Of a stretch of 64,000 bases of DNA, positions 1-64,000 are shown piece by piece. The number at the start of each line of letters is the position of its first letter. The stretch's first letter is position 1. Where the stretch lies: the NCBI RefSeq assembly GCF_008329525.1, contig NZ_NPKQ01000001.1, positions 124,001 through 188,000 of the forward strand, read 5' to 3'. Under the pieces are notes generated by a model. That model saw only the letters and a list, made by a program, of their open reading frames with translations. It was not told the DNA's origin and ran no database searches. The DNA comes from Tardiphaga sp. P9-11. Lineage in GTDB: Bacteria > Pseudomonadota > Alphaproteobacteria > Rhizobiales > Xanthobacteraceae. The position numbers and the translations under genes were made by a program.

Positions 1-982
1 GCGCCACACGTGGATCGATCCACAGCAATTGCAGCGCCGTAATCAGGCCATCGCGGCCGAATGTGGTCGAATACCAAGGAATGCCGGCATAGGGATATCG
101 GCCCTGCGGCGTGTTCGTCATCAGGATGTTGAGATCCGCCATCGCCTGGCAGAGCACCTCGTTGAAAATATCATTCGAGGTCTCGATCGTCGCCGCACCC
201 TTGCTGAAATTGCGCATCTCGCGGCGATGCGCGAGCAGCCCACGAAAGAACGGCACAGGCTTGTGGCCGAGCTCGGCATTGCAGCTGGCGGCAACGAATA
301 GTGACGTCGTTTGCTGCGGTTTCAGCTCGAAGTGATAGGTCGCGGTATTGGCCGCCAACCGTGTCGGCCGCGGATCGAAATGCACAATCGTGCTGAGCGG
401 CCTGCCGTCGAGGCCGGTGTATTCCAGCGCAACGTCACTCGGTCCGATCAGGCGGCTCGTGGCGATGCCGCGATGCTTGCGCTTTTCGCCGCGCACCTCG
501 AACAGATCGGCAAAGTCATTGTCGAATGTGAGCGTCAGATCGAAACTGGCGCGGTGTTCGCCGTGATTTTGCAGGCCGATCCGCTGATAGGCCGCACCAC
601 GCCACAGGAAGAACGTGCGCACGATGTGCAACATATCTTTCTGCAGCACGAGGCGGCCGTTGCGATAGATATCCGGATTGGTCAGGTCGACGGTCAGCGA
701 CGAGTTGTCATCGCGCAGATTCGAACCGAGCAAGAGCGGCTGCACATCGTTCAGCGCCAGTTCGAGCCGCGCGAGATAACGCGTATCGGCATTGAACAGG
801 CCATCCGGCCCGCCCGCGGACGCTCCGATGTCACCATGGCTGTCGAGCACCACGAACGTATCGTCGTGCTTGAGCGCTCGCCGCGGGCGCGACGCAGGGC
901 CCGTCATCGGAATGTAGAACGGCGATTCGACTGCCTTCTGGTCAGCGATGGCGTTCAACGTGGCAGCGGCTTCAACAGGCAT
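1..982 (-). CDS. Glycogen debranching / amylo-alpha-1,6-glucosidase family protein (partial, N-terminal part)
   Basis: The gene runs off the left edge, so only about the first 327 residues are visible. Reading the minus strand from the ATG at 982 gives an open frame with no stop. It contains an N-terminal debranching-enzyme domain (FNADTRYLARLE near residue 60) and, close to the edge, the hallmark YPYAGIPWYSTTFGRDG stretch that opens the (alpha/alpha)6 glucosidase domain. Members of the family hydrolyse alpha-1,6 branches of glycogen-like glucans in the cytoplasm. The ATG is preceded by a GAGGT ribosome-binding site. The ABC exporter ends 75 bases upstream on the same strand and a GT4 glycosyltransferase lies beyond it, so a role in glucan or other polysaccharide metabolism is plausible. 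Family assignment is firm; the exact substrate is inferred. Confidence 0.85.
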   Translation of the reverse strand, partial: MPVEAAATLNAIADQKAVESPFYIPMTGPASRPRRALKHDDTFVVLDSHGDIGASAGGPDGLFNADTRYLARLELALNDVQPLLLGSNLRDDNSSLTVDLTNPDIYRNGRLVLQKDMLHIVRTFFLWRGAAYQRIGLQNHGEHRASFDLTLTFDNDFADLFEVRGEKRKHRGIATSRLIGPSDVALEYTGLDGRPLSTIVHFDPRPTRLAANTATYHFELKPQQTTSLFVAASCNAELGHKPVPFFRGLLAHRREMRNFSKGAATIETSNDIFNEVLCQAMADLNILMTNTPQGRYPYAGIPWYSTTFGRDGLITALQLLWIDPRVA

Positions 983-1057
983 GAAAGACCTCGGCCGGTT
1001 GTGGGATCAGGACGAGCACGGAGACAGACCCAGCGCTCGCACAGAATAGCTGAGTCG

Positions 1058-2824
1058 TCAGGCTGCATGCTGCGCAAGACGACTCATCTCCTGCGTCACC
1101 AGCTCCCGATACGGCCCCTGGGACTGCATCAGATGGTCCGGCTTACCATCTTCGATAATCTTGCCGCTCTGCAACATGACTACGCGATCGAAATTACGCA
1201 GCGTCGCGAGGCGATGCGCGATAGCGATTACCGTGCGACCGCGCATCAGACGCGCCAGCGCCTCGCGGATCGCCTCCTCGGATTCACTGTCGAGGGCCGC
1301 CGTGGCCTCATCCAGCAGTAGAATGGGCGCGTCCTTCAGGAAGGCGCGTGCAATGGCGATGCGCTGGCGCTGCCCGCCGGACAGTTTGACGCCGCGGTCC
1401 CCGACCATGGTGTGAAGACCTTCCGGCAGGGTCTCGACGAAATCGCAGCGCGCCGAAATGGCTGCACGCAATACCTCGTCATCCGTCGCTTCGGGACGTC
1501 CATACCGGATATTCTCCATGATGGAGCGATGGAACAGTGAGATGTCCTGCGGTACCACGGAGATTGCGTGACGCAGGCTGTGCTGAGTCACGCGTGAAAT
1601 ATCCTGGCCATCGATGGTGATGCTGCCATCCTGCACATCGTAGAAGCGCTGCAATAGCACGAACAGGCTCGACTTACCGCCGCCGGACTGGCCGACGAGG
1701 CCGACGCGCTGCCCGGCATTGAGCCGCAACGTGAACTTGTCGAACACCTGCAGACCGCCGGGGTAACGGAACGAGATATTGTTGAAGGCGATCGCCGCAC
1801 CTGACTTCACCAGCGGCTCGGCCTCGGGATGGTCGCTAAGCTCATGCGGCACCAGCAATGTGGACAGCGCCTCGGACAGGCGCGCAACATGTTGCGTGAC
1901 ATCTACGAGCGCCACCGCAAGATCTCGCGTCGCATGCAGAATCGAGAGACCGAGCGTACAGATCAGAACGACGTCGCCGGTACTGGCGCCGCCGCGTTGC
2001 CAGAGCATGATCGCCCAAGCGAGCAGCCCAATCGTCAGCGCGACCGTGATGGCCGCATGGGTCAGGCGCAGACGCTCAAGATAGCGCAGGCTACGACCAC
2101 GGGCGTTCAGCTCGCGATCAACCGTTTCATCGAAGCGATCATGCTCGAAGCTCAATCCGCAGAATGCGCGAACCAGCGGCATATTGTTGATGACATCGAC
2201 CATTTCGCCATCGACGGCTGCCGCCTTGCTGGCGAAGTCGTCATGCAGTTTCTTGCCGGCCGCGGCCATCTTGAACATCATCACGACGACGGCGCCCGCC
2301 ACGACCGTCAGTCCCGCCGCCATCGGCAGGCTGACGGTTCCAATCAGCAGGATCGCCGCGAATGTCGCGACGCATGGCGGCAACACGTTCCAAACAAACA
2401 TGTTTTCGACCGTGAAGACCGCGTTGGATGTTGCCGTGATACGGCTGGTCAGCATGCCGGGCAGCCGATCCGAGAAGTAGCTCGGTGCGTGTCCGGTCAG
2501 ATGGCGAAAGATATCGCGCCTGAGATCGCCGGTGACACCAACGAATGTGTAGCTCGCTGTCCAGCTGGCCACGCGCCACAGGAACATGTCTGCCGTGATC
2601 AGCGAAATCAGAACACCGAATGCGATCCAGACGGTATTACCGGTTCCCGAAGGTCCCGATGAGAGGCCATCGACTAAAAATTTAATTCCGTACTGCGTGC
2701 CCACCGAACAGGCGACGGCTGCAAGCACGGATATCAGGATGATCAGATGCGATGCAGAACGCATCCTGATGTAGCGCATCACGAAAGCGAAAGGGCGATA
2801 CGCGTATCCGGAAAGACTGTCCAT
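1058..2824 (-). CDS. ABC exporter, fused permease and ATPase (MsbA/LipA type)
   Basis: This is a half-size ABC exporter of about 588 residues: a six-helix type IV transmembrane domain in the first ~310 residues, then one ATPase domain. Visible motifs are Walker A GQSGGGKSS (near residue 378), signature LSGGQRQR (near 481), Walker B ILLLDEAT (near 501) and the H-loop histidine in IAIAHR. Such proteins work as homodimers in the inner membrane and export lipids, polysaccharide precursors, peptides or drugs. I start at the ATG at 2824 (MDSLSGYAYRPF), just before the first helix. An in-frame ATG at 2902 would add 26 polar residues that look unlike the family. The gene sits between a debranching enzyme (downstream) and a divergent GT4 transferase, which suggests a glycan or lipid-linked cargo, but the substrate cannot be read from sequence. 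Confidence 0.88.
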   Translation of the reverse strand: MDSLSGYAYRPFAFVMRYIRMRSASHLIILISVLAAVACSVGTQYGIKFLVDGLSSGPSGTGNTVWIAFGVLISLITADMFLWRVASWTASYTFVGVTGDLRRDIFRHLTGHAPSYFSDRLPGMLTSRITATSNAVFTVENMFVWNVLPPCVATFAAILLIGTVSLPMAAGLTVVAGAVVVMMFKMAAAGKKLHDDFASKAAAVDGEMVDVINNMPLVRAFCGLSFEHDRFDETVDRELNARGRSLRYLERLRLTHAAITVALTIGLLAWAIMLWQRGGASTGDVVLICTLGLSILHATRDLAVALVDVTQHVARLSEALSTLLVPHELSDHPEAEPLVKSGAAIAFNNISFRYPGGLQVFDKFTLRLNAGQRVGLVGQSGGGKSSLFVLLQRFYDVQDGSITIDGQDISRVTQHSLRHAISVVPQDISLFHRSIMENIRYGRPEATDDEVLRAAISARCDFVETLPEGLHTMVGDRGVKLSGGQRQRIAIARAFLKDAPILLLDEATAALDSESEEAIREALARLMRGRTVIAIAHRLATLRNFDRVVMLQSGKIIEDGKPDHLMQSQGPYRELVTQEMSRLAQHAA

Positions 2825-3126
2825 GTGATTGCCAAAACCCGTTGAATGAGAACAAGAATCTCGACCGACAGCGTCCCCGCCGGCTGATGGAGATGATGCC
2901 ATCCCGAATTTCCCACGCTCTCGCCATCTCTGCGCAACATTCCGGCATCATCAACACTGCAGAATAAGTGATTGAGCGTGATGGCATCAGCAAGACCACA
3001 GTGTGGACGAACTACGCAGATCACATAGGAACCTCGCAGATGCGAGAACGTTCCAACTTCAGGCATGCCGGTACCGACACGTCGTCATTGAAGTTGTTCA
3101 TCACTTCCAACATGGGAGATATGTAA
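2825..3126. other. Divergent intergenic region between exporter and glycosyltransferase
   Basis: About 300 bases separate the two divergent starts and should hold both promoters. I see no convincing RNA gene or strong palindrome. If the exporter uses its upstream ATG at 2902, the gap shrinks to about 225 bases. Confidence 0.4.
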
Positions 3127-4191
3127 ATGCGCATCGCGCAAGTTGCTCCGCTGACAGAAGCCGTTCCGCCGAAGCTCTACGGAGGCACGGAACGTGTCGT
3201 GCACTGGTTGACCGAAGAGCTGGTGGCGCAGGGGCACGATGTTACGCTCTTTGCCAGCGGCGACTCTCAAACGTCAGGCAAGCTCGACGCCGGATGGCCG
3301 AAGGCGCTGCGGCTGGATGGCTCTGTCCGCGATCCCAACGCACTCCACATGGAAATGCTCGAGCGCGTAAGGCAGAAATGTGACGACGATGAATTCGACG
3401 TTCTTCATTTCCATCTCGACTACTATCCGTTCTCGCTGTTCTCCCGTCAGCCCACACCATTTCTCACAACGCTGCACGGTCGCCTGGATCTACCGGAACA
3501 TCAGCCGACCTTCACGACCTTCTCCAAGATTCCCGTAATTTCGATTTCGAACGCGCAGCGGCGCCCGGTACCGCAGGCGAATTTCGTGCGCACGATTTAT
3601 CACGGCCTTCCCGAGAAGCTGCTGACGCCGCAACCCATCACGCCGAGCTACCTCGCCGTGCTCGGACGTATCGCGCCGGAGAAGGGCGTTGACCGCGCGA
3701 TCAAGATCGCCATCCGCGCGGGCATCCCGCTGAAGATCGCGGCCAAGATCGACCGCGCGGATGAGGACTATTACGAGCAGATCGTCCGCCCGCTGATGGA
3801 TCATCCGCTGGTCGAATATATCGGGGAGATCAGTGACCGGGAGAAGCCGGAATTCCTCAGCGGTGCCTATGGCCTGCTGCTGCCGATCGACTGGCCGGAG
3901 CCGTTTGGCTTGGTGATGATCGAATCCATGGCCTGCGGCACACCGGTTATCGCCTATAACCGCGGCTCGGTGCCGGAGATCATCGACGAGGCTCTGACCG
4001 GCTTCATCGTCGAGGACGAGACCAGCGCGGTCGCGGCCGTGGGGCGTCTGGCCGGCATGGACCGTACGGCGATCCGCAAGCAGTTCGAAACCCGCTTCAC
4101 CGCCCGGCGCATGGCCCTCGATTACGTTGCCGCCTATCGCAGCATGATGGAGCACAGGGTGTCGCTGCGACTGGTCAGCAGCGCAGAGTAA
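3127..4191 (+). CDS. Glycosyltransferase family 4
   Basis: This 354-residue protein has the GT-B fold layout of GT4 retaining glycosyltransferases. The N-terminal Rossmann half carries a glycine-rich donor loop (KLYGGTERVVHWL, near residue 18). The C-terminal half carries the family EX7E motif (EPFGLVMIE, near residue 258) followed by ACGTPVIAYNRGSVPEI. It should transfer a sugar from an activated nucleotide donor in the cytoplasm or at the inner membrane; donor and acceptor are not readable. Length is normal for the family. The debranching enzyme and exporter lie divergently upstream, so all three may act in one storage-glucan or surface-polysaccharide process. A rho-independent terminator follows. 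Confidence 0.88.
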   Translation: MRIAQVAPLTEAVPPKLYGGTERVVHWLTEELVAQGHDVTLFASGDSQTSGKLDAGWPKALRLDGSVRDPNALHMEMLERVRQKCDDDEFDVLHFHLDYYPFSLFSRQPTPFLTTLHGRLDLPEHQPTFTTFSKIPVISISNAQRRPVPQANFVRTIYHGLPEKLLTPQPITPSYLAVLGRIAPEKGVDRAIKIAIRAGIPLKIAAKIDRADEDYYEQIVRPLMDHPLVEYIGEISDREKPEFLSGAYGLLLPIDWPEPFGLVMIESMACGTPVIAYNRGSVPEIIDEALTGFIVEDETSAVAAVGRLAGMDRTAIRKQFETRFTARRMALDYVAAYRSMMEHRVSLRLVSSAE

Positions 4192-4216
4192 TCTGAAACG
4201 CATAATTAAGGCATCG

Positions 4217-4244
4217 AAGGGCGGCCTATCGGGTCGCCCTTTTT
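4217..4244 (+). terminator. Rho-independent terminator after the GT4 gene
   Basis: A perfect 7-bp stem (AAGGGCG at 4217-4223 pairing with CGCCCTT at 4235-4241) with an 11-base loop runs into a T tract, about 25 bases after the GT4 stop codon. It should separate this gene from the antiporter gene that follows. Confidence 0.8.
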
Positions 4245-4376
4245 GGTGCTGGCCTGCTGCAAAATCGTCAGCCCGCTGTACACCCCGCGCGGCATTTGCA
4301 AGATAGATAACGGTATCAGATCACGGCTTGCGCCGGATCGACCTCCGACCATCGCCCCGCATTCCGACAGGCCCCC

Positions 4377-5960
4377 ATGACCGCCGTTTCCCGCTTTGAA
4401 ATCATCCTGCTGCTGATGGCCGTCATCGTGTTGCTCGACATGATCGCGCGGCGCTTTCAGCTTCCGCGTGCGGCCGCATTGATCCTCGGGGGTATCGGTT
4501 TCGCGCTGATCCCCGGCACCCCCGATGTCGAGATCGACCCTGAACTGGTGCTCGTGCTGTTTCTGCCGCCGCTGCTGATGTCGAGTGCCTGGTTCACCTC
4601 CTGGCGGGATTTTCGCGCCGATCTGCGCATCATCCTGCAGCTCGCCGTCGGCGCGGTCTTCTTTACCACCCTCGTGGTCGGCGTGGTCGCACATTGGGTG
4701 ATGCCGTCGCTGCCTTGGGCCGCCTGTTTCGCGCTCGGCGCCATCGTCTCGCCGCCGGATTCGGTCGCCGCCAAGGCCGTGCTGCAGAGTGTGCCGCTGC
4801 CACCGCGCATCATCGTGCTACTGGAGGGCGAGAGCCTCGTCAACGACGCCTCGGGCCTGGTGCTGTTGCGCTTCGCCGTTGCTGCTGCGCTGACCGGCTC
4901 GTTCAGCGCCGGCGCCGCCACTCTGAGCTTCTTCTCGGTCGCGATCGGCGGCCTGCTCGTCGGCATAGTATTCGCCTTCGCCGCAATTTTGGTAATCAAG
5001 CGCATCAAGGAGATCGACCTCGCCATCGCCTGGACCTTCCTGGTCGCCTGGATCTCCTATATCGCCGCGGAAAAGCTCCACGTCTCCGGAGTGCTTTCCA
5101 CCGTCGCCTGCGGCATGATCCTGGGATGGAAGCAGCACGAATTCTTCGGCGCCGCCACACGCACCCGCTCCACCGCGACGTGGAGCGTCGTGGTGTTCGT
5201 GCTGGAATCGCTGGTGTTTATCCTGATTGGACTGTCGTTGCGCGGCGTGTTGTATCGCCTCGGCGGCTACGACGCGCTGGTGGCGCTGTTGCCGGCAACA
5301 GCCGCAATTATCGCGGCGGTGATCCTCGCCCGCTTCGTCTGGATGTTTCCCGGCACCTATCTGCCGCGCATGCTGATGCCGAAGCTGCGCGCCCGCGACC
5401 CTGCTCCACCATGGTCGGTACCGTTCATCATGAGCTGGGCCGGATTGCGCGGCGTGGTCAGTCTCGCCGCCGCTCTATCATTGCCTGAGGCATTTCCAGG
5501 CCGCGACGTTATCCTGGCGATCACTTTCGCGGTGATCCTGGTGACGGTTCTCGTCCAGGGCTCGACGCTGGCACCGATCGTACGTCGTCTGATAAAGACG
5601 GGCGACGTCCGGACACCGCATCACTCCAAGCTCAGCGAGGCGCAAGCGCGCGCGCGGGTCGCAACGGCGCAGTTTTCTGCCGTCGAGAAGGCCTCGCGCA
5701 ATGATGACGGCACACATCGCCATCCGCGCCTGTTCGAGCAATATACCTATCGCAAGGGCGCCGCAGCGCGATATGCGGAAGAAGCCGAAGCCCTGTCGTC
5801 GCAACGTATCGACCATTTCACGACAGTGCTGGCAGCCATCGAGGCAGGTCGTACCGAGCTCCTCAAGATGCACCACGACGGCGAGATCCACGACAGCGTG
5901 CTGCATTCCATTGAGGAAGGACTCGATCTCGAAGAAGTCAACGCAAGACGTTTCCTGTAG
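4377..5960 (+). CDS. Sodium/proton antiporter, CPA1 (NhaP-like) family
   Basis: This 527-residue inner-membrane protein has a run of about 12 hydrophobic helices over residues 1-405 and then a hydrophilic cytoplasmic tail of about 120 residues. The essential CPA1 acidic motif is present (GESLVNDASGLVLLR, near residue 150), as is the conserved ALGAIVSPPDSVAAKAVL segment near residue 120. The protein should exchange Na+ or K+ for H+ and help control pH and salt tolerance. The ATG at 4377 is directly followed by the first helix. The gene is monocistronic: a terminator lies upstream and a hairpin follows. Ion specificity is not predictable from these motifs. Confidence 0.9.
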   Translation: MTAVSRFEIILLLMAVIVLLDMIARRFQLPRAAALILGGIGFALIPGTPDVEIDPELVLVLFLPPLLMSSAWFTSWRDFRADLRIILQLAVGAVFFTTLVVGVVAHWVMPSLPWAACFALGAIVSPPDSVAAKAVLQSVPLPPRIIVLLEGESLVNDASGLVLLRFAVAAALTGSFSAGAATLSFFSVAIGGLLVGIVFAFAAILVIKRIKEIDLAIAWTFLVAWISYIAAEKLHVSGVLSTVACGMILGWKQHEFFGAATRTRSTATWSVVVFVLESLVFILIGLSLRGVLYRLGGYDALVALLPATAAIIAAVILARFVWMFPGTYLPRMLMPKLRARDPAPPWSVPFIMSWAGLRGVVSLAAALSLPEAFPGRDVILAITFAVILVTVLVQGSTLAPIVRRLIKTGDVRTPHHSKLSEAQARARVATAQFSAVEKASRNDDGTHRHPRLFEQYTYRKGAAARYAEEAEALSSQRIDHFTTVLAAIEAGRTELLKMHHDGEIHDSVLHSIEEGLDLEEVNARRFL

Positions 5961-5991
5961 AGGCCACACTTCCTTTAGCAGCCATTCGCCG

Positions 5992-6011
5992 TGGCGACTT
6001 CACAGTCGCCA
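5992..6011 (+). terminator. Short hairpin after the antiporter gene
   Basis: The stretch TGGCGACT-TCAC-AGTCGCCA forms a perfect 8-bp GC-rich stem with a 4-base loop, 31 bases after the antiporter stop. It lacks a T tract, so it may terminate weakly or protect the mRNA end. Confidence 0.45.
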
Positions 6012-6073
6012 TCATCGGCTCTAACCTTGATCGTCAAGCGCCAGACAAGGCGCGAAATCCGGGAGAAAATTAC

Positions 6074-6823
6074 ATGCGACTTCAAGGCCTATCCACCATC
6101 GTCACCGGCGGCGCATCTGGCTTCGGCGCCGAGATCGCGCGGTCTTACGCACGCGAAGGCGCCAAGGTCATCATCCTCGATCTGAATGCCGATGGCGCGA
6201 AGAAGGTTGCGGCCGAGATCGGCGACAGCGCAATCGCCCTTGGCGGCAGCGTCACCAGCAAGGCCGATGTCGATGCCTCGGTGAAGCTCGCGGTCGAGAA
6301 ATTCGGCAAACTCGACGTCGTCGTCAACAATGCCGGCTGGACCTTTCGCAACAAGCCCTTACTCGAGGTGACCGAAGAAGAATTCGACAAGGCGTTCGAC
6401 ATCAATGTGAAATCGATCTTCCTGATGACCAATGCCTGCGTGCCCGTGATGAAGAAGCAGAAGAGCGGCCGCATCATCAATATCGGCTCCACCGCCGGCG
6501 TCCGGCCGCGCCCAGGCCTGACCTGGTACAACGCCACCAAGGGCGCGGTGAACCTGATGTCGAAATCGATGGCCGTGGAACTGGCACCCGATGGCATCCG
6601 CGTCAATTGCATCGCGCCGGTGATTGGCGAAACCGCGCTGCTGGAATCCTTCATGGGCGTGCCGGATACGCCAGAGAATCGCGCCAAGTTCGTCGGAACG
6701 ATCCCGCTCGGCCGCATGTCACGCCCCTCGGATATTGCCAATGCCTGCGTTTATCTGGCGGGCGAGGAATCTGAATTCCTCACCGGTGTGATCTTGCCCG
6801 TGGACGGTGGGCGAACAATCTAG
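6074..6823 (+). CDS. SDR family NAD(P)-dependent oxidoreductase
   Basis: This is a classical short-chain dehydrogenase/reductase of 249 residues. The cofactor motif TGGASGFG lies near residue 12, the NNAG motif near residue 88, the catalytic YNATK (Tyr/Lys) near residue 151 with its serine upstream in NIGSTAG, and the C-terminal end LPVDGGRTI is typical of FabG-like members. An aspartate after the second strand (IILDLNAD) favours NAD(H) over NADP(H). The substrate is a hydroxyl or keto compound that cannot be named. A ribosome-binding site (GGGAGAAA) precedes the ATG. The gene stands alone between the antiporter and a small protein. Confidence 0.88.
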   Translation: MRLQGLSTIVTGGASGFGAEIARSYAREGAKVIILDLNADGAKKVAAEIGDSAIALGGSVTSKADVDASVKLAVEKFGKLDVVVNNAGWTFRNKPLLEVTEEEFDKAFDINVKSIFLMTNACVPVMKKQKSGRIINIGSTAGVRPRPGLTWYNATKGAVNLMSKSMAVELAPDGIRVNCIAPVIGETALLESFMGVPDTPENRAKFVGTIPLGRMSRPSDIANACVYLAGEESEFLTGVILPVDGGRTI

Positions 6824-6994
6824 AACGAGGAAATTCATAAACCATCGAATCCAGTCAGATTCGATTTACCAATCGCGTTAAGCAGTTCACCGGCCATTCA
6901 TGCGATGGTCGCGTCATGATCGGGGATGAACCTCGGCAGGGAAGGCGTCAGGGTCAGGCCGGTCAACGGTCTGGCCCTCCTCTTCGGGGACATC

Positions 6995-7174
6995 ATGGCA
7001 GCAAAAAAGAAACCCGTACCGCGCAAGAAAACGGCTGCGCCCGATGCGGCTCACCCCGCTTCTGCAGTCGTGACAATGGCGGCCCGTAATCTGATCAATA
7101 TGGCGATCGTGTCTGCATCCTGCGCAACCACGTTGTTGACGCTGATGGCCGTGCTCAAGTTCCAGACCGCCTGA
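6995..7174 (+). CDS. Small hypothetical protein, basic N-terminus with one hydrophobic segment
   Basis: This 59-residue protein starts at the ATG at 6995, eight bases after a GGGGA ribosome-binding site. The N-terminus is lysine/arginine-rich (MAAKKKPVPRKK) and the C-terminal half (about residues 28-55) is hydrophobic enough to be a membrane segment. I do not recognise a family. A longer frame opens at 6926, but its extra residues look non-coding and the good ribosome-binding site favours 6995. It ends seven bases before the convergent reductase gene. Confidence 0.55.
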   Translation: MAAKKKPVPRKKTAAPDAAHPASAVVTMAARNLINMAIVSASCATTLLTLMAVLKFQTA

Positions 7175-7181
7175 GCGGCGA

Positions 7182-8546
7182 TCACTTCATCTCGTTGAGC
7201 AGCGTCGGGATCAGTTCCGACACTGTCGGATGGATCGGCACCGCCCATTGCAACCGGGTATAATCGGCGTCGGCATTCATGATGTCGAGGATGCCATGGA
7301 TCGCCTCGTCACCTCCCGTGCCGAGAATGGCGGCTCCCAAAATCTTCTTCGTCTCGGCATCGACCACAATCTGCATCATGCCGGCGGTTTCGCCTTTCTC
7401 GACGGCACGGCCCACATGGGTCATCGGCCGGTTGCCGATCAGCAATTTCCTTCCTGTGGCCTTTGCCTGAGTCAGCGTCATGCCGACGCGGCCAAGCGGC
7501 GGATCAATGAACAGCGCGTAGCCGGGAAGCCGATCGCTGACGCGGCGACTTGCGCCATCGAGCAGGTTTGCGGCGAGAATTTCGAAGTCGTTATAGGCCG
7601 TATGCGTGAAGGCGCCGCGGCCGTTGCAATCCCCCATCGCGAAAATACCGGGCACGTTGGTGGCGAGACCGTCATCGACCTTGATGTAGCCGCGGGCATC
7701 CACAGCGACGGCGGCCTTGTCGAGACCGAGATCGTCGGTATTCGGACGGCGTCCTACCGCGAGCAGAACATCGCTGCCGATGATCTCCGGCGCGCCTTCG
7801 GTGCAGTCGACACCGACAGCCACGCCATCAGGATGCGGCTTGAAGGTGATGCATTCGGCATTGGTGCGGATATTTATGCCTTCGGCGAGCAGGATGTCGC
7901 GGATCGCTTCCGAAATTTCTACGTCCTCACGCGAAACCAGATGCTTTCCCTTTTCAACCACCGTCACTTCGGCGCCGAAACGGCGATACATCTGTGCGAA
8001 TTCGAGTCCGATATAACTGCCGCCGATCACCACCAGATGTTTCGGCACGCGATCGAGCTGCAGTATCCCTGTATTGGTCAGATAATTTACATCGTTGATG
8101 CCCGGCATATCCGGCACGACGGCGCGACCGCCGACATTCAGAAAGATCTTTGGCGCCGTCAGCAACTCATCGCCAACACGGACCGTATCCGCGGATTCGA
8201 AGCGCGCATGACCGTTGATCACCGTGCATTTATCCATACCGCGTAACCAGCCTTCGACGCCATTGCGCGAGTCGTGGATCACCTTGTCGGCGCGCGCCTT
8301 CACGCGGGCCATATCGATCCGCACGGGCGCGTCAATCATCACGCCGTAGTCGCTGCCGCGGCGCGCGAGGTGCGCGGCGTAGGCGCTGGCGACCAGCGTC
8401 TTGGTCGGCTTGCAGCCGGTATTGACGCAGGTGCCACCAAACAGATGACGCTCGATGATCGCGACCGACATGCCTGCGGATGTGAGTCGACCCGCGAGCG
8501 ACGGTCCGGCCTGCCCAGCCCCGATGATAATGGCGTCGAAGCGCAT
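7182..8546 (-). CDS. FAD-dependent pyridine nucleotide-disulfide oxidoreductase (MerA/Lpd-like)
   Basis: This 454-residue flavoprotein belongs to the dihydrolipoamide dehydrogenase / mercuric reductase family. It has the FAD-binding GAGQAGPSLAG at the N-terminus, the redox-active disulfide in GGTCVNTGCKPTK (near residue 37), a second NAD(P)-binding GGSYIGLEFA in the middle, the FAD motif FAMGDCNGRGAFTH, and the interface His-Glu pair in HPTVSEL near the C-terminus. It lacks both the N-terminal heavy-metal domain and the C-terminal cysteine pair of mercuric reductase, so mercury reduction is unlikely. I start at the ATG at 8546, after a GGGAG site; the in-frame ATG at 8582 would add 12 atypical residues. 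No partner genes are adjacent, so the substrate disulfide or quinone is unknown. Confidence 0.85.
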   Translation of the reverse strand: MRFDAIIIGAGQAGPSLAGRLTSAGMSVAIIERHLFGGTCVNTGCKPTKTLVASAYAAHLARRGSDYGVMIDAPVRIDMARVKARADKVIHDSRNGVEGWLRGMDKCTVINGHARFESADTVRVGDELLTAPKIFLNVGGRAVVPDMPGINDVNYLTNTGILQLDRVPKHLVVIGGSYIGLEFAQMYRRFGAEVTVVEKGKHLVSREDVEISEAIRDILLAEGINIRTNAECITFKPHPDGVAVGVDCTEGAPEIIGSDVLLAVGRRPNTDDLGLDKAAVAVDARGYIKVDDGLATNVPGIFAMGDCNGRGAFTHTAYNDFEILAANLLDGASRRVSDRLPGYALFIDPPLGRVGMTLTQAKATGRKLLIGNRPMTHVGRAVEKGETAGMMQIVVDAETKKILGAAILGTGGDEAIHGILDIMNADADYTRLQWAVPIHPTVSELIPTLLNEMK

Positions 8547-8660
8547 GATTTCAACTCCCAACCGGCAGAGCCAATGCTCCACCGCGGCGAGAGACTATCG
8601 TTGGAAACGGCATCAGCCAACGGATGACCGAAGTTCCAGCGCCGGAAATTCCCGAACCGC

Positions 8661-9656
8661 TTAGGGCTTGCCGGCAACCGCCGGGCCGCGCCAGCGCGCC
8701 CAGAGCCGCTCGAACAGCGGCAACAGCCCACGCGGCGTGACCAGGATGACAGAGATCACGACGATACCGTAGATGAAGTAATGCAGGCCGGGCAGCGTGC
8801 TGCCGAGCTTGCCGCGCAGGATTTCACCAAGCGGCACCAGCAGCAATGCGCCGAGCGCGGGACCATAGGCACGACCCAGACCGCCGACCGTTGCGAACAG
8901 CACGATCTCGATGGTGATCACGGGCGAAATCAGCAGATAGGGATCGGCAAAAGTGAGATAGCGCACATAGGCAGTACCGACGACGGACGCGAGCATCGCA
9001 GAGATCACCATGGCGGTGATCTTGTAGCGCAGGATGTTGACGCCGATCGCCTGCGCCGCCTTCTCATTGTCGCGGATGGTCCGCAGATAATAGCCAAGCG
9101 GCGAATTGAGAATCGCGACATTGACCAACACGCAAATCGCAGCCAGCCCCAGCATCATCCAGAACGCGCCGTGGCCACCGCCAAACTGGAACGCCAGGAA
9201 ATTGCCCGTGTCCTTCGGCAGCAGCAGCCCGGACGCACCGCCGAGGAAATCCCAGCCTTCGACCACGATGCTGCCCATTTCCGCAAAGGCCAGCGTGATC
9301 AGCACAAACGAGAGATGGCCGAGCTGAAAGCGGAAGTCGATCCATGCAATCACAGCACCGAGTATCCCGGAGATCAACGCCGAGATCACCAGACCGAACC
9401 ACATGTTGATGCCGAGTTTGAGCAACAATGCTGCCGAGAACATCGAGCCGATGCCGATGAACAGGCTGTGCGCCAGCGATATCTGACCGGCCATGCCGCC
9501 GACGATGTTCCACGACGAGGCCAGCGCCACATAGACCAGCGCCAGCGTGAGGATGTGGACGTAATAGCTCGACAAAACGAAAGGCATGATGGCCGCGATG
9601 ACCAGCGCGCCCCACCAGATCGGCGATGACAGCGTCTTGTAGAATTCCTCTCTCAT
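8661..9656 (-). CDS. livM: Branched-chain amino acid-type ABC transporter permease LivM
   Basis: This 331-residue polytopic protein matches the LivM subunit. It has about ten hydrophobic segments and the family loop GYYLRTIRDNEKAAQAIGVN (near residue 190) that contacts the ATPase. It is the last gene of a minus-strand operon livK-livG-livF-livH-livM and overlaps livH by 4 bases. With LivH it forms the membrane channel. Transporters of this group carry branched-chain amino acids but also urea, amides, aromatic acids and other small molecules, so the real substrate is open. Confidence 0.88.
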   Translation of the reverse strand: MREEFYKTLSSPIWWGALVIAAIMPFVLSSYYVHILTLALVYVALASSWNIVGGMAGQISLAHSLFIGIGSMFSAALLLKLGINMWFGLVISALISGILGAVIAWIDFRFQLGHLSFVLITLAFAEMGSIVVEGWDFLGGASGLLLPKDTGNFLAFQFGGGHGAFWMMLGLAAICVLVNVAILNSPLGYYLRTIRDNEKAAQAIGVNILRYKITAMVISAMLASVVGTAYVRYLTFADPYLLISPVITIEIVLFATVGGLGRAYGPALGALLLVPLGEILRGKLGSTLPGLHYFIYGIVVISVILVTPRGLLPLFERLWARWRGPAVAGKP

Positions 9657-10519
9657 CGTGCCGAGCTCCAGGTCAGGCCCTTCGGGAGAAACAGCATGAT
9701 CGCCACGAAGATGATGTAAGGCAGCAGCAGGCCGATCGGGCCGTCGAGATAAATCGTGCCGAAAGCCTCGGCGATACCGATGATCAGCCCCCCGAGCATG
9801 ATGCCGACGAAATTGGTCATGCCACCGAGCACCACGACTAGCAGCGTGATCACCGTATAGCGCAGGCCCTGGGTCGGCTGGATCGGCGTGCCGGGCAGCA
9901 GCAGCGCGGCGGCCAGCGCGAGAATACCGATGCCGAGCGCGAAAGTGAGCACCTGGACGCGGCCGACATTGATGCCCATCAGCGCCGCCGCGTGGGCATT
10001 CTGATGCACGGCGCGGATCGAGCGGCCGAAGTCGGTCGAGCGCAGCATGATATAGAGGCCGATGGCCAGCGCAAAGGAGACGACGAAGGCGACGATATGC
10101 GGCACCCGCAGCACCACGTCACCGAGAATGATCAGCTTGGACTCGACGAAGGACGGCGTTCGTGCCGGCTCGCCGCCAAACACCATCAGGATGCCGTTCT
10201 GCAGAACCAGGCTGAGACCCAGCGTGAGCTGCACCACCATCAGGAACTGATGCCCGACCATCGGCCGTATCAGGAAGATGTACACTAGCGCGCCGATGGC
10301 GGTCATCAGCGGCACGGTGATGATGATCGACACATAGGGGTCCATGGCGAAGGCGGAGTACAGCGCGAGGCACATGAACATGCCGAGCGAGATGAAATCG
10401 CCATGCGAGAAGTTGACGACGCCCGAGACGCCGTAGACGAGACCCATGCCCAGCGCCAGCAAGCCATAGGTGGCGCCGATCAGAAGGCCTTGGGCAAGAG
10501 CCTGATAAAGTTCGGTCAC
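9653..10519 (-). CDS. livH: Branched-chain amino acid-type ABC transporter permease LivH
   Basis: This 288-residue permease has eight or so hydrophobic helices and the LivH family signatures: the start LAQGLLIGATYGLLALGMGL, the VVNFSHGDF motif near residue 36, and the coupling loop RSIRAVHQNAHAAALMGIN near residue 165. It pairs with LivM in the inner membrane. The 4-base overlap with livM and the 12-base gap after livF show tight co-translation in one operon. Confidence 0.88.
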   Translation of the reverse strand: MTELYQALAQGLLIGATYGLLALGMGLVYGVSGVVNFSHGDFISLGMFMCLALYSAFAMDPYVSIIITVPLMTAIGALVYIFLIRPMVGHQFLMVVQLTLGLSLVLQNGILMVFGGEPARTPSFVESKLIILGDVVLRVPHIVAFVVSFALAIGLYIMLRSTDFGRSIRAVHQNAHAAALMGINVGRVQVLTFALGIGILALAAALLLPGTPIQPTQGLRYTVITLLVVVLGGMTNFVGIMLGGLIIGIAEAFGTIYLDGPIGLLLPYIIFVAIMLFLPKGLTWSSAR

Positions 10520-10531
10520 ATCACTCTCCGA

Positions 10532-11236
10532 TCACAGACCAAGATAGGCGCTGCGGGTGCGCGGATCGTTCTTCACGGTCTCCGCATCCCCCTCGACCGC
10601 CACCTGCCCGCGCTCCAGTACGTAGCAGCGCTCGGCATGGCGCAATGTCAGATTCAGATTCTGCTCGACGAGCAGGATCGTCAGTCCGTCGGCATGCAAC
10701 TTGTCGATGATCTCGAAAATATACTGCACGAACAGCGGCGACAGGCCCAGCGACGGCTCATCCAGCATCAGCAATTTGGCTTCCGCCATCAGCCCGCGGC
10801 CGATCGCCAGCATCTGCTGTTCGCCGCCTGATAGTGACCCAGCACTCTGGGTCAGCCGCTCGCCGAGCCGCGGAAACAGGCCGATGACCTTTTCCATCTG
10901 CTGCGGACGATGCTTCCGCGCATGCGCATTGATGCCGCCGAGCAAAAGATTTTCGCGGATGCTCATCTCCGGAAACACCAGGCGGCCTTCCGGCACCTGC
11001 ACGATGCCAAGCTCGACACGCGCCTGCGGTGTCAATTTGCTGATGTCCTCGCCCAGAAACAGAATACGACCGGATATCGGCTTGACCATGCCGGACAACG
11101 AATTGATCAGTGTGGTCTTGCCGGCATTGTTGGCGCCGAGCAGGCCGACGATCTCGCCGGCAGCTATCTTGGCATTGATGTCGCGCAACACCGGCACACC
11201 GCCATAGCCCGCCACCAGATTGTCGATCTCAAGCAT
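10532..11236 (-). CDS. livF: Branched-chain amino acid-type ABC transporter ATPase LivF
   Basis: This 234-residue cytoplasmic ATPase has Walker A GANNAGKTT (an N where most relatives have G), signature LSGGEQQM, Walker B LLMLDEPSLGL and the switch histidine region EQNLNL typical of LivF. I start at the ATG at 11236 (MLEIDNLVAGYGG); an in-frame ATG at 11260 adds eight residues. The chosen start overlaps the livG end by eight bases, as expected for translationally coupled subunits. Confidence 0.87.
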   Translation of the reverse strand: MLEIDNLVAGYGGVPVLRDINAKIAAGEIVGLLGANNAGKTTLINSLSGMVKPISGRILFLGEDISKLTPQARVELGIVQVPEGRLVFPEMSIRENLLLGGINAHARKHRPQQMEKVIGLFPRLGERLTQSAGSLSGGEQQMLAIGRGLMAEAKLLMLDEPSLGLSPLFVQYIFEIIDKLHADGLTILLVEQNLNLTLRHAERCYVLERGQVAVEGDAETVKNDPRTRSAYLGL

Positions 11237-11957
11237 CGAGATGATCTCCGAAATAGGCATCGACGACGCGCTGATCCTTGAGGATCTCGTCGGGCGTGCC
11301 CTGCGCGATCTTCTCGCCGAAATTGATCACCACCATACGCTGCGCCAGCCGCATGATGACCGGCATCACATGCTCGACCATCACGATGGTGACGCCCTGC
11401 TTGTTGAGCTCCTCGATGATCGCGATCGGCGCGGCGGTCTCGGCCATGGTCAGGCCGGCCATCACTTCGTCGAGCAGGATGCAACGCGGATCGGTAGCGA
11501 TGCACTTCGCCAGTTCCAAGAGCTTCTTGTCCTGCAACGACAGTGTCGCCGGTGTCTTGTGCTCCTTGCCGCCGAGACCGACGCGCAGCAGCGCCTGCGC
11601 CGCATAGTCGATGGCCTCGCGCATCGGCCGGCGCGTCAATGCTGCGGTCGTGACGACGTCGAGCGCCGTCATGTCGGCAAACGACTGGACGATCTGGAAC
11701 GAGCGCATCAATCCGCGGCGCACCAGCCGGTCCGGCGACACCCCGATGATGCTTTCGCCGTCATAGATGACATTGCCGGTGCTCGGCGGAATGAAGCCGG
11801 AGATCACACCGAACAGCGTGGTCTTGCCGGCGCCATTCGGGCCGATGATGCCGAGAATCTCGCCCTTCTCGACGCCGAAGCTCACCGCGTTGAGCGCGAC
11901 CAGACCGCCGAACCGCCTGGTGATGTTGGAGACTTCCAGAAATGCCACAGCATCCAC
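11229..11957 (-). CDS. livG: Branched-chain amino acid-type ABC transporter ATPase LivG
   Basis: This 242-residue ATPase has an early Walker A (GPNGAGKTT, near residue 38), the LivG-specific GLMRSFQIVQSF segment, a degenerate signature (LSLQDKKLLE in place of LSGGQ) and Walker B CILLDEVMAGLT. LivG proteins normally carry divergent signature motifs because one composite site of the LivF-LivG dimer is less active. The binding-protein gene lies 37 bases upstream and livF overlaps downstream. Confidence 0.86.
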   Translation of the reverse strand: MDAVAFLEVSNITRRFGGLVALNAVSFGVEKGEILGIIGPNGAGKTTLFGVISGFIPPSTGNVIYDGESIIGVSPDRLVRRGLMRSFQIVQSFADMTALDVVTTAALTRRPMREAIDYAAQALLRVGLGGKEHKTPATLSLQDKKLLELAKCIATDPRCILLDEVMAGLTMAETAAPIAIIEELNKQGVTIVMVEHVMPVIMRLAQRMVVINFGEKIAQGTPDEILKDQRVVDAYFGDHLDA

Positions 11958-11994
11958 TCTTTATGTTGCGCTCAGCCTCAGTACAGAGAGTCGC

Positions 11995-13239
11995 TCAGGA
12001 CTTCGGCCGCGGCGGCACCTGGGCGAATTCCTTCGGGAATACGACCTGCTGAGCCTGCTCAGGAGTCCACTGGATGAACATGGCAGAACCGTCCTTGAGC
12101 AAACGATCTTCCGCGAATTGCAGGCCCTTCGGCTTCGCGATGTAGAGGTTCGGATCGCCTGCCGGGATGTTGACGTTCTTCAACGCCTCGAGCAGCGCAT
12201 CGCTCTGCAGTGATTTGGCATTCTCGAGCACCTGCTGCAGCACGCGCGCCGCCTGGGCGTATTGCACCGCGCCCTGGCCGATTTTCTCAAGCTTGGCTAC
12301 ATCGTGCAATTCCGTGACGATCTTCTGCATCGACTCGATCTTGGCGCCAGCGCTGAAGCCGGTCATGCCGAACAGATTCCTCGTCAGTACGGCCTTGCCG
12401 ATTTCAGGGCCGAGATCCTTCCACAGCGACAGATCCGAATAGCCGCCGGTACCGCCGCAGAAGATGCTGCCGTGATAGTTCAGATTGTAACGCGCCTGAT
12501 GCAGCAGGATGCCATCGCGCGGCGTCACGAGACCGACGACGACGTCAGGCTTGAGCGAACGGATGCGGACCATTGCCGCGGTCTGATCCTGCGCACGAAT
12601 ATCGAGCGCGGCCTCACCGATGATCTGGATGCCGCTGGCCTTCAGTTTCTCGACCAGGAATTTGTTGGACTGCTGGCCGGCCTCATAATTCGAGTAGGCC
12701 ATAACGGCGGTCTTGATCGGAAATTTGAAATCGTCGCGCAAAGAGATGACGAAATCATGCATGGTCTGCGCATAGCCGCGATCATAGGGATAACCCAGCG
12801 TGAACATGTAGTTCGACTGGGAACCACCGGCCCAGACCGACAACGTCGGAATCTTGGCTTCGTCGACCACCGGTGTCAGCGCCAGCATCTGCGCGCTGAG
12901 AATGGTGCCGGTCAGAAGCTGCACCTTCTCCTCGGTGATCAGGCGCCGCGCTTCGGCGGCGGTGCGCGCGGGCTGGCTGGTATCGTCCGCCAGCACCAAC
13001 TCGATCTTGGCACCGCCCTTGCTCTTGATGCCACCTTCGGCATTGATCTTCTTGATGATGTATTCGAAAGCCGGCTGACCTTCCTGCGCGTAAGCCGCAA
13101 GACCGCCGCTCATCGAATTAACCATGCCGATGCGGATCGCCGGCTCAGCAGCGCCTGCACCGCGAATGAACGGCGCGGCGATCGGCCCTGCTAGAACGGC
13201 AGAGGCACCAAGTCCAAACGTGCGGCGGGTCATGGTCAT
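11995..13239 (-). CDS. Periplasmic substrate-binding protein of the first Liv importer (LivK-like)
   Basis: This 414-residue protein belongs to the type I periplasmic-binding family (Leu/Ile/Val-binding-like). It begins MTMTRRTFGLGAS, a twin-arginine Tat signal, with probable cleavage after a GAGAAE stretch near residue 35. It then shows the typical start IRIGMVNSMSGGLAAYAQEG. I start at the ATG at 13239, directly after a GGAGGA site; an in-frame ATG at 13317 would bury the Tat signal. It captures the ligand in the periplasm for LivHMGF encoded downstream. The ligand is not inferable; a flanking GST and flavin reductase hint at a xenobiotic or aromatic compound, but this is weak. Confidence 0.86.
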   Translation of the reverse strand: MTMTRRTFGLGASAVLAGPIAAPFIRGAGAAEPAIRIGMVNSMSGGLAAYAQEGQPAFEYIIKKINAEGGIKSKGGAKIELVLADDTSQPARTAAEARRLITEEKVQLLTGTILSAQMLALTPVVDEAKIPTLSVWAGGSQSNYMFTLGYPYDRGYAQTMHDFVISLRDDFKFPIKTAVMAYSNYEAGQQSNKFLVEKLKASGIQIIGEAALDIRAQDQTAAMVRIRSLKPDVVVGLVTPRDGILLHQARYNLNYHGSIFCGGTGGYSDLSLWKDLGPEIGKAVLTRNLFGMTGFSAGAKIESMQKIVTELHDVAKLEKIGQGAVQYAQAARVLQQVLENAKSLQSDALLEALKNVNIPAGDPNLYIAKPKGLQFAEDRLLKDGSAMFIQWTPEQAQQVVFPKEFAQVPPRPKS

Positions 13240-13448
13240 GTCATATCCTCCGTTTCGCGACGTCGCTGCTGCGACGCGCTTTCTTGTTCTGTTGCTGTGC
13301 GCTGGAGTGTCGAACACTGCGTTGCAGATTGGGAGTCTGCATATCGCAGTCGGGCAGCGTTTTTCGGACTTAGCCGCGTTTGTGCAGCTGCGTCAAATTG
13401 CGGTGTACGGAAATCGCGAATGAGGGCCATGCATCCGTGACGGGGCTT

Positions 13449-14387
13449 TCATAGTCGCCCAATCGCAAAACCAGCACGCGGAAAATGCACAACCGTTGCG
13501 CCAATGTCGGGATCCTCGCGACGCAGAGCGATGCTGTCATAGTCCGCAGAAACAAGCGCGCCGATGACGGAATCGAAACCCCAGTCGAGCGGCGTGACGG
13601 ACAGCATCATGCCTTCCGTGAAAGGCGCGTTTTGATCAGCTGCAACAATGGAATGCGATCCGGCCGCGGGCTGGCAGCGACGCGCCATTTCCAACGCATG
13701 CTCGGGCGACAGATCTTCAACCATTCCGTGCCCAAGCGAGGCGACCCGATCCATCCACGCAAGGAGGCGCAGATGCCCGGCGAGACCCTCGCTCTCGCCC
13801 AGATTGCTGCGCGCATACCAGAGTGGATGATAGACGGCGAGATCGGCAAGCGACGGCGCCTTGCTAAGCAGGAACGCATCGCCATGCGCGAGCCAATCGC
13901 TGAGCCAGGCAAGATGAATGCGAAACTGGTCGCGCAATGCAGGAAGCTGCTCACGCATCTTCACGCTATCCCAGCCGTCGAACTTGCCTGATGTGAAACT
14001 GGCGCGATCAGCATGCAGCTCCGGCGGAAAACGATCGCCGTTCAGACCGAAGACAAGACCAAGCGCAGTGGCGAACAGTGCGCGATCGGCCCAGGCCGCA
14101 ATCACGTCAGCCTGACCACGCGTGCCCGTCGGATAAAACGTCGGCTCGGGAAAGCGCCGCTCAAGCTCTGCGAGGATGCGGCGCGTATCGCAATAGATGT
14201 CGGCGCCGATCTGTAACACCGGAATGCGGCGATAGCCTCCGGTGAGTGCCACGAGCTCTGGCTTCGGCGCGATCCGCGGCTGGATCACCGAGTGCCAATG
14301 CAAGCCCTTCAATCCAAAGGCTATGCGCACCTTCTCGGCAAACGGCGAACGCGGATAGTGATGCAGAACAAGATCGGTCGCCGTCAC
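13449..14387 (-). CDS. Glutathione S-transferase family protein
   Basis: This 312-residue protein has an N-terminal thioredoxin-like GST domain: YPRSPFAEKVR supplies the putative catalytic serine near residue 14, and RRIPVLQIG contains the family cis-proline. An all-helical C-terminal domain follows. At 312 residues it is longer than a typical 200-230 residue GST; the extra C-terminal ~90 residues form a compact tail (PFTEGMMLSVTPLDWG and onward) seen in some rhizobial GST-like proteins. It probably conjugates or reduces electrophiles with glutathione in the cytoplasm. It is followed upstream by a small protein gene and an MFS gene on the same strand, but the gaps do not force an operon. Confidence 0.8.
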   Translation of the reverse strand: MTATDLVLHHYPRSPFAEKVRIAFGLKGLHWHSVIQPRIAPKPELVALTGGYRRIPVLQIGADIYCDTRRILAELERRFPEPTFYPTGTRGQADVIAAWADRALFATALGLVFGLNGDRFPPELHADRASFTSGKFDGWDSVKMREQLPALRDQFRIHLAWLSDWLAHGDAFLLSKAPSLADLAVYHPLWYARSNLGESEGLAGHLRLLAWMDRVASLGHGMVEDLSPEHALEMARRCQPAAGSHSIVAADQNAPFTEGMMLSVTPLDWGFDSVIGALVSADYDSIALRREDPDIGATVVHFPRAGFAIGRL

Positions 14388-14406
14388 TGCATCCCTTGCC
14401 CGTCAG

Positions 14407-14616
14407 CTATGTCGCATGTATTGCCGTCGCCGCACTGGCGGGATACATCGCCTCGAATTCGGCGATCGGATGCGGAAGCCCATCCGGACCTATGATTTCA
14501 ACATCCCAACTGCCGTCATCGAGCAGCTCTCTGGCCTTCTTGACAGCTCCGGCAGCGTTGTCGCGGCGGAGTGAAACAGTCCCTGACGTATCGGTTCCCT
14601 TAACGAAAAACGGCAA
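14407..14616 (-). CDS. Small conserved-looking hypothetical protein with TTG start
   Basis: A 69-residue protein (MPFFVKGTDTSGTVSLRR...) can be read from the TTG at 14616, seven bases after a near-perfect GGAGG site. The longer frame from an ATG at 14691 runs through arginine-rich sequence that looks non-coding. The protein is mixed alpha/beta, with a phrase WDVEIIGPDGLPHPIAEFE that suggests a small cytoplasmic fold. I do not know a function. It ends about 20 bases before the start of the downstream GST gene, so co-transcription with it is likely. Confidence 0.6.
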   Translation of the reverse strand: MPFFVKGTDTSGTVSLRRDNAAGAVKKARELLDDGSWDVEIIGPDGLPHPIAEFEAMYPASAATAIHAT

Positions 14617-14623
14617 GTCACGT

Positions 14624-14630
14624 CCTCCCT
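14624..14630 (-). promoter_or_regulatory. Ribosome-binding site that decides a TTG start
   Basis: On the minus strand AGGGAGG lies seven bases before the TTG at 14616. It supports this rare start over the upstream ATG at 14691, which has no such site. Confidence 0.6.
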
Positions 14631-14749
14631 GTGTGAGGCGCCCCGAGATGCGAGGCCGTGCGCGACGTCTTGATCGCGCCACTCCGCGCATCAGACCACA
14701 GGAGTCGTGACAATTCCAGCAACTTGCCGACGCAGCAACGCCTGTACCG

Positions 14750-16030
14750 CTATGCAGATGCGCGCTGCACTGCGGGACGGGTCAAGACGAAGAAGATGAG
14801 GGTACAGACGGTCAGGAATACCGCCATTGAGATTAAAACTGCGGGCAATCCCCAGGCGGCAGCGATCGGACTGGTCGCGGACTGCATTACGGCAGTGCCG
14901 AGGAAGAACGACAGGTTCGCCGCAGAGAGCGCCTTGCCAATATTCTCGGCAGCAACGACCTGGCGGATCATCGCATAGACGAGCGGCTGCATCGCAACGA
15001 GAAGGCCGATAACCACAAGCAGGCCGGTGTCGACTGCCACGGGCATCACTGGAAGGCCGAAAAGCGTGGCCAACGGATAGCCCGGTGCACCGAGCGCCAT
15101 CACGAGCAGCAGCGCGGCGGCGCACAAATGGACCACAAACAGCAGCGCGCGGCGATGACCGAGCTTGCGATCAAGCAAGCCCGACAGCGCCGGCCCGATC
15201 ACCAGCGCCACCGTAAACAGCGCTAGGACATTGCCGGCCTCTATCCGCGACAATCCCTTGATATTCATCAGCCAGGGGCCGGCCCAAAGCCCACGCAACA
15301 CAAGCTGAACCGCAAGTGACACGAAAGCGAGGATGACGATACCGCGCACCGCACGCGACACGCCGAGTTGCAAAACCGAAATCATCTCGCCCAGAAGCGC
15401 GCGCGGCTGGCCTTCGGGGCGCGCGGCCGGCACCATGACCGAGATCAGCATCGCCACGACGATGGCCGCAGCCGCAGCAATCCAGAAACCGGCGCGCCAT
15501 CCCCAATGTTCCACCACATAAGCAAGCGGGCTCGCCGACAGCAGCAATCCCGCATTGCCGAATGACAGGATGATGCCCGACCACAGACCGAACTGCGCAG
15601 GTGTCAGCCGCTTGGCTGCGAGCGTCATCGGGCACATCAACATGCCTGATGTCGCCATGCCGATGGTCGCCTGCGACACGAAGAACGACAGCGGCCCAGT
15701 CGATAGCGCCGCGATCGTCGCGCCGCAGACGGTGCCGGCGAACAACACGAGCGACACCGTGCGAATGCTGTAGCGATCCAGCGCGACGCCGACCGGAATC
15801 TGCAGGAGCGCGAAGAAAAAATGATAGGCCGAAGTCAGCGCCGCCAGAGTCTGGGGCGTGATGCCGAGATCGGTAGACATCACATCGATCGCGACCGCAG
15901 GCGTGGTGCGCAGCATATTGGACAGCACATGCCCGCAGGTCAGAATGAGCATGGCGGCCACGAGGGCCACGCTCACGGGCGGATCGATGGCAACGGGCTT
16001 AAAGGCAGAAGAGTCGGCAGCACTGGTCAT
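14750..16030 (-). CDS. MFS transporter
   Basis: This 426-residue inner-membrane protein shows twelve hydrophobic segments in two six-helix halves. The loop between helices 2 and 3 carries an MFS motif-A variant (IPVGVALDRYSIR, near residue 80). It should move a small solute with protons; direction and substrate are unknown. The gene is followed upstream on the same strand by the YdeP-type molybdoenzyme gene, 84 bases away, so the two may be co-expressed. Confidence 0.85.
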   Translation of the reverse strand: MTSAADSSAFKPVAIDPPVSVALVAAMLILTCGHVLSNMLRTTPAVAIDVMSTDLGITPQTLAALTSAYHFFFALLQIPVGVALDRYSIRTVSLVLFAGTVCGATIAALSTGPLSFFVSQATIGMATSGMLMCPMTLAAKRLTPAQFGLWSGIILSFGNAGLLLSASPLAYVVEHWGWRAGFWIAAAAAIVVAMLISVMVPAARPEGQPRALLGEMISVLQLGVSRAVRGIVILAFVSLAVQLVLRGLWAGPWLMNIKGLSRIEAGNVLALFTVALVIGPALSGLLDRKLGHRRALLFVVHLCAAALLLVMALGAPGYPLATLFGLPVMPVAVDTGLLVVIGLLVAMQPLVYAMIRQVVAAENIGKALSAANLSFFLGTAVMQSATSPIAAAWGLPAVLISMAVFLTVCTLIFFVLTRPAVQRASA

Positions 16031-16114
16031 GGCGCTCGCCTACGCGGAAACACGGCGCGCATCAACCGCCACGAAAGCCGTGGCGGTCATGCTCTCTCAA
16101 TGCTGCGGTGCAGC

Positions 16115-18397
16115 TTAAGCTGCAGATGCCTCGATCCGGATCGGGATCGATTTGTAAGCCGGCGTTCCCGACTTCGCATCATGCTGGTCGAGCGACACGA
16201 GCACATTGGCCTCGGGATAATAGGCCGCCACCGATCCTTGCGGGATGTTGTAAGCCACCGCCGTCACCCGGCGCAACGCGCGCGGCACGCTGTCCGGACG
16301 GTCCAGCACGATGTCGATCAGATCACCGTGGCTCAGCCCGCGGCGGGCGAGGTCCTGCTCGTTGACGAACACCACATCGCGCCGCCCGGTGATGCCGCGA
16401 TAGCGGTCGTTCATGCCGTAGATCGTGGTGTTGTACTGGTCGTGGCTGCGCAGCGTTGTCAGCGTCAACGCGGTCTCGGCGGGGCCGTCCTCATAGAGGC
16501 CGGAGAAGACCAGGAACTGCGCCTTCTTGCTCGGCGTTAGCCATTCCCGCTCCGAGGCAGTGTTGCGCAGCCGGAAGCCACCCGGCTTCTTGATCCGCGC
16601 ATTGTAATCCTCGAAGGCCGGAAAGACCGACTCGATGGCGTCGCGGATCTTGCTGTAGTCGGCGACGTAGTCCAGCCACTTCACCTTGGTACTCGGCAAA
16701 GTCGCGATGGCCATCTCCGAGACGATGGCTGTTTCGGACTTGAGGTGCTCCGACGCCGGCTTCAAGCCGCCACGCGAGGCGTGCACCATCGACATCGAAT
16801 CTTCCACCGTCACCAGTTGCGGCCCCGTCGCCTGCACGTCGATTTCGGTGCGGCCAAGGCATGGCAGGATAATCGACTCCTTCGCGATCAGAAGATGCGA
16901 GCGATTGAGCTTGGTGGCGATATGCACCACAAGATCGAGGCTGCGCATCGCTGGATAGGTCTCCTCGGGATCTGACATCGCGACCGCGAGATTGCCGCCA
17001 AGACAGACCAATGCCTTCGAACGTCCATCACGGATCGCCTTCACCGACGCGACGGCGTCGTGACCATGCGCACTCGGCGGCTTGAAGTTGAAGGTGCGTT
17101 CGATACCGTCGAGCAGTGCGGCGTTGGGTACTTCAGTGATCCCCACGGTGCGGTCGCCCTGCACGTTCGAGTGCCCGCGCAACGGCGAGATTCCGGCACC
17201 GGGACGGCCGATGTTTCCGCGCAGCATCAGAAGATTGGCGATCTGCTGCACGTTACCGGTGCCGTGGCGATGCTGGGTGATGCCCATGCCATAATTGATG
17301 ATCACGCTCTTGGCCCCGGCGTAGATGTTGCCGAGGTTTTCGATATCGGCGCGCGGCAGGCCCGACGATTTCTCGATCGCCTCCCATGAGGTCGCGTCGA
17401 GATCCGCGAGCAGCGCCTCGATGCCGTCGGTGTGTTCTGCGATGAAGGCTCGGTCGAGCACGCCGGGACCGCCTTCGGCAAGGCTCGCGGCATCGAGCGC
17501 CACGATGGTCTTCATCATGCCCTTCAGCACCGCAATGTCGCCGCCGACCTTGACCTGGTAATAGGTCGATGAGATCTGCGTTGAACTCATCGTCAACATT
17601 TCTGCCGGGTGCTGCGGTGAGGTAAACCGTTCCAGCCCGCGCTCACGCAGCGGATTGATCGAGACGATGGCAGCACCGCGCTTGGCACATTCGCGCAGCG
17701 TGGTCAGCATGCGCGGATGATTGGTGCCGGGATTGTGCCCGATACAGAACACCGCGTCCGCATGATCGAAATCCTCAAGCGTCACCGTGCCCTTGCCGAC
17801 GCCAATGGATTCGGGAAGGCCGACGCTGGTGGCCTCGTGACACATGTTGGAGCAATCGGGGAAATTGTTGGTGCCGAATTCGCGCACGAACAACTGATAC
17901 ATGAACGCTGCTTCGTTAGAGCAGCGCCCCGACGTGTAGAACTCGGCCATGTTCGGATCGGGCAAAGCGCGCAAGCCAGCACCGATCCGCGCCATCGCAT
18001 CTTCCCATGAGATTGGAAGATACTTGTCACTAGCCCGGTCATAGGCCATCGGATGGGTGAGACGTCCCTCGTTTTCGAGGTCGTGGTCGCGCCAGTCCCA
18101 GAGTTCGCTCACGGTATGCTTGGCGAAGAACTCTGGCGTCGTACGCTTAGCCGTTGCTTCCCACGACACCGCCTTGGCACCGTTCTCGCAGAACTCGAAC
18201 GACGATGTGTGCTTTGGATCGGGCCAGGCGCAGCCCGGGCAATCGAAACCGTGCGGCTGGTTCATCGTCAGGAGGCCGTGCGTTTCGTTGACCACCGCCA
18301 TCTGTCCGCGCACCGCGTCAGCTACCGCTTTCAATGCACCCCAACCTGCGGCGGCACCTTTATAGTCTTCGACGCCCTGAACGTGTTTCTTCGCCAT
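16115..18397 (-). CDS. FdhF/YdeP-family molybdopterin oxidoreductase
   Basis: This ~760-residue protein belongs to the DMSO-reductase superfamily that binds bis-MGD molybdenum, in the YdeP subgroup. Visible are the N-terminal cysteine pair DCPGCAWPDPK near residue 55, the segment CSNEAAFMYQLFVREFGTNN, the cofactor-binding CIGHNPGTNHPRM, and a C-terminal MGD-binding domain ending at IPIRIE. No Tat signal is present, so it acts in the cytoplasm. E. coli YdeP is linked to acid resistance but its reaction is unresolved. The ATG at 18397 (MAKKHVQGVEDYKG) fits the family; an ATG at 18427 adds ten residues. The adjacent MFS gene is a possible partner. Confidence 0.87.
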   Translation of the reverse strand: MAKKHVQGVEDYKGAAAGWGALKAVADAVRGQMAVVNETHGLLTMNQPHGFDCPGCAWPDPKHTSSFEFCENGAKAVSWEATAKRTTPEFFAKHTVSELWDWRDHDLENEGRLTHPMAYDRASDKYLPISWEDAMARIGAGLRALPDPNMAEFYTSGRCSNEAAFMYQLFVREFGTNNFPDCSNMCHEATSVGLPESIGVGKGTVTLEDFDHADAVFCIGHNPGTNHPRMLTTLRECAKRGAAIVSINPLRERGLERFTSPQHPAEMLTMSSTQISSTYYQVKVGGDIAVLKGMMKTIVALDAASLAEGGPGVLDRAFIAEHTDGIEALLADLDATSWEAIEKSSGLPRADIENLGNIYAGAKSVIINYGMGITQHRHGTGNVQQIANLLMLRGNIGRPGAGISPLRGHSNVQGDRTVGITEVPNAALLDGIERTFNFKPPSAHGHDAVASVKAIRDGRSKALVCLGGNLAVAMSDPEETYPAMRSLDLVVHIATKLNRSHLLIAKESIILPCLGRTEIDVQATGPQLVTVEDSMSMVHASRGGLKPASEHLKSETAIVSEMAIATLPSTKVKWLDYVADYSKIRDAIESVFPAFEDYNARIKKPGGFRLRNTASEREWLTPSKKAQFLVFSGLYEDGPAETALTLTTLRSHDQYNTTIYGMNDRYRGITGRRDVVFVNEQDLARRGLSHGDLIDIVLDRPDSVPRALRRVTAVAYNIPQGSVAAYYPEANVLVSLDQHDAKSGTPAYKSIPIRIEASAA

Positions 18398-18583
18398 CGC
18401 GATCCGTCCTTCACCATTCCGGCCCATATGGCCTAATTCCGTCTCGTAGCATTAAAGGCTGCATTGCTGCGAATAGATGCCATCAACTTTGATTGACCGA
18501 GGCTACGCTGTATTGAACGATACGAATGTCGCGACACCGCTCGCGAACGCTATCGCCCGATTGATATTCTGAATGGAGCGCCG

Positions 18584-19696
18584 ATGACGTCTTCTTCCCT
18601 GTTCCAGCCGCTGCAAGTCGGCCCGTATCGATTGAGTCACCGCGTCGCGATGGCGCCGCTGACGCGCATGCGCGCCGAGAAGACATCTCTCGCTGCATGG
18701 ACACTCAATGCCGAATATTACGCGCAGCGCGCGACTGACGGCGGATTGATCATCGCCGAGGCGTCGCAGGTCATGCAGGAAGGGCAAGGCAACCCGAACA
18801 CGCCGGGCATCTATACGAAGGAGCAGATCGCCGGCTGGCGTCAGGTTACCGACGCCGTGCATGCCAAAGGCGGCATTATCTTCCTGCAGCTGTGGCATGT
18901 CGGCCGTGCCTCACATTCCTCGTTCCAGCCCGGCGGCGGGCTTCCGGTCGCGCCGTCAGCCATTGCGATCGACGCTACCACGCGGACGGCTTCAGGCGAG
19001 ACGGTATCTTACGAAACGCCCCGCGCCCTGGAGACCGGCGAGATTCCCGGCATCATCGACGCCTACCGACAGGCCACGCGCAATGCCCGGGAAGCCGGCT
19101 TCGACGGCGTCGAGGTGCACGGCGCCAACGGCTATCTGCTCGAACAATTTCTGCAGGCCCGCAGCAATCGGCGCACCGACCAATATGGTGGCTCCATCGA
19201 GAACCGCGCCCGCCTGCTGCTCGAAGTGACCTATGCGGTCATCGGCGCCTGGAGCGCGGATCATGTCGCCGTCCGCCTGTCGCCTTATGGTGTCTCGAAC
19301 GACTCCGGCGAAGCCGATCCGATGCCGCTCTACAGCTATGTGGTCCGTGAGCTCGACAAGCTCGGCCTCGCCTACCTCCATTTCGTCGAGCCGCGCGCCA
19401 GCGGCGTCGGCCGCGCGGAAGTGTTTCATAACAATGTGCCTAAAGCCTATGAGCTGTTCCGGCCGATGTGGAGCGGCGTGCTGGTCACCGCCGGAGGATT
19501 CGACGGCACCTCCGCCGAGGAGGCCGTCGCTTCCGGCAATGTCGATATCATCGCCTTCGGCCGCCCGTTCATCGCCAATCCGGATCTGCCGGAGCGTATC
19601 AAGCGGAAGGCGCCGTTCACACCCTATAACCGGGCGACGTTTTACGGCGGCGATGTGGCCGGCTATACTGACTACCCGGTGTTTGGCGCAGGTTAG
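18584..19696 (+). CDS. Old Yellow Enzyme-family NADH:flavin oxidoreductase (alkene reductase)
   Basis: This 370-residue FMN-binding TIM-barrel protein matches the OYE/NemA group. Seen are the N-terminal PLTRMRA segment, the substrate-binding pair VHGANGYLLEQFLQ (near residue 180), the following RTDQYGGSIENR signature and the FMN-binding C-terminal part VTAGGFDG...FGRPFIANPDLP. These enzymes reduce activated C=C bonds or nitro groups with NAD(P)H in the cytoplasm. Length and motifs are complete. It is divergent from the YdeP-type gene across about 185 bases and is followed by a 63-residue protein and a second molybdoenzyme on the same strand. Confidence 0.9.
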   Translation: MTSSSLFQPLQVGPYRLSHRVAMAPLTRMRAEKTSLAAWTLNAEYYAQRATDGGLIIAEASQVMQEGQGNPNTPGIYTKEQIAGWRQVTDAVHAKGGIIFLQLWHVGRASHSSFQPGGGLPVAPSAIAIDATTRTASGETVSYETPRALETGEIPGIIDAYRQATRNAREAGFDGVEVHGANGYLLEQFLQARSNRRTDQYGGSIENRARLLLEVTYAVIGAWSADHVAVRLSPYGVSNDSGEADPMPLYSYVVRELDKLGLAYLHFVEPRASGVGRAEVFHNNVPKAYELFRPMWSGVLVTAGGFDGTSAEEAVASGNVDIIAFGRPFIANPDLPERIKRKAPFTPYNRATFYGGDVAGYTDYPVFGAG

Positions 19697-19777
19697 TGCT
19701 GCGGATTATTCAATAGAAAGCACTTCTGGCGCGCTATAGGCTGTGTATGGCCCGTAGCGGGTCAGGAGTATCGCCCC

Positions 19778-19969
19778 ATGGATTCCACCCTCTCAGCCGC
19801 CGAGCTCGACGATCGCATCGCCATCCTTCGCGACAATATCCGACAGTTGATCGAGCAGGCCGCCGCCGCTTCCGGTGAGAGCAACGAGGAGCGCACCGCG
19901 GATCGGCTGGCTCAGCAGAATGAGGAACTGGACCGGCTGATCGCCCAACGCGACGCCCTGGGCAAATAG
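19778..19969 (+). CDS. Small coiled-coil hypothetical protein
   Basis: This 63-residue acidic protein is almost entirely helical and shows heptad-like spacing of Leu/Ile (LDDRIAILRDNIRQLIEQ, then RLAQQNEELDRLIAQRDALG), so it probably forms a short coiled coil. An AGGAG site lies ten bases before the ATG. There is no signal peptide and I do not recognise a family. It lies between the alkene reductase and the second molybdoenzyme. Confidence 0.6.
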   Translation: MDSTLSAAELDDRIAILRDNIRQLIEQAAAASGESNEERTADRLAQQNEELDRLIAQRDALGK

Positions 19970-20066
19970 CCGAGAGGACTAGGGACTGGAGGCCTGCCCG
20001 GTTGTCGGGCGGGAATGCGTAAAACCACGGCTTTTCCTCCAGTAAACTTTTGGCTAGCTTGGCTGC

Positions 20067-22157
20067 ATGAACGTTCAAGCCAAGATCGACATCAAGCACT
20101 CCACCTGCCCGCATGATTGCCCCTCCGCCTGCGCCCTCGATATCGAGGTGATTGGCGGAAACACGATCGGCCGGGTCCGCGGCTCCAAGGAGCAAAGTTA
20201 TACCGCCGGCGTGGTCTGCGCGAAGGTCGCGCGCTATGCCGAGCGCATCCATCACCCCGAGCGGCTGATGTATCCGATGCGCCGCACCGGCCCGAAAGGC
20301 ACCGGGCGCTTCACTCGCATTACATGGGACGAGGCGCTCGACGAGATCGCAGCGAAGTTCAACGCGGCCGAGCGCGACTTCGGCGCAGAGTCGGTGTTTC
20401 CCTATTACTATGCCGGCACCATGGGTCTGGTGATGCGCGATGGCATCAATCGCCTTGCCAATGTGAAGAAATATTCGCGTTTCTATTCGACGATCTGCTC
20501 GACCATCGCCTGGGCCGGCTTTGCCGCCGGCACCGGCAAGGTCGCCGGCGTCGATCCGCGCGAGATGGCGAAGTCGGACCTGATCGTGATCTGGGGCACC
20601 AATCCGGTATCGACGCAGGTCAATGTGATGACCCACGTGTCCCGCGCCCGCAAGGAACGCGGCACCAAGCTTGCCGTCGTCGACATCTACGACAACGACA
20701 CCATGAAGCAGGCCGACATCAAGATCCTGCTGCGCCCCGGTACCGACGGCGCCTTCGCCGCAGGCGTGATGCATGTGCTGTTTCGCGACAACCTGGCTGA
20801 TCGCGACTATCTGGCCAAATACACCGATGCTTCACCGGAATTCGAGGCGCATCTGGCAACCCGGACGCCGGAATGGGCGTCCGAGATATCAGGCGTGCCG
20901 GCGGCGGAGATCGAAGCCTTCGCGCATCTCGTCGGCGAAAACAAACGCAGCTATTTCCGCCTCGGCTATGGCTTCACCCGCAGTCGCAACGGAGCGTCGC
21001 AGATGCATGCAGCGCTGTGCGTACCCACCGTTACCGGCGCCTGGCAATATGAAGGCGGCGGCGCTTTCTTCAACAATGCCGCGATCTGGAAATTCGACAA
21101 AACGCTGATCGAAGGTCTCGACACGCTCGACCCCTCGGTCCGACGTCTCGATCAGTCCAAGATCGGCCGTATCCTCACCGGCGATGCCGAGGCCTTGCAT
21201 AACGGCCCGCCGGTGAAGGCGATGCTGATTCAGAACACCAATCCGATGACGGTGGCGCCGGAACAGGCTTTGGTACGGCAGGGTTTTGCCCGCGAAGACC
21301 TGTTCGTCGCGGTGCACGAGCAGTTCATGACCGAGACCGCCATGATGGCCGATATTGTGCTGCCGGCGACCATGTTCATGGAGCATGACGATCTCTATTA
21401 TGCCGGCGGCAACCAGCACATCTCGGTCGGCGCCAAGCTGATCGACGCGCCGGAAGAATGCCGCTCGAACCACGACGTTCTGCAGGGCATCGCCACCCGC
21501 CTCGGCGCGAAACACCGCGCTTTTGACATGCATCCGCGCGAGATCATCGACGAGACGCTGCAAGTCAGCGGCCGCGGCGGCATCGAAGGGCTGGAAGCCG
21601 ACAAATGGCGCGATATCCAGCCGGATTTCCGCACCTCACATTATCTTGACGGCTTCGCCCATGCCGACGGCAAATTCCATTTCAAGGCGGACTGGTCGAA
21701 AGTGCCGATACCCAATGCCGGGCTGATGGGCGCATGGGATGAGATGCCGTCATTCCCCGACCACTGGGCGGTAATCGAACAGGTCGATGAGGCGCATCCG
21801 TTCCGGCTCGCGACCAGCCCGTCGCGCTCGTTCCTCAACACCTCATTCAACGAAACACCATCATCGCAGGCCCGCGAAGGCGTACCAAGCGTGATGATGC
21901 ATCCGGTCGATGCCGCCCGGCTGGGAATCACCGATGGCGACGCCGTCACGCTCGGTAACACGCGCGGCGAGACGACACTGACCGCGCGCTTCTTCGACGG
22001 CCTGCGGCGCGGTGTGTTGATTGCGGAATCGGTGCACCCCAACAAGGCGCATATCGGCGGCCGCGGCATCAACATGCTGACCGGCGGCGAAGCCGTGGCA
22101 CCTTACGGTGGGGCCGCGTTTCACGACAACAAGGTGTGGGTGAAGAAGGCGGGGTGA
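20067..22157 (+). CDS. Molybdopterin-containing oxidoreductase (DMSO reductase superfamily, FdhF/BisC-like)
   Basis: This 696-residue protein begins with a [4Fe-4S] cysteine cluster (CPHDCPSAC near residue 14 and GVVCAKV near residue 50) followed by HHPERLMYPMRR, the standard start of bis-MGD enzymes. Further on, WGTNPVSTQ and IQNTNPMTVAP match MGD-binding loops, and the last ~120 residues form the molybdopterin-dinucleotide domain. There is no Tat signal, so the enzyme is cytoplasmic. No separate Fe-S or membrane subunit lies beside it, so electron donor and acceptor are unknown. It is the second enzyme of this superfamily within 4 kb. It ends 12 bases from a convergent GMC gene. Confidence 0.87.
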   Translation: MNVQAKIDIKHSTCPHDCPSACALDIEVIGGNTIGRVRGSKEQSYTAGVVCAKVARYAERIHHPERLMYPMRRTGPKGTGRFTRITWDEALDEIAAKFNAAERDFGAESVFPYYYAGTMGLVMRDGINRLANVKKYSRFYSTICSTIAWAGFAAGTGKVAGVDPREMAKSDLIVIWGTNPVSTQVNVMTHVSRARKERGTKLAVVDIYDNDTMKQADIKILLRPGTDGAFAAGVMHVLFRDNLADRDYLAKYTDASPEFEAHLATRTPEWASEISGVPAAEIEAFAHLVGENKRSYFRLGYGFTRSRNGASQMHAALCVPTVTGAWQYEGGGAFFNNAAIWKFDKTLIEGLDTLDPSVRRLDQSKIGRILTGDAEALHNGPPVKAMLIQNTNPMTVAPEQALVRQGFAREDLFVAVHEQFMTETAMMADIVLPATMFMEHDDLYYAGGNQHISVGAKLIDAPEECRSNHDVLQGIATRLGAKHRAFDMHPREIIDETLQVSGRGGIEGLEADKWRDIQPDFRTSHYLDGFAHADGKFHFKADWSKVPIPNAGLMGAWDEMPSFPDHWAVIEQVDEAHPFRLATSPSRSFLNTSFNETPSSQAREGVPSVMMHPVDAARLGITDGDAVTLGNTRGETTLTARFFDGLRRGVLIAESVHPNKAHIGGRGINMLTGGEAVAPYGGAAFHDNKVWVKKAG

Positions 22158-22169
22158 TTCCTCTCCCCG

Positions 22170-23792
22170 CTACCGCGCATCCTCTAGGATCATGTCCGAC
22201 GCCTTTTCGGCGATCATGATCACCGGCGCGTTGGTGTTGCCCGACATCAAATCCGGCATGATCGATGCATCGATTACGCGCAGACCTTCGAGCCCGCGCA
22301 CGCGCAGCCGCTGATCCACAACGGCCTTCGCATCGTTGCCCATCCGGCAGGTCGAGGTCGGGTGATAGACGGTGCTGCCGCGCTGGCGACAATAAGCGAG
22401 CCATTGCTCGTCGGTCACAGTGCCGGGGCCGGGCTCGACCTCCTTGGTCACGAACGGCTTCATCGCCGGCGCGTTGAGCATCTTGCGCAGGATTTTTAGG
22501 CCTTCGACATTCGCGGTGCGATCGGTCTGGGTCGCGAGATAGTTGATGCGAATTGCCGGCGGCACGGAGGGATCGGCGCTCTTGATGCGCAGCGAACCGC
22601 GGCTTTCTGGCCGGAGCTGACAGACCGAAGCCGAGAAGCCTGAGAATGGATGCAGCTTCTCGCCCATCTTGTCGGTGGAGAACGGCAGGAAGTGGATCTG
22701 GATATCCGGCGACGCCATGCGCGGATCGGTCTTGAAGAAGGCGCCGGTGGTGCCGGCGGCATAGGTCAGCGGTCCCGTGCGGAACGCGGCGTATTGCAGA
22801 CCCATCATCGCCCGGCGAACGGGATGATTGACGAAGTCATTAAGCGTGATCTTCTGCGGGCATTCCATGACCATGCGAACCTGCATGTGATCCTGCAGAT
22901 CACTGCCGACGCCCGGCGCATCTAGCAGCACATCGATGCCATGCTCCTTGAGCAGATCGGCGGGACCGACACCGGAGAGCTGTAGCAGCTGCGGCGAGTT
23001 ATAGGCGCCGCTCGAAATCAGCACCTCCTTGCGCGCGCGCGCCTTGCGCACCACGCCATGCTGCTTGAACTCGATGCCGACGGCACGCTTGCCTTCGAAC
23101 AGGATGCGCTGTGCCAGCGCTTCGGTCTCGACACGAACATTGCCCTGCTTCAGCGCCGGGCGCAGATAGGCCCGCGCAGTCGAGGCGCGGCGGCCGCCCT
23201 TTGTCGTGGTCTGGAACCAGCCAGCCCCTTCCTGCGTCGCGCCGTTGAAGTCGTTGTTCACCGGAATGCCCGTTTCGGTAGCTGCAGCGATGAAAGCTTC
23301 CGACAGCGGGTCGGGGCAGCGCGAATCCGACACCGGCAGCGGGCCGCCGACGCCGTGATAATCGCTAGGCCCGCGCGTCTGATTTTCCGCCTTCTTGAAA
23401 TAGGGCAGCACATCGTCATAGCCCCAGCCAGTATTGCCGAGCTGGCGCCAGCGATCGTAATCTTCATGCTGACCGCGCACATACAACAGTCCGTTGATAG
23501 AGCTTGAGCCGCCGAGCACTTTTCCGCGCGGCTGAAACACCGAGCGTCCATCGAGACCCGGTTCGGGCTCGGTCTGGTACATCCAGTTGACGGTCTTTTC
23601 CTTGAACAGCTTGCCATAGCCGAGCGGAATGTGGATCCAGATATTGCGGTCTTTTGGACCGGCTTCCAGCAACAGCACCGAATATTTGCCGGAGGCCGAC
23701 AGGCGATTGGCGAGCACGCAACCGGCCGAGCCGGCACCAACGATGATGTAGTCGGCGTCGATCACATCGGACGCCGCAGTTTGATCGCTCAT
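22170..23792 (-). CDS. GMC-family FAD-dependent oxidoreductase (choline dehydrogenase-like)
   Basis: This ~540-residue flavoenzyme belongs to the glucose-methanol-choline family. It has the N-terminal FAD motif YIIVGAGSAGC, the GMC signature 1 region GKVLGGSSSINGLLYVRG (near residue 80), signature 2 (SSGAYNSPQLLQLSGVGP, near residue 260) and the C-terminal active-site segment YHPTSTCRMG with its histidine, then VIDASIMP. It oxidises an alcohol; relatives act on choline, polyethylene glycol or terpene alcohols. The ATG at 23792 follows a GGGGGAAA site; an ATG eight codons upstream is less likely. It lacks a betB neighbour, so a glycine-betaine role is not supported. Confidence 0.87.
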   Translation of the reverse strand: MSDQTAASDVIDADYIIVGAGSAGCVLANRLSASGKYSVLLLEAGPKDRNIWIHIPLGYGKLFKEKTVNWMYQTEPEPGLDGRSVFQPRGKVLGGSSSINGLLYVRGQHEDYDRWRQLGNTGWGYDDVLPYFKKAENQTRGPSDYHGVGGPLPVSDSRCPDPLSEAFIAAATETGIPVNNDFNGATQEGAGWFQTTTKGGRRASTARAYLRPALKQGNVRVETEALAQRILFEGKRAVGIEFKQHGVVRKARARKEVLISSGAYNSPQLLQLSGVGPADLLKEHGIDVLLDAPGVGSDLQDHMQVRMVMECPQKITLNDFVNHPVRRAMMGLQYAAFRTGPLTYAAGTTGAFFKTDPRMASPDIQIHFLPFSTDKMGEKLHPFSGFSASVCQLRPESRGSLRIKSADPSVPPAIRINYLATQTDRTANVEGLKILRKMLNAPAMKPFVTKEVEPGPGTVTDEQWLAYCRQRGSTVYHPTSTCRMGNDAKAVVDQRLRVRGLEGLRVIDASIMPDLMSGNTNAPVIMIAEKASDMILEDAR

Positions 23793-23915
23793 GTTTCCCC
23801 CAATTGTTTTCAGCAACTGAAAACGGAAATGGCGGGGAAGTAAATGGGCGCGGCCCGGAGCATGGCACGCATGCGGCTAGAAGCGTCGCAATGCGAAAGG
23901 TGCGACAAATTCGGC

Positions 23916-24037
23916 GTCGCCCCCGCGAAGGCGGGGACCCATACAGGCTTGAGCTATAAGTGGAGCGCCGCCGTGGCGGCTCTGCCGCTTCAACCACGCA
24001 GATCGTGGCTACGGCTCCCCGCTTTCGCGAGGACGAC
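23916..24037. repeat. Palindrome-flanked intergenic repeat element (REP/MITE-like)
   Basis: A 122-base element lies between the GMC and dadA genes. Its ends are imperfect inverted repeats: GTCGCCCCCGCGAAGGCGGG at 23916-23935 mirrors TCCCCGCTTTCGCGAGGACG at 24016-24035, each extending a base or two. The inside is itself partly self-complementary (GGCGCTCC-like and GCCGCCGTGGCGGC stretches). Elements with these CCCCGCGAAGGCGGGGA ends are common between genes in Bradyrhizobium-type genomes. Confidence 0.7.
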
Positions 24038-24053
24038 AGACTGAGAACCTGCT

Positions 24054-25307
24054 TCAATTATAGCGGCTGATCGCCAGATCCTTGACGTCCAGCTCCGGCG
24101 CCTTGCCGGAGACCTGGTCGGAAAGCACGCGGGCGGTGCCGCAAGCCATGGTCCAGCCGAGCGTACCATGGCCCGTATTGAGATGCAGATTGCCTAGATG
24201 CGTGGGGCCGACGATAGGCGGGCCATCCGGCGTCATCGGTCGCAACCCGCTCCAGAAGGTCGAGCGCGAGAGATCGCCGGCTTTCGGAAACAGGTCGGTC
24301 ACCGATTTATCGAGCGGCATGCGGCGCGGCGCGGTCGGCACCGGATGATAATTGCCGACTTCGGCGGTGCCGCCGACGCGGATGCGGTCACCAAGGCGCG
24401 TGATTGCCACTTTGTAGCTTTCGTCCATGATGGTCGATTGTGGCGCAACGCTCTCATCGGTGATCGGCACGGTGAGCGAATAGCCCTTCACCGGATACAC
24501 CGGCGCATCGATGCCAAGCGGGCGCAGCAACAGCGGCGAGAAACTGCCGAGCGCCATCACGTAACTATCCGCGGTGAATGCCCCCTTGTCGGTCGTCACC
24601 TGTGCGACACGGCCGCCAGTCACATCCACCGACTTGATGGTCGTCTCATAAACAAACTTTACGCCGAGCCCGGCCGAGATTTTCTCCAACCGCTGCGTGA
24701 ACAGATGACAATCGCCCGTTTCGTCCTCAGGCAGACGCAAGCCGCCAACGAACAGATCCTGTACACCGGCGAGGCCCGGTTCGTATTTCACGCAGCCGGC
24801 GCGATCGAGCACCTCGTAAGGCACGCCATACTGCTTGAGCACATCGATATCGCCGCCGGTTGCATCGAGCTGCGACTGCTTGCGAAACAGTTGGAGTGTG
24901 CCCTGGCTGCGATCGTCATAGGTGATGCCGGTCTCGGCGCGCAGTGCGCGCAGCTGGTCGCGGCTGTATTCGGCGATGCCCACCATGCGTGACTTGTTCA
25001 GCGCGTAGCGTGCGCTCGTGCAGTTGCGCAGCATCTGCAGCATCCAGCGCCACTGGTGCGGATCGGCCTGCGGCCGCACCACCAGCGGGCCGTATTTGTC
25101 CATGATCCAGCCGAGCGCTTTCTTCGGCACGCCGGGGCTAGCCCAGGGCGATGCGTAACCGGGCGAGACTTCGCCCGCATTGCCGAACGAGGTTTCCAGC
25201 GCCGGACCGGGCTGACGGTCGATCACCGTCACCTCATGGCCTGCCTTGGCCAGATAATAGGACGTGGTAACGCCGATCACGCCCGCGCCGAGAACCAGAA
25301 CCTTCAT
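24054..25307 (-). CDS. dadA: D-amino acid dehydrogenase, small subunit type
   Basis: This 417-residue FAD enzyme starts [20 protein letters not shown], the dinucleotide-binding motif of DadA. It also has the conserved [22 protein letters not shown] (split: [13 protein letters not shown] near residue 45) and the C-terminal [15 protein letters not shown] that closes the FAD site. It deaminates D-alanine and other D-amino acids to keto acids, passing electrons to the membrane quinone pool. The ATG at 25307 overlaps the racemase stop in a 4-base ATGA, so the two genes are translationally coupled. The Lrp-type gene divergent to the racemase is the likely regulator. Confidence 0.92.
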
Positions 25308-26554
25308 CGTACCGAGCCTCCAGACCGGGCGGTCCACCGCACATCGATCTCATCCGAGTAAATTCTCTCATAGCGCTGACCCAACGAGGTCAGCATTTCA
25401 TAGCCAATGGTGCCCGCGGTTGCGGCCAGCGCGTCGAGTGACTGATGCCCGCCGATGATTTCCACCTGCGATCCCCGTGCCAACATACCAGGCGGCAAGT
25501 CGCCGAGATCGATAGTCAGCGAGTCCATCGAGACGCGCCCGGCAACGGCCAGCCGCCGCCCGCGAAAATAAACAGCGCCGCCATTGCAGAAGGCGCGGTG
25601 CAAACCGTCGGCGTACCCAATGGCCAGTGTCGCCAGTCGCGTCGGCTGCGTCGCACGGAAAGTCCAGCCATAGCCGACATGGGCATCGGCTTCGATCTCG
25701 CGGGTCTGGATCACCTGCGCGGTAAGTCGCACCACCGGCAACATCGGATTGCATTGCGCGGGATTCGGGTTGAGGCCGTAAAGCGCTGCGCCGGGGCGGA
25801 CGAGATCGTGATGGTAAGTGCGGCCGAGAAAAATGCCCGATGAATTGGCGAGAGATTTTCGCGCGGCGGGGAAGCGCTTCGCCAGCATCTGAAACGCCGT
25901 CAGCTGATGCGCATTAGCCGGATGCTCCGGCGTATCGGCGCAAGCGAGATGACTCATCACCACCTGGATATCGAGAACCGAGGCATCTTTGTCGTCGAGA
26001 TCCGCGACTTCGCGCGGCGACATGCCCAACCGCGACATGCCGCTGTCGACCTGAACGACCGCGGGCAGAATCCGGCCGCGTTGCCGCGCCTGATCGGACC
26101 AGGCCTCAAGCTGTTCGCGCGAATTGAGCACCGGAATGATGCCGGCTTCCGCGCAGTCACGCTCGCTGCCCGAGGGCAGACCGTTGAGCACGTAGATCGT
26201 AACGTCGCGGGCCAGATGGGTCTGGAGATCCAGCCCTTCGTCGAGATGCGCCACGAAGAAGGTGCGGCAGCCGGCCCGATAGAGTGCCGGCGCGACACGA
26301 TCAGCGCCGAGGCCATAGGCGTCGGCCTTCACTACGCCGGCGCAGGTGACGCCGGGGCCGACCCGCTCGGCCAATAGCCGGTAATTGCGTGAGATGGCTT
26401 CGAGATCGATGGTCAGCACCGCGCTCGCATGCCGCGTGCCCGTTCCGCCTGTCCAAGGTGCCAGCATCACATCCCCCGCCACGAATGATCGCAACGGCAG
26501 TATCTCACCTTCCGCATGGCGCTTTACGGCGATTCCGGCCGCTGCTACGGTCAT
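25304..26554 (-). CDS. Alanine racemase (catabolic, DadX-like)
   Basis: This PLP-dependent fold type III racemase has the Lys-containing motif [14 protein letters not shown] (near residue 72) that binds PLP, the central [14 protein letters not shown] and the C-terminal catalytic-tyrosine region AHVGYGWTF. It interconverts L- and D-alanine; with dadA directly downstream it supplies D-alanine for oxidation. Two starts are possible: the ATG at 26554, with a weak ribosome-binding site, or the ATG at 26467, four bases after GGGGGA. The second gives a 387-residue protein closer to the usual size and leaves room for a promoter next to the palindrome at 26571. I keep the longer frame but consider the shorter one equally likely. 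Confidence 0.88.
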
Positions 26555-26570
26555 GAATGGTGATTATCGG

Positions 26571-26582
26571 CGTAAATTTACG
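26571..26582. promoter_or_regulatory. Perfect 12-bp palindrome, candidate Lrp/AsnC operator
   Basis: CGTAAATTTACG is a perfect AT-centred palindrome in the short gap between the alanine racemase and Lrp/AsnC starts. Its place and AT-rich centre fit an autoregulatory site of the Lrp-type protein; this is inference. Confidence 0.4.
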
Positions 26583-26608
26583 TACTTGTAGAGAAATCCT
26601 GCAAAACT

Positions 26609-27097
26609 TTGGCGAGAACCATGGCAAGCGACCTCGATTCGACCGACCGGAAGATCCTTCGCGAGGTTGTCCGGGATGCCCGGATCAGCCAGATGGCACT
26701 GGCAGAGAAAGTCGGCCTGTCACCCACCGCCTGTACCCGGCGTCTCACGGCCCTGGAAAAGAAGGGCGTGATCAAGGGCTATGCCGCCGAGATCGACGCA
26801 TCCGAGCTCGGCTACATGATGACGGTGCACGTCCACATCACGCTCGACAAGCAGAGCGAGGATGCGCTGTCCGCCTTCGAGCGCGAGATCGCCAAATGCC
26901 CGGATGTCGTGTCGTGCTACCTGATGTCGGGCAATGACGACTATCTCGTCCATGTGCAGGCGCGCGACATGGAAGACTATGAGCGCATCCACAAGCAGCA
27001 CCTCTCGCGGATGCCCGGCGTGGCGCGGCTGCATTCAAGCTTCGCGATGCGCAGCGTGGTGAAGCGCGGCGTCTCGGTGTCCGCGCTGACGGGCTGA
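26609..27097 (+). CDS. Lrp/AsnC family transcriptional regulator
   Basis: This 162-residue protein has an N-terminal helix-turn-helix (DRKILREVV...SQMALAEKVGLSPTACTRRL, residues 12-45) and a C-terminal RAM/AsnC ligand-binding domain (GYMMTVHVHITL, then VVSCYLMSGNDDYLVHVQ). Such proteins bind amino acids and form octamers on DNA. It is divergent from the alanine racemase-dadA pair, which is the classical arrangement for an alanine-responsive activator of D-amino-acid catabolism. The start could also be the second ATG at 26621. Confidence 0.9.
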   Translation: MARTMASDLDSTDRKILREVVRDARISQMALAEKVGLSPTACTRRLTALEKKGVIKGYAAEIDASELGYMMTVHVHITLDKQSEDALSAFEREIAKCPDVVSCYLMSGNDDYLVHVQARDMEDYERIHKQHLSRMPGVARLHSSFAMRSVVKRGVSVSALTG

Positions 27098-27112
27098 ACT
27101 TGCTTAACCTCT

Positions 27113-27145
27113 CCCGCCTAGCGAAGCTTCGCTTCGCCGGGCGGG
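27113..27145. terminator. Hairpin between convergent genes
   Basis: CCCGCC-TA-GCGAAG / CTTCGC-CGGGCGGG pairing forms a long GC-rich stem in the 67-base gap between the Lrp gene and the ABC-F gene end. No T tract is present, but its place suits a bidirectional transcription stop. Confidence 0.5.
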
Positions 27146-27164
27146 GCGAAGGAAACAGGCGCGC

Positions 27165-28790
27165 TTAATTCGGATGCAAACCCGGCGCTTCCTGGCCGGT
27201 ACGTTCGACATATTCAGTATAGCCGCCGCCATATTGCTGGATGCCGTCCGGGGTCAGTTCGAGCACGCGGTTCGACAGCGCCGCGAGGAAGTGGCGGTCA
27301 TGCGACACGAACAGCATGGTGCCTTCGTAATCGCCGAGCGCCTTGATCAGCATTTCCTTGGTGGCCATGTCCAGATGGTTGGTCGGCTCGTCGAGCACCA
27401 GGAAATTCGGCGGATCGAACAGCATCTTGGCCATCACCAGACGCGCCTTCTCGCCGCCTGACAACACGCGGCAGCGCTTCTCGACATCGTCACCGGAGAA
27501 GCCGAAGCAGCCGGCGAGCGCACGCAGCGTACCCTGCCCGGCCTGCGGGAATGAGTCTTCGAGATTCTGGAAGATCGTGCGCTCGCCATCCAGCAGATCC
27601 ATCGCGTGCTGCGCGAAGTAACCGAGCTTGACGCTGCCGCCGATGGTGACGTTGCCGTTGTCCGGCTCGGCCGCGCCGGTCACGAGCTTCAACAGTGTCG
27701 ACTTGCCGGCGCCGTTGATACCCATCACCGCCCAGCGTTCTTTACGACGCACCGAGAAGTCCAGCCCTTCATAGATGGTACGGCTGCCATAGGCCTTGTG
27801 AATGTTCTTCAGGCTGACGACGTCTTCGCCCGAACGCGGCGCCGGCAGGAAGTCGAATGACACGACCTCGCGGCGCTTCGGCGGCTCGACGCGCTCGATC
27901 TTGTCGAGCTTCTTGACGCGACTCTGCACCTGCGCGGCGTGCGAGGCGCGGGCCTTGAAGCGCTCGATGAACTTGATTTCCTTCGACAGCATCGCCTGCT
28001 GGCGCTCGAACTGCGCCTGCTGCTGCTTCTCGTTCATGGCGCGCTGCGCTTCGTAGAATTCGTAGTCGCCCGAGTAAGAGGTCAGTGATCCGGAATCGAT
28101 CTCCATGATCTTGGTGACGATGCGGTTCATGAATTCGCGGTCATGCGAGGTCATGAGCAGCGCGCCCTCGTAACCCTTAAGGAAGCCCTCAAGCCAGATC
28201 AGGCTTTCGAGATCGAGATGGTTCGACGGTTCGTCGAGCAGCATCACGTCGGGACGCATCAACAGAATGCGCGCCAGCGCGACCCGCATCTTCCAGCCAC
28301 CGGACAGTTTGCCGACGTCGCCTTCCATCATCTCCTGGGTGAAAGAGAGACCGGCGAGCACTTCGCGCGCCCGGCCTTCCAGCGCGTAACCATCGAGTTC
28401 CTCGAATCGCGCCTGCACTTCACCGTAACGCTCGATGATCGTGTCCATATTGTCGGCCTGGTCCGGATCGGCCATCGCCGTTTCCAGCTCCTTCAGCTCG
28501 GTCGCGACCACGCTCACCGGGCCGGCGCCCTCCATCACCTCAGCGACGGCGCTGTGACCCGCCATTTCGCCGACATCCTGGCTGAAATAGCCGATGGTGA
28601 CACCGCGCTCGACCACCACTTGCCCCTCGTCAGGCAGCTCGCGGCCGGTAACCATGCGGAACAGGGTCGTCTTGCCGGAGCCGTTGGGGCCGACTAGGCC
28701 GATCTTCTCGCCCTTCAGCAGAGCGCCGGCGGCTTCGATGAAGACGATCTGATGACCGTTCTGCTTGCTGATATTGTCGAGGCGGATCAT
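27165..28790 (-). CDS. ABC-F family ATPase (translation factor type)
   Basis: This soluble protein of 541 residues carries two ABC ATPase domains and no membrane segments. Walker A motifs are GPNGSGKTT and GINGAGKST, signatures LSGGWKMR and LSGGEKAR, and Walker B motifs MLLDEPSNHLD and LVLDEPTNHLD. Between them lies the charged ABC-F linker (QAQFERQQAMLSKEIKFIERFKA...). ABC-F proteins act on ribosomes to resolve stalled or misplaced tRNA. The start MIRLDNISKQN at 28790 is the standard N-terminus of the family; a frame opening at 28973 would add 61 unrelated residues. It lacks the long C-terminal coiled coil of Uup. Confidence 0.9.
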   Translation of the reverse strand: MIRLDNISKQNGHQIVFIEAAGALLKGEKIGLVGPNGSGKTTLFRMVTGRELPDEGQVVVERGVTIGYFSQDVGEMAGHSAVAEVMEGAGPVSVVATELKELETAMADPDQADNMDTIIERYGEVQARFEELDGYALEGRAREVLAGLSFTQEMMEGDVGKLSGGWKMRVALARILLMRPDVMLLDEPSNHLDLESLIWLEGFLKGYEGALLMTSHDREFMNRIVTKIMEIDSGSLTSYSGDYEFYEAQRAMNEKQQQAQFERQQAMLSKEIKFIERFKARASHAAQVQSRVKKLDKIERVEPPKRREVVSFDFLPAPRSGEDVVSLKNIHKAYGSRTIYEGLDFSVRRKERWAVMGINGAGKSTLLKLVTGAAEPDNGNVTIGGSVKLGYFAQHAMDLLDGERTIFQNLEDSFPQAGQGTLRALAGCFGFSGDDVEKRCRVLSGGEKARLVMAKMLFDPPNFLVLDEPTNHLDMATKEMLIKALGDYEGTMLFVSHDRHFLAALSNRVLELTPDGIQQYGGGYTEYVERTGQEAPGLHPN

Positions 28791-28879
28791 GGGAACTACG
28801 GGCTCACGGGACAGGGATTGAGGCCTGCCAATAAGGCATCCGGGCCCGGTACGGAAGGATATTTTGCACCGCAAAAGAG

Positions 28880-29788
28880 CTAAGTGCCTCCCCGCATCTC
28901 GCTCAGGCTCTTCATCAAGATTTCCGCGAAAGTCGCTGCAGCTACCGGTAGCGTGCGACCGCGCAGCTGGCACAGCACCAGATCGGCGGTGGGCACATCG
29001 CGGGTATCGATCGGGCGGCCGACCAGCCCCATGCCGAGGTTCCCGGTGGGGGCCCCGATCTCGATCTGGAACGAGATCATGTTGCAGCGGAACACCAGCC
29101 CGCGCAGCATCTCGAAGGAGTTTGATTCCGCGAGCATGTTGAGGCGCAGATCGCGCCGGGTCGTGACCTCATCGAGAATCTGGCGGCCGCTCAAAGTCCG
29201 ATCCGGCAGGGCTGCAGGATAATCGACACAATCGGAGAGGCGCAGCATCTTCTTGGCTGCCAGCGGATGATCCGAGCGGGTGATCACAACAAGACGCTGG
29301 GGAAGGCTGGCGATGACGCGCAGTGACGGCAACATCGCCGGACGATGCACCAGAGCGAGATCGACGTCGTAAGCCGCCAGCGCGGCCAGCGCGCGCTCGT
29401 GATCCATCACCTTGAGGTCGAAGACCACCTTCGGATGCTTCTTCTGGAACGCAGCGACGCGGAGCGCCAGAAAATCCAGCGCCAGCGCCTGGCTGCAGGC
29501 GATCTGAATCGGACCGCGCCGAAGACCTCTGAGATCCTCGACCTGCGATCTCATCCGCTCGGCATCGGCAATCTGGCTGCGCGCGTAGCGCACGAACATC
29601 TCGCCGGCAGTGGTCAGCTTCACGCCCCGTGGCCGGCGCTCGAACAAAGGCGTGCCTATTTCGGCTTCGAGATCCTGGATGCGCCGGTTCATCGCGGAAG
29701 GCGTCAAGTTGAGCAGTTCCGCGGCGCGGCGGATCGAGCCGGTGCGGGCCACTTCGACCACATGGGTCAGCAACCGCAGATGCCTCAT
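28880..29788 (-). CDS. LysR family transcriptional regulator
   Basis: This 302-residue LysR protein has an N-terminal winged helix (LLTHVVEVARTGSIRRAAELLNLTPSAMNRRIQDLE) and a type 2 periplasmic-binding-like effector domain from about residue 90. It is divergent from the first NMT1-type binding-protein gene across 165 bases, the standard LysR arrangement for control of the adjacent catabolic genes. The likely effector is the compound, or an intermediate, handled by the 30-39.7 kb locus. The ABC-F gene lies 90 bases downstream and is probably unrelated. Confidence 0.9.
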   Translation of the reverse strand: MRHLRLLTHVVEVARTGSIRRAAELLNLTPSAMNRRIQDLEAEIGTPLFERRPRGVKLTTAGEMFVRYARSQIADAERMRSQVEDLRGLRRGPIQIACSQALALDFLALRVAAFQKKHPKVVFDLKVMDHERALAALAAYDVDLALVHRPAMLPSLRVIASLPQRLVVITRSDHPLAAKKMLRLSDCVDYPAALPDRTLSGRQILDEVTTRRDLRLNMLAESNSFEMLRGLVFRCNMISFQIEIGAPTGNLGMGLVGRPIDTRDVPTADLVLCQLRGRTLPVAAATFAEILMKSLSEMRGGT

Positions 29789-29802
29789 TACCCTCGCCTT
29801 TC

Positions 29803-29875
29803 AAGTGATGCCTTTTTTACACCGGTCACTGGAAAAGATAGCAGCAGATGTGACCACTCGAATAGGTCTATCCTG
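29803..29875 (+). repeat. Duplicated leader element, copy 1 (upstream of first NMT1-type binding protein)
   Basis: About 70 bases here align without gaps to 32522-32594, the leader of the second binding-protein gene. Shared blocks include GCCTTTTTT, AAAAGATAGCAGCAGAT and CACTCG.ATAGGT. Both copies lie about 75-80 bases before the binding-protein ATG. A small frame can be read in it (MPFLHRSLEKIAAD..., ATG at 29808, stop at 29876), matching the reading of copy 2, but I treat it as regulatory DNA rather than a gene. Confidence 0.65.
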
Positions 29876-29953
29876 ATTCACACAGGAAGATAGTCGCGAG
29901 AGCGACGTCGCCCACCGACCAATCACGTCACGTTTCGCAACAGGAAAGCATCG

Positions 29954-31006
29954 ATGACCGAACGCCGGGCACTTCGTGGATTACTGACGCTTGTATTAGC
30001 CTTGGGCGTAGCCGCAGGAACACTCACTCTCGCCCAGGCTGCCGGGCCAACCAAGATCAAGTTTACCCTCGACTGGAAAATCCAGGGTCTGCATGCGTGG
30101 TACTACTGGGCGAAGGCCAAAGGGTACTTCAAAGATGAAAATCTCGACGTGACGATCGATCAGGGCGAAGGCTCGGCGGCTACCGTCACGCGGATCATGT
30201 CGGGCGCTTATGATGCCGGCTTCGGCGATATCAACGCCATCATTCAGAACGCCGCCACCAAGCCGGACGATGCACCGGTGATGGTCTACATGATCTATAA
30301 CAAGACGCCGTTCGCGCTGCTCAGCAAGGCGGATGGACCGATCAAAACTCTCAAGAATCTCGAGGGATCCAAGCTTGCATCGCCTTCCGGCAGCGCGTCG
30401 CTGAAACTACTGCCGCTGCTCGCCAAGCAGAACGGCATCGATTACAGCAAGATCAGCATTCTGCAGGTTTCGCCGGCCTTGCAGGAACAAATGCTGCTGC
30501 AGGGCCAGGTGGATTCGATCGCGGTGTTCGCGGCCACCAGCTATCTCAACCTGGTGTCACTCAAGGTCGATCCCGACAAAGACTTCCGCTGGAACTTTTA
30601 TTCTGACGCCGGCCTCGACCTCTATTCCAACGGCGTAATGGTGTCGCAGAAGCTGCTGAAGGAACATCCGGAGGCGGTGAAAGGTCTGCTGCGCGCCATT
30701 AACCGTTCGATCAAGGAAACCGTCCAGGCACCGGACGCCGCCATCGACCTGCTCGCGACCGAGGAACCGCTGATCAAGAAGGATATCGAGAAGCGGCGCC
30801 TGACCTACGTCTACAACAACTTCATCAACACGCCAGAGGTCGGGGATCTGGGCCTTGGCGAGCTCGATCAGAAGCGCTTGGGTTCGGCGATCTCCACCAT
30901 CGTTACCTCGTTCGAACTGCCGCGCACACCGAAGCCCGACGAGGTGTTCAACAATACGTTCCTGCCGGCCAAGTCCGACCGGATGCCCCCGACCATCGCG
31001 CCGTAA
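29954..31006 (+). CDS. ABC transporter substrate-binding protein, NMT1/THI5-like (copy 1)
   Basis: This 350-residue protein has an N-terminal signal peptide (hydrophobic core LLTLVLALGVAAGTLTLAQA, cleavage near residue 29) and the NMT1/SsuA-type fold: start IKFTLDWKIQGLHAWYYWAKAKGYF, then VTIDQGEGSAATV and GDINAIIQNA. Relatives bind hydroxymethylpyrimidine, sulfonates, nitrate, riboflavin precursors or other small heterocycles. It is paralogous to the binding protein at 32668, including the closing LPRTPKPDEVFNNTFLP. It has no ATPase or permease directly beside it and probably shares the ABC core at 36.1-37.7 kb. Its stop overlaps the next gene start by one base. Confidence 0.88.
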   Translation: MTERRALRGLLTLVLALGVAAGTLTLAQAAGPTKIKFTLDWKIQGLHAWYYWAKAKGYFKDENLDVTIDQGEGSAATVTRIMSGAYDAGFGDINAIIQNAATKPDDAPVMVYMIYNKTPFALLSKADGPIKTLKNLEGSKLASPSGSASLKLLPLLAKQNGIDYSKISILQVSPALQEQMLLQGQVDSIAVFAATSYLNLVSLKVDPDKDFRWNFYSDAGLDLYSNGVMVSQKLLKEHPEAVKGLLRAINRSIKETVQAPDAAIDLLATEEPLIKKDIEKRRLTYVYNNFINTPEVGDLGLGELDQKRLGSAISTIVTSFELPRTPKPDEVFNNTFLPAKSDRMPPTIAP

Positions 31007-32463
31007 TGACAACGACTCGCCCCACCGACACACAGCGTCGCATCACCTGCGCTCATGTGCTTGGCCCGGATGGGCCGATGCCCGGCGCGCAGGTGATAGC
31101 GCTGCAGGACGGCAAGATCCAGTCGATCGCGCGGACAACTGAAGCAGCAGAGCCGATCGTGGCGCTGCCGGCCTTGGTCAATGCCCACGACCACGGCCGC
31201 GCGGTCCGCACCAGCTCCATCGGCGCCGACGCCAAGCCGCTGGAGTCCTGGATCCACTATCTCGCATTGTTTCCTGCGGTCGATCCCTATGTAGCGGCCT
31301 GCGTCGCGTTCGCTAGCAGCGCGCTGGGCGGCGCCGGTATCGTCATGAACCATTACACCCGCGTGCAGGGCTTCACTGATCTGCCGACCGAACTGGCCGA
31401 GGTATCGCGCGCGGCACGCGATGTCGGCGTGCGCGCCGGCCTCGCCGTGGCAATGAGAGATCGCAATCCTTTGGTCTACGGTCCCTCGGAACCCGTGCTG
31501 GCAGCGCTGCCGCCGGACGTTAGAACGGAGATCGCGCAGCGCTTCACGCGTCCGCCGCTGTCGCCACGCGATTACATGATGCTAGTGGACGAGATTGTCT
31601 CCGCCGCCGATGGCCCGAAATTCGATGTGCAATATGGTCCCAATGGCGTGCAGTGGTGCAGCGACGCGCTGTTGCAGGCGACCGCCGAAGCCTCGGCACG
31701 CACCGGCCGCCGCGTCCACATGCATTTGCTCGAGACCAAGTATCAACGCCAGTGGTGCGACGCCAATTATCCCGGCGGCATAGTCCGCATGCTGGACGAG
31801 ATCGGTCTGCTGTCCCCGCGGCTGACGCTGGCACATTGCGTCTGGGCCCGGCCCGATGAACTCGAACTCCTGGCCGAACGGGGCGTCGTCATTTCGGTCA
31901 ATACCAGCTCCAACCTGCATCTGCATTCCGGCCTGGCCCCCATGACCCGGATGTGGACCGCCGGATGCCGGGTCGCCCTTGGCATCGACAGCAAAGCATT
32001 CGACGACGACAACGATGCACTGCGCGAGCTCCGATTGTCACATCTGCTTCATGCCGGCAGCGGTTTTGATCAAGTCGTGACCCGCCACCGGGCGCTGCAT
32101 GAGAGCGTAAGCAACGGCCGCTTCGCCGTCACCAATATCGCCAGCGACGGCGGCCTGCGCGACCGCGCCGATGCGGACATGCTTCTGCTGGACTGGAACG
32201 CCCTCAACGACGACGCGCTGCGCAGCGATCTCGACCCGATCAATCTCCTGTTCTCGCGGGCAACCGCGCGCCATATCCGGGAGGTGATCGTCGCCGGCCA
32301 CACGATCGTGCGCGACGGACATGTCACCGGGATCGACTTCACAGCCGCGCGGCAGGAGGTTCTGGCGCAGATGCGCGCCCGCATGCCCTCTGGCCAGAAT
32401 CTGGCTGGGGCCCTCGCCGCGCTCGATGGCGTGATTGCCGCGAGCTTTTGCGGATGCTGCTGA
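31006..32463 (+). CDS. Amidohydrolase-superfamily hydrolase or deaminase (HDH type)
   Basis: This 485-residue TIM-barrel metal enzyme carries the first metal motif as NAHDHG (H61, H63), a mid-barrel HMHLLETKYQ histidine, then LAHCVW and the catalytic aspartate in ALGIDSKAFDDD. The pattern (HxH, H, H, D without a carboxylated lysine) matches mononuclear deaminase/chlorohydrolase members such as cytosine or guanine deaminase and TrzF-like enzymes. It should hydrolyse an amino or amide group on a ring. It is translationally coupled to the upstream binding protein (1-base overlap). The substrate is inferred to be the transported nitrogen compound. Confidence 0.84.
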   Translation: MTTTRPTDTQRRITCAHVLGPDGPMPGAQVIALQDGKIQSIARTTEAAEPIVALPALVNAHDHGRAVRTSSIGADAKPLESWIHYLALFPAVDPYVAACVAFASSALGGAGIVMNHYTRVQGFTDLPTELAEVSRAARDVGVRAGLAVAMRDRNPLVYGPSEPVLAALPPDVRTEIAQRFTRPPLSPRDYMMLVDEIVSAADGPKFDVQYGPNGVQWCSDALLQATAEASARTGRRVHMHLLETKYQRQWCDANYPGGIVRMLDEIGLLSPRLTLAHCVWARPDELELLAERGVVISVNTSSNLHLHSGLAPMTRMWTAGCRVALGIDSKAFDDDNDALRELRLSHLLHAGSGFDQVVTRHRALHESVSNGRFAVTNIASDGGLRDRADADMLLLDWNALNDDALRSDLDPINLLFSRATARHIREVIVAGHTIVRDGHVTGIDFTAARQEVLAQMRARMPSGQNLAGALAALDGVIAASFCGCC

Positions 32464-32521
32464 CGCACGCCTCGCGGCTCTGCAAGCGCCGGCCCGAACA
32501 ACGCATTATCTGGACGATTCC

Positions 32522-32594
32522 GAGTGAAGCCTTTTTTGCACCACTTAAGCAAAAAGATAGCAGCAGATAAGTTCACTCGGATAGGTTTAACTTT
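32522..32594 (+). repeat. Duplicated leader element, copy 2 (upstream of second NMT1-type binding protein)
   Basis: This is the second copy of the ~70-base leader seen at 29803-29875. In this copy the outer parts form a perfect 8-bp inverted repeat, CGAGTGAA at 32521-32528 and TTCACTCG at 32572-32579; in copy 1 only one arm is well kept. It ends about 75 bases before the binding-protein ATG. Confidence 0.65.
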
Positions 32595-32667
32595 GCTCCT
32601 GAGGGCGGCCACAGGCAGAAACACCCCACCGGCCGATCGTGTCACTCTTCTCAACAGGAACACACCG

Positions 32668-33717
32668 ATGACCGGACGCCATGCATTTCGTGGATTGCAG
32701 ACGCTTGCCCTGACACTGATCGTGACGGCCGGATCGTTTGTCGCCGCGCAGGCCGACACCAAGATCAAGATGGTCCTGAACTGGAAGTATGAAGGTCCGC
32801 AGGGCATGTTCTTTCTGGCGCAGGATCGCGGCTACTTCAAAGCGGAAGGCCTCGACGTCACCTTCGACCAAGGTAACGGCTCCGGCGCGGCGGTGCCGCA
32901 GGTCGCCAACGGCGCCTATGACATGGGGTTCGGCGATATCAATGCGCTGATCGAACTTGCCGCCAGGAAGCCAGACGAAGCGCCGATCGGCGTCTACCAG
33001 ATGTACAACCGCCCGCCCTTCACGGTGGCGGTGAAAGCGGACAGCCCGATCAAGACCCCGGCCGATTTCGTTGGCCGAAAGCTCGGCGGCGCGGCCAATG
33101 ACGGCGCGCTGAAGCTATTCCCGGCGCTCTGCGCGGCGACCAAGATCGACTGCACCAAGGTCGAGGTTACCAACATGCAGCCGAACCTGCGCGAACAGAT
33201 GCTGATGAAGGATCAGGTTGATGGCGTGTTCGGCTACATCACCACCATCCGATTCAGCGCCAGGCTGATCGGCATCGATCCTGAAAAGGAGATTCGCTTC
33301 ATCAAGTTCGGTGACTACGGCATGGATCTGTATTCCAATGCCATCATTGTCTCTCGCAAGTTTGCCAAGGAAAACCCCGACGCCGTGAAGAGCTTCCTTA
33401 AGGCGCTCAACCGCGGGGTCAAGGATGCGATGGCCGATCCGAAGGCCGCCATCGAGGCCGTGCAGAAGCGCGAACCACTGATCAAGCCGGAGATTGAGCG
33501 CGCGCGCCTGGAAGCCACGCTGTCCGACGAAATGACTTCGCCGGAAATTTCAAGGATCGGCCATGGCGACATCAGCGACGAACGTATGAGCAAGGCGATC
33601 GATATCCTCGTCAGCGCCAAGGAACTGCCGCGCACGCCGAAGGTCGGCGACGTATTCGACCGCCGCTTCATGCCGCCGCTGGCCGATCGCCCAACGGCCA
33701 TCAAGGCCGCGATGTAA
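32668..33717 (+). CDS. ABC transporter substrate-binding protein, NMT1/THI5-like (copy 2)
   Basis: This 349-residue exported protein starts MTGRHAFRGLQTLALTL, with a signal peptide cleaved after an AQA near residue 29, and has the same fold and order of motifs as copy 1 (KYEGPQGMFFLAQDRGYF, FDQGNGSGAAV, GFGDINALIELAARKPDEAP, ending ELPRTPKVGDVFDRRFMPP). I start at the ATG at 32668 because an AGGAA site precedes it and the signal peptide begins here; the frame opens earlier at 32524 inside the duplicated leader. It probably delivers a related but not identical ligand to the ABC core encoded 2.4 kb downstream. Confidence 0.88.
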   Translation: MTGRHAFRGLQTLALTLIVTAGSFVAAQADTKIKMVLNWKYEGPQGMFFLAQDRGYFKAEGLDVTFDQGNGSGAAVPQVANGAYDMGFGDINALIELAARKPDEAPIGVYQMYNRPPFTVAVKADSPIKTPADFVGRKLGGAANDGALKLFPALCAATKIDCTKVEVTNMQPNLREQMLMKDQVDGVFGYITTIRFSARLIGIDPEKEIRFIKFGDYGMDLYSNAIIVSRKFAKENPDAVKSFLKALNRGVKDAMADPKAAIEAVQKREPLIKPEIERARLEATLSDEMTSPEISRIGHGDISDERMSKAIDILVSAKELPRTPKVGDVFDRRFMPPLADRPTAIKAAM

Positions 33718-33755
33718 CGACGAACCGGCCCCTCAGCATCATCGCCTCTGATCCA

Positions 33756-33835
33756 TCATTGCGAGCGAGGCTAAACAATCCGGTCTTCCTCCGCTCGTGG
33801 TTTCTGGATTGCCGCGTCGCTTCGCTCGCAATGAC
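33756..33835. repeat. Palindromic intergenic repeat (REP-like)
   Basis: An 80-base element begins TCATTGCGAGCGA and ends TCGCTCGCAATGA, a perfect 13-bp inverted repeat. It sits in the gap between the second binding-protein gene and the SDR gene. Repeats of this TCATTGCGAGCGA type are widespread in alphaproteobacteria and can dampen read-through or stabilise mRNA, so they may set apart expression of the two halves of this locus. Confidence 0.75.
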
Positions 33836-33875
33836 GTGGAGGGGCCAAAGCAAACGACCCAAGAAAGATAACATC

Positions 33876-34670
33876 ATGAAACTCTCCCTCGAAAATCGCG
33901 TCGTCATGATCACAGGCCCCGCCAAGGGTATGGGCGCCTCCATCACCCACGCCTTTGCCGAACAAGGCTGCAAGCTGGCGCTGCTGGGCCGCGATACCTC
34001 GGCGATCGAGCCGGTTGCCGCCGAGGTGAAAGCCAAGGGCGGCGAGGTGATCGTCATCCCCTGCGATCTCACGAAGTCCGAGCAATGCGAGGCCGCGGCG
34101 GAGAAGACCAAGGCGGCGTTCGGCGGGCGCATCGACATTCTTGTCAATGTCGCCGGCGGCTCCGGCCCGATCGGCAAAACGGGGGTGCAGACCACGCCGG
34201 AGGAATTCGACGAGATCGTCACGCTCAATATGAACGGTTGCTTCCATTCCATGCGCGCGGCGTTGCCGACCATGATCGATCAGCGCTACGGCAAGATCGT
34301 CAACGTTGGCGGCACCTTCGGCATGCGCGGCCGCGCCGGCCGGATGGCCTACTCGGCCTCGAAATGGGGTCTGCGCGGCATCACCAAGAGCTTCGCGCTC
34401 GAGGTCGGCCCGCATAACGTCAACGTCAATTGCGTGGCGCCTGGCATGGTCGATGGCCCGCGCTTTCGCGACAAGGTCTGCCGCGACATGGCGCTGAAGC
34501 TTGGCATCACCGAACAGGAAGCCGCCGAGCGCCACGCCATGGACTACGCGCTGCGCCGCGTCACCGTCGATGCCGACGTCGCCAATGCCTGTTTGTTTCT
34601 GGCCAGCGACGTCTCGCGCCAGATTACCGGCGTCGACCTGCCGGTCGATGGCGGTTGGGCAATGCTGTGA
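33876..34670 (+). CDS. SDR family NAD(P)-dependent oxidoreductase
   Basis: This 264-residue classical SDR shows TGPAKGMG (cofactor loop, near residue 13), NVAGG (near 92), the catalytic YSASK (near 160) with NVGGTFG upstream, and VDLPVDGGWAML at the end. It would oxidise or reduce a hydroxyl/keto group of a pathway intermediate. The chosen ATG at 33876 begins the fold directly; the frame opens at 33759 inside the palindromic repeat. The next gene starts 14 bases after its stop, so it belongs to the same transcript as the cyclic amidohydrolase and the ABC core. Confidence 0.88.
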   Translation: MKLSLENRVVMITGPAKGMGASITHAFAEQGCKLALLGRDTSAIEPVAAEVKAKGGEVIVIPCDLTKSEQCEAAAEKTKAAFGGRIDILVNVAGGSGPIGKTGVQTTPEEFDEIVTLNMNGCFHSMRAALPTMIDQRYGKIVNVGGTFGMRGRAGRMAYSASKWGLRGITKSFALEVGPHNVNVNCVAPGMVDGPRFRDKVCRDMALKLGITEQEAAERHAMDYALRRVTVDADVANACLFLASDVSRQITGVDLPVDGGWAML

Positions 34671-34684
34671 GCGAGGGGGCTAAC

Positions 34685-36112
34685 ATGGGCGACAAGGTCG
34701 ATCTGGTCATCAATGGCGGCACCATCGTATCGCCCGATGCAAGCTACAAAGCCAGCATCGCCATCAAGGACGGCGTGATCCACGCTATTGGCGCGCCGGA
34801 GGCGATGCCACCGGCGACGCAGATACTCGACGCCACGGGCCTTCATGTTCTGCCCGGCGCCATCGACGTGCACGTGCATTTCCGCGATCCCGGCTATCCG
34901 CAGAAGGAAGACTTTGCCACCGGCACTGCCGCGGCGGCCTTTGGCGGCGTCACCACCGTGTTCGACATGCCCAACACGCTGCCGACCATCAACAATGCGG
35001 AAGCACTGGCCGACAAACACAAGATCGCTTCTGCCAAGGCCTATGTCGACTACGGGCTCTATGCGGTGCTGGGCGAAGACAGCATCGAACATGTCGACGC
35101 GCTGATCGATGGCGGTGTGATAGGCTTCAAGCTCTATATGGGCAATACTTTCGGCCGCATCCCCTCGCCGACCACCGGCGCGATGCTCGAAGCCTTCGAA
35201 GTGGTGGCCCCAACCGGCAAGCGCATTTCGCTGCATGCCGAGACCAATTCCATCATGGAGCGCCGCGAAGCACGGCTGCGTGCCAGCGGACGCATCGAAC
35301 CGATCGCGCATCTCGCCGCTCGCCCCGCCGTGGTCGCGATCGAAGCCGTCGAGCGGGCGGCGACGCTCGCCGAATGGACCGGTGCGCGCATTCATGTGCT
35401 GCACATCTCATCGGCTGCCGAATTGCGTCCGCTGGCCGAAGCCAAAGCGCGGGGCGTCGATATTACCGGCGAGACCTGCCCGCAATATCTGCTGCTGTCG
35501 GAGATAGATTACGAAAAATTCGGCGGCGTCGTGCGCGTCAATCCGCCGGTGCGCGAGAAGCCCAACCAGCAGCCGCTGTGGAACGCGCTGATGGATGGCA
35601 CGATCGACATGATCGCCACCGACCATGCGCCACATGCACCGGACGAGAAGACCCGGCCGGACATCTGGACGGTCGACTGCGGCTTTCCCGGCGTCGAGAC
35701 CCAGATGCCGCTGATGCTGACCGAGATTAACAAGGGCCGCGCCACCATCAACGACTACGTGCGCTGGAGCGCCGAGAGCCCCGCTAAAATCTGGGGCCTG
35801 TATCCACGCAAGGGCACGCTGACGGTGGGGTCAGACGCCGATATCGCCATCGTCGATCTCAAGCGCGAATGGACCGTGGACGACGCCATGATCCAGTCAA
35901 CAGCAAAAATCTCGCCATGGCATGGCCGGAAGGCCTCGGCATTGCCTGTCCATACTATCGTGCGTGGACGTTTCGTGATGAGGGACCGGATCTTGCAAGA
36001 GGATACGCGCGGCACCGGCCAATCGGTGCATGCGATCCAGCAGATGCCGCCGGCGGTGCCGGTGAACACCGACTCGACAACGGCCGCGATCACCTCCGTG
36101 CAGAAGGCCTGA
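34685..36112 (+). CDS. Cyclic amidohydrolase (allantoinase/dihydropyrimidinase-like)
   Basis: This 475-residue TIM-barrel enzyme belongs to the dihydroorotase/allantoinase/hydantoinase group. The metal motif is DVHVHFRDPG (H63, H65), the bridging lysine is K149 in GFKLYMG, further ligands lie in LHAET and VLHISS, and the final aspartate in IATDHAPHAPDEK. These enzymes open cyclic ureides or imides. Allantoinase is the closest guess because of the HFRDPGYPQKEDF stretch, but dihydropyrimidinase or hydantoinase activity cannot be excluded, and no other allantoin genes (allantoate amidohydrolase, ureidoglycolate enzymes) are present. The ATG at 34685 follows a GAGGGGG site. The ATPase gene follows after four bases. 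Confidence 0.85.
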   Translation: MGDKVDLVINGGTIVSPDASYKASIAIKDGVIHAIGAPEAMPPATQILDATGLHVLPGAIDVHVHFRDPGYPQKEDFATGTAAAAFGGVTTVFDMPNTLPTINNAEALADKHKIASAKAYVDYGLYAVLGEDSIEHVDALIDGGVIGFKLYMGNTFGRIPSPTTGAMLEAFEVVAPTGKRISLHAETNSIMERREARLRASGRIEPIAHLAARPAVVAIEAVERAATLAEWTGARIHVLHISSAAELRPLAEAKARGVDITGETCPQYLLLSEIDYEKFGGVVRVNPPVREKPNQQPLWNALMDGTIDMIATDHAPHAPDEKTRPDIWTVDCGFPGVETQMPLMLTEINKGRATINDYVRWSAESPAKIWGLYPRKGTLTVGSDADIAIVDLKREWTVDDAMIQSTAKISPWHGRKASALPVHTIVRGRFVMRDRILQEDTRGTGQSVHAIQQMPPAVPVNTDSTTAAITSVQKA

Positions 36113-36116
36113 CCCG

Positions 36117-36959
36117 ATGAACGCACCGCTCGCCCACCCAAAGCCCCGCGCTGCGGACAATGTGATCGAGCTCGAAAAGGTGCGCGTCACCTTCGGCACG
36201 GCGAAGAACGCAGTGACCGCGCTGGCCGAGACGTCGCTACGCATAGACAAAGGCGAATTCGTTGCACTGGTCGGCCCATCCGGCTGCGGCAAGTCGACAA
36301 TCCTAAAACTGGTCGCGGGCACGCTCGATGCGACCCAGGGTAACGTGTTCGTCGCCGGCCGCGAAATCGGTGCGGGCGCGGCGCGGATCGGCATGGCGTT
36401 CCAGAACCCCACGCTGCTGCCGTGGCTGAACATACGCGACAACGTAATGTTGCCGCTCAAGATCGTGCCACCGTTCAAGGAAAGCTTCAGCGCAAAGCGC
36501 AAGACCGAATATCGCGACCGCGTCGAGGCCTCTCTGACGCAGGTCGGCCTCGGCGGCTTCGGCGACAAGTTTCCCTGGCAGCTATCCGGCGGCATGCAGC
36601 AGCGTGCCTCGCTGTGCCGCGCACTGATCCACGATCCCACGCTGCTGCTGCTGGACGAGCCGTTCGGCGCGCTCGATCAGTTCACCCGCGAAGAATTGTG
36701 GGAGATCATGCAGAACCTGTGGATCGAGAAGCGTCCGACGGTGCTGCTGGTCACTCACGACCTCAAGGAAGCCGCCTATCTCGCCTCGCGCATCTGCGTG
36801 ATGCAGGCGCGGCCCGGTCGCATCGTCGATGATAGCGCGGTGCCGTTCGCGCGGCCGCGCACCATCGAAGTGTCGTTCGAACCGGATTTCGTCACGCTGA
36901 CCCAGCGCCTGCGCCAGCGCATCGTCGCGGCTCGCGCCGTTCAGGAGATCGTGTCATGA
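36117..36959 (+). CDS. ABC transporter ATPase (SsuB/TauB/NrtD type)
   Basis: This 280-residue ATPase contains Walker A GPSGCGKST (near residue 57), signature LSGGMQQR (near 157), Walker B LLLLDEPFGALD (near 177) and the HDLKEAAYL histidine loop. The GMQQR form of the signature and the FGALD ending are typical of importers for sulfonates, nitrate, taurine or thiamine precursors. It powers the permease encoded with a 4-base overlap downstream. The two NMT1-type binding proteins upstream should both feed this core. Confidence 0.9.
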   Translation: MNAPLAHPKPRAADNVIELEKVRVTFGTAKNAVTALAETSLRIDKGEFVALVGPSGCGKSTILKLVAGTLDATQGNVFVAGREIGAGAARIGMAFQNPTLLPWLNIRDNVMLPLKIVPPFKESFSAKRKTEYRDRVEASLTQVGLGGFGDKFPWQLSGGMQQRASLCRALIHDPTLLLLDEPFGALDQFTREELWEIMQNLWIEKRPTVLLVTHDLKEAAYLASRICVMQARPGRIVDDSAVPFARPRTIEVSFEPDFVTLTQRLRQRIVAARAVQEIVS

Positions 36960-37732
36960 GCGAACGCGTCCGCCGCCAGGTCATGTCCACCGCCTGCATC
37001 ATCGGCTTCTTCGTGTTGTGGGAAGTGCTGTGCCTGATGTTCCATGTCTCGGACATCGTGCTGCCGCGGCCGAGCCAGGTGCTTGCGACGCTGTGGACGC
37101 GCTTCCCAGCGATCTGGCCGCATGCGCTGCAGACGCTGTACACAACCATGGTTGGGTTCGGCTTCGGCATCGCGATCGGCATTCTGCTGGGCATGCTGAT
37201 CGGCTCGTCGAAGCTGGCCTATGACGTCGCCTATCCGATGCTGGTGGGATTCTCGTCAATCCCGAAAGTCGCGGTGGTGCCGATCTTCGTACTGTGGTTC
37301 GGCGCGGGCACCGTGCCGGCAATCCTCACCGCGATGATCATGTGCATCTTTCCGATCGTCGTGAACGTCGCCACCGGCCTTGCGGCGACGGAGCCCGAAT
37401 TGCAGGACGTCATGAAGACGCTGCGCGCGACCAAGCTGGAGATTCTTTGGAATGTCGGCCTGCCGCGGACGATGCCGTATTTCTTCGCCTCGTTGAAAGT
37501 AGCCGCAACACTCGCATTCGTAGGCACGGTAATCTCCGAGACGGTCGCGTCGAATCGCGGCATCGGCAACCTGATGATGATTGCCTCGTCCAGCTTCGAT
37601 GTGCCGCTGGTGTTCGCCGGCCTGTTCATTCTGGCTGCATTGGGCGTCGGTTTGTATATTGTGTTCTCGCTGATCGAGGCGCGCGTCACCGGCTGGGCCG
37701 TGCGCAGCGACAGTTTCGCCTCCGGCGGCTGA
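36956..37732 (+). CDS. ABC transporter permease (SsuC/TauC type)
   Basis: This 258-residue inner-membrane protein has about six hydrophobic helices and the EAA-type coupling loop ELQDVMKTLRATKLEILWNVGLP (near residue 150, shown in part) that docks on the ATPase. It probably forms a homodimeric channel. It overlaps the ATPase gene by four bases and is followed 14 bases later by the formamidase gene. The importer class moves small anionic or neutral heteroatom compounds; the surrounding hydrolases point to a cyclic nitrogen compound. Confidence 0.9.
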   Translation: MSERVRRQVMSTACIIGFFVLWEVLCLMFHVSDIVLPRPSQVLATLWTRFPAIWPHALQTLYTTMVGFGFGIAIGILLGMLIGSSKLAYDVAYPMLVGFSSIPKVAVVPIFVLWFGAGTVPAILTAMIMCIFPIVVNVATGLAATEPELQDVMKTLRATKLEILWNVGLPRTMPYFFASLKVAATLAFVGTVISETVASNRGIGNLMMIASSSFDVPLVFAGLFILAALGVGLYIVFSLIEARVTGWAVRSDSFASGG

Positions 37733-37746
37733 ACACAGGACATTCC

Positions 37747-38694
37747 ATGACGCAGACATTGCTTCCGAGCCCGACGACCGTTCATTGGGGTTATTTCGAC
37801 GCCACGCTGAAGCCAATCGCTACCATTGAGCCCGGCGAGACGGTCACGATCACCAGCGTGAGCGGTGCCACCGAGCATTTGCCAACCGACGATCGCATGA
37901 CGATCCGCCCCGAACTGCTCGCCATTGGCGAGGAGGTCAAGCGCGACTTGGGACCGCATATTCTCACCGGGCCCGTCGCCATCCGCGGCGCCATGCCGGG
38001 CGACGCGCTGCGTGTCGAGATTCGCGACGTCCAGCTGGCGGACGACTGGGGCTACATGCTGTTCAAGCCTGGCATGGGAACGCTGCCCGACGACTTTGAT
38101 TCGTTCCGCCGCATCCATATCGGCCTCGACCGTGCCAGCGGCGCAGTGAAGACCCCATGGGGAACGACATTGCAGGCACAACCGTTCTTCGGTGTGATGG
38201 GTGTCGCACCGAAGCCGTCGGCGGGGCGCGCCAGTTCAACGATGCCGTCTCACTTCGGCGGTAACATGGACAACAAGGAACTCGGCGCCGGCAGCGTGCT
38301 GTATCTGCCGGTCTGGAACGAGGGCGGACTGTTCTCATGCGGCGACGGCCATGCCGTGCAGGGCGACGGCGAAGTCTGCGTCACCGCAGTCGAGACCGGC
38401 CTCACCGGCACCTTCAAGATCGACCTCGTCAAGAATGCGCAGCTCGAGGCGCCCTATGCCGAAACCAAAGATCACCTGATCACGATGGCCTTCGATTCTG
38501 ATCTCGACGAAGCTGCGCGCGTGGCGCTGCGCCGGATGATCGCCATGATCGTGGCGCGCACAACGCTCACGAAGGAGGAGGCGTACTTCCTCTGTAGCCT
38601 GTCGGCAGATGTCCGCGTTACCCAGCTCGTCAACCTTGAGAAGGGCATCCACGTAATGATGCCGCATGCGGTACTGAACCAGTCGAAGCGCTAG
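37747..38694 (+). CDS. Acetamidase/formamidase family protein
   Basis: This 315-residue protein matches the FmdA/AmdA family, which hydrolyses formamide or short amides to the acid and ammonia in the cytoplasm. The start LLPSPTTVHWGYFDATLKP, the motif SGATEHLP, GVMGVAP in the middle and MPSHFGGNMDNKEL are family landmarks. It starts at the ATG at 37747, 14 bases after the permease stop. As last gene of the operon it may release ammonia from an amide produced by ring opening. Its stop overlaps the stop of the convergent nitrilase gene. Confidence 0.87.
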   Translation: MTQTLLPSPTTVHWGYFDATLKPIATIEPGETVTITSVSGATEHLPTDDRMTIRPELLAIGEEVKRDLGPHILTGPVAIRGAMPGDALRVEIRDVQLADDWGYMLFKPGMGTLPDDFDSFRRIHIGLDRASGAVKTPWGTTLQAQPFFGVMGVAPKPSAGRASSTMPSHFGGNMDNKELGAGSVLYLPVWNEGGLFSCGDGHAVQGDGEVCVTAVETGLTGTFKIDLVKNAQLEAPYAETKDHLITMAFDSDLDEAARVALRRMIAMIVARTTLTKEEAYFLCSLSADVRVTQLVNLEKGIHVMMPHAVLNQSKR

Positions 38695-39710
38695 ATCACG
38701 CGTTCGACCGGCTCCGGAGTGGTGTTCTCGTCATCAAGCTGCTCGACGAAAGTCGCAGGCACGAGACGTTTGCGGTTGATCGTCAGGTCGAACACGTCGA
38801 AACGATTGTAGTAACCGACCACGTCGTGAAACTGCTTTGGCTCGATGCAGCGGCGCAGGTCGAACTCGGCATAGGCGATGCCTTCCTCATCCTGCAGCGT
38901 ATCGCCGAGTACTTCGCCGGTGGGATCGACGAAGAAGCTGGCGGCGCGTTGCGTGCGATCGATCACATCGACCACGTCGGGATCCCGCGCGATCAGGAAG
39001 TCGCGCATTGCCTTGTCCATATAACCGGCGGTGACGATGCCGAAGGCCTTGGCCTCGAACGAATGCGCGCTGGCACGAATGCGATTGGCTGCAACATTGT
39101 TGAAATTGCCGCCACTGCTCGGCTTACGCGTCGGCCACATCGGCGGCCAGCTTGAAATGTGAATCTGCTCGGCCTGCGCCATCAGCGCATAGCGGGCCAG
39201 CGGATTGGTATTCTCGCCGCAGATGAGATTGCCGACACGGCCCACGGGCGTATCGGCGACACGGAGGCCCGCACCATCGCCTGCAGCCCAGATCAGCTTC
39301 TCATAGAAGGTCGGCACCAGCTTGCGGTGATGATTGAGAATGCTGCCATCCGGCCCAATCAGGATATTGCTGTTCCAGATCAGGCCGACGCTGACCGGCG
39401 AGCTTTCGCTGATCCCCATCGAAACAGTCACGCCGAGCGCCCGTGCCTCGTTGCGCAGCGCCGTCATTTCCGGACCCGCAATCGAGACCGACTGCTCGGC
39501 CATCAACACGAAAAGATCGTGGTTCTCGATCGGCGCCCACAGGGCGGCCCAGACCGGGAATGCCGGGATATAGGTCTCAGGAAAGGCAATCAGCTGCGCG
39601 CCCGCGGCAGCAGCCTCGCGAATGATCGAAATCGCCTTCGCCGTGGTGGCCGCGCGATCGAGAAATACCGGCGCAGCGTGGACCGCAGCGACTTTAACCA
39701 GTGACGACAT
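38691..39710 (-). CDS. Nitrilase / carbon-nitrogen hydrolase family protein
   Basis: This 339-residue enzyme has the complete nitrilase-superfamily triad: Glu45 in FPETYIP, Lys130 in HHRKLVPTFYEKL and the nucleophile Cys164 in NLICGENTNP. The Cys-Gly-Glu-Asn context resembles the nitrilase branch more than amidases, but it is not the CWEN of well-studied nitrilases, so nitrile hydrolysis is likely, not proven. I start at the ATG at 39710 because the GAGGA site lies nine bases upstream; an ATG two codons earlier is too close to it. It converges on the formamidase gene, sharing the four bases CTAG in both stops. Confidence 0.87.
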   Translation of the reverse strand: MSSLVKVAAVHAAPVFLDRAATTAKAISIIREAAAAGAQLIAFPETYIPAFPVWAALWAPIENHDLFVLMAEQSVSIAGPEMTALRNEARALGVTVSMGISESSPVSVGLIWNSNILIGPDGSILNHHRKLVPTFYEKLIWAAGDGAGLRVADTPVGRVGNLICGENTNPLARYALMAQAEQIHISSWPPMWPTRKPSSGGNFNNVAANRIRASAHSFEAKAFGIVTAGYMDKAMRDFLIARDPDVVDVIDRTQRAASFFVDPTGEVLGDTLQDEEGIAYAEFDLRRCIEPKQFHDVVGYYNRFDVFDLTINRKRLVPATFVEQLDDENTTPEPVERVI

Positions 39711-39899
39711 CGTCATTCTTCCTCTTGCATCGATGCAGCAACATCTCCGGCCGATCGGAAGGCTCGAAAACGTCACTGAACCATGTTCGGGGGAGAACCT
39801 ATCCATTCGGGGCCGCGGGACCACAGGGCATTTCTGCAACCCGGGGTGCACGGACCACCATGCTTCGAGGATCGACCGGGTCTGGCTGGGCGCTTCGCT

Positions 39900-40208
39900 T
39901 CACCACGTCTGATTGCGGGAGTTGTCGCCGATGCCGTAGCCATAGCTGGTCGGCGCACTCGCATAGGAATCCATCGACCGCACCGGCAGAGCAACGGAAG
40001 GAATAGTCACGCGAGCGGGAGCATGGACATGTCGCTGCACGCGGCGGGCTGCGCTGATATCGGTCGCCAATCGTGGATCTCCGATCCAGCGATAGGCCTT
40101 GTCGGATGCCGAGCTCTCCACCATGGAGGTCAACATCACGAAAGCCACGGACGCGGGCACCAGGAGCCACCGCCGGGCCGATTTCATCATCGTCTTGCGC
40201 GCAGACAT
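39900..40208 (-). CDS. Small exported hypothetical protein
   Basis: This 102-residue protein has a clear signal peptide (positively charged start MSARKTMMKSARR, hydrophobic core LLVPASVAFVMLTSM, cleavage near residue 34) and a short mature part rich in Ser, Ala, Arg and Tyr, ending YGYGIGDNSRNQTW. I recognise no domain. It is probably periplasmic. It is on the same strand as the nitrilase gene but separated by about 190 bases, and an AraC-type gene lies upstream. Confidence 0.55.
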   Translation of the reverse strand: MSARKTMMKSARRWLLVPASVAFVMLTSMVESSASDKAYRWIGDPRLATDISAARRVQRHVHAPARVTIPSVALPVRSMDSYASAPTSYGYGIGDNSRNQTW

Positions 40209-40340
40209 TTGAGCGATCCTTTCATCGTGGTTGAGGTAGCGAGATATCTTCGGATGGAGCGTCGATGCGGACTATTCGTCAAAGGCGAGGACGATCATGC
40301 AGGCGTCCGTGGCCCGTTTTCGAATACTCCAGAGCGAGCA

Positions 40341-40898
40341 TCACTGCTGTGTTGCGAGTGCGGACATCATCATGTTGTCGCGGCGCCAGACGTTGGGACT
40401 GGCCCCGGTCGCGCGGCGAAACTGGCGACACATGTGGGCCTGATCGGAAAAACCACAATCGATGGCGATCTCGCAAAGCGACTTGCTGCTGGATGTCATC
40501 AGCTCCATCGCACGCGTCAGACGGCGGGAGACGATATAGGCATGGGGAGACTGTCCGAACGTGGTCTTGAACGCATTGGAGAAATAACCGCAACTCAGGC
40601 GAGCTAGACTCGCGAGATCCGATACTTGGATGGCTTCATCCAGATTTGAGTCAATGTGGCACTTGATCCGCTCCGCCTGCCAGCGTGCGAGGCCGCCCCT
40701 CGCGGGGCTGATAGGCGACAGTCGGGAGGGGGCCTCGAGCAGCGATGCGGCCTGCCTGATGCAGCGAAGAGCCGCACCGACATCCGATCCAATCGCCTGC
40801 CGTGCATCTAGCAGGAGCTGGGTGACCGTCGTAGAGCTTGCGTCAGACAATACACCGGCAAACGAGTCAGAATTCTGGGACTGTGAATCGAGCAGCAT
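40341..40898 (-). CDS. AraC family transcriptional regulator
   Basis: This 185-residue regulator carries a C-terminal double helix-turn-helix of the AraC/XylS type: QVSDLASLARLSCGYFSNAFKTTFG... and EIAIDCGFSDQAHMCRQFRRATGASPNVWRR. The N-terminal ~80 residues are short and have no cupin or GATase-like domain, so it may respond to a partner or act constitutively. I start at the ATG at 40898, which follows AAAGGAGA; the frame opens 19 codons earlier at 40955. It is divergent from the sensor kinase gene, suggesting it belongs to the same signalling group. Confidence 0.85.
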   Translation of the reverse strand: MLLDSQSQNSDSFAGVLSDASSTTVTQLLLDARQAIGSDVGAALRCIRQAASLLEAPSRLSPISPARGGLARWQAERIKCHIDSNLDEAIQVSDLASLARLSCGYFSNAFKTTFGQSPHAYIVSRRLTRAMELMTSSSKSLCEIAIDCGFSDQAHMCRQFRRATGASPNVWRRDNMMMSALATQQ

Positions 40899-41122
40899 AT
40901 CGGTCTCCTTTGGGTGGTGAATGCCATCGACATCGCGATGACTTCGACGATCCAAGGATGAGAGATTCCGGCCGCGGTAACCATTCTACGAGGATAAAGA
41001 TTCAAGAAACAAAGGTAATCCCGCCCTATACCAAGGTTTATCCTGGGCGAGACACCACCTAGTTCGGACGGCTTCACCATTCCCTGCAGGACGCATACCC
41101 TGCTTCCTATTTTGCGGCTCAA

Positions 41123-42670
41123 ATGACCAATTCTGATCGGGTGCAACGCCCCTCACAGCTGCCCATGGCCATTGCGACAGCTATCCTCGCCGGAGGCATT
41201 TTCGCGTTCGACGCCTTCAGCACATTTGAGATCGCCGTCGCGGCGCTTTATATCGTCGTGCTGCTGATGGCGCTCCGTTTCACCAATGTCACGGGCATCA
41301 TCCTGATCGCCCTCGGTTGCATCGGCCTGACAATCCTCGGCTATCTGATCGGCCACGCGAACGACCCCAATGAGGGAGCCATGCTGCGCGGCGCCGTCAG
41401 CGCGCTCGCCATTGCCATCGCGGCCGTGCTCTGCGTCCAGATCAGGATGTCGGACACAAAGCTCCGGCAGAGCGAAGAGCGCTATCGCAACATCTTTCAG
41501 AGCACGAATGTCGCCGTCTGGGAGCAGGACTTTACGGAAGCGGCCAATGCCTGCGCGCCGATCCTGCAACAAGGCATTCCCCGATTGCGCGACTATCTCA
41601 TCGCCAATGAGGGCTTCCTCAAGCATTGCCTGTTTCTGGTGCGGACCATCGACGCGAATGACGCGGCGAAGCAATTGATCGGCGATCTCAACCAGAGGAA
41701 CGTTCAGCAGTCCTGGGATGCGGCCCTTGAGCCGGAGACTTTGGCTGCCTTTCGCGAAATCCTGCTCGCATTCCTTGCGGGAGAGAGTTCTTTCACGACT
41801 GAAGCGGCCATCCGCGCCGTCAACGGCGAGTTGCGCACCACCATCGTCACGGCAACCTTCCCCACCGATCGATCCCGTTCCGTCCTGATCAATTCGCTTG
41901 ATGTCACCGCCAAGATAGCCGCCGAGCAAGCGCTCCAGCAGAGCATCGCAGAGCTCACCCGCGTGTCGCGCATCGCGACCTTGGGTGCCCTGACGGCATC
42001 GATCGGCCATGAGGTCAACCAGCCACTTGCCGCCGTGGTGACCAATGCAGAGGCGGCCTTGCGCTGGCTGTCGCGGGAACGGCCTGATATCGGCGAAACC
42101 ACGGCCTGCCTCAAGGAAGTCGTGCAGGAGGGGCGCAGGGCCGGCGACATCATTCACCGGCTGAGGTCGCTCGCCGTGAAGGGCGAGTTGGCGCGCGGCC
42201 GGGTCGACGTCAATGCCATCGTCACGCAGGTGCTGGCGATGGTTCAGCGCGATCTGGCACAGCACCAGATTTCAGCAGTCCTCGACCTGACACCCGATCT
42301 GCCCACCATCGCCGGCGACGAAGTACAGCTTCAGCAGGTACTGATGAATCTCGTCAATAACGCCGTCCACGCCATGAAGGCGAGTACGACGAAAGAGCTG
42401 AAAGTGTGGTCGGCATCGGACGCGGCACGAGGAATTCTCGTCTCAGTGCGCGATTCGGGATCAGGCATCCCGGATGACCATATGCAACGCCTGTTCGCGC
42501 CGTTCTTCACGACAAAGGCCGAGGGGATGGGCATCGGCCTCTCGATCTCCCGATCCATCATCGAGTCGCATCACGGGCGCATCTGGGCGGAACGAAACGA
42601 GAGTGGTGGAACCACCTTTCATTTCATGATACCGACAGCCACCGCAGAAGGACCCGGCAACCTTGCCTAA
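41123..42670 (+). CDS. Membrane-bound sensor histidine kinase with PAS-like region
   Basis: This 515-residue kinase has an N-terminal membrane part with about four helices (residues 15-108), a PAS-like sensory region (from LRQSEERYRNIFQSTNVAVWEQD to about residue 265), and a FixL/TodS-type kinase core. The phospho-acceptor is His296 in SIGHEVNQPLAA, followed by the N-box LVNNAVHAMK, G1 RDSGSGIP, F-box FAPFFTTK and G2 GMGIGLSI. It autophosphorylates on an unknown signal and should phosphorylate the FixJ-like regulator whose gene overlaps it by eight bases. The PAS-like region has no obvious heme histidine, so oxygen sensing is not supported. Confidence 0.9.
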   Translation: MTNSDRVQRPSQLPMAIATAILAGGIFAFDAFSTFEIAVAALYIVVLLMALRFTNVTGIILIALGCIGLTILGYLIGHANDPNEGAMLRGAVSALAIAIAAVLCVQIRMSDTKLRQSEERYRNIFQSTNVAVWEQDFTEAANACAPILQQGIPRLRDYLIANEGFLKHCLFLVRTIDANDAAKQLIGDLNQRNVQQSWDAALEPETLAAFREILLAFLAGESSFTTEAAIRAVNGELRTTIVTATFPTDRSRSVLINSLDVTAKIAAEQALQQSIAELTRVSRIATLGALTASIGHEVNQPLAAVVTNAEAALRWLSRERPDIGETTACLKEVVQEGRRAGDIIHRLRSLAVKGELARGRVDVNAIVTQVLAMVQRDLAQHQISAVLDLTPDLPTIAGDEVQLQQVLMNLVNNAVHAMKASTTKELKVWSASDAARGILVSVRDSGSGIPDDHMQRLFAPFFTTKAEGMGIGLSISRSIIESHHGRIWAERNESGGTTFHFMIPTATAEGPGNLA

Positions 42671-43304
42671 CGACGCAGAAGCACCTTTGGTCGTCGTCGT
42701 GGACGACGAAGCCGCCATCCGCACCGCGGTCGGCAGTCTGCTGCGCTCGGTTGGATATGAAGTCAGCTTCGCCTCCTCGGCGGTCGAGCTTCTTGAGAGC
42801 GACATTCTCACCAAGGCCAGTTGCCTCGTCCTCGATATCCGGCTGCCGATCGTCAGCGGCCTCGATTTTCAGAAGCGTCTAGCGGACCTTGGCGGCAATA
42901 CGCCTATCGTCTTCATGACCGGGCATGCCGATGTGCCTATGACGGTACGCGCCATGAAGGCCGGAGCCGTCGATTTTCTCGCCAAGCCGTTTCGCGATCA
43001 GGAAATGCTCGATGCCGTCGCCGGCGCCGTGGAGCGCGATCGTAAGGCGCGGCAGGAGCGCGACGGACTGGCCGATATCAAGGAGCGTTTCGGCACATTG
43101 AGTTCACGCGAACGCGAGGTCATGGAACTGGCCACCGCGGGCTTGCTGAACAAGCAGATCGCGGCGAAGCTGAACCTCAGCGAAATTACGGTTAAGATTC
43201 ATCGCGGCAAGATGATGAAGAAGATGGATGCGAAATCCTTCGCCTCTCTGGTGCGCATGGCCGAGGCCATCGGTATGAAACCAGCTCCCGGTACCTCCCG
43301 ATAA
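42663..43304 (+). CDS. FixJ/NarL-type response regulator
   Basis: This 213-residue protein joins a receiver domain (acidic VVVVDDEAAIR near residue 12, phospho-acceptor Asp in LDIRLPIVSG near residue 60, Lys in FLAKPFRDQEM near 108) to a LuxR-type helix-turn-helix (LSSREREVMELATAGLLNKQIA...LNLSEITVKIH). Phosphorylation by the kinase encoded just upstream should release the DNA-binding domain. Its start overlaps the kinase gene by eight bases. Confidence 0.9.
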   Translation: MPNDAEAPLVVVVDDEAAIRTAVGSLLRSVGYEVSFASSAVELLESDILTKASCLVLDIRLPIVSGLDFQKRLADLGGNTPIVFMTGHADVPMTVRAMKAGAVDFLAKPFRDQEMLDAVAGAVERDRKARQERDGLADIKERFGTLSSREREVMELATAGLLNKQIAAKLNLSEITVKIHRGKMMKKMDAKSFASLVRMAEAIGMKPAPGTSR

Positions 43305-43391
43305 ACCTCAGTATAATTTCGCTGCACCGCGTTATTTGACAGTGTTCCGAGCGAAACGGCTCAACACTGGGGTCGCTGTCAAAGCCGCCGT

Positions 43392-43769
43392 GTGGAGATT
43401 ACGTTGAACTCTGAACATGCCATTGCCATCATCGACGATTCCTCGTCGGTTCGCCGCGCGCTTGAAAGCCTGCTGCGATCGCTGGGCTTCGCTGTCCTCA
43501 GCTTCGAATCCGCCGAAGCGTTTCTGACGTCGCCGTTGGCCCTCGATACGTCCTGCGTAGTGACCGACGTCGAAATGCCCGGCCTGACCGGCATCGACCT
43601 CTATGAAAAAATGCGTTCGGACAAGAACGAGACGCCGGTCATTTTCATCACTGCCAATTCCGAGCAGAAAGTGCGTCAGCGGCTGGGCGACGAACCCTGC
43701 GTCCTCAACAAGCCGTTTGAAGTTGACGAACTTGCCGACTGCATCAACCGGGCTATCGCGACGTCGTAG
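43392..43769 (+). CDS. Single-domain response regulator (receiver only)
   Basis: This ~125-residue protein is a receiver with no output domain: acidic IIDDSSSVRRAL, phospho-acceptor Asp in VTDVEMPGLTG, Thr/Ser in VIFITANS and Lys in VLNKPFEVD. The first possible start is the GTG at 43392; the TTG at 43404 lies six bases after GGAG and gives a standard receiver N-terminus, so it may be the true one. It lies 87 bases after the FixJ-like gene. It could compete for the phosphoryl group of the kinase (a phosphate sink) or signal by protein contact. Confidence 0.85.
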   Translation: MEITLNSEHAIAIIDDSSSVRRALESLLRSLGFAVLSFESAEAFLTSPLALDTSCVVTDVEMPGLTGIDLYEKMRSDKNETPVIFITANSEQKVRQRLGDEPCVLNKPFEVDELADCINRAIATS

Positions 43770-43907
43770 GCGTCCATACACCGGTCTCTCCTAACTGCGC
43801 CGATCCCCCATGGATGATGGGCACGCATGCCCTGCACGCCGTCACGCAGCGGTTTTAACCCGCGTGGGTGTCGGATAGTGTGCGCGCACTTGCATGGGGG
43901 GAATGAC

Positions 43908-45212
43908 ATGAGCTTATCCGGAATATTTGCACGCGTCGTCGCGGTGATCGGTGGCGCGGCGCTGCAGTGGCGCCGCCTGCAGGGTACTCCGCACGCGCCC
44001 GCCTGGGGCAGCGCGCCGATGGTGCCGGAAGCAAAGCCGCAAGGTGCCATCCCCACATTGAAGATGCCGACCGCCCAAGGCTGGGCCGCGGGGCAGAAGC
44101 CCGTGGTCGCGCCGGGGCTCAAGGTCAACGCCTTTGCGAGCGGCCTGAAACATCCGCGCTGGATCAATGTGCTGCCCAATGGCGACGTCCTCATCGCCGA
44201 GGCGACGCAGGTTGCAGGCCCGGTACGCAACATGTTCGGCTATGCGATGCAGGCCACAATGCGACGGGCCGCCGCGCTTGGCACCAGCGCCAACCGCATC
44301 ACGCTGCTCCGCGACCGGGACGGCGACGGCGTCGCCGAGACGAGTCAGACCTTCATGGAGGGGCTGAACCAGCCGTTCGGCATGGCGCTGCTGGGCGACA
44401 CATTCTATGTCGGCAATGTCGATGGCGTCGTGGCCTTCCCCTATGTGGCGGGCGCAGACAGCATCACCGCGCCGGGCAAGAAACTCACCAACTTCAAGTC
44501 GGGCGGTCACTGGACGCGGAGCATCCTGCCGAGCCCGGATGGCAGCAAGCTCTATATCGGCGTCGGCTCGCTGAGCAATATCGCCGAAGGCGGCATGGAG
44601 GTCGAAGAAGGCCGCGCGGCTGTCTATGAGCTCGATATCGCCAGTGGCAAGAGCCGCATCTTCGGCGCCGGCTTGCGCAACCCCGTCGGCCTCGCATGGG
44701 AACCGACGACCGGCACGCTGTGGACCGTGGTCAATGAGCGCGACGGCCTCGGCGACGAGACGCCGCCGGATTATCTGACCTCGGTGCGCGATGGCGGCTT
44801 TTATGGCTGGCCCTATTGCTACTGGGGCAAGACAGTCGACGACCGCGTGCCGCAGGATCCGGCGCTGGTCGCCACCGCGATCACGCCCGATTACGCACTG
44901 GGCGGCCATACCGCATCGCTCGGATTGTGCTGGCTACCCGCGGGCACGCTGCCGGGATTTCCGGACGGCATGGTCATCGGCCAGCACGGCTCGTGGAATC
45001 GCAGCACGCTCAGCGGCTACAAGGTCGTCTTCATCCCGTTCGTGAACGGCAAGCCGTCCGGACCGCCGCGGGATATCCTGTCGGGCTTCCTCGCGCCCGA
45101 CGAGAAAGTGTCCTATGGACGCCCTGTCGGCGTCACCCTCACCCCGGACGGCGCGTTGCTGGTGGCCGACGATGTGGGCGATGTCATCTGGCGTGTGACG
45201 GCCGCGGCCTAA
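43908..45212 (+). CDS. Sorbosone/glucose dehydrogenase-like beta-propeller protein
   Basis: This 434-residue protein has a short hydrophobic N-terminal stretch (FARVVAVIGGAAL) that may be a membrane anchor or signal, and then a six-bladed propeller of the GSDH/sorbosone-dehydrogenase type: GLKHPRWINVLPNGDVLIAE, HWTRSILPSPDG, GLRNPVGLAWEP and YGRPVGVTLTPDGALLVADD. Relatives use PQQ to oxidise sugars in the periplasm. I start at the ATG at 43908 after a GGGGGGA site; the frame opens at 43827 without support. No PQQ synthesis genes are nearby. A long hairpin follows the stop. Confidence 0.84.
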   Translation: MSLSGIFARVVAVIGGAALQWRRLQGTPHAPAWGSAPMVPEAKPQGAIPTLKMPTAQGWAAGQKPVVAPGLKVNAFASGLKHPRWINVLPNGDVLIAEATQVAGPVRNMFGYAMQATMRRAAALGTSANRITLLRDRDGDGVAETSQTFMEGLNQPFGMALLGDTFYVGNVDGVVAFPYVAGADSITAPGKKLTNFKSGGHWTRSILPSPDGSKLYIGVGSLSNIAEGGMEVEEGRAAVYELDIASGKSRIFGAGLRNPVGLAWEPTTGTLWTVVNERDGLGDETPPDYLTSVRDGGFYGWPYCYWGKTVDDRVPQDPALVATAITPDYALGGHTASLGLCWLPAGTLPGFPDGMVIGQHGSWNRSTLSGYKVVFIPFVNGKPSGPPRDILSGFLAPDEKVSYGRPVGVTLTPDGALLVADDVGDVIWRVTAAA

Positions 45213-45237
45213 GGGCGCGGAATAGTCCGGTGGGCTC

Positions 45238-45266
45238 GTGGAGCACGCGTTAGTCGCGCGCTCCAC
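45238..45266. terminator. Long hairpin between convergent genes
   Basis: GTGGAGCACGCG at 45238-45249 pairs with CGCGCGCTCCAC at 45255-45266 with a single mismatch and a 5-base loop. It sits in the 62-base gap between the convergent sorbosone-dehydrogenase-like and mmsA genes and can act on both strands. There is no T tract. Confidence 0.6.
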
Positions 45267-45274
45267 GCTCCGAC

Positions 45275-46768
45275 CTACTTCATTGTTGGCATCACGAATT
45301 CCGGCCCCTGCGCAATACTGGTTGGCCAGCGGCTGGTGACGGTCTTGAGGCGGGTATAGAAGCGGACGCCTTCGGGTCCGTGCATCGAATGATCGCCGAA
45401 CAGCGAGGCCTTCCATCCACCGAAAGAATGGAATGCCACCGGCACCGGGATCGGCACGTTGATGCCGACCATTCCGACGCGGATACGATGGGCGAATTCA
45501 CGCGCGACGTCACCGTTCTGGGTAAAGATGGCGGTGCCGTTACCGTATTCATTGTCATTGATCATGCGCGCGGCAGACGCATAATCCGGCGAACGCACGA
45601 CGGCGAGCACGGGTCCGAAGATTTCTTCTTTGTAAATCTTCATGTCCGGCGTCACGTGGTCGAACAGTGAGCCGCCAATGAAGTAGCCGCCCTCGTTGGA
45701 ACGGAATTCCCGGCCATCGACGATCAGCTTGGCGCCCTGCTCGACGCCGGAATCCACATAGCCACGCACCTTGTCGAGATGCTGCTGGGTCACCAGCGGA
45801 CCCATCTCGGACTCGGCATTGAAGCCCGAGCCGACCTTCAGCGCGCGGATCTTTGGCTCCAGCTTCGCGATCAGGGCTTCTGCGGTCTTTTCACCGACCG
45901 GCACGGCAACCGAAATTGCCATGCAACGTTCGCCGGCTGAACCATAGGCCGCGCCCATCAGCGCATCGACCGCCTGGTCGATGTCGGCGTCCGGCATCAC
46001 CACCATGTGGTTCTTGGCTCCGCCAAGGGCCTGGCAACGCTTGCCGGTGCTGGTCGCGGTCGAATAGATGTAGCGCGCGATCGGCGTCGAGCCCACGAAG
46101 CTGATAGCTGCGACATCGGGATGATGCAGCAATGCGTCAACCGCTTCCTTGTCGCCATGCACGACATTGAACACGCCGGCCGGCAGGCCAGCTTCGGCGA
46201 GCCATTCGGCAATCAGAAGCGACGCCGACGGATCGCGCTCGGAGGGCTTCAGCACGAAGGTGTTGCCGCAGGCCAGCGCCACCGGGAACATCCACATCGG
46301 CACCATGACCGGGAAGTTGAACGGCGTGATGCCCGCGACCACGCCCAGCGCCTGACGGACGCCGTAACTGTCGACACGCGTGCCGACATTCTCGCTGACT
46401 TCGCCCTTCAGCAATTGCGGAGCGCCGACGGCGAATTCGACCACTTCGAGGCCGCGCTGGATTTCGCCCTTGGCGTCCGACAGCGTCTTGCCGTGCTCGG
46501 AGGTGATGACCGCCGCCAGATCGTCGATGCGATCTTCGCAGATACGCAGGAATTTATTGAGAATGCGGGCGCGGCGCAGTGACGGCGTATCGGCCCAGCT
46601 TTCGGCAGCCGCGCTTGCGGCAGCAATCGCGGCGCCGACTTCGGACGTGCTGGCGAGACCCACCTGAGCGGTCTGCTCACCCGTGGCTGGATTGAAAACG
46701 GGCGAGGTCCGGCCGCTGCGACCCGCCACCTGTTGCCCGCCGATATAGTGTTTGATTTCCGAAGCCAT
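45275..46768 (-). CDS. mmsA: Methylmalonate-semialdehyde dehydrogenase (CoA-acylating)
   Basis: This 497-residue aldehyde dehydrogenase matches the CoA-dependent MmsA group. The start [36 protein letters not shown] (split: [15 protein letters not shown]), the nucleophile Cys in [11 protein letters not shown] (near residue 284), [15 protein letters not shown] and the C-terminal GWKASLFGD are diagnostic. It converts methylmalonate or malonate semialdehyde to propionyl- or acetyl-CoA in valine, inositol or pyrimidine breakdown. The ATG at 46768 follows AAGGAG; an ATG 18 codons earlier has no support. The divergent LysR gene is its probable regulator. mmsB is absent here. Confidence 0.92.
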
Positions 46769-46866
46769 CGAACTCTCCTTTGATGCCCGACGGTCTTTGC
46801 GCCGCTTCCTTGCCCCGAACAACGCGCAGTATTGCGGCTTCGATGTGCAGCAAATAGAGTCCGGCG

Positions 46867-47754
46867 ATGGATTGGGACAAAGTTCGAATTTTCCTGGAAG
46901 TCGCCCGTACCGGCCAGATTCTGGGCGCCGCCAAGCGGCTGAAGCTCAACCACGCAACGGTCGCGCGCCAACTCACTGCGCTGGAAAAAGACCTCAAGAC
47001 AAAGCTCCTGAACCGGCAGACGACCGGGTCATCGCTGACGCCATCAGGGGTTGCTCTTCTTGCAGCGGCAGAGCGCGCGGAATCCGAATTGCTCCGGGTC
47101 GGATCGCAGCTTACCTCGGCCGCGGACAAGGTGGCGGGCACGGTGCGGATCGGCGCTCCGGACGGGCTCGGCAATTATTTTCTGGCTGACAGGCTTGGCG
47201 GCTTTGCCGCAGCCAATCCGGATCTGATCGTCCAGCTCGTGGCTTTGCCGCGCACATTCTCACTGTCCAAGCGCGAAGCGGATATCGTGGTGACGCTGGA
47301 GCGTCCCGACGAAGGGAAATTGATCTGCACCAAGCTCACCGACTACACACTGAGCGTCTACGCGTCGGAGGACTATCTGGCCCGGTCGACACCGATCCGC
47401 GAACCCGGCGATCTCGCCGATCACCTGCTGATCACTTACATCTACGATATCATCTACAGCCGTGCGCTGGACTACGCGTCGACCTTCAGCGAATTGATCA
47501 CGCGGCGTTTCGAATGCGGCAGCGTGGTCGGCCAGCTAGAAGCAGTCCGTGCCGGCCACGGCGTCGGCATCCTGCACGATTATGCGGCGCAGCTTTATCC
47601 CGAGCTGAGGCGCATCCTGCCCGCCAGCCGCTTCACGCGAAGCTACTGGCTCGTGTCACATCCCGATACGCATGACACCAGCCGGGTCCGCGAAGTCCGC
47701 CGCTATATTGTGGCGAAGGTGCGTGAGGCGCGCAGCCAGTTCGTCGTGCAATAG
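46867..47754 (+). CDS. LysR family transcriptional regulator
   Basis: This 295-residue LysR protein has an N-terminal helix-turn-helix ([37 protein letters not shown]) and an effector domain from about residue 90 ([19 protein letters not shown]). The two segments [11 protein letters not shown] and LLNRQTTG are typical of the subgroup found next to aldehyde dehydrogenases. It is divergent from mmsA across about 100 bases, so mmsA is the likely target. It is convergent with coxG, 16 bases away. Confidence 0.88.
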
Positions 47755-47770
47755 GCCACAGCCGCTGCGC

Positions 47771-48217
47771 TCAGCTCGCGGAAACGACTGCACCGAATTT
47801 GGTGAAGAACTCGCCGGCCAGTTTCTTGGCGGTAGAATCGATCAGACGCCCGCCGAGCTGCGCCAACTTGCCGCCAATCTGGGAATTGACCTCATAGTGC
47901 AGGATCGTTTCGTCGTCACCCGCGGCCTCAAGCCTGATCGCCGCGCCGCCTTTGGCGAAGCCGGCAACGCCACCATTCCCCTCGCCCGTGATCTTGTAGC
48001 CATTCGGCGGATCGAGATCGCTCAGCGTGACCTTGCCGCCGAATTTTGCCTTCACGGGTCCGACCTTGATTACGACCGTCGCCGTCATCTCGGTCGGCGA
48101 GGTTATATCCAGCACCTCACAGCCCGGAATGCACTGTTTCAGCACATCGGGATCGTTGAGTGCGGCCCAGACCTTGTCGCGCGAGGCCGGGACGGTCTGG
48201 CTGTCTTTCATCTGCAT
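47771..48217 (-). CDS. coxG: CoxG family protein (SRPBCC fold, carbon monoxide dehydrogenase subunit G-like)
   Basis: This 148-residue protein belongs to the CoxG/SRPBCC family: DKVWAALNDPDVLKQCIPGCEVL near the start, then VVIKVGPVKAKFGGKVTLSDLDPP and YEVNSQIGGKLAQLGGRLIDSTAKKLAGEFF. Members lie beside CO-dehydrogenase-like molybdenum hydroxylases and are thought to link the enzyme to the membrane or quinone pool. It lacks the long hydrophobic C-terminal anchor that some CoxG proteins carry. It is the last gene of the nine-gene operon that starts with coxM at 56606, 29 bases after livF. Confidence 0.87.
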   Translation of the reverse strand: MQMKDSQTVPASRDKVWAALNDPDVLKQCIPGCEVLDITSPTEMTATVVIKVGPVKAKFGGKVTLSDLDPPNGYKITGEGNGGVAGFAKGGAAIRLEAAGDDETILHYEVNSQIGGKLAQLGGRLIDSTAKKLAGEFFTKFGAVVSAS

Positions 48218-48246
48218 GGGGAATTACCTGTCTTGAAGCGTACGCG

Positions 48247-48957
48247 TTACACCGCGCAATAGCGCTCCTGGATTTCCTTGTCGGCGAGCAATGCCGCCGA
48301 GCTGCTTTCGTAGACGACCTCGCCTTGATCCATGATCACCGCGCGATCGGCCAGGCGCAGCGCCCATTCGACGTTCTGCTCGACCAGCAGGAGCGTAACG
48401 CCCTGATCGCGCAGTTTGCGAAACAGCACGCCCATTTCCTCGACCAGCACCGGCATGATGCCTTCCGACGGCTCGTCGAGCAGGATCATCTTCGGCTTGG
48501 CGATGGTTGCGCGCGCGATCGCCAGCATCTGCTGCTCACCGCCGGACATGGTGACGCCTTCCTGATCGAGACGTTCCTTGAGGCGCGGGAAGCTCTCCGC
48601 GATTTCCTCGATGGCGTCCTTCTCGTTGATCTGGCTACGGCTGGCGACAAGACCGAGCTGCAGATTTTCGCGCACAGTGAGCCCCGGAATAATCCGGCGC
48701 TCTTCGGGCACATAGGCAAGGCCGAGCCTGAACCGATCATGGGCGGGCATCGACGTCAGGTCGTTGCCGTCGAAGGTCATGCTGCCCGTGGTCTTCGACA
48801 TCAACCCCATGACCGAACGAATCGTGGTGGTCTTGCCGGCGCCGTTGCGGCCGACCAGTGCCACGACTTCGCCCTGCGCCACGGAGATCGAAACCCCGTG
48901 CAGCGTATGGCTGGCGCCGTACCAGGCGTGCAGGTCTTTGGTTTCAAGCATAGCCAT
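48247..48957 (-). CDS. livF: Liv-type ABC transporter ATPase LivF (second system)
   Basis: This 236-residue ATPase has Walker A GRNGAGKTT, signature MSGGEQQM (Met in place of Leu), Walker B MILLDEPSEGIMP and the LVEQNVEWAL loop of LivF. The start MAMLETKDLHAWYG at 48957 follows a GGGACAG site and overlaps the livG end by 14 bases; a frame from 49026 would extend into livG. Together with LivG it powers the importer encoded in the cox operon. Confidence 0.88.
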   Translation of the reverse strand: MAMLETKDLHAWYGASHTLHGVSISVAQGEVVALVGRNGAGKTTTIRSVMGLMSKTTGSMTFDGNDLTSMPAHDRFRLGLAYVPEERRIIPGLTVRENLQLGLVASRSQINEKDAIEEIAESFPRLKERLDQEGVTMSGGEQQMLAIARATIAKPKMILLDEPSEGIMPVLVEEMGVLFRKLRDQGVTLLLVEQNVEWALRLADRAVIMDQGEVVYESSSAALLADKEIQERYCAV

Positions 48958-49699
48958 CGTTCTGTCCCAGATAGACGCGACGAACCTCGGGGTCCGTCTG
49001 AATGTCGTGCGGCGTGCCATCCGCAATCAGCCGGCCGTGATGCAGCACCAAAATCCGGTCGCTGAGGCCGAGGATCATCTTCATCTTGTGTTCGACCAGG
49101 AGGATGGTCCGCTCGGCGGCGAGCTTCTCGAGCAGCGCCACCATTTCCTTGGTCTCTTCCGGACCCATGCCTGCGGTCGGCTCGTCCAGCAGCAGCACCT
49201 CCGGATTGGAGATCAACGCGATGGCAATCTCCAGCGCGCGCTGCTGGCCATGGGCCAGAAACTTGGCGGTCTCGTCCCTCTTGGCGACCAGACCGACTGA
49301 TTCGAGCGCGGCATCCGCCTTTGCGTCCAGTTCGGTGAACCTGTTGCGATTGGTCCAGATATTGTAGCGCGAGCGGCTTGCTTGCGCCGCGACGCGGACG
49401 TTCTCGTGGACGCTCAGATCCGGAAAGATATTGGTGATCTGATACGAGCGCGCGATGCCGCGATGCACGAATTCATGCTGCTTGGTGCCCTTGAGATCGT
49501 CGCCCTTGAAGCGGATCGAGCCGCTGGAGGGCGTCAGCACGCCGGACAGCACATTGAAGAACGTGCTCTTTCCGGCACCGTTCGGGCCGATGATGGACGT
49601 GACGCGGCCGGGTCGGAACTCCGTCGTCACGCCCTGCAGCGCGACGAAGCCGCCGAACCTCACTCCGATATCGTTGACGGCGAGAAGCGGCGCGTTCAT
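48944..49699 (-). CDS. livG: Liv-type ABC transporter ATPase LivG (second system)
   Basis: This 251-residue ATPase has Walker A GPNGAGKST, a degenerate signature (LAHGQQRALE, normal for LivG), Walker B VLLLDEPTAGMGPEE and the switch histidine in LVEHKMKMI. I start at the ATG at 49699, which overlaps the livM stop by four bases; the same frame stays open far upstream but is then antisense to real coding sequence of livM. Confidence 0.9.
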   Translation of the reverse strand: MNAPLLAVNDIGVRFGGFVALQGVTTEFRPGRVTSIIGPNGAGKSTFFNVLSGVLTPSSGSIRFKGDDLKGTKQHEFVHRGIARSYQITNIFPDLSVHENVRVAAQASRSRYNIWTNRNRFTELDAKADAALESVGLVAKRDETAKFLAHGQQRALEIAIALISNPEVLLLDEPTAGMGPEETKEMVALLEKLAAERTILLVEHKMKMILGLSDRILVLHHGRLIADGTPHDIQTDPEVRRVYLGQNDGYA

Positions 49700-50688
49700 C
49701 GCATGACCTTTGTGAGAAATGTGCCCCAGATGCCCTTGGGCAGAAACAGCACGAACAGCACAAAGATGGTGCCGACGATGATCTGCCAGTGCGACGTCCA
49801 CAGCGAGAACACGTCCTCCATCACCAGGAACACCAATGCACCGATGAACGGGCCGAAGAAGCTGCTGGCGCCACCAAGCAGCGTCATCATCACGATCATG
49901 CCGGAGGACAGGTAGTGCAGCGAATCCAGCGGAACGAAGGCCAGATGCAGTGCCGACATGGTGCCGCCGAGGGCACAGATCGTGCCTGATAGTGTGAATG
50001 ACAACAGCTTGGTGCGCTCGACATTGTAGCCGCAGGTCCGTGCACGACGCTCGTTCTCGCGGATCGCCTCGATAGCTGCGCCGAACGGCGAGTTGAGAAT
50101 GCGCGAGACGAGCCACAGCGCCAGTGCCGCGAACACCATCAGCACATAGTATTTGTTGACCGGATCGAGGAAGTTGATGTCGAAGCCGAACAGGTTGATC
50201 TTGTTGACGGTGAAACCGCGCAATCCGTTCTCGCCACCTGTCCAGGACGGCGTCTGGAGCGCCACGTAATAGACCAGCTGCGCCAGCGCCAGCGTCACCA
50301 TCGAGAAGTAGATGCCGCGTGTCCGCGTCGATAATGCGCCCATGACGAAGGCCAGCAGCCCGCCGCCCAGGACGCCCATCAGCACCGCGAGATACCAGGG
50401 CACGCCGAACTGGCCGATGGCGATGCCGGTGATGTAAGCGCCGGTGCCGACAAAGGCTGCGTGGCCGAACGACAGCAAGCCAGTATAGCCGAACAGGAGA
50501 TTGTAGCCGACGGCGACAACGCCATTGATCAGCACGTTGACCGCGAGCGCCTTCGAAGGCAGCAGCCAAGGCAACAGACAAAGCGCGAGGATCGACAGCG
50601 GGACGCGATATTTGGTCATCAACGACTTGAAGCCCGCAGGCTTTGGCGCGCTGACGGGAGAAGAAACGGCAAGCGCCGGGGATGTCAT
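49696..50688 (-). CDS. livM: Liv-type ABC transporter permease LivM (second system)
   Basis: This 330-residue polytopic protein shows LivM landmarks: NLLFGYTGLLSFGHAAFVGTGAY in the first third (shown as FGYTGLLSFGHAAF), the coupling loop SPFGAAIEAIRENERRARTCGYN and the closing PKGIWG. The N-terminus is about 40 residues longer than usual and polar. The ATG at 50688 follows GGAGCGG; an ATG five codons earlier is possible. It lies 11 bases after livH. Confidence 0.88.
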   Translation of the reverse strand: MTSPALAVSSPVSAPKPAGFKSLMTKYRVPLSILALCLLPWLLPSKALAVNVLINGVVAVGYNLLFGYTGLLSFGHAAFVGTGAYITGIAIGQFGVPWYLAVLMGVLGGGLLAFVMGALSTRTRGIYFSMVTLALAQLVYYVALQTPSWTGGENGLRGFTVNKINLFGFDINFLDPVNKYYVLMVFAALALWLVSRILNSPFGAAIEAIRENERRARTCGYNVERTKLLSFTLSGTICALGGTMSALHLAFVPLDSLHYLSSGMIVMMTLLGGASSFFGPFIGALVFLVMEDVFSLWTSHWQIIVGTIFVLFVLFLPKGIWGTFLTKVMR

Positions 50689-50699
50689 GGTCCGCTCCT

Positions 50700-51566
50700 T
50701 CACGCGAGTTTGCCGAACAGGCCCTGCGGCCGGATCAGAAGAACGATGGCCATCAGGGCGAACATCACGATGGTCGCCATTTCCGGTGCGAACAGCGCGG
50801 TCATGCTGATCACGACGCCGACCAGAAGACCGGCGATGATCGAGCCGACCAGCGAGCCGAGACCGCCGATGACAGTCACCACAAAGGCTTCAGCCAGCAC
50901 CAATGCACCCATCTCGGGATTGACTGACCGCATCGGACCGGAGAGCACGCCGCCAAGCGAGGCGAGACCGACACCGAGACCGAACACCAGCAGCCAGACC
51001 TTGCTGATGTCGACGCCGAGCACCTTCATCATGGTGGGATCGCGCGCGCCGGCGCGCACGATCAAGCCGAACTTGGTCTTCTCCAGGCCGAGCCACAGCA
51101 GCACGACAACGAGGAAAACGACGCCGACGACGAAGATGCGGTAGATCGGAAAGAAACCGACGCCGAGATCGACGACGCCGGTCAGCAGTGTGGGAGTCGG
51201 GAACGGAATCCCGTCACTGCCGAACACGATCCGCACGCCTTCGACCAGGATGTAACTCAACCCGAAGGTCAACAGCAGCGGATCGTCGATCGAGCGTCCG
51301 TAGAGTGGGCGGATCAGGAAATATTCGATCAGCATGCCGAACATGCCGATCATGATGGGAGCCACGAGGAGCCCCCACCAGAAGCTGCCGGTCAATGAGG
51401 CGACCCAAAGCCCGGCATAGGCGCCAACCATGAACAATGCGCCATGCGCGAAGTTCACCACGCCCAGCATGCCGAAAATGATCGACAGGCCGAGCGCGGT
51501 GATCACGAGGATCGCACCGAGGGCAACTCCTGAGAAGAGCTGCATCAGGATGAGTTCTGTATCCAT
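50700..51566 (-). CDS. livH: Liv-type ABC transporter permease LivH (second system)
   Basis: This 288-residue permease carries the LivH landmarks GVALGAILVITALGLSIIFGMLG at the start (in part ITALGLSIIFGMLG), VVNFAHGALFM and the coupling loop KFGLIVRAGARDPTMMKVLGVD. It forms the importer channel with LivM. The binding-protein gene lies 18 bases upstream in the same operon. Confidence 0.9.
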   Translation of the reverse strand: MDTELILMQLFSGVALGAILVITALGLSIIFGMLGVVNFAHGALFMVGAYAGLWVASLTGSFWWGLLVAPIMIGMFGMLIEYFLIRPLYGRSIDDPLLLTFGLSYILVEGVRIVFGSDGIPFPTPTLLTGVVDLGVGFFPIYRIFVVGVVFLVVVLLWLGLEKTKFGLIVRAGARDPTMMKVLGVDISKVWLLVFGLGVGLASLGGVLSGPMRSVNPEMGALVLAEAFVVTVIGGLGSLVGSIIAGLLVGVVISMTALFAPEMATIVMFALMAIVLLIRPQGLFGKLA

Positions 51567-51584
51567 GGAAGGCGCGTGCTTTCG

Positions 51585-52835
51585 TTAGGCGGGGAAGCCG
51601 AGTTCCGTGCAGCTGCGCAGCACGATCGCGGATGGCGCGTCATTGGCCAGGATGCTGAACAGATCGCTGTCACCCTTCATATCGGCCTTCTTCTTGGATT
51701 CGAGCACGAGGACCGACTGCACCGACTGGTGATCGCACTTGCGATAGTACTGAGGCCCCTTCGCGACATCGTATTTCAAGGCTTCCAGCGCCGCGATCAC
51801 CTTGTCGGTGTCGGTGCCGCCGGCGACCTGCATGGCCTGCAGCAGCGACGAAACACCAGTATAACCGTAAGCGCCGTAGTCGGTCGGGATCGCCCCGCCA
51901 TTAGCCGCGCGATAGGCGTCGTTGAACGCCTTGGCGCTCGGTAGCTGGCTTTCGAGGCCCCAATAATAGTTCGAACCGCCGACGACGCCCTCGAATACTT
52001 CCGGGCTGACCGCCAGCCGCTGGTTATGCAGCAATACCGGCACGACGATCTTGGACTGTTGCTTCAAGCCGAAATCCACGGCCTGCTTGATGGAGTTGGC
52101 CTGATCACGGCCAAAGTTGCTGATGCACAACACGTCGGCACGCATCGAACGCAGACGCGGCATGAAAGTCGAATAGTCGGCAGCACCGAACGGATGCATG
52201 ATTTCGCCGACGGTCTCAGCGCCAATCGCAGCCTGCGCACGCTTGAAGCCACGCAGCATTTCATGGCCATAGGCATAGTCGGCCACGAGGTGGGCGACCT
52301 TGGTGCCCTTCTTGAAGGCGTGGCGCGCCACGGCGCCTGCGGTCATCGTGGGGTTCAGCGCTTCATGGAAGGTGTATTTGCTGAAGTCCTTGACTTCATT
52401 GATGGTGTCGGACTGACTGATCGAAACATAGAGCACGCCGCGGGCGCGGGTGACTTCATTGACCGCGAGCTGCACCGCGCTGGACAGCGAGCCGACGATC
52501 GCATGGACCTTGTCCTTTTCGATCAATTCGAGTGTGCGCGTTGCCGCCTCGCCGCCATTGAGCTTGTCATCGCGCACCAGCAGTTCGACCTTGCGACCGT
52601 TGACGCCGCCCTTGTCGTTGAACTGCTTGACCGCGAGTTCGGCGCTCTTGACCTGATCCTTGGCTTCAGCTGCGAAGGGCCCGGTCAACGGCGTCGGAAA
52701 GCCGATGCGGATGGTGTCGTCGGCCGCACGTGCGATCCACGGCATGGCGACGACGCTGGCGCCGGTGCCGAGCGCGGCCAGCACGTGACGACGCGAGATG
52801 TAATTGCGGGTGGTGCCTCGATTATCCCTAGTCAT
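51585..52835 (-). CDS. Periplasmic substrate-binding protein of the second Liv importer (LivK-like)
   Basis: This 416-residue protein has a Tat-type signal (YISRRHVLAALGTGASVVAMPWIARA, twin arginine at residues 15-16, cleavage after ARA) and a type I periplasmic-binding fold beginning IRIGFPTPLTGPFAAEAKDQ. The motif LVADYAYGHEMLRGF and the closing cysteine-containing RSCTELGFP are seen in relatives that bind amides, urea or aromatic acids. Its place 29 bases after coxL suggests that the ligand is the substrate of the molybdenum hydroxylase. The N-terminal ATG follows AGGAAA. Confidence 0.88.
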   Translation of the reverse strand: MTRDNRGTTRNYISRRHVLAALGTGASVVAMPWIARAADDTIRIGFPTPLTGPFAAEAKDQVKSAELAVKQFNDKGGVNGRKVELLVRDDKLNGGEAATRTLELIEKDKVHAIVGSLSSAVQLAVNEVTRARGVLYVSISQSDTINEVKDFSKYTFHEALNPTMTAGAVARHAFKKGTKVAHLVADYAYGHEMLRGFKRAQAAIGAETVGEIMHPFGAADYSTFMPRLRSMRADVLCISNFGRDQANSIKQAVDFGLKQQSKIVVPVLLHNQRLAVSPEVFEGVVGGSNYYWGLESQLPSAKAFNDAYRAANGGAIPTDYGAYGYTGVSSLLQAMQVAGGTDTDKVIAALEALKYDVAKGPQYYRKCDHQSVQSVLVLESKKKADMKGDSDLFSILANDAPSAIVLRSCTELGFPA

Positions 52836-52864
52836 GATTTCCTCCGTTCGATTTGTTTTTCGGT

Positions 52865-55237
52865 TCAGATGTGCCCAAGTGCCTTCAATAGACGCGCCGG
52901 TGTCATCGGCACCTGCGCGATCGTGCCTCCGAATGGCTTCATCGCATCATTGATCGCATTAAGCGCTGCCGCTGATGCCGCAGCCGTGCCCGCCTCGCCG
53001 ACGCCCTTGGCGCCGAGCTGAGTATCCAGCGTCAGCGTCTCGACATGGCCGATCTCGATATCCGGCATTTCAACCGCCATCGGCACCAGATAATCGGCAA
53101 GCGAACCGTTGGTGAGCTGGCCGTTGTCGCCGTAGACGCATTCCTCGAAAAACGCCGCACCGAGCCCCTGCACGACGCCGCCGCGGATCTGCTCATCGAC
53201 CAGCAATGGATTGATGACGCGGCCGCAGTCCTCGACCACCCACAGCTTGAGGATCTTGACCAGTCCGGTCTCGACATCGAGTTCGAGATGGCAGGCCTGA
53301 ATGCCGTTAGTGAAGGCGAAGGGATAACCTTGCGGCGCATAGTGATGCGCCACCGACAGTTGCGCCTGGGTGCCCGGCGGCAGCGTGTCCGACCGGAAAT
53401 AGGCGATCCGTGCGATCTCTGAGAGCTCAATGCGCTGCTGGCCGGTCCCCGCTTCGACAATCCAGCCGCTCTGCACATCGAGTCTGTCCGGTTCGTCCTG
53501 GAGGATCGCCGCGGCCACGGCGAGCACATTGGCTTTCAGCTTCTTCGCCGCCTGCAACGCCGTCTCGCCGCCGATACCGGCGCCGCGGCAGGCATAGGTG
53601 GCACCGCCATAGGGCGTGGTGTCCGTGTCACCCGTCATGACCTTGATGCGATCGCGATCGACGCCGAGATGTTCGGCAACGATCTGCCCGATGATGGTTT
53701 CGGTGCCCTGCCCGAGTTCGGTCACCGAGATCGAGCAATGCACGTCGCCGGCCGGCGTGATCTTCACGATGGCGCCGTCCTGCGAGGAAATCCGCGCGCC
53801 GCCGACGCCGTAGAAGGCCGGTCCGGGATTAGTGATCTCCACGAAGGTGGCGATGCCGATGCCGCGATGGATCCCCTTGGTCCGCAACTCGGCCTGTTCG
53901 GCGCGCAGCCCGTCGTAATTCATCATCGCCTTGACCTTGGCGAGGCAGGCATGGTGCGACAGCGCTTCGAATTGGTAGCCGGTCGGTGACGTGCAGGGAT
54001 AGGCATCGTCCGCAATCATATTGCGGCTGCGGATATCGAACACGTCATGCGCCGTCTTCTCGGCAATCATGTCCACCAGCCGCTCGGTGACCGTGCAGGC
54101 AACGGGATGTCCAACGGCCCGATACTGGCTCATCTGAACCTTGTTCTGGAACACCACCTGCAGATCGGCGCGATAGTTCCTGAATGTGTAAGGTGCGCCC
54201 ATCAGGCGGTAGACCTGATTGCCTTCGACGACGCTGGTGCGCGGATAGGCCGAGAACGCGCCGATGCCTGTGACGTCTTCCACGTCCATCGCCAGGATAT
54301 TGCCATCCGTATCCGCCGCCATGCGGGCGCGGACACGGTGATCTCTGGCGTGAATATCAGACACGAAAGATTCGATACGGTCGGCGACATATTTGACCGG
54401 GCGGCCCAGCATCATGCTGAGGCCGACCACCGCCATGTCCTCATGATACATATGCAGCTTCATGCCGAACGAGCCGCCGATATCCGGTGCGATCACACGC
54501 ACGCTGGATTCGGGAATGCCGTAATGGCGGGCATAGATGTCCTGGAACTGATACGGCGTCTGCGTGGCGTGATGCACCGTCAGCTTCGCTTCGCTGACGT
54601 CATAGTCCGCGATGATCGCGCGCGGCTCCATGGTCACCGCGGTATGACGGCCGAAATGGAACTCCTCTTCCACCACATGGGCTGCATTCGCGAAGATGTC
54701 CTCGACGCCGCCGGTATCGATCTTGCCGTGGAAGCAAAGATTGCTGCCAAGTTCAGGCGAAATCACCGGCGCGCTCGGATCGCGCGCCGCGTCGATATCG
54801 ACGACGGCCGGCAGTTCATCGAATTCGATATAGACCGCCTCCGCGGCATCTTCAGCCAGCGCACGCGTATCGGCCACGACAGCCACCACCGCTTGCCCCG
54901 ACCAGACGACCTTGTCGATCGGCAACGGCAATTGCGGTGGCGATTTCATACCCTTGAAATGATCCATGGTACCGACCCATGGCGTGCAGAGCTTCGCAAG
55001 ATCCTCGCCAGTCGCGATCAGCCGCACACCGGGCATCTTGCGCGCCGCCTGTGCGTCGATCGAGACGATGCGGGCGTGCGCGTAAGGACTACGCACATAA
55101 GCGACATGAAGCATACGCGGCAACGTAATGTCAGTGACATATCGACCGCGGCCGGCCAGCAATCGTTTGGCATTCGGCCGCGGGACCGAACGGCCGATAT
55201 AGGAATTCGGACGATCCAGTGGGGTCAACACGCCCAT
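52865..55237 (-). CDS. coxL: Molybdenum hydroxylase large subunit (CoxL/xanthine dehydrogenase family), atypical active site
   Basis: This 790-residue protein is the molybdopterin-binding subunit of the CO-dehydrogenase/xanthine-dehydrogenase family. IGRSVPRPNAKRLLAGRGRYVTDI opens it (in part RPNAKRLLAGRGRYVTD), GGSFGMK lies near residue 260, and the catalytic glutamate is E748 in GVGEAG. At the position of the CO-dehydrogenase loop AYRCSFR (form I) or AYRGAGR (form II) it reads Q371-YRAVGHP, with no cysteine to bind copper. CO oxidation is therefore unlikely; hydroxylation of an aromatic, heterocyclic or aldehyde substrate is more probable. It overlaps coxS by 13 bases. The gene symbol gives the family, not the activity. 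Confidence 0.88.
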   Translation of the reverse strand: MGVLTPLDRPNSYIGRSVPRPNAKRLLAGRGRYVTDITLPRMLHVAYVRSPYAHARIVSIDAQAARKMPGVRLIATGEDLAKLCTPWVGTMDHFKGMKSPPQLPLPIDKVVWSGQAVVAVVADTRALAEDAAEAVYIEFDELPAVVDIDAARDPSAPVISPELGSNLCFHGKIDTGGVEDIFANAAHVVEEEFHFGRHTAVTMEPRAIIADYDVSEAKLTVHHATQTPYQFQDIYARHYGIPESSVRVIAPDIGGSFGMKLHMYHEDMAVVGLSMMLGRPVKYVADRIESFVSDIHARDHRVRARMAADTDGNILAMDVEDVTGIGAFSAYPRTSVVEGNQVYRLMGAPYTFRNYRADLQVVFQNKVQMSQYRAVGHPVACTVTERLVDMIAEKTAHDVFDIRSRNMIADDAYPCTSPTGYQFEALSHHACLAKVKAMMNYDGLRAEQAELRTKGIHRGIGIATFVEITNPGPAFYGVGGARISSQDGAIVKITPAGDVHCSISVTELGQGTETIIGQIVAEHLGVDRDRIKVMTGDTDTTPYGGATYACRGAGIGGETALQAAKKLKANVLAVAAAILQDEPDRLDVQSGWIVEAGTGQQRIELSEIARIAYFRSDTLPPGTQAQLSVAHHYAPQGYPFAFTNGIQACHLELDVETGLVKILKLWVVEDCGRVINPLLVDEQIRGGVVQGLGAAFFEECVYGDNGQLTNGSLADYLVPMAVEMPDIEIGHVETLTLDTQLGAKGVGEAGTAAASAAALNAINDAMKPFGGTIAQVPMTPARLLKALGHI

Positions 55238-55746
55238 GCGCCGACCTCCTCGGACGCCTGAGCAATCACACCGGCATCGCGGTCGCGCGCGACCTTCGCG
55301 ATCGCATCAACAATCGCTTCATAGCCGGTGCAGCGACAGTAATTGCCGGACAGCGCATCGCGAATTTCTTCGCGCGTCGGCACCCCCGGCTGCGACAGCA
55401 ACGCATGGGCCGTCATCAACATCCCGGGGGTACAAAAGCCGCACTGCAATGCGTTGCGCTGATGAAACGCCTCCTGAAGATCGGCAATCGCAGTGCGCTC
55501 GCTGAGACCCTCGACGGTCTCGATGGCCGCTCCGCTCGCCTGCACCGCGTATGTCAGACAAGAATGTACGACGCGGCCATCCAGAATAACCAGACAGGCG
55601 CCGCAAACGCCCATCTCGCATCCAGTATGGGTGCCGGTCAGCTCCAGCGTCTGGCGCAGGAAATCCGCCAGCGTGATGCGCGGCGCGATGCTGTGCGACA
55701 CCTCGGTGCCGTTCACCGTCATGGTGACATTGACGAGATCGCTCAT
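55225..55746 (-). CDS. coxS: Molybdenum hydroxylase small [2Fe-2S] subunit (CoxS-like)
   Basis: This 173-residue protein has the two cluster-binding regions of the family: a plant-ferredoxin cluster (GCEMGVCGAC and HSCLTY, residues 43-63) and a helical second cluster (QCGFCTPGM near residue 101 and NYCRCTGYE near 136). It passes electrons between the molybdenum site and the FAD subunit. It overlaps coxM by four bases and coxL by 13, so the three subunits are translated together. Confidence 0.92.
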   Translation of the reverse strand: MSDLVNVTMTVNGTEVSHSIAPRITLADFLRQTLELTGTHTGCEMGVCGACLVILDGRVVHSCLTYAVQASGAAIETVEGLSERTAIADLQEAFHQRNALQCGFCTPGMLMTAHALLSQPGVPTREEIRDALSGNYCRCTGYEAIVDAIAKVARDRDAGVIAQASEEVGAWAC

Positions 55747-56606
55747 ACGTCCTGCCTCGCGATCTCGCCCAGCAGTCGGCCGAGAAGAACGCGCGCAAGA
55801 TGGCGCTTCATGGCAGGCGGCGTGTGCTCGTCTTCAGGCGGATTGAGATCATCGCCGACGATGGCCTGTGCAGCAGCGATCGCAACCTGATCCAGCTTCT
55901 TGCCGATCAGAGCTTCTTCCGCCTGCCGCGCACGCAGCGGCGTGCTGCCGACGGAAAAGAATGCGATACAGACATGCTCGACCACGTCGCCGGAAAACTC
56001 GGCAAGAATGCCGCAACCGACCAGCGCAAAATCGCCGCGCCGGCGCGCGAGTTCATGAAACGCCCAGCGATGGCCGGAACGAACCACCGGCACATGAATT
56101 GCGACGAGAAGCTCGCCGGGTTCGATCGCGGTCTGAAACAGATCCACAAAGAAATCATCGGCCGGCACACGGCGTATGCCGTCGCGGCCGGCAATTTCCA
56201 ATTCGGCGCCGAGCGCCAGCGTCATGGCGGGAAATTCGGACGCGGGATCGGCATGCGAGATGCTGCCGCCGAGCGTGCCTTTGTTGCGAATCGCCGGATG
56301 CGCCACATGCGGCGCGGCCTCGCTGTAAAGCGGCGCGTGCAGACGGATCAGCGGATCGCTGAGTACTTCGAAATGTCGGGTCAGCGCCCCGATACGCAGC
56401 CAGTCGCCCTGCAACTCGATGCCGCGAAGTGCCGGAATATGCGCGATATCAATCAGCAGCTCCGGTGCCTGCAATCGCAAGGCAAGCGTCGGTACGAGGC
56501 TCTGGCCGCCCGCGATGTAGCTCGCGTCGTCCTGCGCGTCCTCGAACGCCTTCAGCGCCTCCACCACGGTGGAAGCCCTCACATAGTTGAACGCCCTCGC
56601 CTTCAA
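55743..56606 (-). CDS. coxM: Molybdenum hydroxylase medium FAD-binding subunit (CoxM-like), TTG start
   Basis: This 287-residue protein carries the two FAD motifs of the family: AGGQSLVP (near residue 33) and TLGGSISHADPASEFPA (near residue 110). It begins KARAFNYVRASTVVEAL at a TTG at 56606, six bases after GGGAG; the frame stays open to 56690, but those extra residues overlap the regulator's operators and look non-coding. It is the first gene of the operon and lies beside two GACCATTTGGTC palindromes. Confidence 0.87.
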   Translation of the reverse strand: MKARAFNYVRASTVVEALKAFEDAQDDASYIAGGQSLVPTLALRLQAPELLIDIAHIPALRGIELQGDWLRIGALTRHFEVLSDPLIRLHAPLYSEAAPHVAHPAIRNKGTLGGSISHADPASEFPAMTLALGAELEIAGRDGIRRVPADDFFVDLFQTAIEPGELLVAIHVPVVRSGHRWAFHELARRRGDFALVGCGILAEFSGDVVEHVCIAFFSVGSTPLRARQAEEALIGKKLDQVAIAAAQAIVGDDLNPPEDEHTPPAMKRHLARVLLGRLLGEIARQDV

Positions 56607-56610
56607 CGTC

Positions 56611-56617
56611 TTCTCCC
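56611..56617 (-). promoter_or_regulatory. Ribosome-binding site for the TTG start of coxM
   Basis: GGGAGAA on the minus strand lies six bases (counting from its GGGAG core) before the TTG at 56606. It is the only good site in front of the conserved N-terminus. Confidence 0.55.
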
Positions 56618-56644
56618 TAAACGTCTCGCGGACGCCCAAGTTGT

Positions 56645-56656
56645 GACCATTTGGTC
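56645..56656. promoter_or_regulatory. TetR operator, copy 1
   Basis: GACCATTTGGTC is a palindrome (GACCA-TT-TGGTC) about 40 bases upstream of the coxM start. An identical copy lies 54 bases away beside the tetR gene, and a wider GACCA (56666) / TGGTC (56688) pair sits midway. Such repeats are typical of operators bound by an autoregulating TetR repressor. Confidence 0.65.
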
Positions 56657-56698
56657 GGAAATCTAGACCATGCCGAATTCCTTTGGTCAACTTAAAAT

Positions 56699-56710
56699 GA
56701 CCATTTGGTC
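56699..56710. promoter_or_regulatory. TetR operator, copy 2
   Basis: This second GACCATTTGGTC palindrome is identical to copy 1 and lies about 50 bases before the tetR ATG at 56759. It suggests that the regulator also controls its own gene. Confidence 0.65.
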
Positions 56711-56758
56711 TCTTTTTCGAATTCAGCTATTCAGGAACTTCCGCAACGCGAAGCAAAA

Positions 56759-57439
56759 ATGGCAAAAAAGCCCGTCAAATCAGCCGAGAAACCACCGCGC
56801 CGCAACATGCGCGCAGCGGAGCGCGAGCGTTTCATCGTCGATGAGGCCGTGAAGTTTTTCGCCGAACACGGCTTCGGCGGGCAGACGCGTGAACTCGCAA
56901 AGCGCATGGGCATCACCCATTCGGCGATCTACCGGCACTTCCCGAGCAAGGAAGCGCTGATCGAACGCGTCTATGAAGAGATCTATCTCAGCCGCTGGTC
57001 ACCATCGTGGGGCGGGCTGATCCAGGACCGTACGTTGTCACTGCAAGCGCGGCTGTCGCGCTTCTATCTCGAATATGTCGAGCAGGTCTTCGAATACAAT
57101 TGGGTGCGAATCTTCGTGTTCTCGGGGATGAAGTCGTTCGACATCACCAAGCGTTATCTTCAGATCGTCCGCGATCAGATCATCGAACCGGCCTGCCGTG
57201 AACTCCGCCACGATCTGAAGCTGCCCTCAAGCGATCAAGTACCACTGTCCGAGCGCGAGATCGAATTGTTCTGGGGCTTGCACGGCCGCATCTTCTACAT
57301 GGCCATCCGGCGCTTCGTTTACGACACACCAACACCCGAGCCGCTCGATGACATCGTGAAAGACGCGGTCAGGATGTTTCTTGATGGCTCAAAACAATTG
57401 ATGCCCGAGCTTGTGCAATCAGCATCACGTCGTTTGTAG
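56759..57439 (+). CDS. TetR family transcriptional regulator
   Basis: This 226-residue protein has a lysine-rich N-terminus, then a TetR helix-turn-helix (FFAEHGFGGQTRELAKRMGITHSAIYRHFPSKEALIERVYEE, residues about 35-75), and a helical ligand domain from about residue 90. The ATG at 56759 is chosen; the frame opens at a TTG inside the second operator. It is divergent from coxM with two identical palindromes between them, so it most likely represses the cox-liv operon until a substrate-derived ligand is present. Confidence 0.9.
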   Translation: MAKKPVKSAEKPPRRNMRAAERERFIVDEAVKFFAEHGFGGQTRELAKRMGITHSAIYRHFPSKEALIERVYEEIYLSRWSPSWGGLIQDRTLSLQARLSRFYLEYVEQVFEYNWVRIFVFSGMKSFDITKRYLQIVRDQIIEPACRELRHDLKLPSSDQVPLSEREIELFWGLHGRIFYMAIRRFVYDTPTPEPLDDIVKDAVRMFLDGSKQLMPELVQSASRRL

Positions 57440-57859
57440 CCTCGCACGGTTACTCCCTCTTGCGATCAGTTTCCTAATTGATCCGAAAGCTTGCTATCTG
57501 TTGTTGATCCACCTGTATGACCGCTTGGTCGGCCAGCACAGCTACACCAACAGCTTGATCAAGCTGCTCGAGTACAGGAAGCCGAACTACATTTCATCGA
57601 GCGCCGTCTTCTCGACGACACTAATGCACGCACTCACGTAGCTTCTTCAGCGCGTTGGGATTGTTGAGAAGCGCCATCATAAGCAGTTGAGTTTGTCGTC
57701 CGCGACCACAATGCTGAAAGCAATCTCACATTTTCCGCACGACAGGCTCCTGATTATACCGACGAGGGCGACAAACTCCCGCCTCAAACGTAAACAAACG
57801 TTAATCCATGGGCGCTTCGATCAAAGCTGACGCAGAACTGTAGTTGCATAGGACCGCTC
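57440..57859. other. Gene-poor stretch between tetR and a NarL-type regulator
   Basis: This 420-base stretch looks less GC-rich than its surroundings. A 76-codon frame (57411-57641) overlaps the tetR end, lacks a good ribosome-binding site and has no recognisable domain, so I do not call it. It may hold decayed coding sequence. Confidence 0.4.
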
Positions 57860-58540
57860 ATGAGCTGCACCAGCGTGGTGATCGCAGACCGCCATCCTGT
57901 AGTTCTGCAAGGTTTGACGAGCGTGCTTGAAGCGCAAAGCGGCTTCAAGGTTGTCGCATGCTGCAGTACGGGCACGAGCTGTATCGAAGCGATTCGAAAC
58001 TTAGCGCCGGACATCGCCGTTATCGACATCGCAATGCCAGGCCTGACCGGGCTGGAAATCATTGCCATCGCTAACTCCGAAGGACTTTCCACGCGTGTCG
58101 TCTTTTTCACCGCCGTTGTTGAAGATCCCCAACTGGTTTTAGCGACCGCAGCTGGTGTCTACGGCGTCATCCAGAAGGACGTGGCCCTCGAAACCTTGGT
58201 GCGTTCGTTGCGGGAGGTCGCGACTGGCCAAAGGCTGTTGCCACTACCCTCAGTCGATCACGTTATACCCGAACAAAAGAATAGCGCGATCACAGAGAGT
58301 GTACTGACGGTGCTGACAGAGCGCGAGCGTCAGATCATGCATCTGGTCTCCGAGGGATTGTCGAACAAGGAGATTGGGCGCCGGCTGAATATTGCTGATG
58401 GCACCATCAAGCAGCATCTCCATCACATCTATCAGAAACTTGAAATCAATAACCGGACAGTGCTTGCGGCCCTTGCCATATTGCACAACGCACGTGGCGG
58501 CTTCCTTGAGGATCAGGCTCTGCCGGTTCATTGTAATTGA
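57860..58540 (+). CDS. NarL-type LuxR-family response regulator
   Basis: This 226-residue protein has a receiver domain (IADRHPVVLQGLTSVL, phospho-acceptor Asp in VIDIAMPGLTG near residue 55, Thr in FFTAVVEDP, Lys in VIQKDVALE) and a LuxR helix-turn-helix (LTERERQIMHLVSEGLSNKEIG...LNIADGTIKQHLHHIYQKL). No kinase gene lies beside it, so it is an orphan. Codon use seems more AT-rich than in neighbouring genes, and it stands alone in a gene-poor region next to a tRNA gene, both compatible with horizontal acquisition. Confidence 0.88.
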   Translation: MSCTSVVIADRHPVVLQGLTSVLEAQSGFKVVACCSTGTSCIEAIRNLAPDIAVIDIAMPGLTGLEIIAIANSEGLSTRVVFFTAVVEDPQLVLATAAGVYGVIQKDVALETLVRSLREVATGQRLLPLPSVDHVIPEQKNSAITESVLTVLTERERQIMHLVSEGLSNKEIGRRLNIADGTIKQHLHHIYQKLEINNRTVLAALAILHNARGGFLEDQALPVHCN

Positions 58541-59114
58541 GCGTGAACAGTCCCGCGCTCGCCCGGGCGCCACTTCCAGTGTTGGATTGATCACGGTGAA
58601 AGCATGTCGTTCGCTCAATGTGCTTTTATCCGGTACGCTGCCAGATCCTACATGACGGCCACGCTTGACCGTTCGCCAGATCGTCTGTCCTGATCGCCGA
58701 TCATCAATTTTCGAAATTGCGGTGGCACTATCAATCGAGGAAGCGGACATTCCTGCTCTTGAGGAAGGTCGAATGGTCAGGCCCTTCGCCATCGGGGGCT
58801 AACCGCCAACCGAACGGTAAGCGAGGTTCAGGGTAACCTCGTCACGCGTCGCTCATCCATTCGGCGAGTTTCAGCGCACACAGGTGTTTGCTTCGTTCGA
58901 CTTACGTGTGCCCACACCAAAATGCTTTTCCCGCATGCCCACGGCCTCGAGAAGGTCGTTCGGAACGCGCTTCCGGAACCGACAATAGCTGCAATCGGGA
59001 TGCTTCTAGGGGCGCGTCATTGCTAAGGTCAATGTGTCCACCCGCGCGCACCAATCGGACGAAAAAATCTCTAAAAATCAGCGGCTTGATGGTTTCGTTG
59101 GCTCCTTGCGGACT
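58541..59114. other. Gene-poor stretch upstream of tRNA-Ser side
   Basis: About 570 bases with no convincing gene, RNA or repeat. Short frames exist on both strands without ribosome-binding sites or domains. It abuts the 3' end of the tRNA-Ser gene. Confidence 0.4.
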
Positions 59115-59204
59115 TGGCGGAGAGGGGGGGATTCGAACCCCCGATGGGCTTGCACCCATGCCGCATTTCGAGTGCGGTACAATCAACCACTCTGCCACCT
59201 CTCC
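59115..59204 (-). tRNA. tRNA-Ser (CGA)
   Basis: The minus strand from 59204 to 59115 folds as a class II tRNA of 90 bases with encoded CCA. The acceptor stem GGAGAGG pairs with CCTCTCC, the discriminator is G, the anticodon arm is CCGCA-CTCGAAA-TGCGG giving anticodon CGA (codon TCG), a long variable arm follows (serine type), and the T arm contains GGTTCGAATCC. Its 3' end faces the gene-poor stretch at 57.4-59.1 kb. Confidence 0.95.
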
Positions 59205-59441
59205 AAGGCGCCAAGGCCCGCGGTCGCCCGCAGGTGGTTGGCGGTGTTCTAGGCGAGGATGACTCGGCAGACAAGCCGGCGAACGGGAATTTCCGCGATC
59301 TTTGTCATGCCCGGTCAAGTCGCCGATGGCAGAGGCTTTGCGCACGCCGGGTAGCCAGAACGCCAGCAGAGCCCCTCGCGAAACGCCTTCTTCCCGGCGC
59401 TGGGCATAAGCCATCGGTTTCATTAGGGTTTTGGGAGATCA

Positions 59442-59615
59442 TCAGCCTGCGGAAGCCCCCTCGACCCGCTCCGGCACCTCCTCGTTCGTTGCGCTCAAGC
59501 TGTGATCGCCATAGGGCACGATGGCTTCCCCCTCGAGCGAGTTCACAACGATGCTTGTCCTGCCTGCACCTACGCGGCGCCACTGGCCCTGCGGGTCCCT
59601 TTGCTGATGCAACAC
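59442..59615 (-). CDS. Possible small hypothetical protein
   Basis: A 57-residue reading from a GTG at 59615 (MLHQQRDPQGQWRRVGAG...) contains a protein-like core (TSIVVNSLEGEAIVPYGDH) and an acidic tail. The frame is open from an ATG at 59708 that overlaps the ROK-like gene's stop, but that upstream part is proline-rich and looks non-coding. There is no strong ribosome-binding site and no known family, so it is tentative. Confidence 0.3.
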   Translation of the reverse strand: MLHQQRDPQGQWRRVGAGRTSIVVNSLEGEAIVPYGDHSLSATNEEVPERVEGASAG

Positions 59616-59704
59616 CGGCCGATGACCTGCGCGTAAAGCGCGAGGAGCTGAAGGACCAAAGATTCTGCATCCGGGCGGCTGCGGCGGCCGGGCAAGCGTC
59701 AAGC

Positions 59705-60799
59705 TCAATCCTTGCCCTTCTTCGCCTTCTTGTCGTCCTTCTCTCTCTTGCGGTTGGTGAAGCGAGCATTGCCCAGCCCCGTTCCGATCGTCAACACGCC
59801 CCAGCGTTCGAAGTCTTGCATGAAGGGCACTTCGCTCAGACCTTGTACAACGCCGTCATTATGCATCAACACTGCAGTGTCGTGATCGCCGATCTGCGGA
59901 ATGCCTTCGATCAGCAAGGCCGGCAGATTGAACTTGCTGCTTTCCCAATTGCCCGGAAGATTCTGCGCTCCCTTCTCGATGGTGCCGTCTTCTTTGATCA
60001 CGCCGGGGCACGAAATGCCGATGAACGGCGCCAGCTTGAAGCCTTCTTTCTCGGCGGCGCTGATCAGATCTTTCAACATCTTCACCAGACGTTTCACCGC
60101 GCCTTCGCGCGTCGGCTCGTCATCGGCATGTTTCCAGAGATCGGATTTCCACACCGCGGCCTTGGAGAGATTCTTGGATTTCTTCCATGCGGTTTCGACC
60201 ACGCCACAACGGATGTTGGAGCCGCCGATGTCGACCGCGAGAATGCTGTCGTAACCTTCGAAAATCCACGACGGCGCCAGATGCAGGCAGCCGATCAGAC
60301 CGGCTTCATCGGGATGAAAACGGATCGGCACCAGATCGACCTTGAGGCCTTCGGCTTTAAGCATGATGTCGGCACGTGCAATCGCGAGCTCGCCTACGCG
60401 ACTTTGCCGGAAACCGCCGCCAACCACGATACATTCGGTATCAGCCCAGGATTTTGTCTTGAAGAAACGCCGGACCACGTAAGCCAATTCCTGGGCGAAC
60501 TCCTCGATCGCGCCATGCACCAGCGCTGCTGCCGGCGAATCGTCGCCGCGCAGAATCTCATCGAGGCTAGATTTGCTGATCTCGTTGGCGGCTTTCTCGC
60601 CGAGCGGATCCTCGCCGTTTTTCTTCAGCGGCTTGCGCAGATCGTCCAGAATTTTTTGAAATGCGCCCTTGCTCGCCCGGTCGCCGAGAAAGCCGTCATC
60701 GTCCTTCAACTCGATGTTGAAAGTATCCACGTCAACGGATGGCAGCCGTTTGGCACCATGATTGCCGATGCCCACGGTCGTCATTGCTTCTTCGGCCAT
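59705..60799 (-). CDS. ROK/glucokinase-family protein with circularly permuted motif order
   Basis: This 364-residue cytoplasmic protein contains the sugar-kinase motifs of the ROK family in rotated order. Normal ROK proteins begin with the phosphate-1 motif DIGGT and end with the adenosine-binding GGG segment. Here the C-terminal half comes first (AAALVHGAIEEFAQELAYVV near residue 90, IVVGGGF at 124-130, DEAGLIGCLHLAP near 164-175) and the N-terminal half second (AVDIGGSNIRCGVV at 188-200, ISCPGV at 262-267, MHNDGVVQG at 312-320, TIGTGLG at 337-343). A basic tail (KREKDDKKAKKGKD) ends it. The CxCGxxGC zinc site of many ROK members is absent. Kinase activity on a hexose is possible, since the acidic and phosphate loops remain. 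The start could also be the sixth codon. No sugar gene lies beside it. Confidence 0.83.
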   Translation of the reverse strand: MAEEAMTTVGIGNHGAKRLPSVDVDTFNIELKDDDGFLGDRASKGAFQKILDDLRKPLKKNGEDPLGEKAANEISKSSLDEILRGDDSPAAALVHGAIEEFAQELAYVVRRFFKTKSWADTECIVVGGGFRQSRVGELAIARADIMLKAEGLKVDLVPIRFHPDEAGLIGCLHLAPSWIFEGYDSILAVDIGGSNIRCGVVETAWKKSKNLSKAAVWKSDLWKHADDEPTREGAVKRLVKMLKDLISAAEKEGFKLAPFIGISCPGVIKEDGTIEKGAQNLPGNWESSKFNLPALLIEGIPQIGDHDTAVLMHNDGVVQGLSEVPFMQDFERWGVLTIGTGLGNARFTNRKREKDDKKAKKGKD

Positions 60800-61032
60800 A
60801 TTGCCCCTGCCAAACTAGAATCACACGATAATGCCCGGGGAGCCGGTTTGTTTCATCACCGCGCCAAGACGTCCGTTGACGCTCCCTTGCGCTGATCCTG
60901 CGCGCCAATTTCGACGATGCCGGTAGGATATCTTTAACTAACTAACCCCAGCAGCGCCCAAGTCACGACCTTTCCGCGATCGGTCTAACGATAAATTTAT
61001 CAGCGCAGGTAATTGTCTCCGCATTCATACAG

Positions 61033-62376
61033 GTGCTTTTGATGCTTTTGATGCTGAAGTCATTTCTCGGGCTAGCTGATCGTTTTCGTCGCGACCGGCG
61101 CGGCAATGTCGCGATCATATTCGCGATCACATGCATACCCCTTATTTCCATGGTTGGCGCCGCGATTGACTATACGCGCGCACTACAGATCAGATCTCAA
61201 CTGCAAGCCGCTATTGATACTGCCAGCGTCGGCTCCATCGTGCAGAAGTCTGCTGCATTTATTACCGCAGGTTCGATGGCAGCAGACGGCCCCGTCCCCG
61301 GCGGCGACGTCGATGCAATCAATATTTTCAAGGGCAACACATCAGGCAGGACCGGTTTCACGCTGACCAGCACGACAGCGACCGTCAATCGCGCCAACGG
61401 CGTCGTGACGGCCTCGATGCAATTCTCGGCGGATGTGCCGACCAGTCTCACATCCGTCATGGGCTTTTCCAAGATGACCGTCACCGGCAGTTCTGTCGCG
61501 ACAGCGACGATGCCTAACTATATCGATTTCTATCTGCTGCTCGACAATTCGCCATCCATGGGCGTCGGCGCAACACCGGCCGACGTGGCTATGATGGTCA
61601 AAAACACGTCAGACAGCTGCGCCTTTGCGTGCCATGACCTCAACAACACCAACAACTACTACAATCTCGCCAAGACACTTGGCGTGACCACTCGCATCGA
61701 CGTGCTGCGTACGGCCACCCAAAAATTGATGGATACCGCGGCCAGTACGCAGACCTATTCCAATCAATTCCGCATGGCAATCTACGACTTCGGCGCTGCC
61801 GCCTCGACGTCCGGTTTGAGAGCCCTGTTCTCATTGTCGTCCAGCCTCTCGAGTGCGAAGACGGCGGCCGGAAATATCGACTTGATGACGGTGAACGGCC
61901 AGAACGACAACAACGATCAGGACACAGGCTACAGCGCCATATTCCCGGCGATCAACACAGCCATCAGCGCGCCCGGAGCCGGTACAGCCGGTGCACCGCT
62001 CAAATATCTCTTCTTCGTATCCGACGGCGTGGCCGACGAATACAATCCAAGCAACTGCCTGAAGCCGACGACGGGTGGACGATGCCAGTCGCCGATCAAT
62101 CCGGCGCTTTGCACCACGTTGAAGAATCGCGGCATCAAGATTGCCGTGCTCTACACGACCTACCTCGCACTTCCGACCAATGCCTGGTACAATAGCTGGA
62201 TCGCGCCATTCAACGCTGGTCCTTACGGACCTTCACCCAACAGCCAGATCGCCAGCAACATGCAGAGCTGTGCTTCGCCAGGCTTCTATTTTGAGGTCAG
62301 CCCGACCCAGGGCATCTCGGAAGCGATGACCGCACTGTTTCAACGTGCCGTCGCCGATGCGCGCGTGAGTCGCTAA
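61033..62376 (+). CDS. TadE/TadG-like pilus assembly protein with von Willebrand A domain
   Basis: This 447-residue protein has the TadG N-terminus: RRGNVAIIFAITCIPLISMVGAAIDYTRA, a single membrane helix near residues 28-45 (RGNVAIIFAIT and following), then a von Willebrand A domain beginning FYLLLDNSPSMG (MIDAS motif DxSxS, near residue 170) and containing FFVSDGVAD. It should be anchored in the inner membrane with its domain outside. In Tad loci such proteins act in Flp pilus assembly, but no tad genes accompany it here. Three ATGs in the first seven codons leave the start uncertain; MLKSFLG at 61051 is equally good. Confidence 0.85.
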   Translation: MLLMLLMLKSFLGLADRFRRDRRGNVAIIFAITCIPLISMVGAAIDYTRALQIRSQLQAAIDTASVGSIVQKSAAFITAGSMAADGPVPGGDVDAINIFKGNTSGRTGFTLTSTTATVNRANGVVTASMQFSADVPTSLTSVMGFSKMTVTGSSVATATMPNYIDFYLLLDNSPSMGVGATPADVAMMVKNTSDSCAFACHDLNNTNNYYNLAKTLGVTTRIDVLRTATQKLMDTAASTQTYSNQFRMAIYDFGAAASTSGLRALFSLSSSLSSAKTAAGNIDLMTVNGQNDNNDQDTGYSAIFPAINTAISAPGAGTAGAPLKYLFFVSDGVADEYNPSNCLKPTTGGRCQSPINPALCTTLKNRGIKIAVLYTTYLALPTNAWYNSWIAPFNAGPYGPSPNSQIASNMQSCASPGFYFEVSPTQGISEAMTALFQRAVADARVSR

Positions 62377-62430
62377 CCGGGCAACGCGATCCATCTTTAA
62401 GATCATGCCCTACTGCACCGGAGCGAATTT

Positions 62431-63324
62431 TCATTCGCTCGCGCTTTCCTTCAGGCTTTCCAGCAGCAATTGTGCCGGCCGACTTAGGCCCTTGTCGCGC
62501 ACGGCGACGACGAATTGCCGCCTCGCCCAGTCATTGCTGAGCGGGATGACTTTCAGCCCAAGCGTCTGCTGGATGGTGGAGGCTTCTTCCTGAGGGATGA
62601 TGGCGACGGCGAGTTGTGCGGCGACGATGCGATAGGCAGCGTCAACGGTGGAGACCTGAATGCGGTAGCGCATCTGCTTGCCGGCCGCCGCTGCGACGCT
62701 GCGCTGCATCGTCTGCATGATGCTGCGCGCAACGATATCGACGTGTTCAAAGTCGATCGTATCCTCGAACGACACAGACCCGCGTTCGGCCAGCGGATGA
62801 TCGGGATGAACCACCACGGCGAGATGATCGCGGTGATATGGAAACGTCCTGAGGCCACGCAGATCGACGGCATCCCAGCAGACGCCGATATCGGCACGCC
62901 CTTCCTCGACGCCGCGCACAACTTCCCAGATCTCGCGCTCCTCAAGACTGACGCGCACGTCGCGATAGCGCTTGGCGAACAGGCTGATATCTTCCGGCAA
63001 CACTTGGGCCACCGCCGATTTCGAGGCGAACACACGTACGTGTCCTTGCACGCCGTCGGCGAAGGCACCGAGTTCAGCCTGCATCCGGTCGAGCAATTGC
63101 AGCGACTCGCGCGCGTAACGACACAGCGCGTCACCGGCCGCCGTCACCGTAACGCCGCGGCGACCGCGTACGAGCAACTGTACGCCGGCCTCCTGCTCCA
63201 TCTGGCTGATGCGCTTGCTCACCGCCGAGGGCACGATGGCCTCGCGCTTGGCGGCATTGGCGATATTGCGCTCTTCGCAGACAGCAATGAACCGACGAAG
63301 CGACACGGGATCGAAGCTGCGCAT
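62431..63324 (-). CDS. LysR family transcriptional regulator
   Basis: This 297-residue protein has a LysR winged helix (SLRRFIAVCEERNIANAAKREAIVPSAVSKRISQME, residues 7-42) and an effector domain (VRVFASKSAVAQVLPEDI near residue 95). It is divergent from the enolase-superfamily gene across 154 bases and probably controls it in response to a sugar acid or related compound. Confidence 0.9.
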   Translation of the reverse strand: MRSFDPVSLRRFIAVCEERNIANAAKREAIVPSAVSKRISQMEQEAGVQLLVRGRRGVTVTAAGDALCRYARESLQLLDRMQAELGAFADGVQGHVRVFASKSAVAQVLPEDISLFAKRYRDVRVSLEEREIWEVVRGVEEGRADIGVCWDAVDLRGLRTFPYHRDHLAVVVHPDHPLAERGSVSFEDTIDFEHVDIVARSIMQTMQRSVAAAAGKQMRYRIQVSTVDAAYRIVAAQLAVAIIPQEEASTIQQTLGLKVIPLSNDWARRQFVVAVRDKGLSRPAQLLLESLKESASE

Positions 63325-63478
63325 GGGGTCTCCGGATGGCTCCAGCCATCTTATATGGGAACCTCAAAGATGAATATTGACCATTTCAGAGATGGCTTAT
63401 TTTGGCATATGCCATCTCAAACTGGTCGCAAGTCGGCCTCAAGTATCTGAAGACCGCCTCAGGAAAGTCACAGGATCC

Positions 63479-64000
63479 ATGCGCATCGTCGACATCCGGG
63501 AGCGCACCGCTCCGATCGCCTCCCCCATCGCTAACGCCTTCATCGACTTCAGCAAAATGACCCTCAGCCTGGTCGCCGTGGTCACCGACGTGATCCGCGA
63601 CGGCAAGCCGGTGATTGGCTACGGCTTCAACTCCAACGGCCGCTACGGCCAGGGCGGGTTGATCCGCGAGCGCTTCGCGCCGCGTATTCTCGAAGCCAAG
63701 CCCGACAGCTTGATCGACGCCTCGGGCAACAATATCGACCCGCACAAGGTGTGGGCCACCATGTTCACCAACGAGAAGCCGGGCGGCCATGGCGAGCGCT
63801 CGGTCGCCATTGGCACCATCGACATGGCGGTGTGGGACGCGGTCGCCAAGATCGCCGGCAAGCCACTGTTCCGTTTGCTTGCCGAGCGTTATGGCACCAC
63901 CGCGGATCCGAAGGTCTTCGTTTATGCCGCCGGCGGCTATTACTATCCCGGCAAGGGCCTCGAAGGCCTCGCCTCGGAAATGAAGGGCTATCTCGATCGC
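63479..64000 (+). CDS. Enolase-superfamily protein, mandelate racemase/muconate lactonizing type (partial)
   Basis: The first 174 residues are visible; the gene runs off the right edge. The N-terminal capping domain (MRIVDIRERTAPIASPIANAFIDFSKMT, in part RIVDIRERTAPI) and the start of the barrel (IGTIDMAVWDAVAKIAGKPLFRLLAERYG) identify the family. Catalytic lysine and metal ligands lie beyond the edge, so racemase, dehydratase or cycloisomerase activity cannot be told apart. The divergent LysR gene is the probable regulator. An AGGAAAG site lies about nine bases before the ATG. Confidence 0.85.
   Translation, partial: MRIVDIRERTAPIASPIANAFIDFSKMTLSLVAVVTDVIRDGKPVIGYGFNSNGRYGQGGLIRERFAPRILEAKPDSLIDASGNNIDPHKVWATMFTNEKPGGHGERSVAIGTIDMAVWDAVAKIAGKPLFRLLAERYGTTADPKVFVYAAGGYYYPGKGLEGLASEMKGYLDR

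Follow-up and report, generated by a model that had tools for sequence, protein, structure and literature searches.

Among the ASKHA proteins, ROK kinases have been studied in depth. Polyphosphate–glucose phosphotransferase (NF045942) has the ordinary motif order. The elements by which ROK kinases (PF00480; NagK, NanK, BglK) are recognized comprise DIGG[TS], CPG, a catalytic ND, GTGxG, an adenosine-binding GGG and a terminal D-AGL-G helix. For Plesiomonas NagK, excerpts of one study (PMC10031466) describe GlcNAc as bound by S78, N104, D105, E154, H157 and D187, with D105 acting as the catalytic base. The same excerpts report that the substitutions D6A, D6N and D105N abolish activity, that T132V lowers activity, that E154Q raises the KM for the sugar beyond 50 mM, and that the small N-terminal domain includes the C-terminal helix.

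Here we describe a protein family that shares all of these motifs with ROK kinases but carries them in rotated order. Unlike ROK kinases, its members lack the zinc motif and the sugar-contacting ExGH (127 relatives), and where the lid would be there is an N-terminal segment of about 75 residues, either a substitute for it or an altered form of it. Judged from sequence, the Tardiphaga gene probably encodes a ROK-type (ASKHA) sugar kinase that has undergone circular permutation in nature; the three-dimensional fold is inferred. A rotated motif order inside a known fold is also a feature of the cpRAS GTPase (PMC2430557, in excerpt), but the kinase belongs to a different superfamily. Among the matches listed from the open-licence literature we found no permuted ROK or ASKHA kinase, and in the excerpts matched, circular permutation and the ROK family are named apart from each other. 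What appears to be new is a branch of the ROK fold that is permuted and has its lid replaced.

The gene and its motifs

The gene lies on the reverse strand of the window, which is the whole 64,000-nucleotide stretch of Tardiphaga sp. P9-11 DNA that was analysed. Its parts are as follows.

59705..60799, minus strand: gene of the putative permuted ROK-type kinase, 364 amino acids plus stop, ATG start (open reading frame and translation)
60575..60799, minus strand: residues 1-75, N-terminal segment conserved within this family, standing where ROK kinases have the lid and zinc region (alignment A1, hhalign)
60254..60574, minus strand: residues 76-182, ROK C-terminal third with helices, GGG adenosine motif and DEAGLIG helix (hhalign, NanK models)
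60413..60421, minus strand: GGG, residues 127-129, adenosine motif (invariant in 38/38)
60242..60277, minus strand: residues 175-186, putative join of the old ROK C-terminus and N-terminus (optimum of the rotation scan; P176 invariant)
59771..60253, minus strand: residues 183-343, ROK N-terminal half, DIGGS...CPG...ND...GTGLG (Pfam ROK, hhalign)
60218..60232, minus strand: DIGGS, residues 190-194, phosphate motif (D190, G192 and G193 invariant in 38/38)
59855..59860, minus strand: N314-D315, motif counterpart of NagK N104-D105 (invariant in 38/38; NagK role from an excerpt of PMC10031466)
59771..59785, minus strand: GTGLG, residues 339-343, immediately preceding the new C-terminus (all five residues invariant in 38/38)
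59708..59752, minus strand: residues 350-364, lysine-rich tail (tail statistics of relatives)

The positions given for GGG, DIGGS, CPG (residues 264-266), ND and GTGLG in the initial annotation are correct, and across our 38-member alignment their core residues vary little or not at all. ROK is the sole Pfam family listed for the window protein, scoring 25.1 bits where the gathering threshold is 22.9; the match is to a partial model, residues 187-345 falling on model positions 2-137 of 294. With E-values up to 10 admitted, a ROK match is listed for 37 of the 38 alignment members. Among NCBIfam models the best match is polyphosphate–glucose phosphotransferase (residues 187-349 on positions 3-142 of 242, E = 8e-6), but the score of 25.7 bits stands far below that model's cut-off of 250.

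Relatives and their distribution

A collection of named genomes contains 308 stretches that match a pattern, 283 of which encode a relative. The best 80 of these 283 were kept; they are 75-96% identical and nearly all titled Bradyrhizobium, Tardiphaga, Rhodopseudomonas, Nitrobacter or Afipia, or are metagenome-assembled genomes with broader names. Loci L001-L096 comprise the close relatives, with L081 being the window's own copy, and L097-L128 the distant relatives, which are 46-64% identical and include one (L123) that by its labels comes from the window's own family. When the window gene is compared with two close kin, third codon positions account for most of the differences (75 of 94 in one comparison, 59 of 83 in the other).

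Within the window's order, Hyphomicrobiales, matches occur in 61 of 397 genomes (the window's included) and 19 of 141 genera, four of the 61 having fragments only. Near-full-length matches were found in 10 genomes from other orders of the class and in three genomes outside it, as well as in 204 of the 207 plasmid records with a match, mainly from Rhizobium (111) and Sinorhizobium (79). No relative was matched in phage records, and none is encoded by the 12 viral-contig stretches that matched a pattern. Two genomes of the window's family (G171 and G194) have a second full-length copy, at 72-73% identity. SM_b20472 was considered as the Sinorhizobium meliloti 1021 homologue and discarded, as a literature excerpt gives it as ornithine carbamoyltransferase.

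Evidence for a rotated order

We compared the family alignment A1 (38 members) with a profile of 34 ordinary ROK proteins using hhalign, the E-values of which apply here to one pairwise comparison. Residues 179-343 match ROK positions 1-141 (E = 9e-10) and residues 42-177 match positions 191-304 (E = 6e-7), such that the two matches stand in inverted order. Rotation of the family profile yields a single match, positions 4-332 to ROK 8-304, with an E-value of 1.6e-14. When the cut was moved along the profile at every eighth residue, the score rose from 69.8 without rotation to a maximum of 107.7 for a cut before residue 181-183. Shuffles do not reproduce these scores. The N half in the rotation test scores 53.0, compared with at most 25.6 for 200 column shuffles; residues 75-182 alone score 50.3 on ROK 209-304 (best of 60 shuffles, 23.0), and residues 182-350 alone score 74.7 (60 shuffles, up to 25.4). 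Conversely, ordinary ROK proteins rotated after GTGxG drop from a median score of 440 to 228 (the 21 of 34 that have the pattern).

The initial annotation had proposed that partial profile matches should appear in inverted order, and this is what we observe. The N part of the Pfam ROK model lies at residues 187-345 and the C part of the NCBIfam NanK models at residues 87-175 (model positions 207-285/291, E = 0.0014); the N-terminal parts of several NCBIfam ROK models likewise fall at residues 186-351. Searches of PDB profiles with the native and rotated alignments yield nothing beyond weak similarity, chiefly to ROK kinases and hexokinases.

A survey of homologues, also suggested at the outset, gives the same result sequence by sequence. 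At a domain E-value below 0.01, both halves are found inverted in 133 of 139 relatives, a set that excludes the copy in the window itself, a pair of fragment loci and a locus whose frame is broken. In the remaining six the larger half alone is matched, and none of the 139 has the normal order. Reversed and shuffled sequences give 0 of 139 each, and only one of 293 neighbouring proteins has a match, of the N type. Simple motif patterns occur in rotated order in 126 of 127 relatives; an apparent exception to the order, L099, is a pattern artefact in which a second HND stands just before the DEAGLIG motif. Only 20 of the 34 ordinary ROK proteins conform to the corresponding ordinary-order pattern, its GGG term probably being too strict, and for this reason the claim of a rotated order is based on the profiles. 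A search of 249 genomes with the rotated profile gives strong matches solely as two inverted half-matches. The other matches are weak (E > 1e-5); they include a fragment that accompanies a complete copy, as well as four full-length ordinary ROK proteins (L158-L161).

These data bear on whether the protein might simply be an ordinary ROK kinase whose motif order arises by chance or misalignment. The Pfam score barely above its cut-off would suit such a reading, as would the name "ROK family protein" that annotators mostly give among the listed plasmid matches that name the gene (Rhizobium, Sinorhizobium and Bradyrhizobium). It is nonetheless contradicted by the rotation scan and the shuffles, and by the absence of the normal order of ROK parts in all 139 relatives, which renders it extremely improbable.

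The two halves join in profile–profile comparison only, and not at the level of single sequences. Pfam applied to the rotated window protein reports no fusion, the match covering model positions 2-142 only with 26.5 rather than 25.1 bits, and with a ROK HMM of our own making rotation raises the score in 79 of 139 relatives while the median goes from 24.8 to 24.4 bits. This is likely due to an unrecognisable region between the halves. The same observations, halves that stay unfused in single sequences and an intervening lid that is not recognised, would also be expected of two incomplete domains, namely ROK C- and N-terminal fragments of different origin that perhaps form a domain-swapped dimer. 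We consider this quite unlikely, however, given that the recognised ROK stretches are complementary and non-overlapping (1-141 and 191-304) and that all 38 aligned members keep both motif sets unchanged. Furthermore, matches of half length or shorter are solely fragments, found in the four genomes mentioned above and as extras beside full copies.

A natural circular permutation with its new termini just after GTGLG, as the initial annotation had it, is thus supported by the profile–profile matches, the rotation scan with its shuffles, and the 133 inverted and zero normal orders. Because the arrangement is common to relatives in many bacteria, often together with a promoter of the general stress response, it seems to reflect a genuine rearrangement of an enzyme in nature and not a peculiarity of one genome.

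The lid and the N-terminal segment

The ROK C-terminal third, with its GGG segment and helices, is recognised in residues 76-182, whereas residues 1-75 taken alone are not recognisable as ROK. In hhalign, residues 10-60, 10-75 and 1-90 score no higher against the ROK profile than 60 shuffles do, so that no ROK lid is recognised in residues 1-90; the longer match nevertheless extends back to residue 42. The missing zinc site is confirmed, as the structural motif CxCGxxGC occurs in 0 of 127 relatives compared with 32 of 34 ordinary ROK proteins. The sugar-contacting ExGH is likewise found in none of the 127, and the pattern [GA]ExGH is present in 30 of the 34 ordinary proteins. ROK positions ∼142-208, which comprise the zinc site along with some of the sugar site, thus appear to be gone or unrecognisable. 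Because residues 1-75 stand at the place of the lid with no ROK match above shuffles, the protein seems to be more than a bare rotation, and the absence of these elements suggests that the break point lies within the lid.

Catalytic residues and proposed mechanism

Residues D190, N314-D315 and T340, the motif counterparts of NagK D6, N104-D105 and T132, are invariant in all 38 aligned members. Patterns for the catalytic ND and for the DxGG[TS]/GTG phosphate motifs are present in 127 of 127 relatives. Equivalents of NagK E154, H157 and D187 should have been in the lost lid. The old termini could easily have been joined, since the C-terminal helix of NagK is part of its small N-terminal domain.

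As the sequences show, the old C-terminal third (GGG and last helix) now precedes the old N-terminal half (DIGG, CPG, ND and GTGLG). A short linker connects the old termini, and the new ones lie after GTGLG, where the lid formerly followed. The lid, with its zinc and its sugar-contacting Glu and His, was lost or rewritten, and a conserved segment of ∼75 residues stands in its place. Most likely, the protein would bind ATP and transfer phosphate to a sugar or sugar-like hydroxyl by means of D315. The new N-terminal segment might close the active site, and the acceptor might be held by new residues of segment 1-75 together with the invariant stretch Q279-N-L-P282 ... W285.

The retention of the catalytic Asp and the nucleotide motifs in all 38 aligned members argues that the permuted protein is a working phosphotransferase. 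It might instead be permuted but catalytically dead, and serve as a regulator that senses sugars or nucleotides. Such a role could account for the NagK residues E154, H157 and D187 being without recognisable counterparts and for ExGH in 0 of 127 relatives, considering that E154Q alone puts the KM of NagK above 50 mM (PMC10031466, in excerpt), and the basic tail of the close relatives also speaks for it. The initial annotation took this tail and the missing zinc site to suggest a regulatory function. Among 95 close relatives the tail has a median of 25 amino acids, 46% of them K or R, whereas in the 32 distant relatives the median is 5 amino acids, with L109 and L110 among those that do have a lysine-rich tail. 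The basic tail is consequently not a feature of the family, and we set the regulatory reading aside because most distant relatives are without it. In addition, the 17 Pfam families listed for alignment members include no recognised DNA-binding family, and D190, T340 and N314-D315 are invariant in 38 of 38. A dead regulator is therefore unlikely, and a working kinase remains our preferred reading.

An EcfG-like promoter element

One further feature lies upstream of the gene.

60830..60854, minus strand: EcfG-like element GAAAC-N16-CATT, 55 bp upstream of the ATG (two mismatches to GGAAC-N16/17-CGTT)

The consensus GGAAC-N16/17-CGTT has been published for R. etli (PMC3892343), GAAC-N16,17-C/GGTT for Methylobacterium (PMC4814048), and GAAAC-N16-CGTT as one S. 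meliloti RpoE2/RpoE6 target (PMC6180224), all according to excerpts of these papers. The two-mismatch level of the window's element is reached or beaten by 238 of 777 background genes, and so the element is no evidence when taken alone. The relatives are more informative. An element with at most one mismatch to GGAAC-N16/17-CGTT lies no further than 150 bp from the start in 24 of 32 distant (11 exact) and 77 of 96 close relatives, compared with 34 of 777 other genes at the same loci and, when these stretches are read on the reverse strand, four of 32 distant and 12 of 96 close; many of the sequences are related, and these counts are not independent events. Exact matches to GGAAC-N15..18-CGTT lie upstream of 11 of 128 family genes, all distant, and seven of 767 other genes. 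None of the 96 close relatives has an exact match, their −35 element mostly reading G[CA]AAC, which is off consensus.

In a fresh set of ten members from other orders of the class, several of them pairs from one family, eight have an element within one mismatch (three exact), and one of the two that do not has a broken frame. None of the three members outside the class has an EcfG-like element, as expected if EcfG is confined to Alphaproteobacteria, which is said to be the case in an excerpt of PMC3892343. Four of five plasmid copies have GGAAC-N16-CGTT. The Bradyrhizobium plasmid copy L196 carries the exact GGAAC-N16-CGTT, seen in none of the 96 close-relative loci. At about −60 in close-relative loci (for example L025 and L085) the promoter spacer is conserved, often with GGTTCC, the reverse complement of GGAACC; possibly this is a divergent EcfG-type element.

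Taken as sequence evidence, these counts suggest that in Alphaproteobacteria the family likely belongs to the regulon of EcfG, their general-stress sigma factor, with less assurance for the window's own copy. Among the matches listed, open-licence excerpts that mention ROK together with EcfG, RpoE2 or the general stress response contain nothing on the permuted-kinase gene. The Rok of RpoE2-related excerpts is the Bacillus silencer and not a ROK kinase, and those that pair EcfG with the ROK family name SMa2004 and do not concern this gene.

Neighbourhood and a possible link to trehalose

The trehalose-phosphatase gene otsB is found near the kinase gene in six of 32 distant loci, four times in divergent orientation and twice (L107 and L128) upstream in the same orientation, and in none of 96 close loci, 34 ordinary ROK loci and 13 further loci; flanks differ among these, from ∼1.5 to 6 kb and less at contig ends. 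It also flanks the gene in three of six annotated plasmid regions viewed (two Rhizobium and one Shinella), and not in those of S. meliloti, Phyllobacterium and Bradyrhizobium. At L128 (3983-8947, minus strand) an otsA-like match, a PfkB kinase, otsB and then the permuted kinase follow one another on one strand, in what looks like a trehalose operon. The neighbour in S. meliloti carries the annotation of a peptidase from the NAGGN osmoprotectant system. Of the 30 neighbour clusters listed, none spans close and distant loci to any extent, one having a single distant locus; the largest distant-only cluster consists of five loci, the otsB loci minus L105.

Two other arrangements were observed. At L127 (2640-5535, plus strand) the permuted kinase stands between a BPD_transp_2 permease and a HAD phosphatase on one strand, the latter being Hydrolase_3 with a weaker match to S6PP. 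In the window, a tRNA-Ser(CGA) gene at 59115-59204 (minus strand) lies downstream of the kinase gene, and since the same tRNA is downstream in all eight close-relative loci checked, its placement there seems to be ancient and syntenic.

In the window's genome, otsB and otsA lie side by side on the same contig as the kinase gene, ∼600 kb away from it. No Pfam Glucokinase match was found in this genome at E ≤ 0.001, nor any Pfam ROK match at that threshold, a search that missed the permuted gene as well and may pass over divergent ROK proteins. Excerpts of PMC8092242 report that Bradyrhizobium diazoefficiens synthesizes trehalose from UDP-glucose and glucose-6-phosphate under EcfG control, and that Bradyrhizobium needs this stress-response branch for efficient nodulation. 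Most likely, the protein is a stress-induced kinase linked to trehalose metabolism, with a putative sugar substrate. Given the EcfG-controlled route from glucose-6-phosphate in B. diazoefficiens and the otsA and otsB genes of the window's genome, the likeliest single role might be to supply OtsA with glucose-6-phosphate under stress, a proposal that we put forward tentatively and in which the substrate is a guess.

Implications

A fuller account is conceivable, albeit somewhat doubtful. A single ancient permutation may have opened the lid, a new closing module may have taken its place, and the substrate may have changed, with the enzyme coming under EcfG control and feeding trehalose-6-phosphate synthesis; it may even be the only glucokinase-type enzyme of the window's genome.

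A permuted family that keeps its ATP-binding and catalytic motifs would amount to a natural experiment on the limits of rearrangement in the ASKHA fold. Having no recognisable sugar-binding lid, it may also show how a new lid can arise. For a gene that is filed as an ordinary ROK family protein on plasmids of Rhizobium, Sinorhizobium and Bradyrhizobium, our analysis provides a testable function, and it points to a possible overlooked kinase in the general stress response of Alphaproteobacteria.
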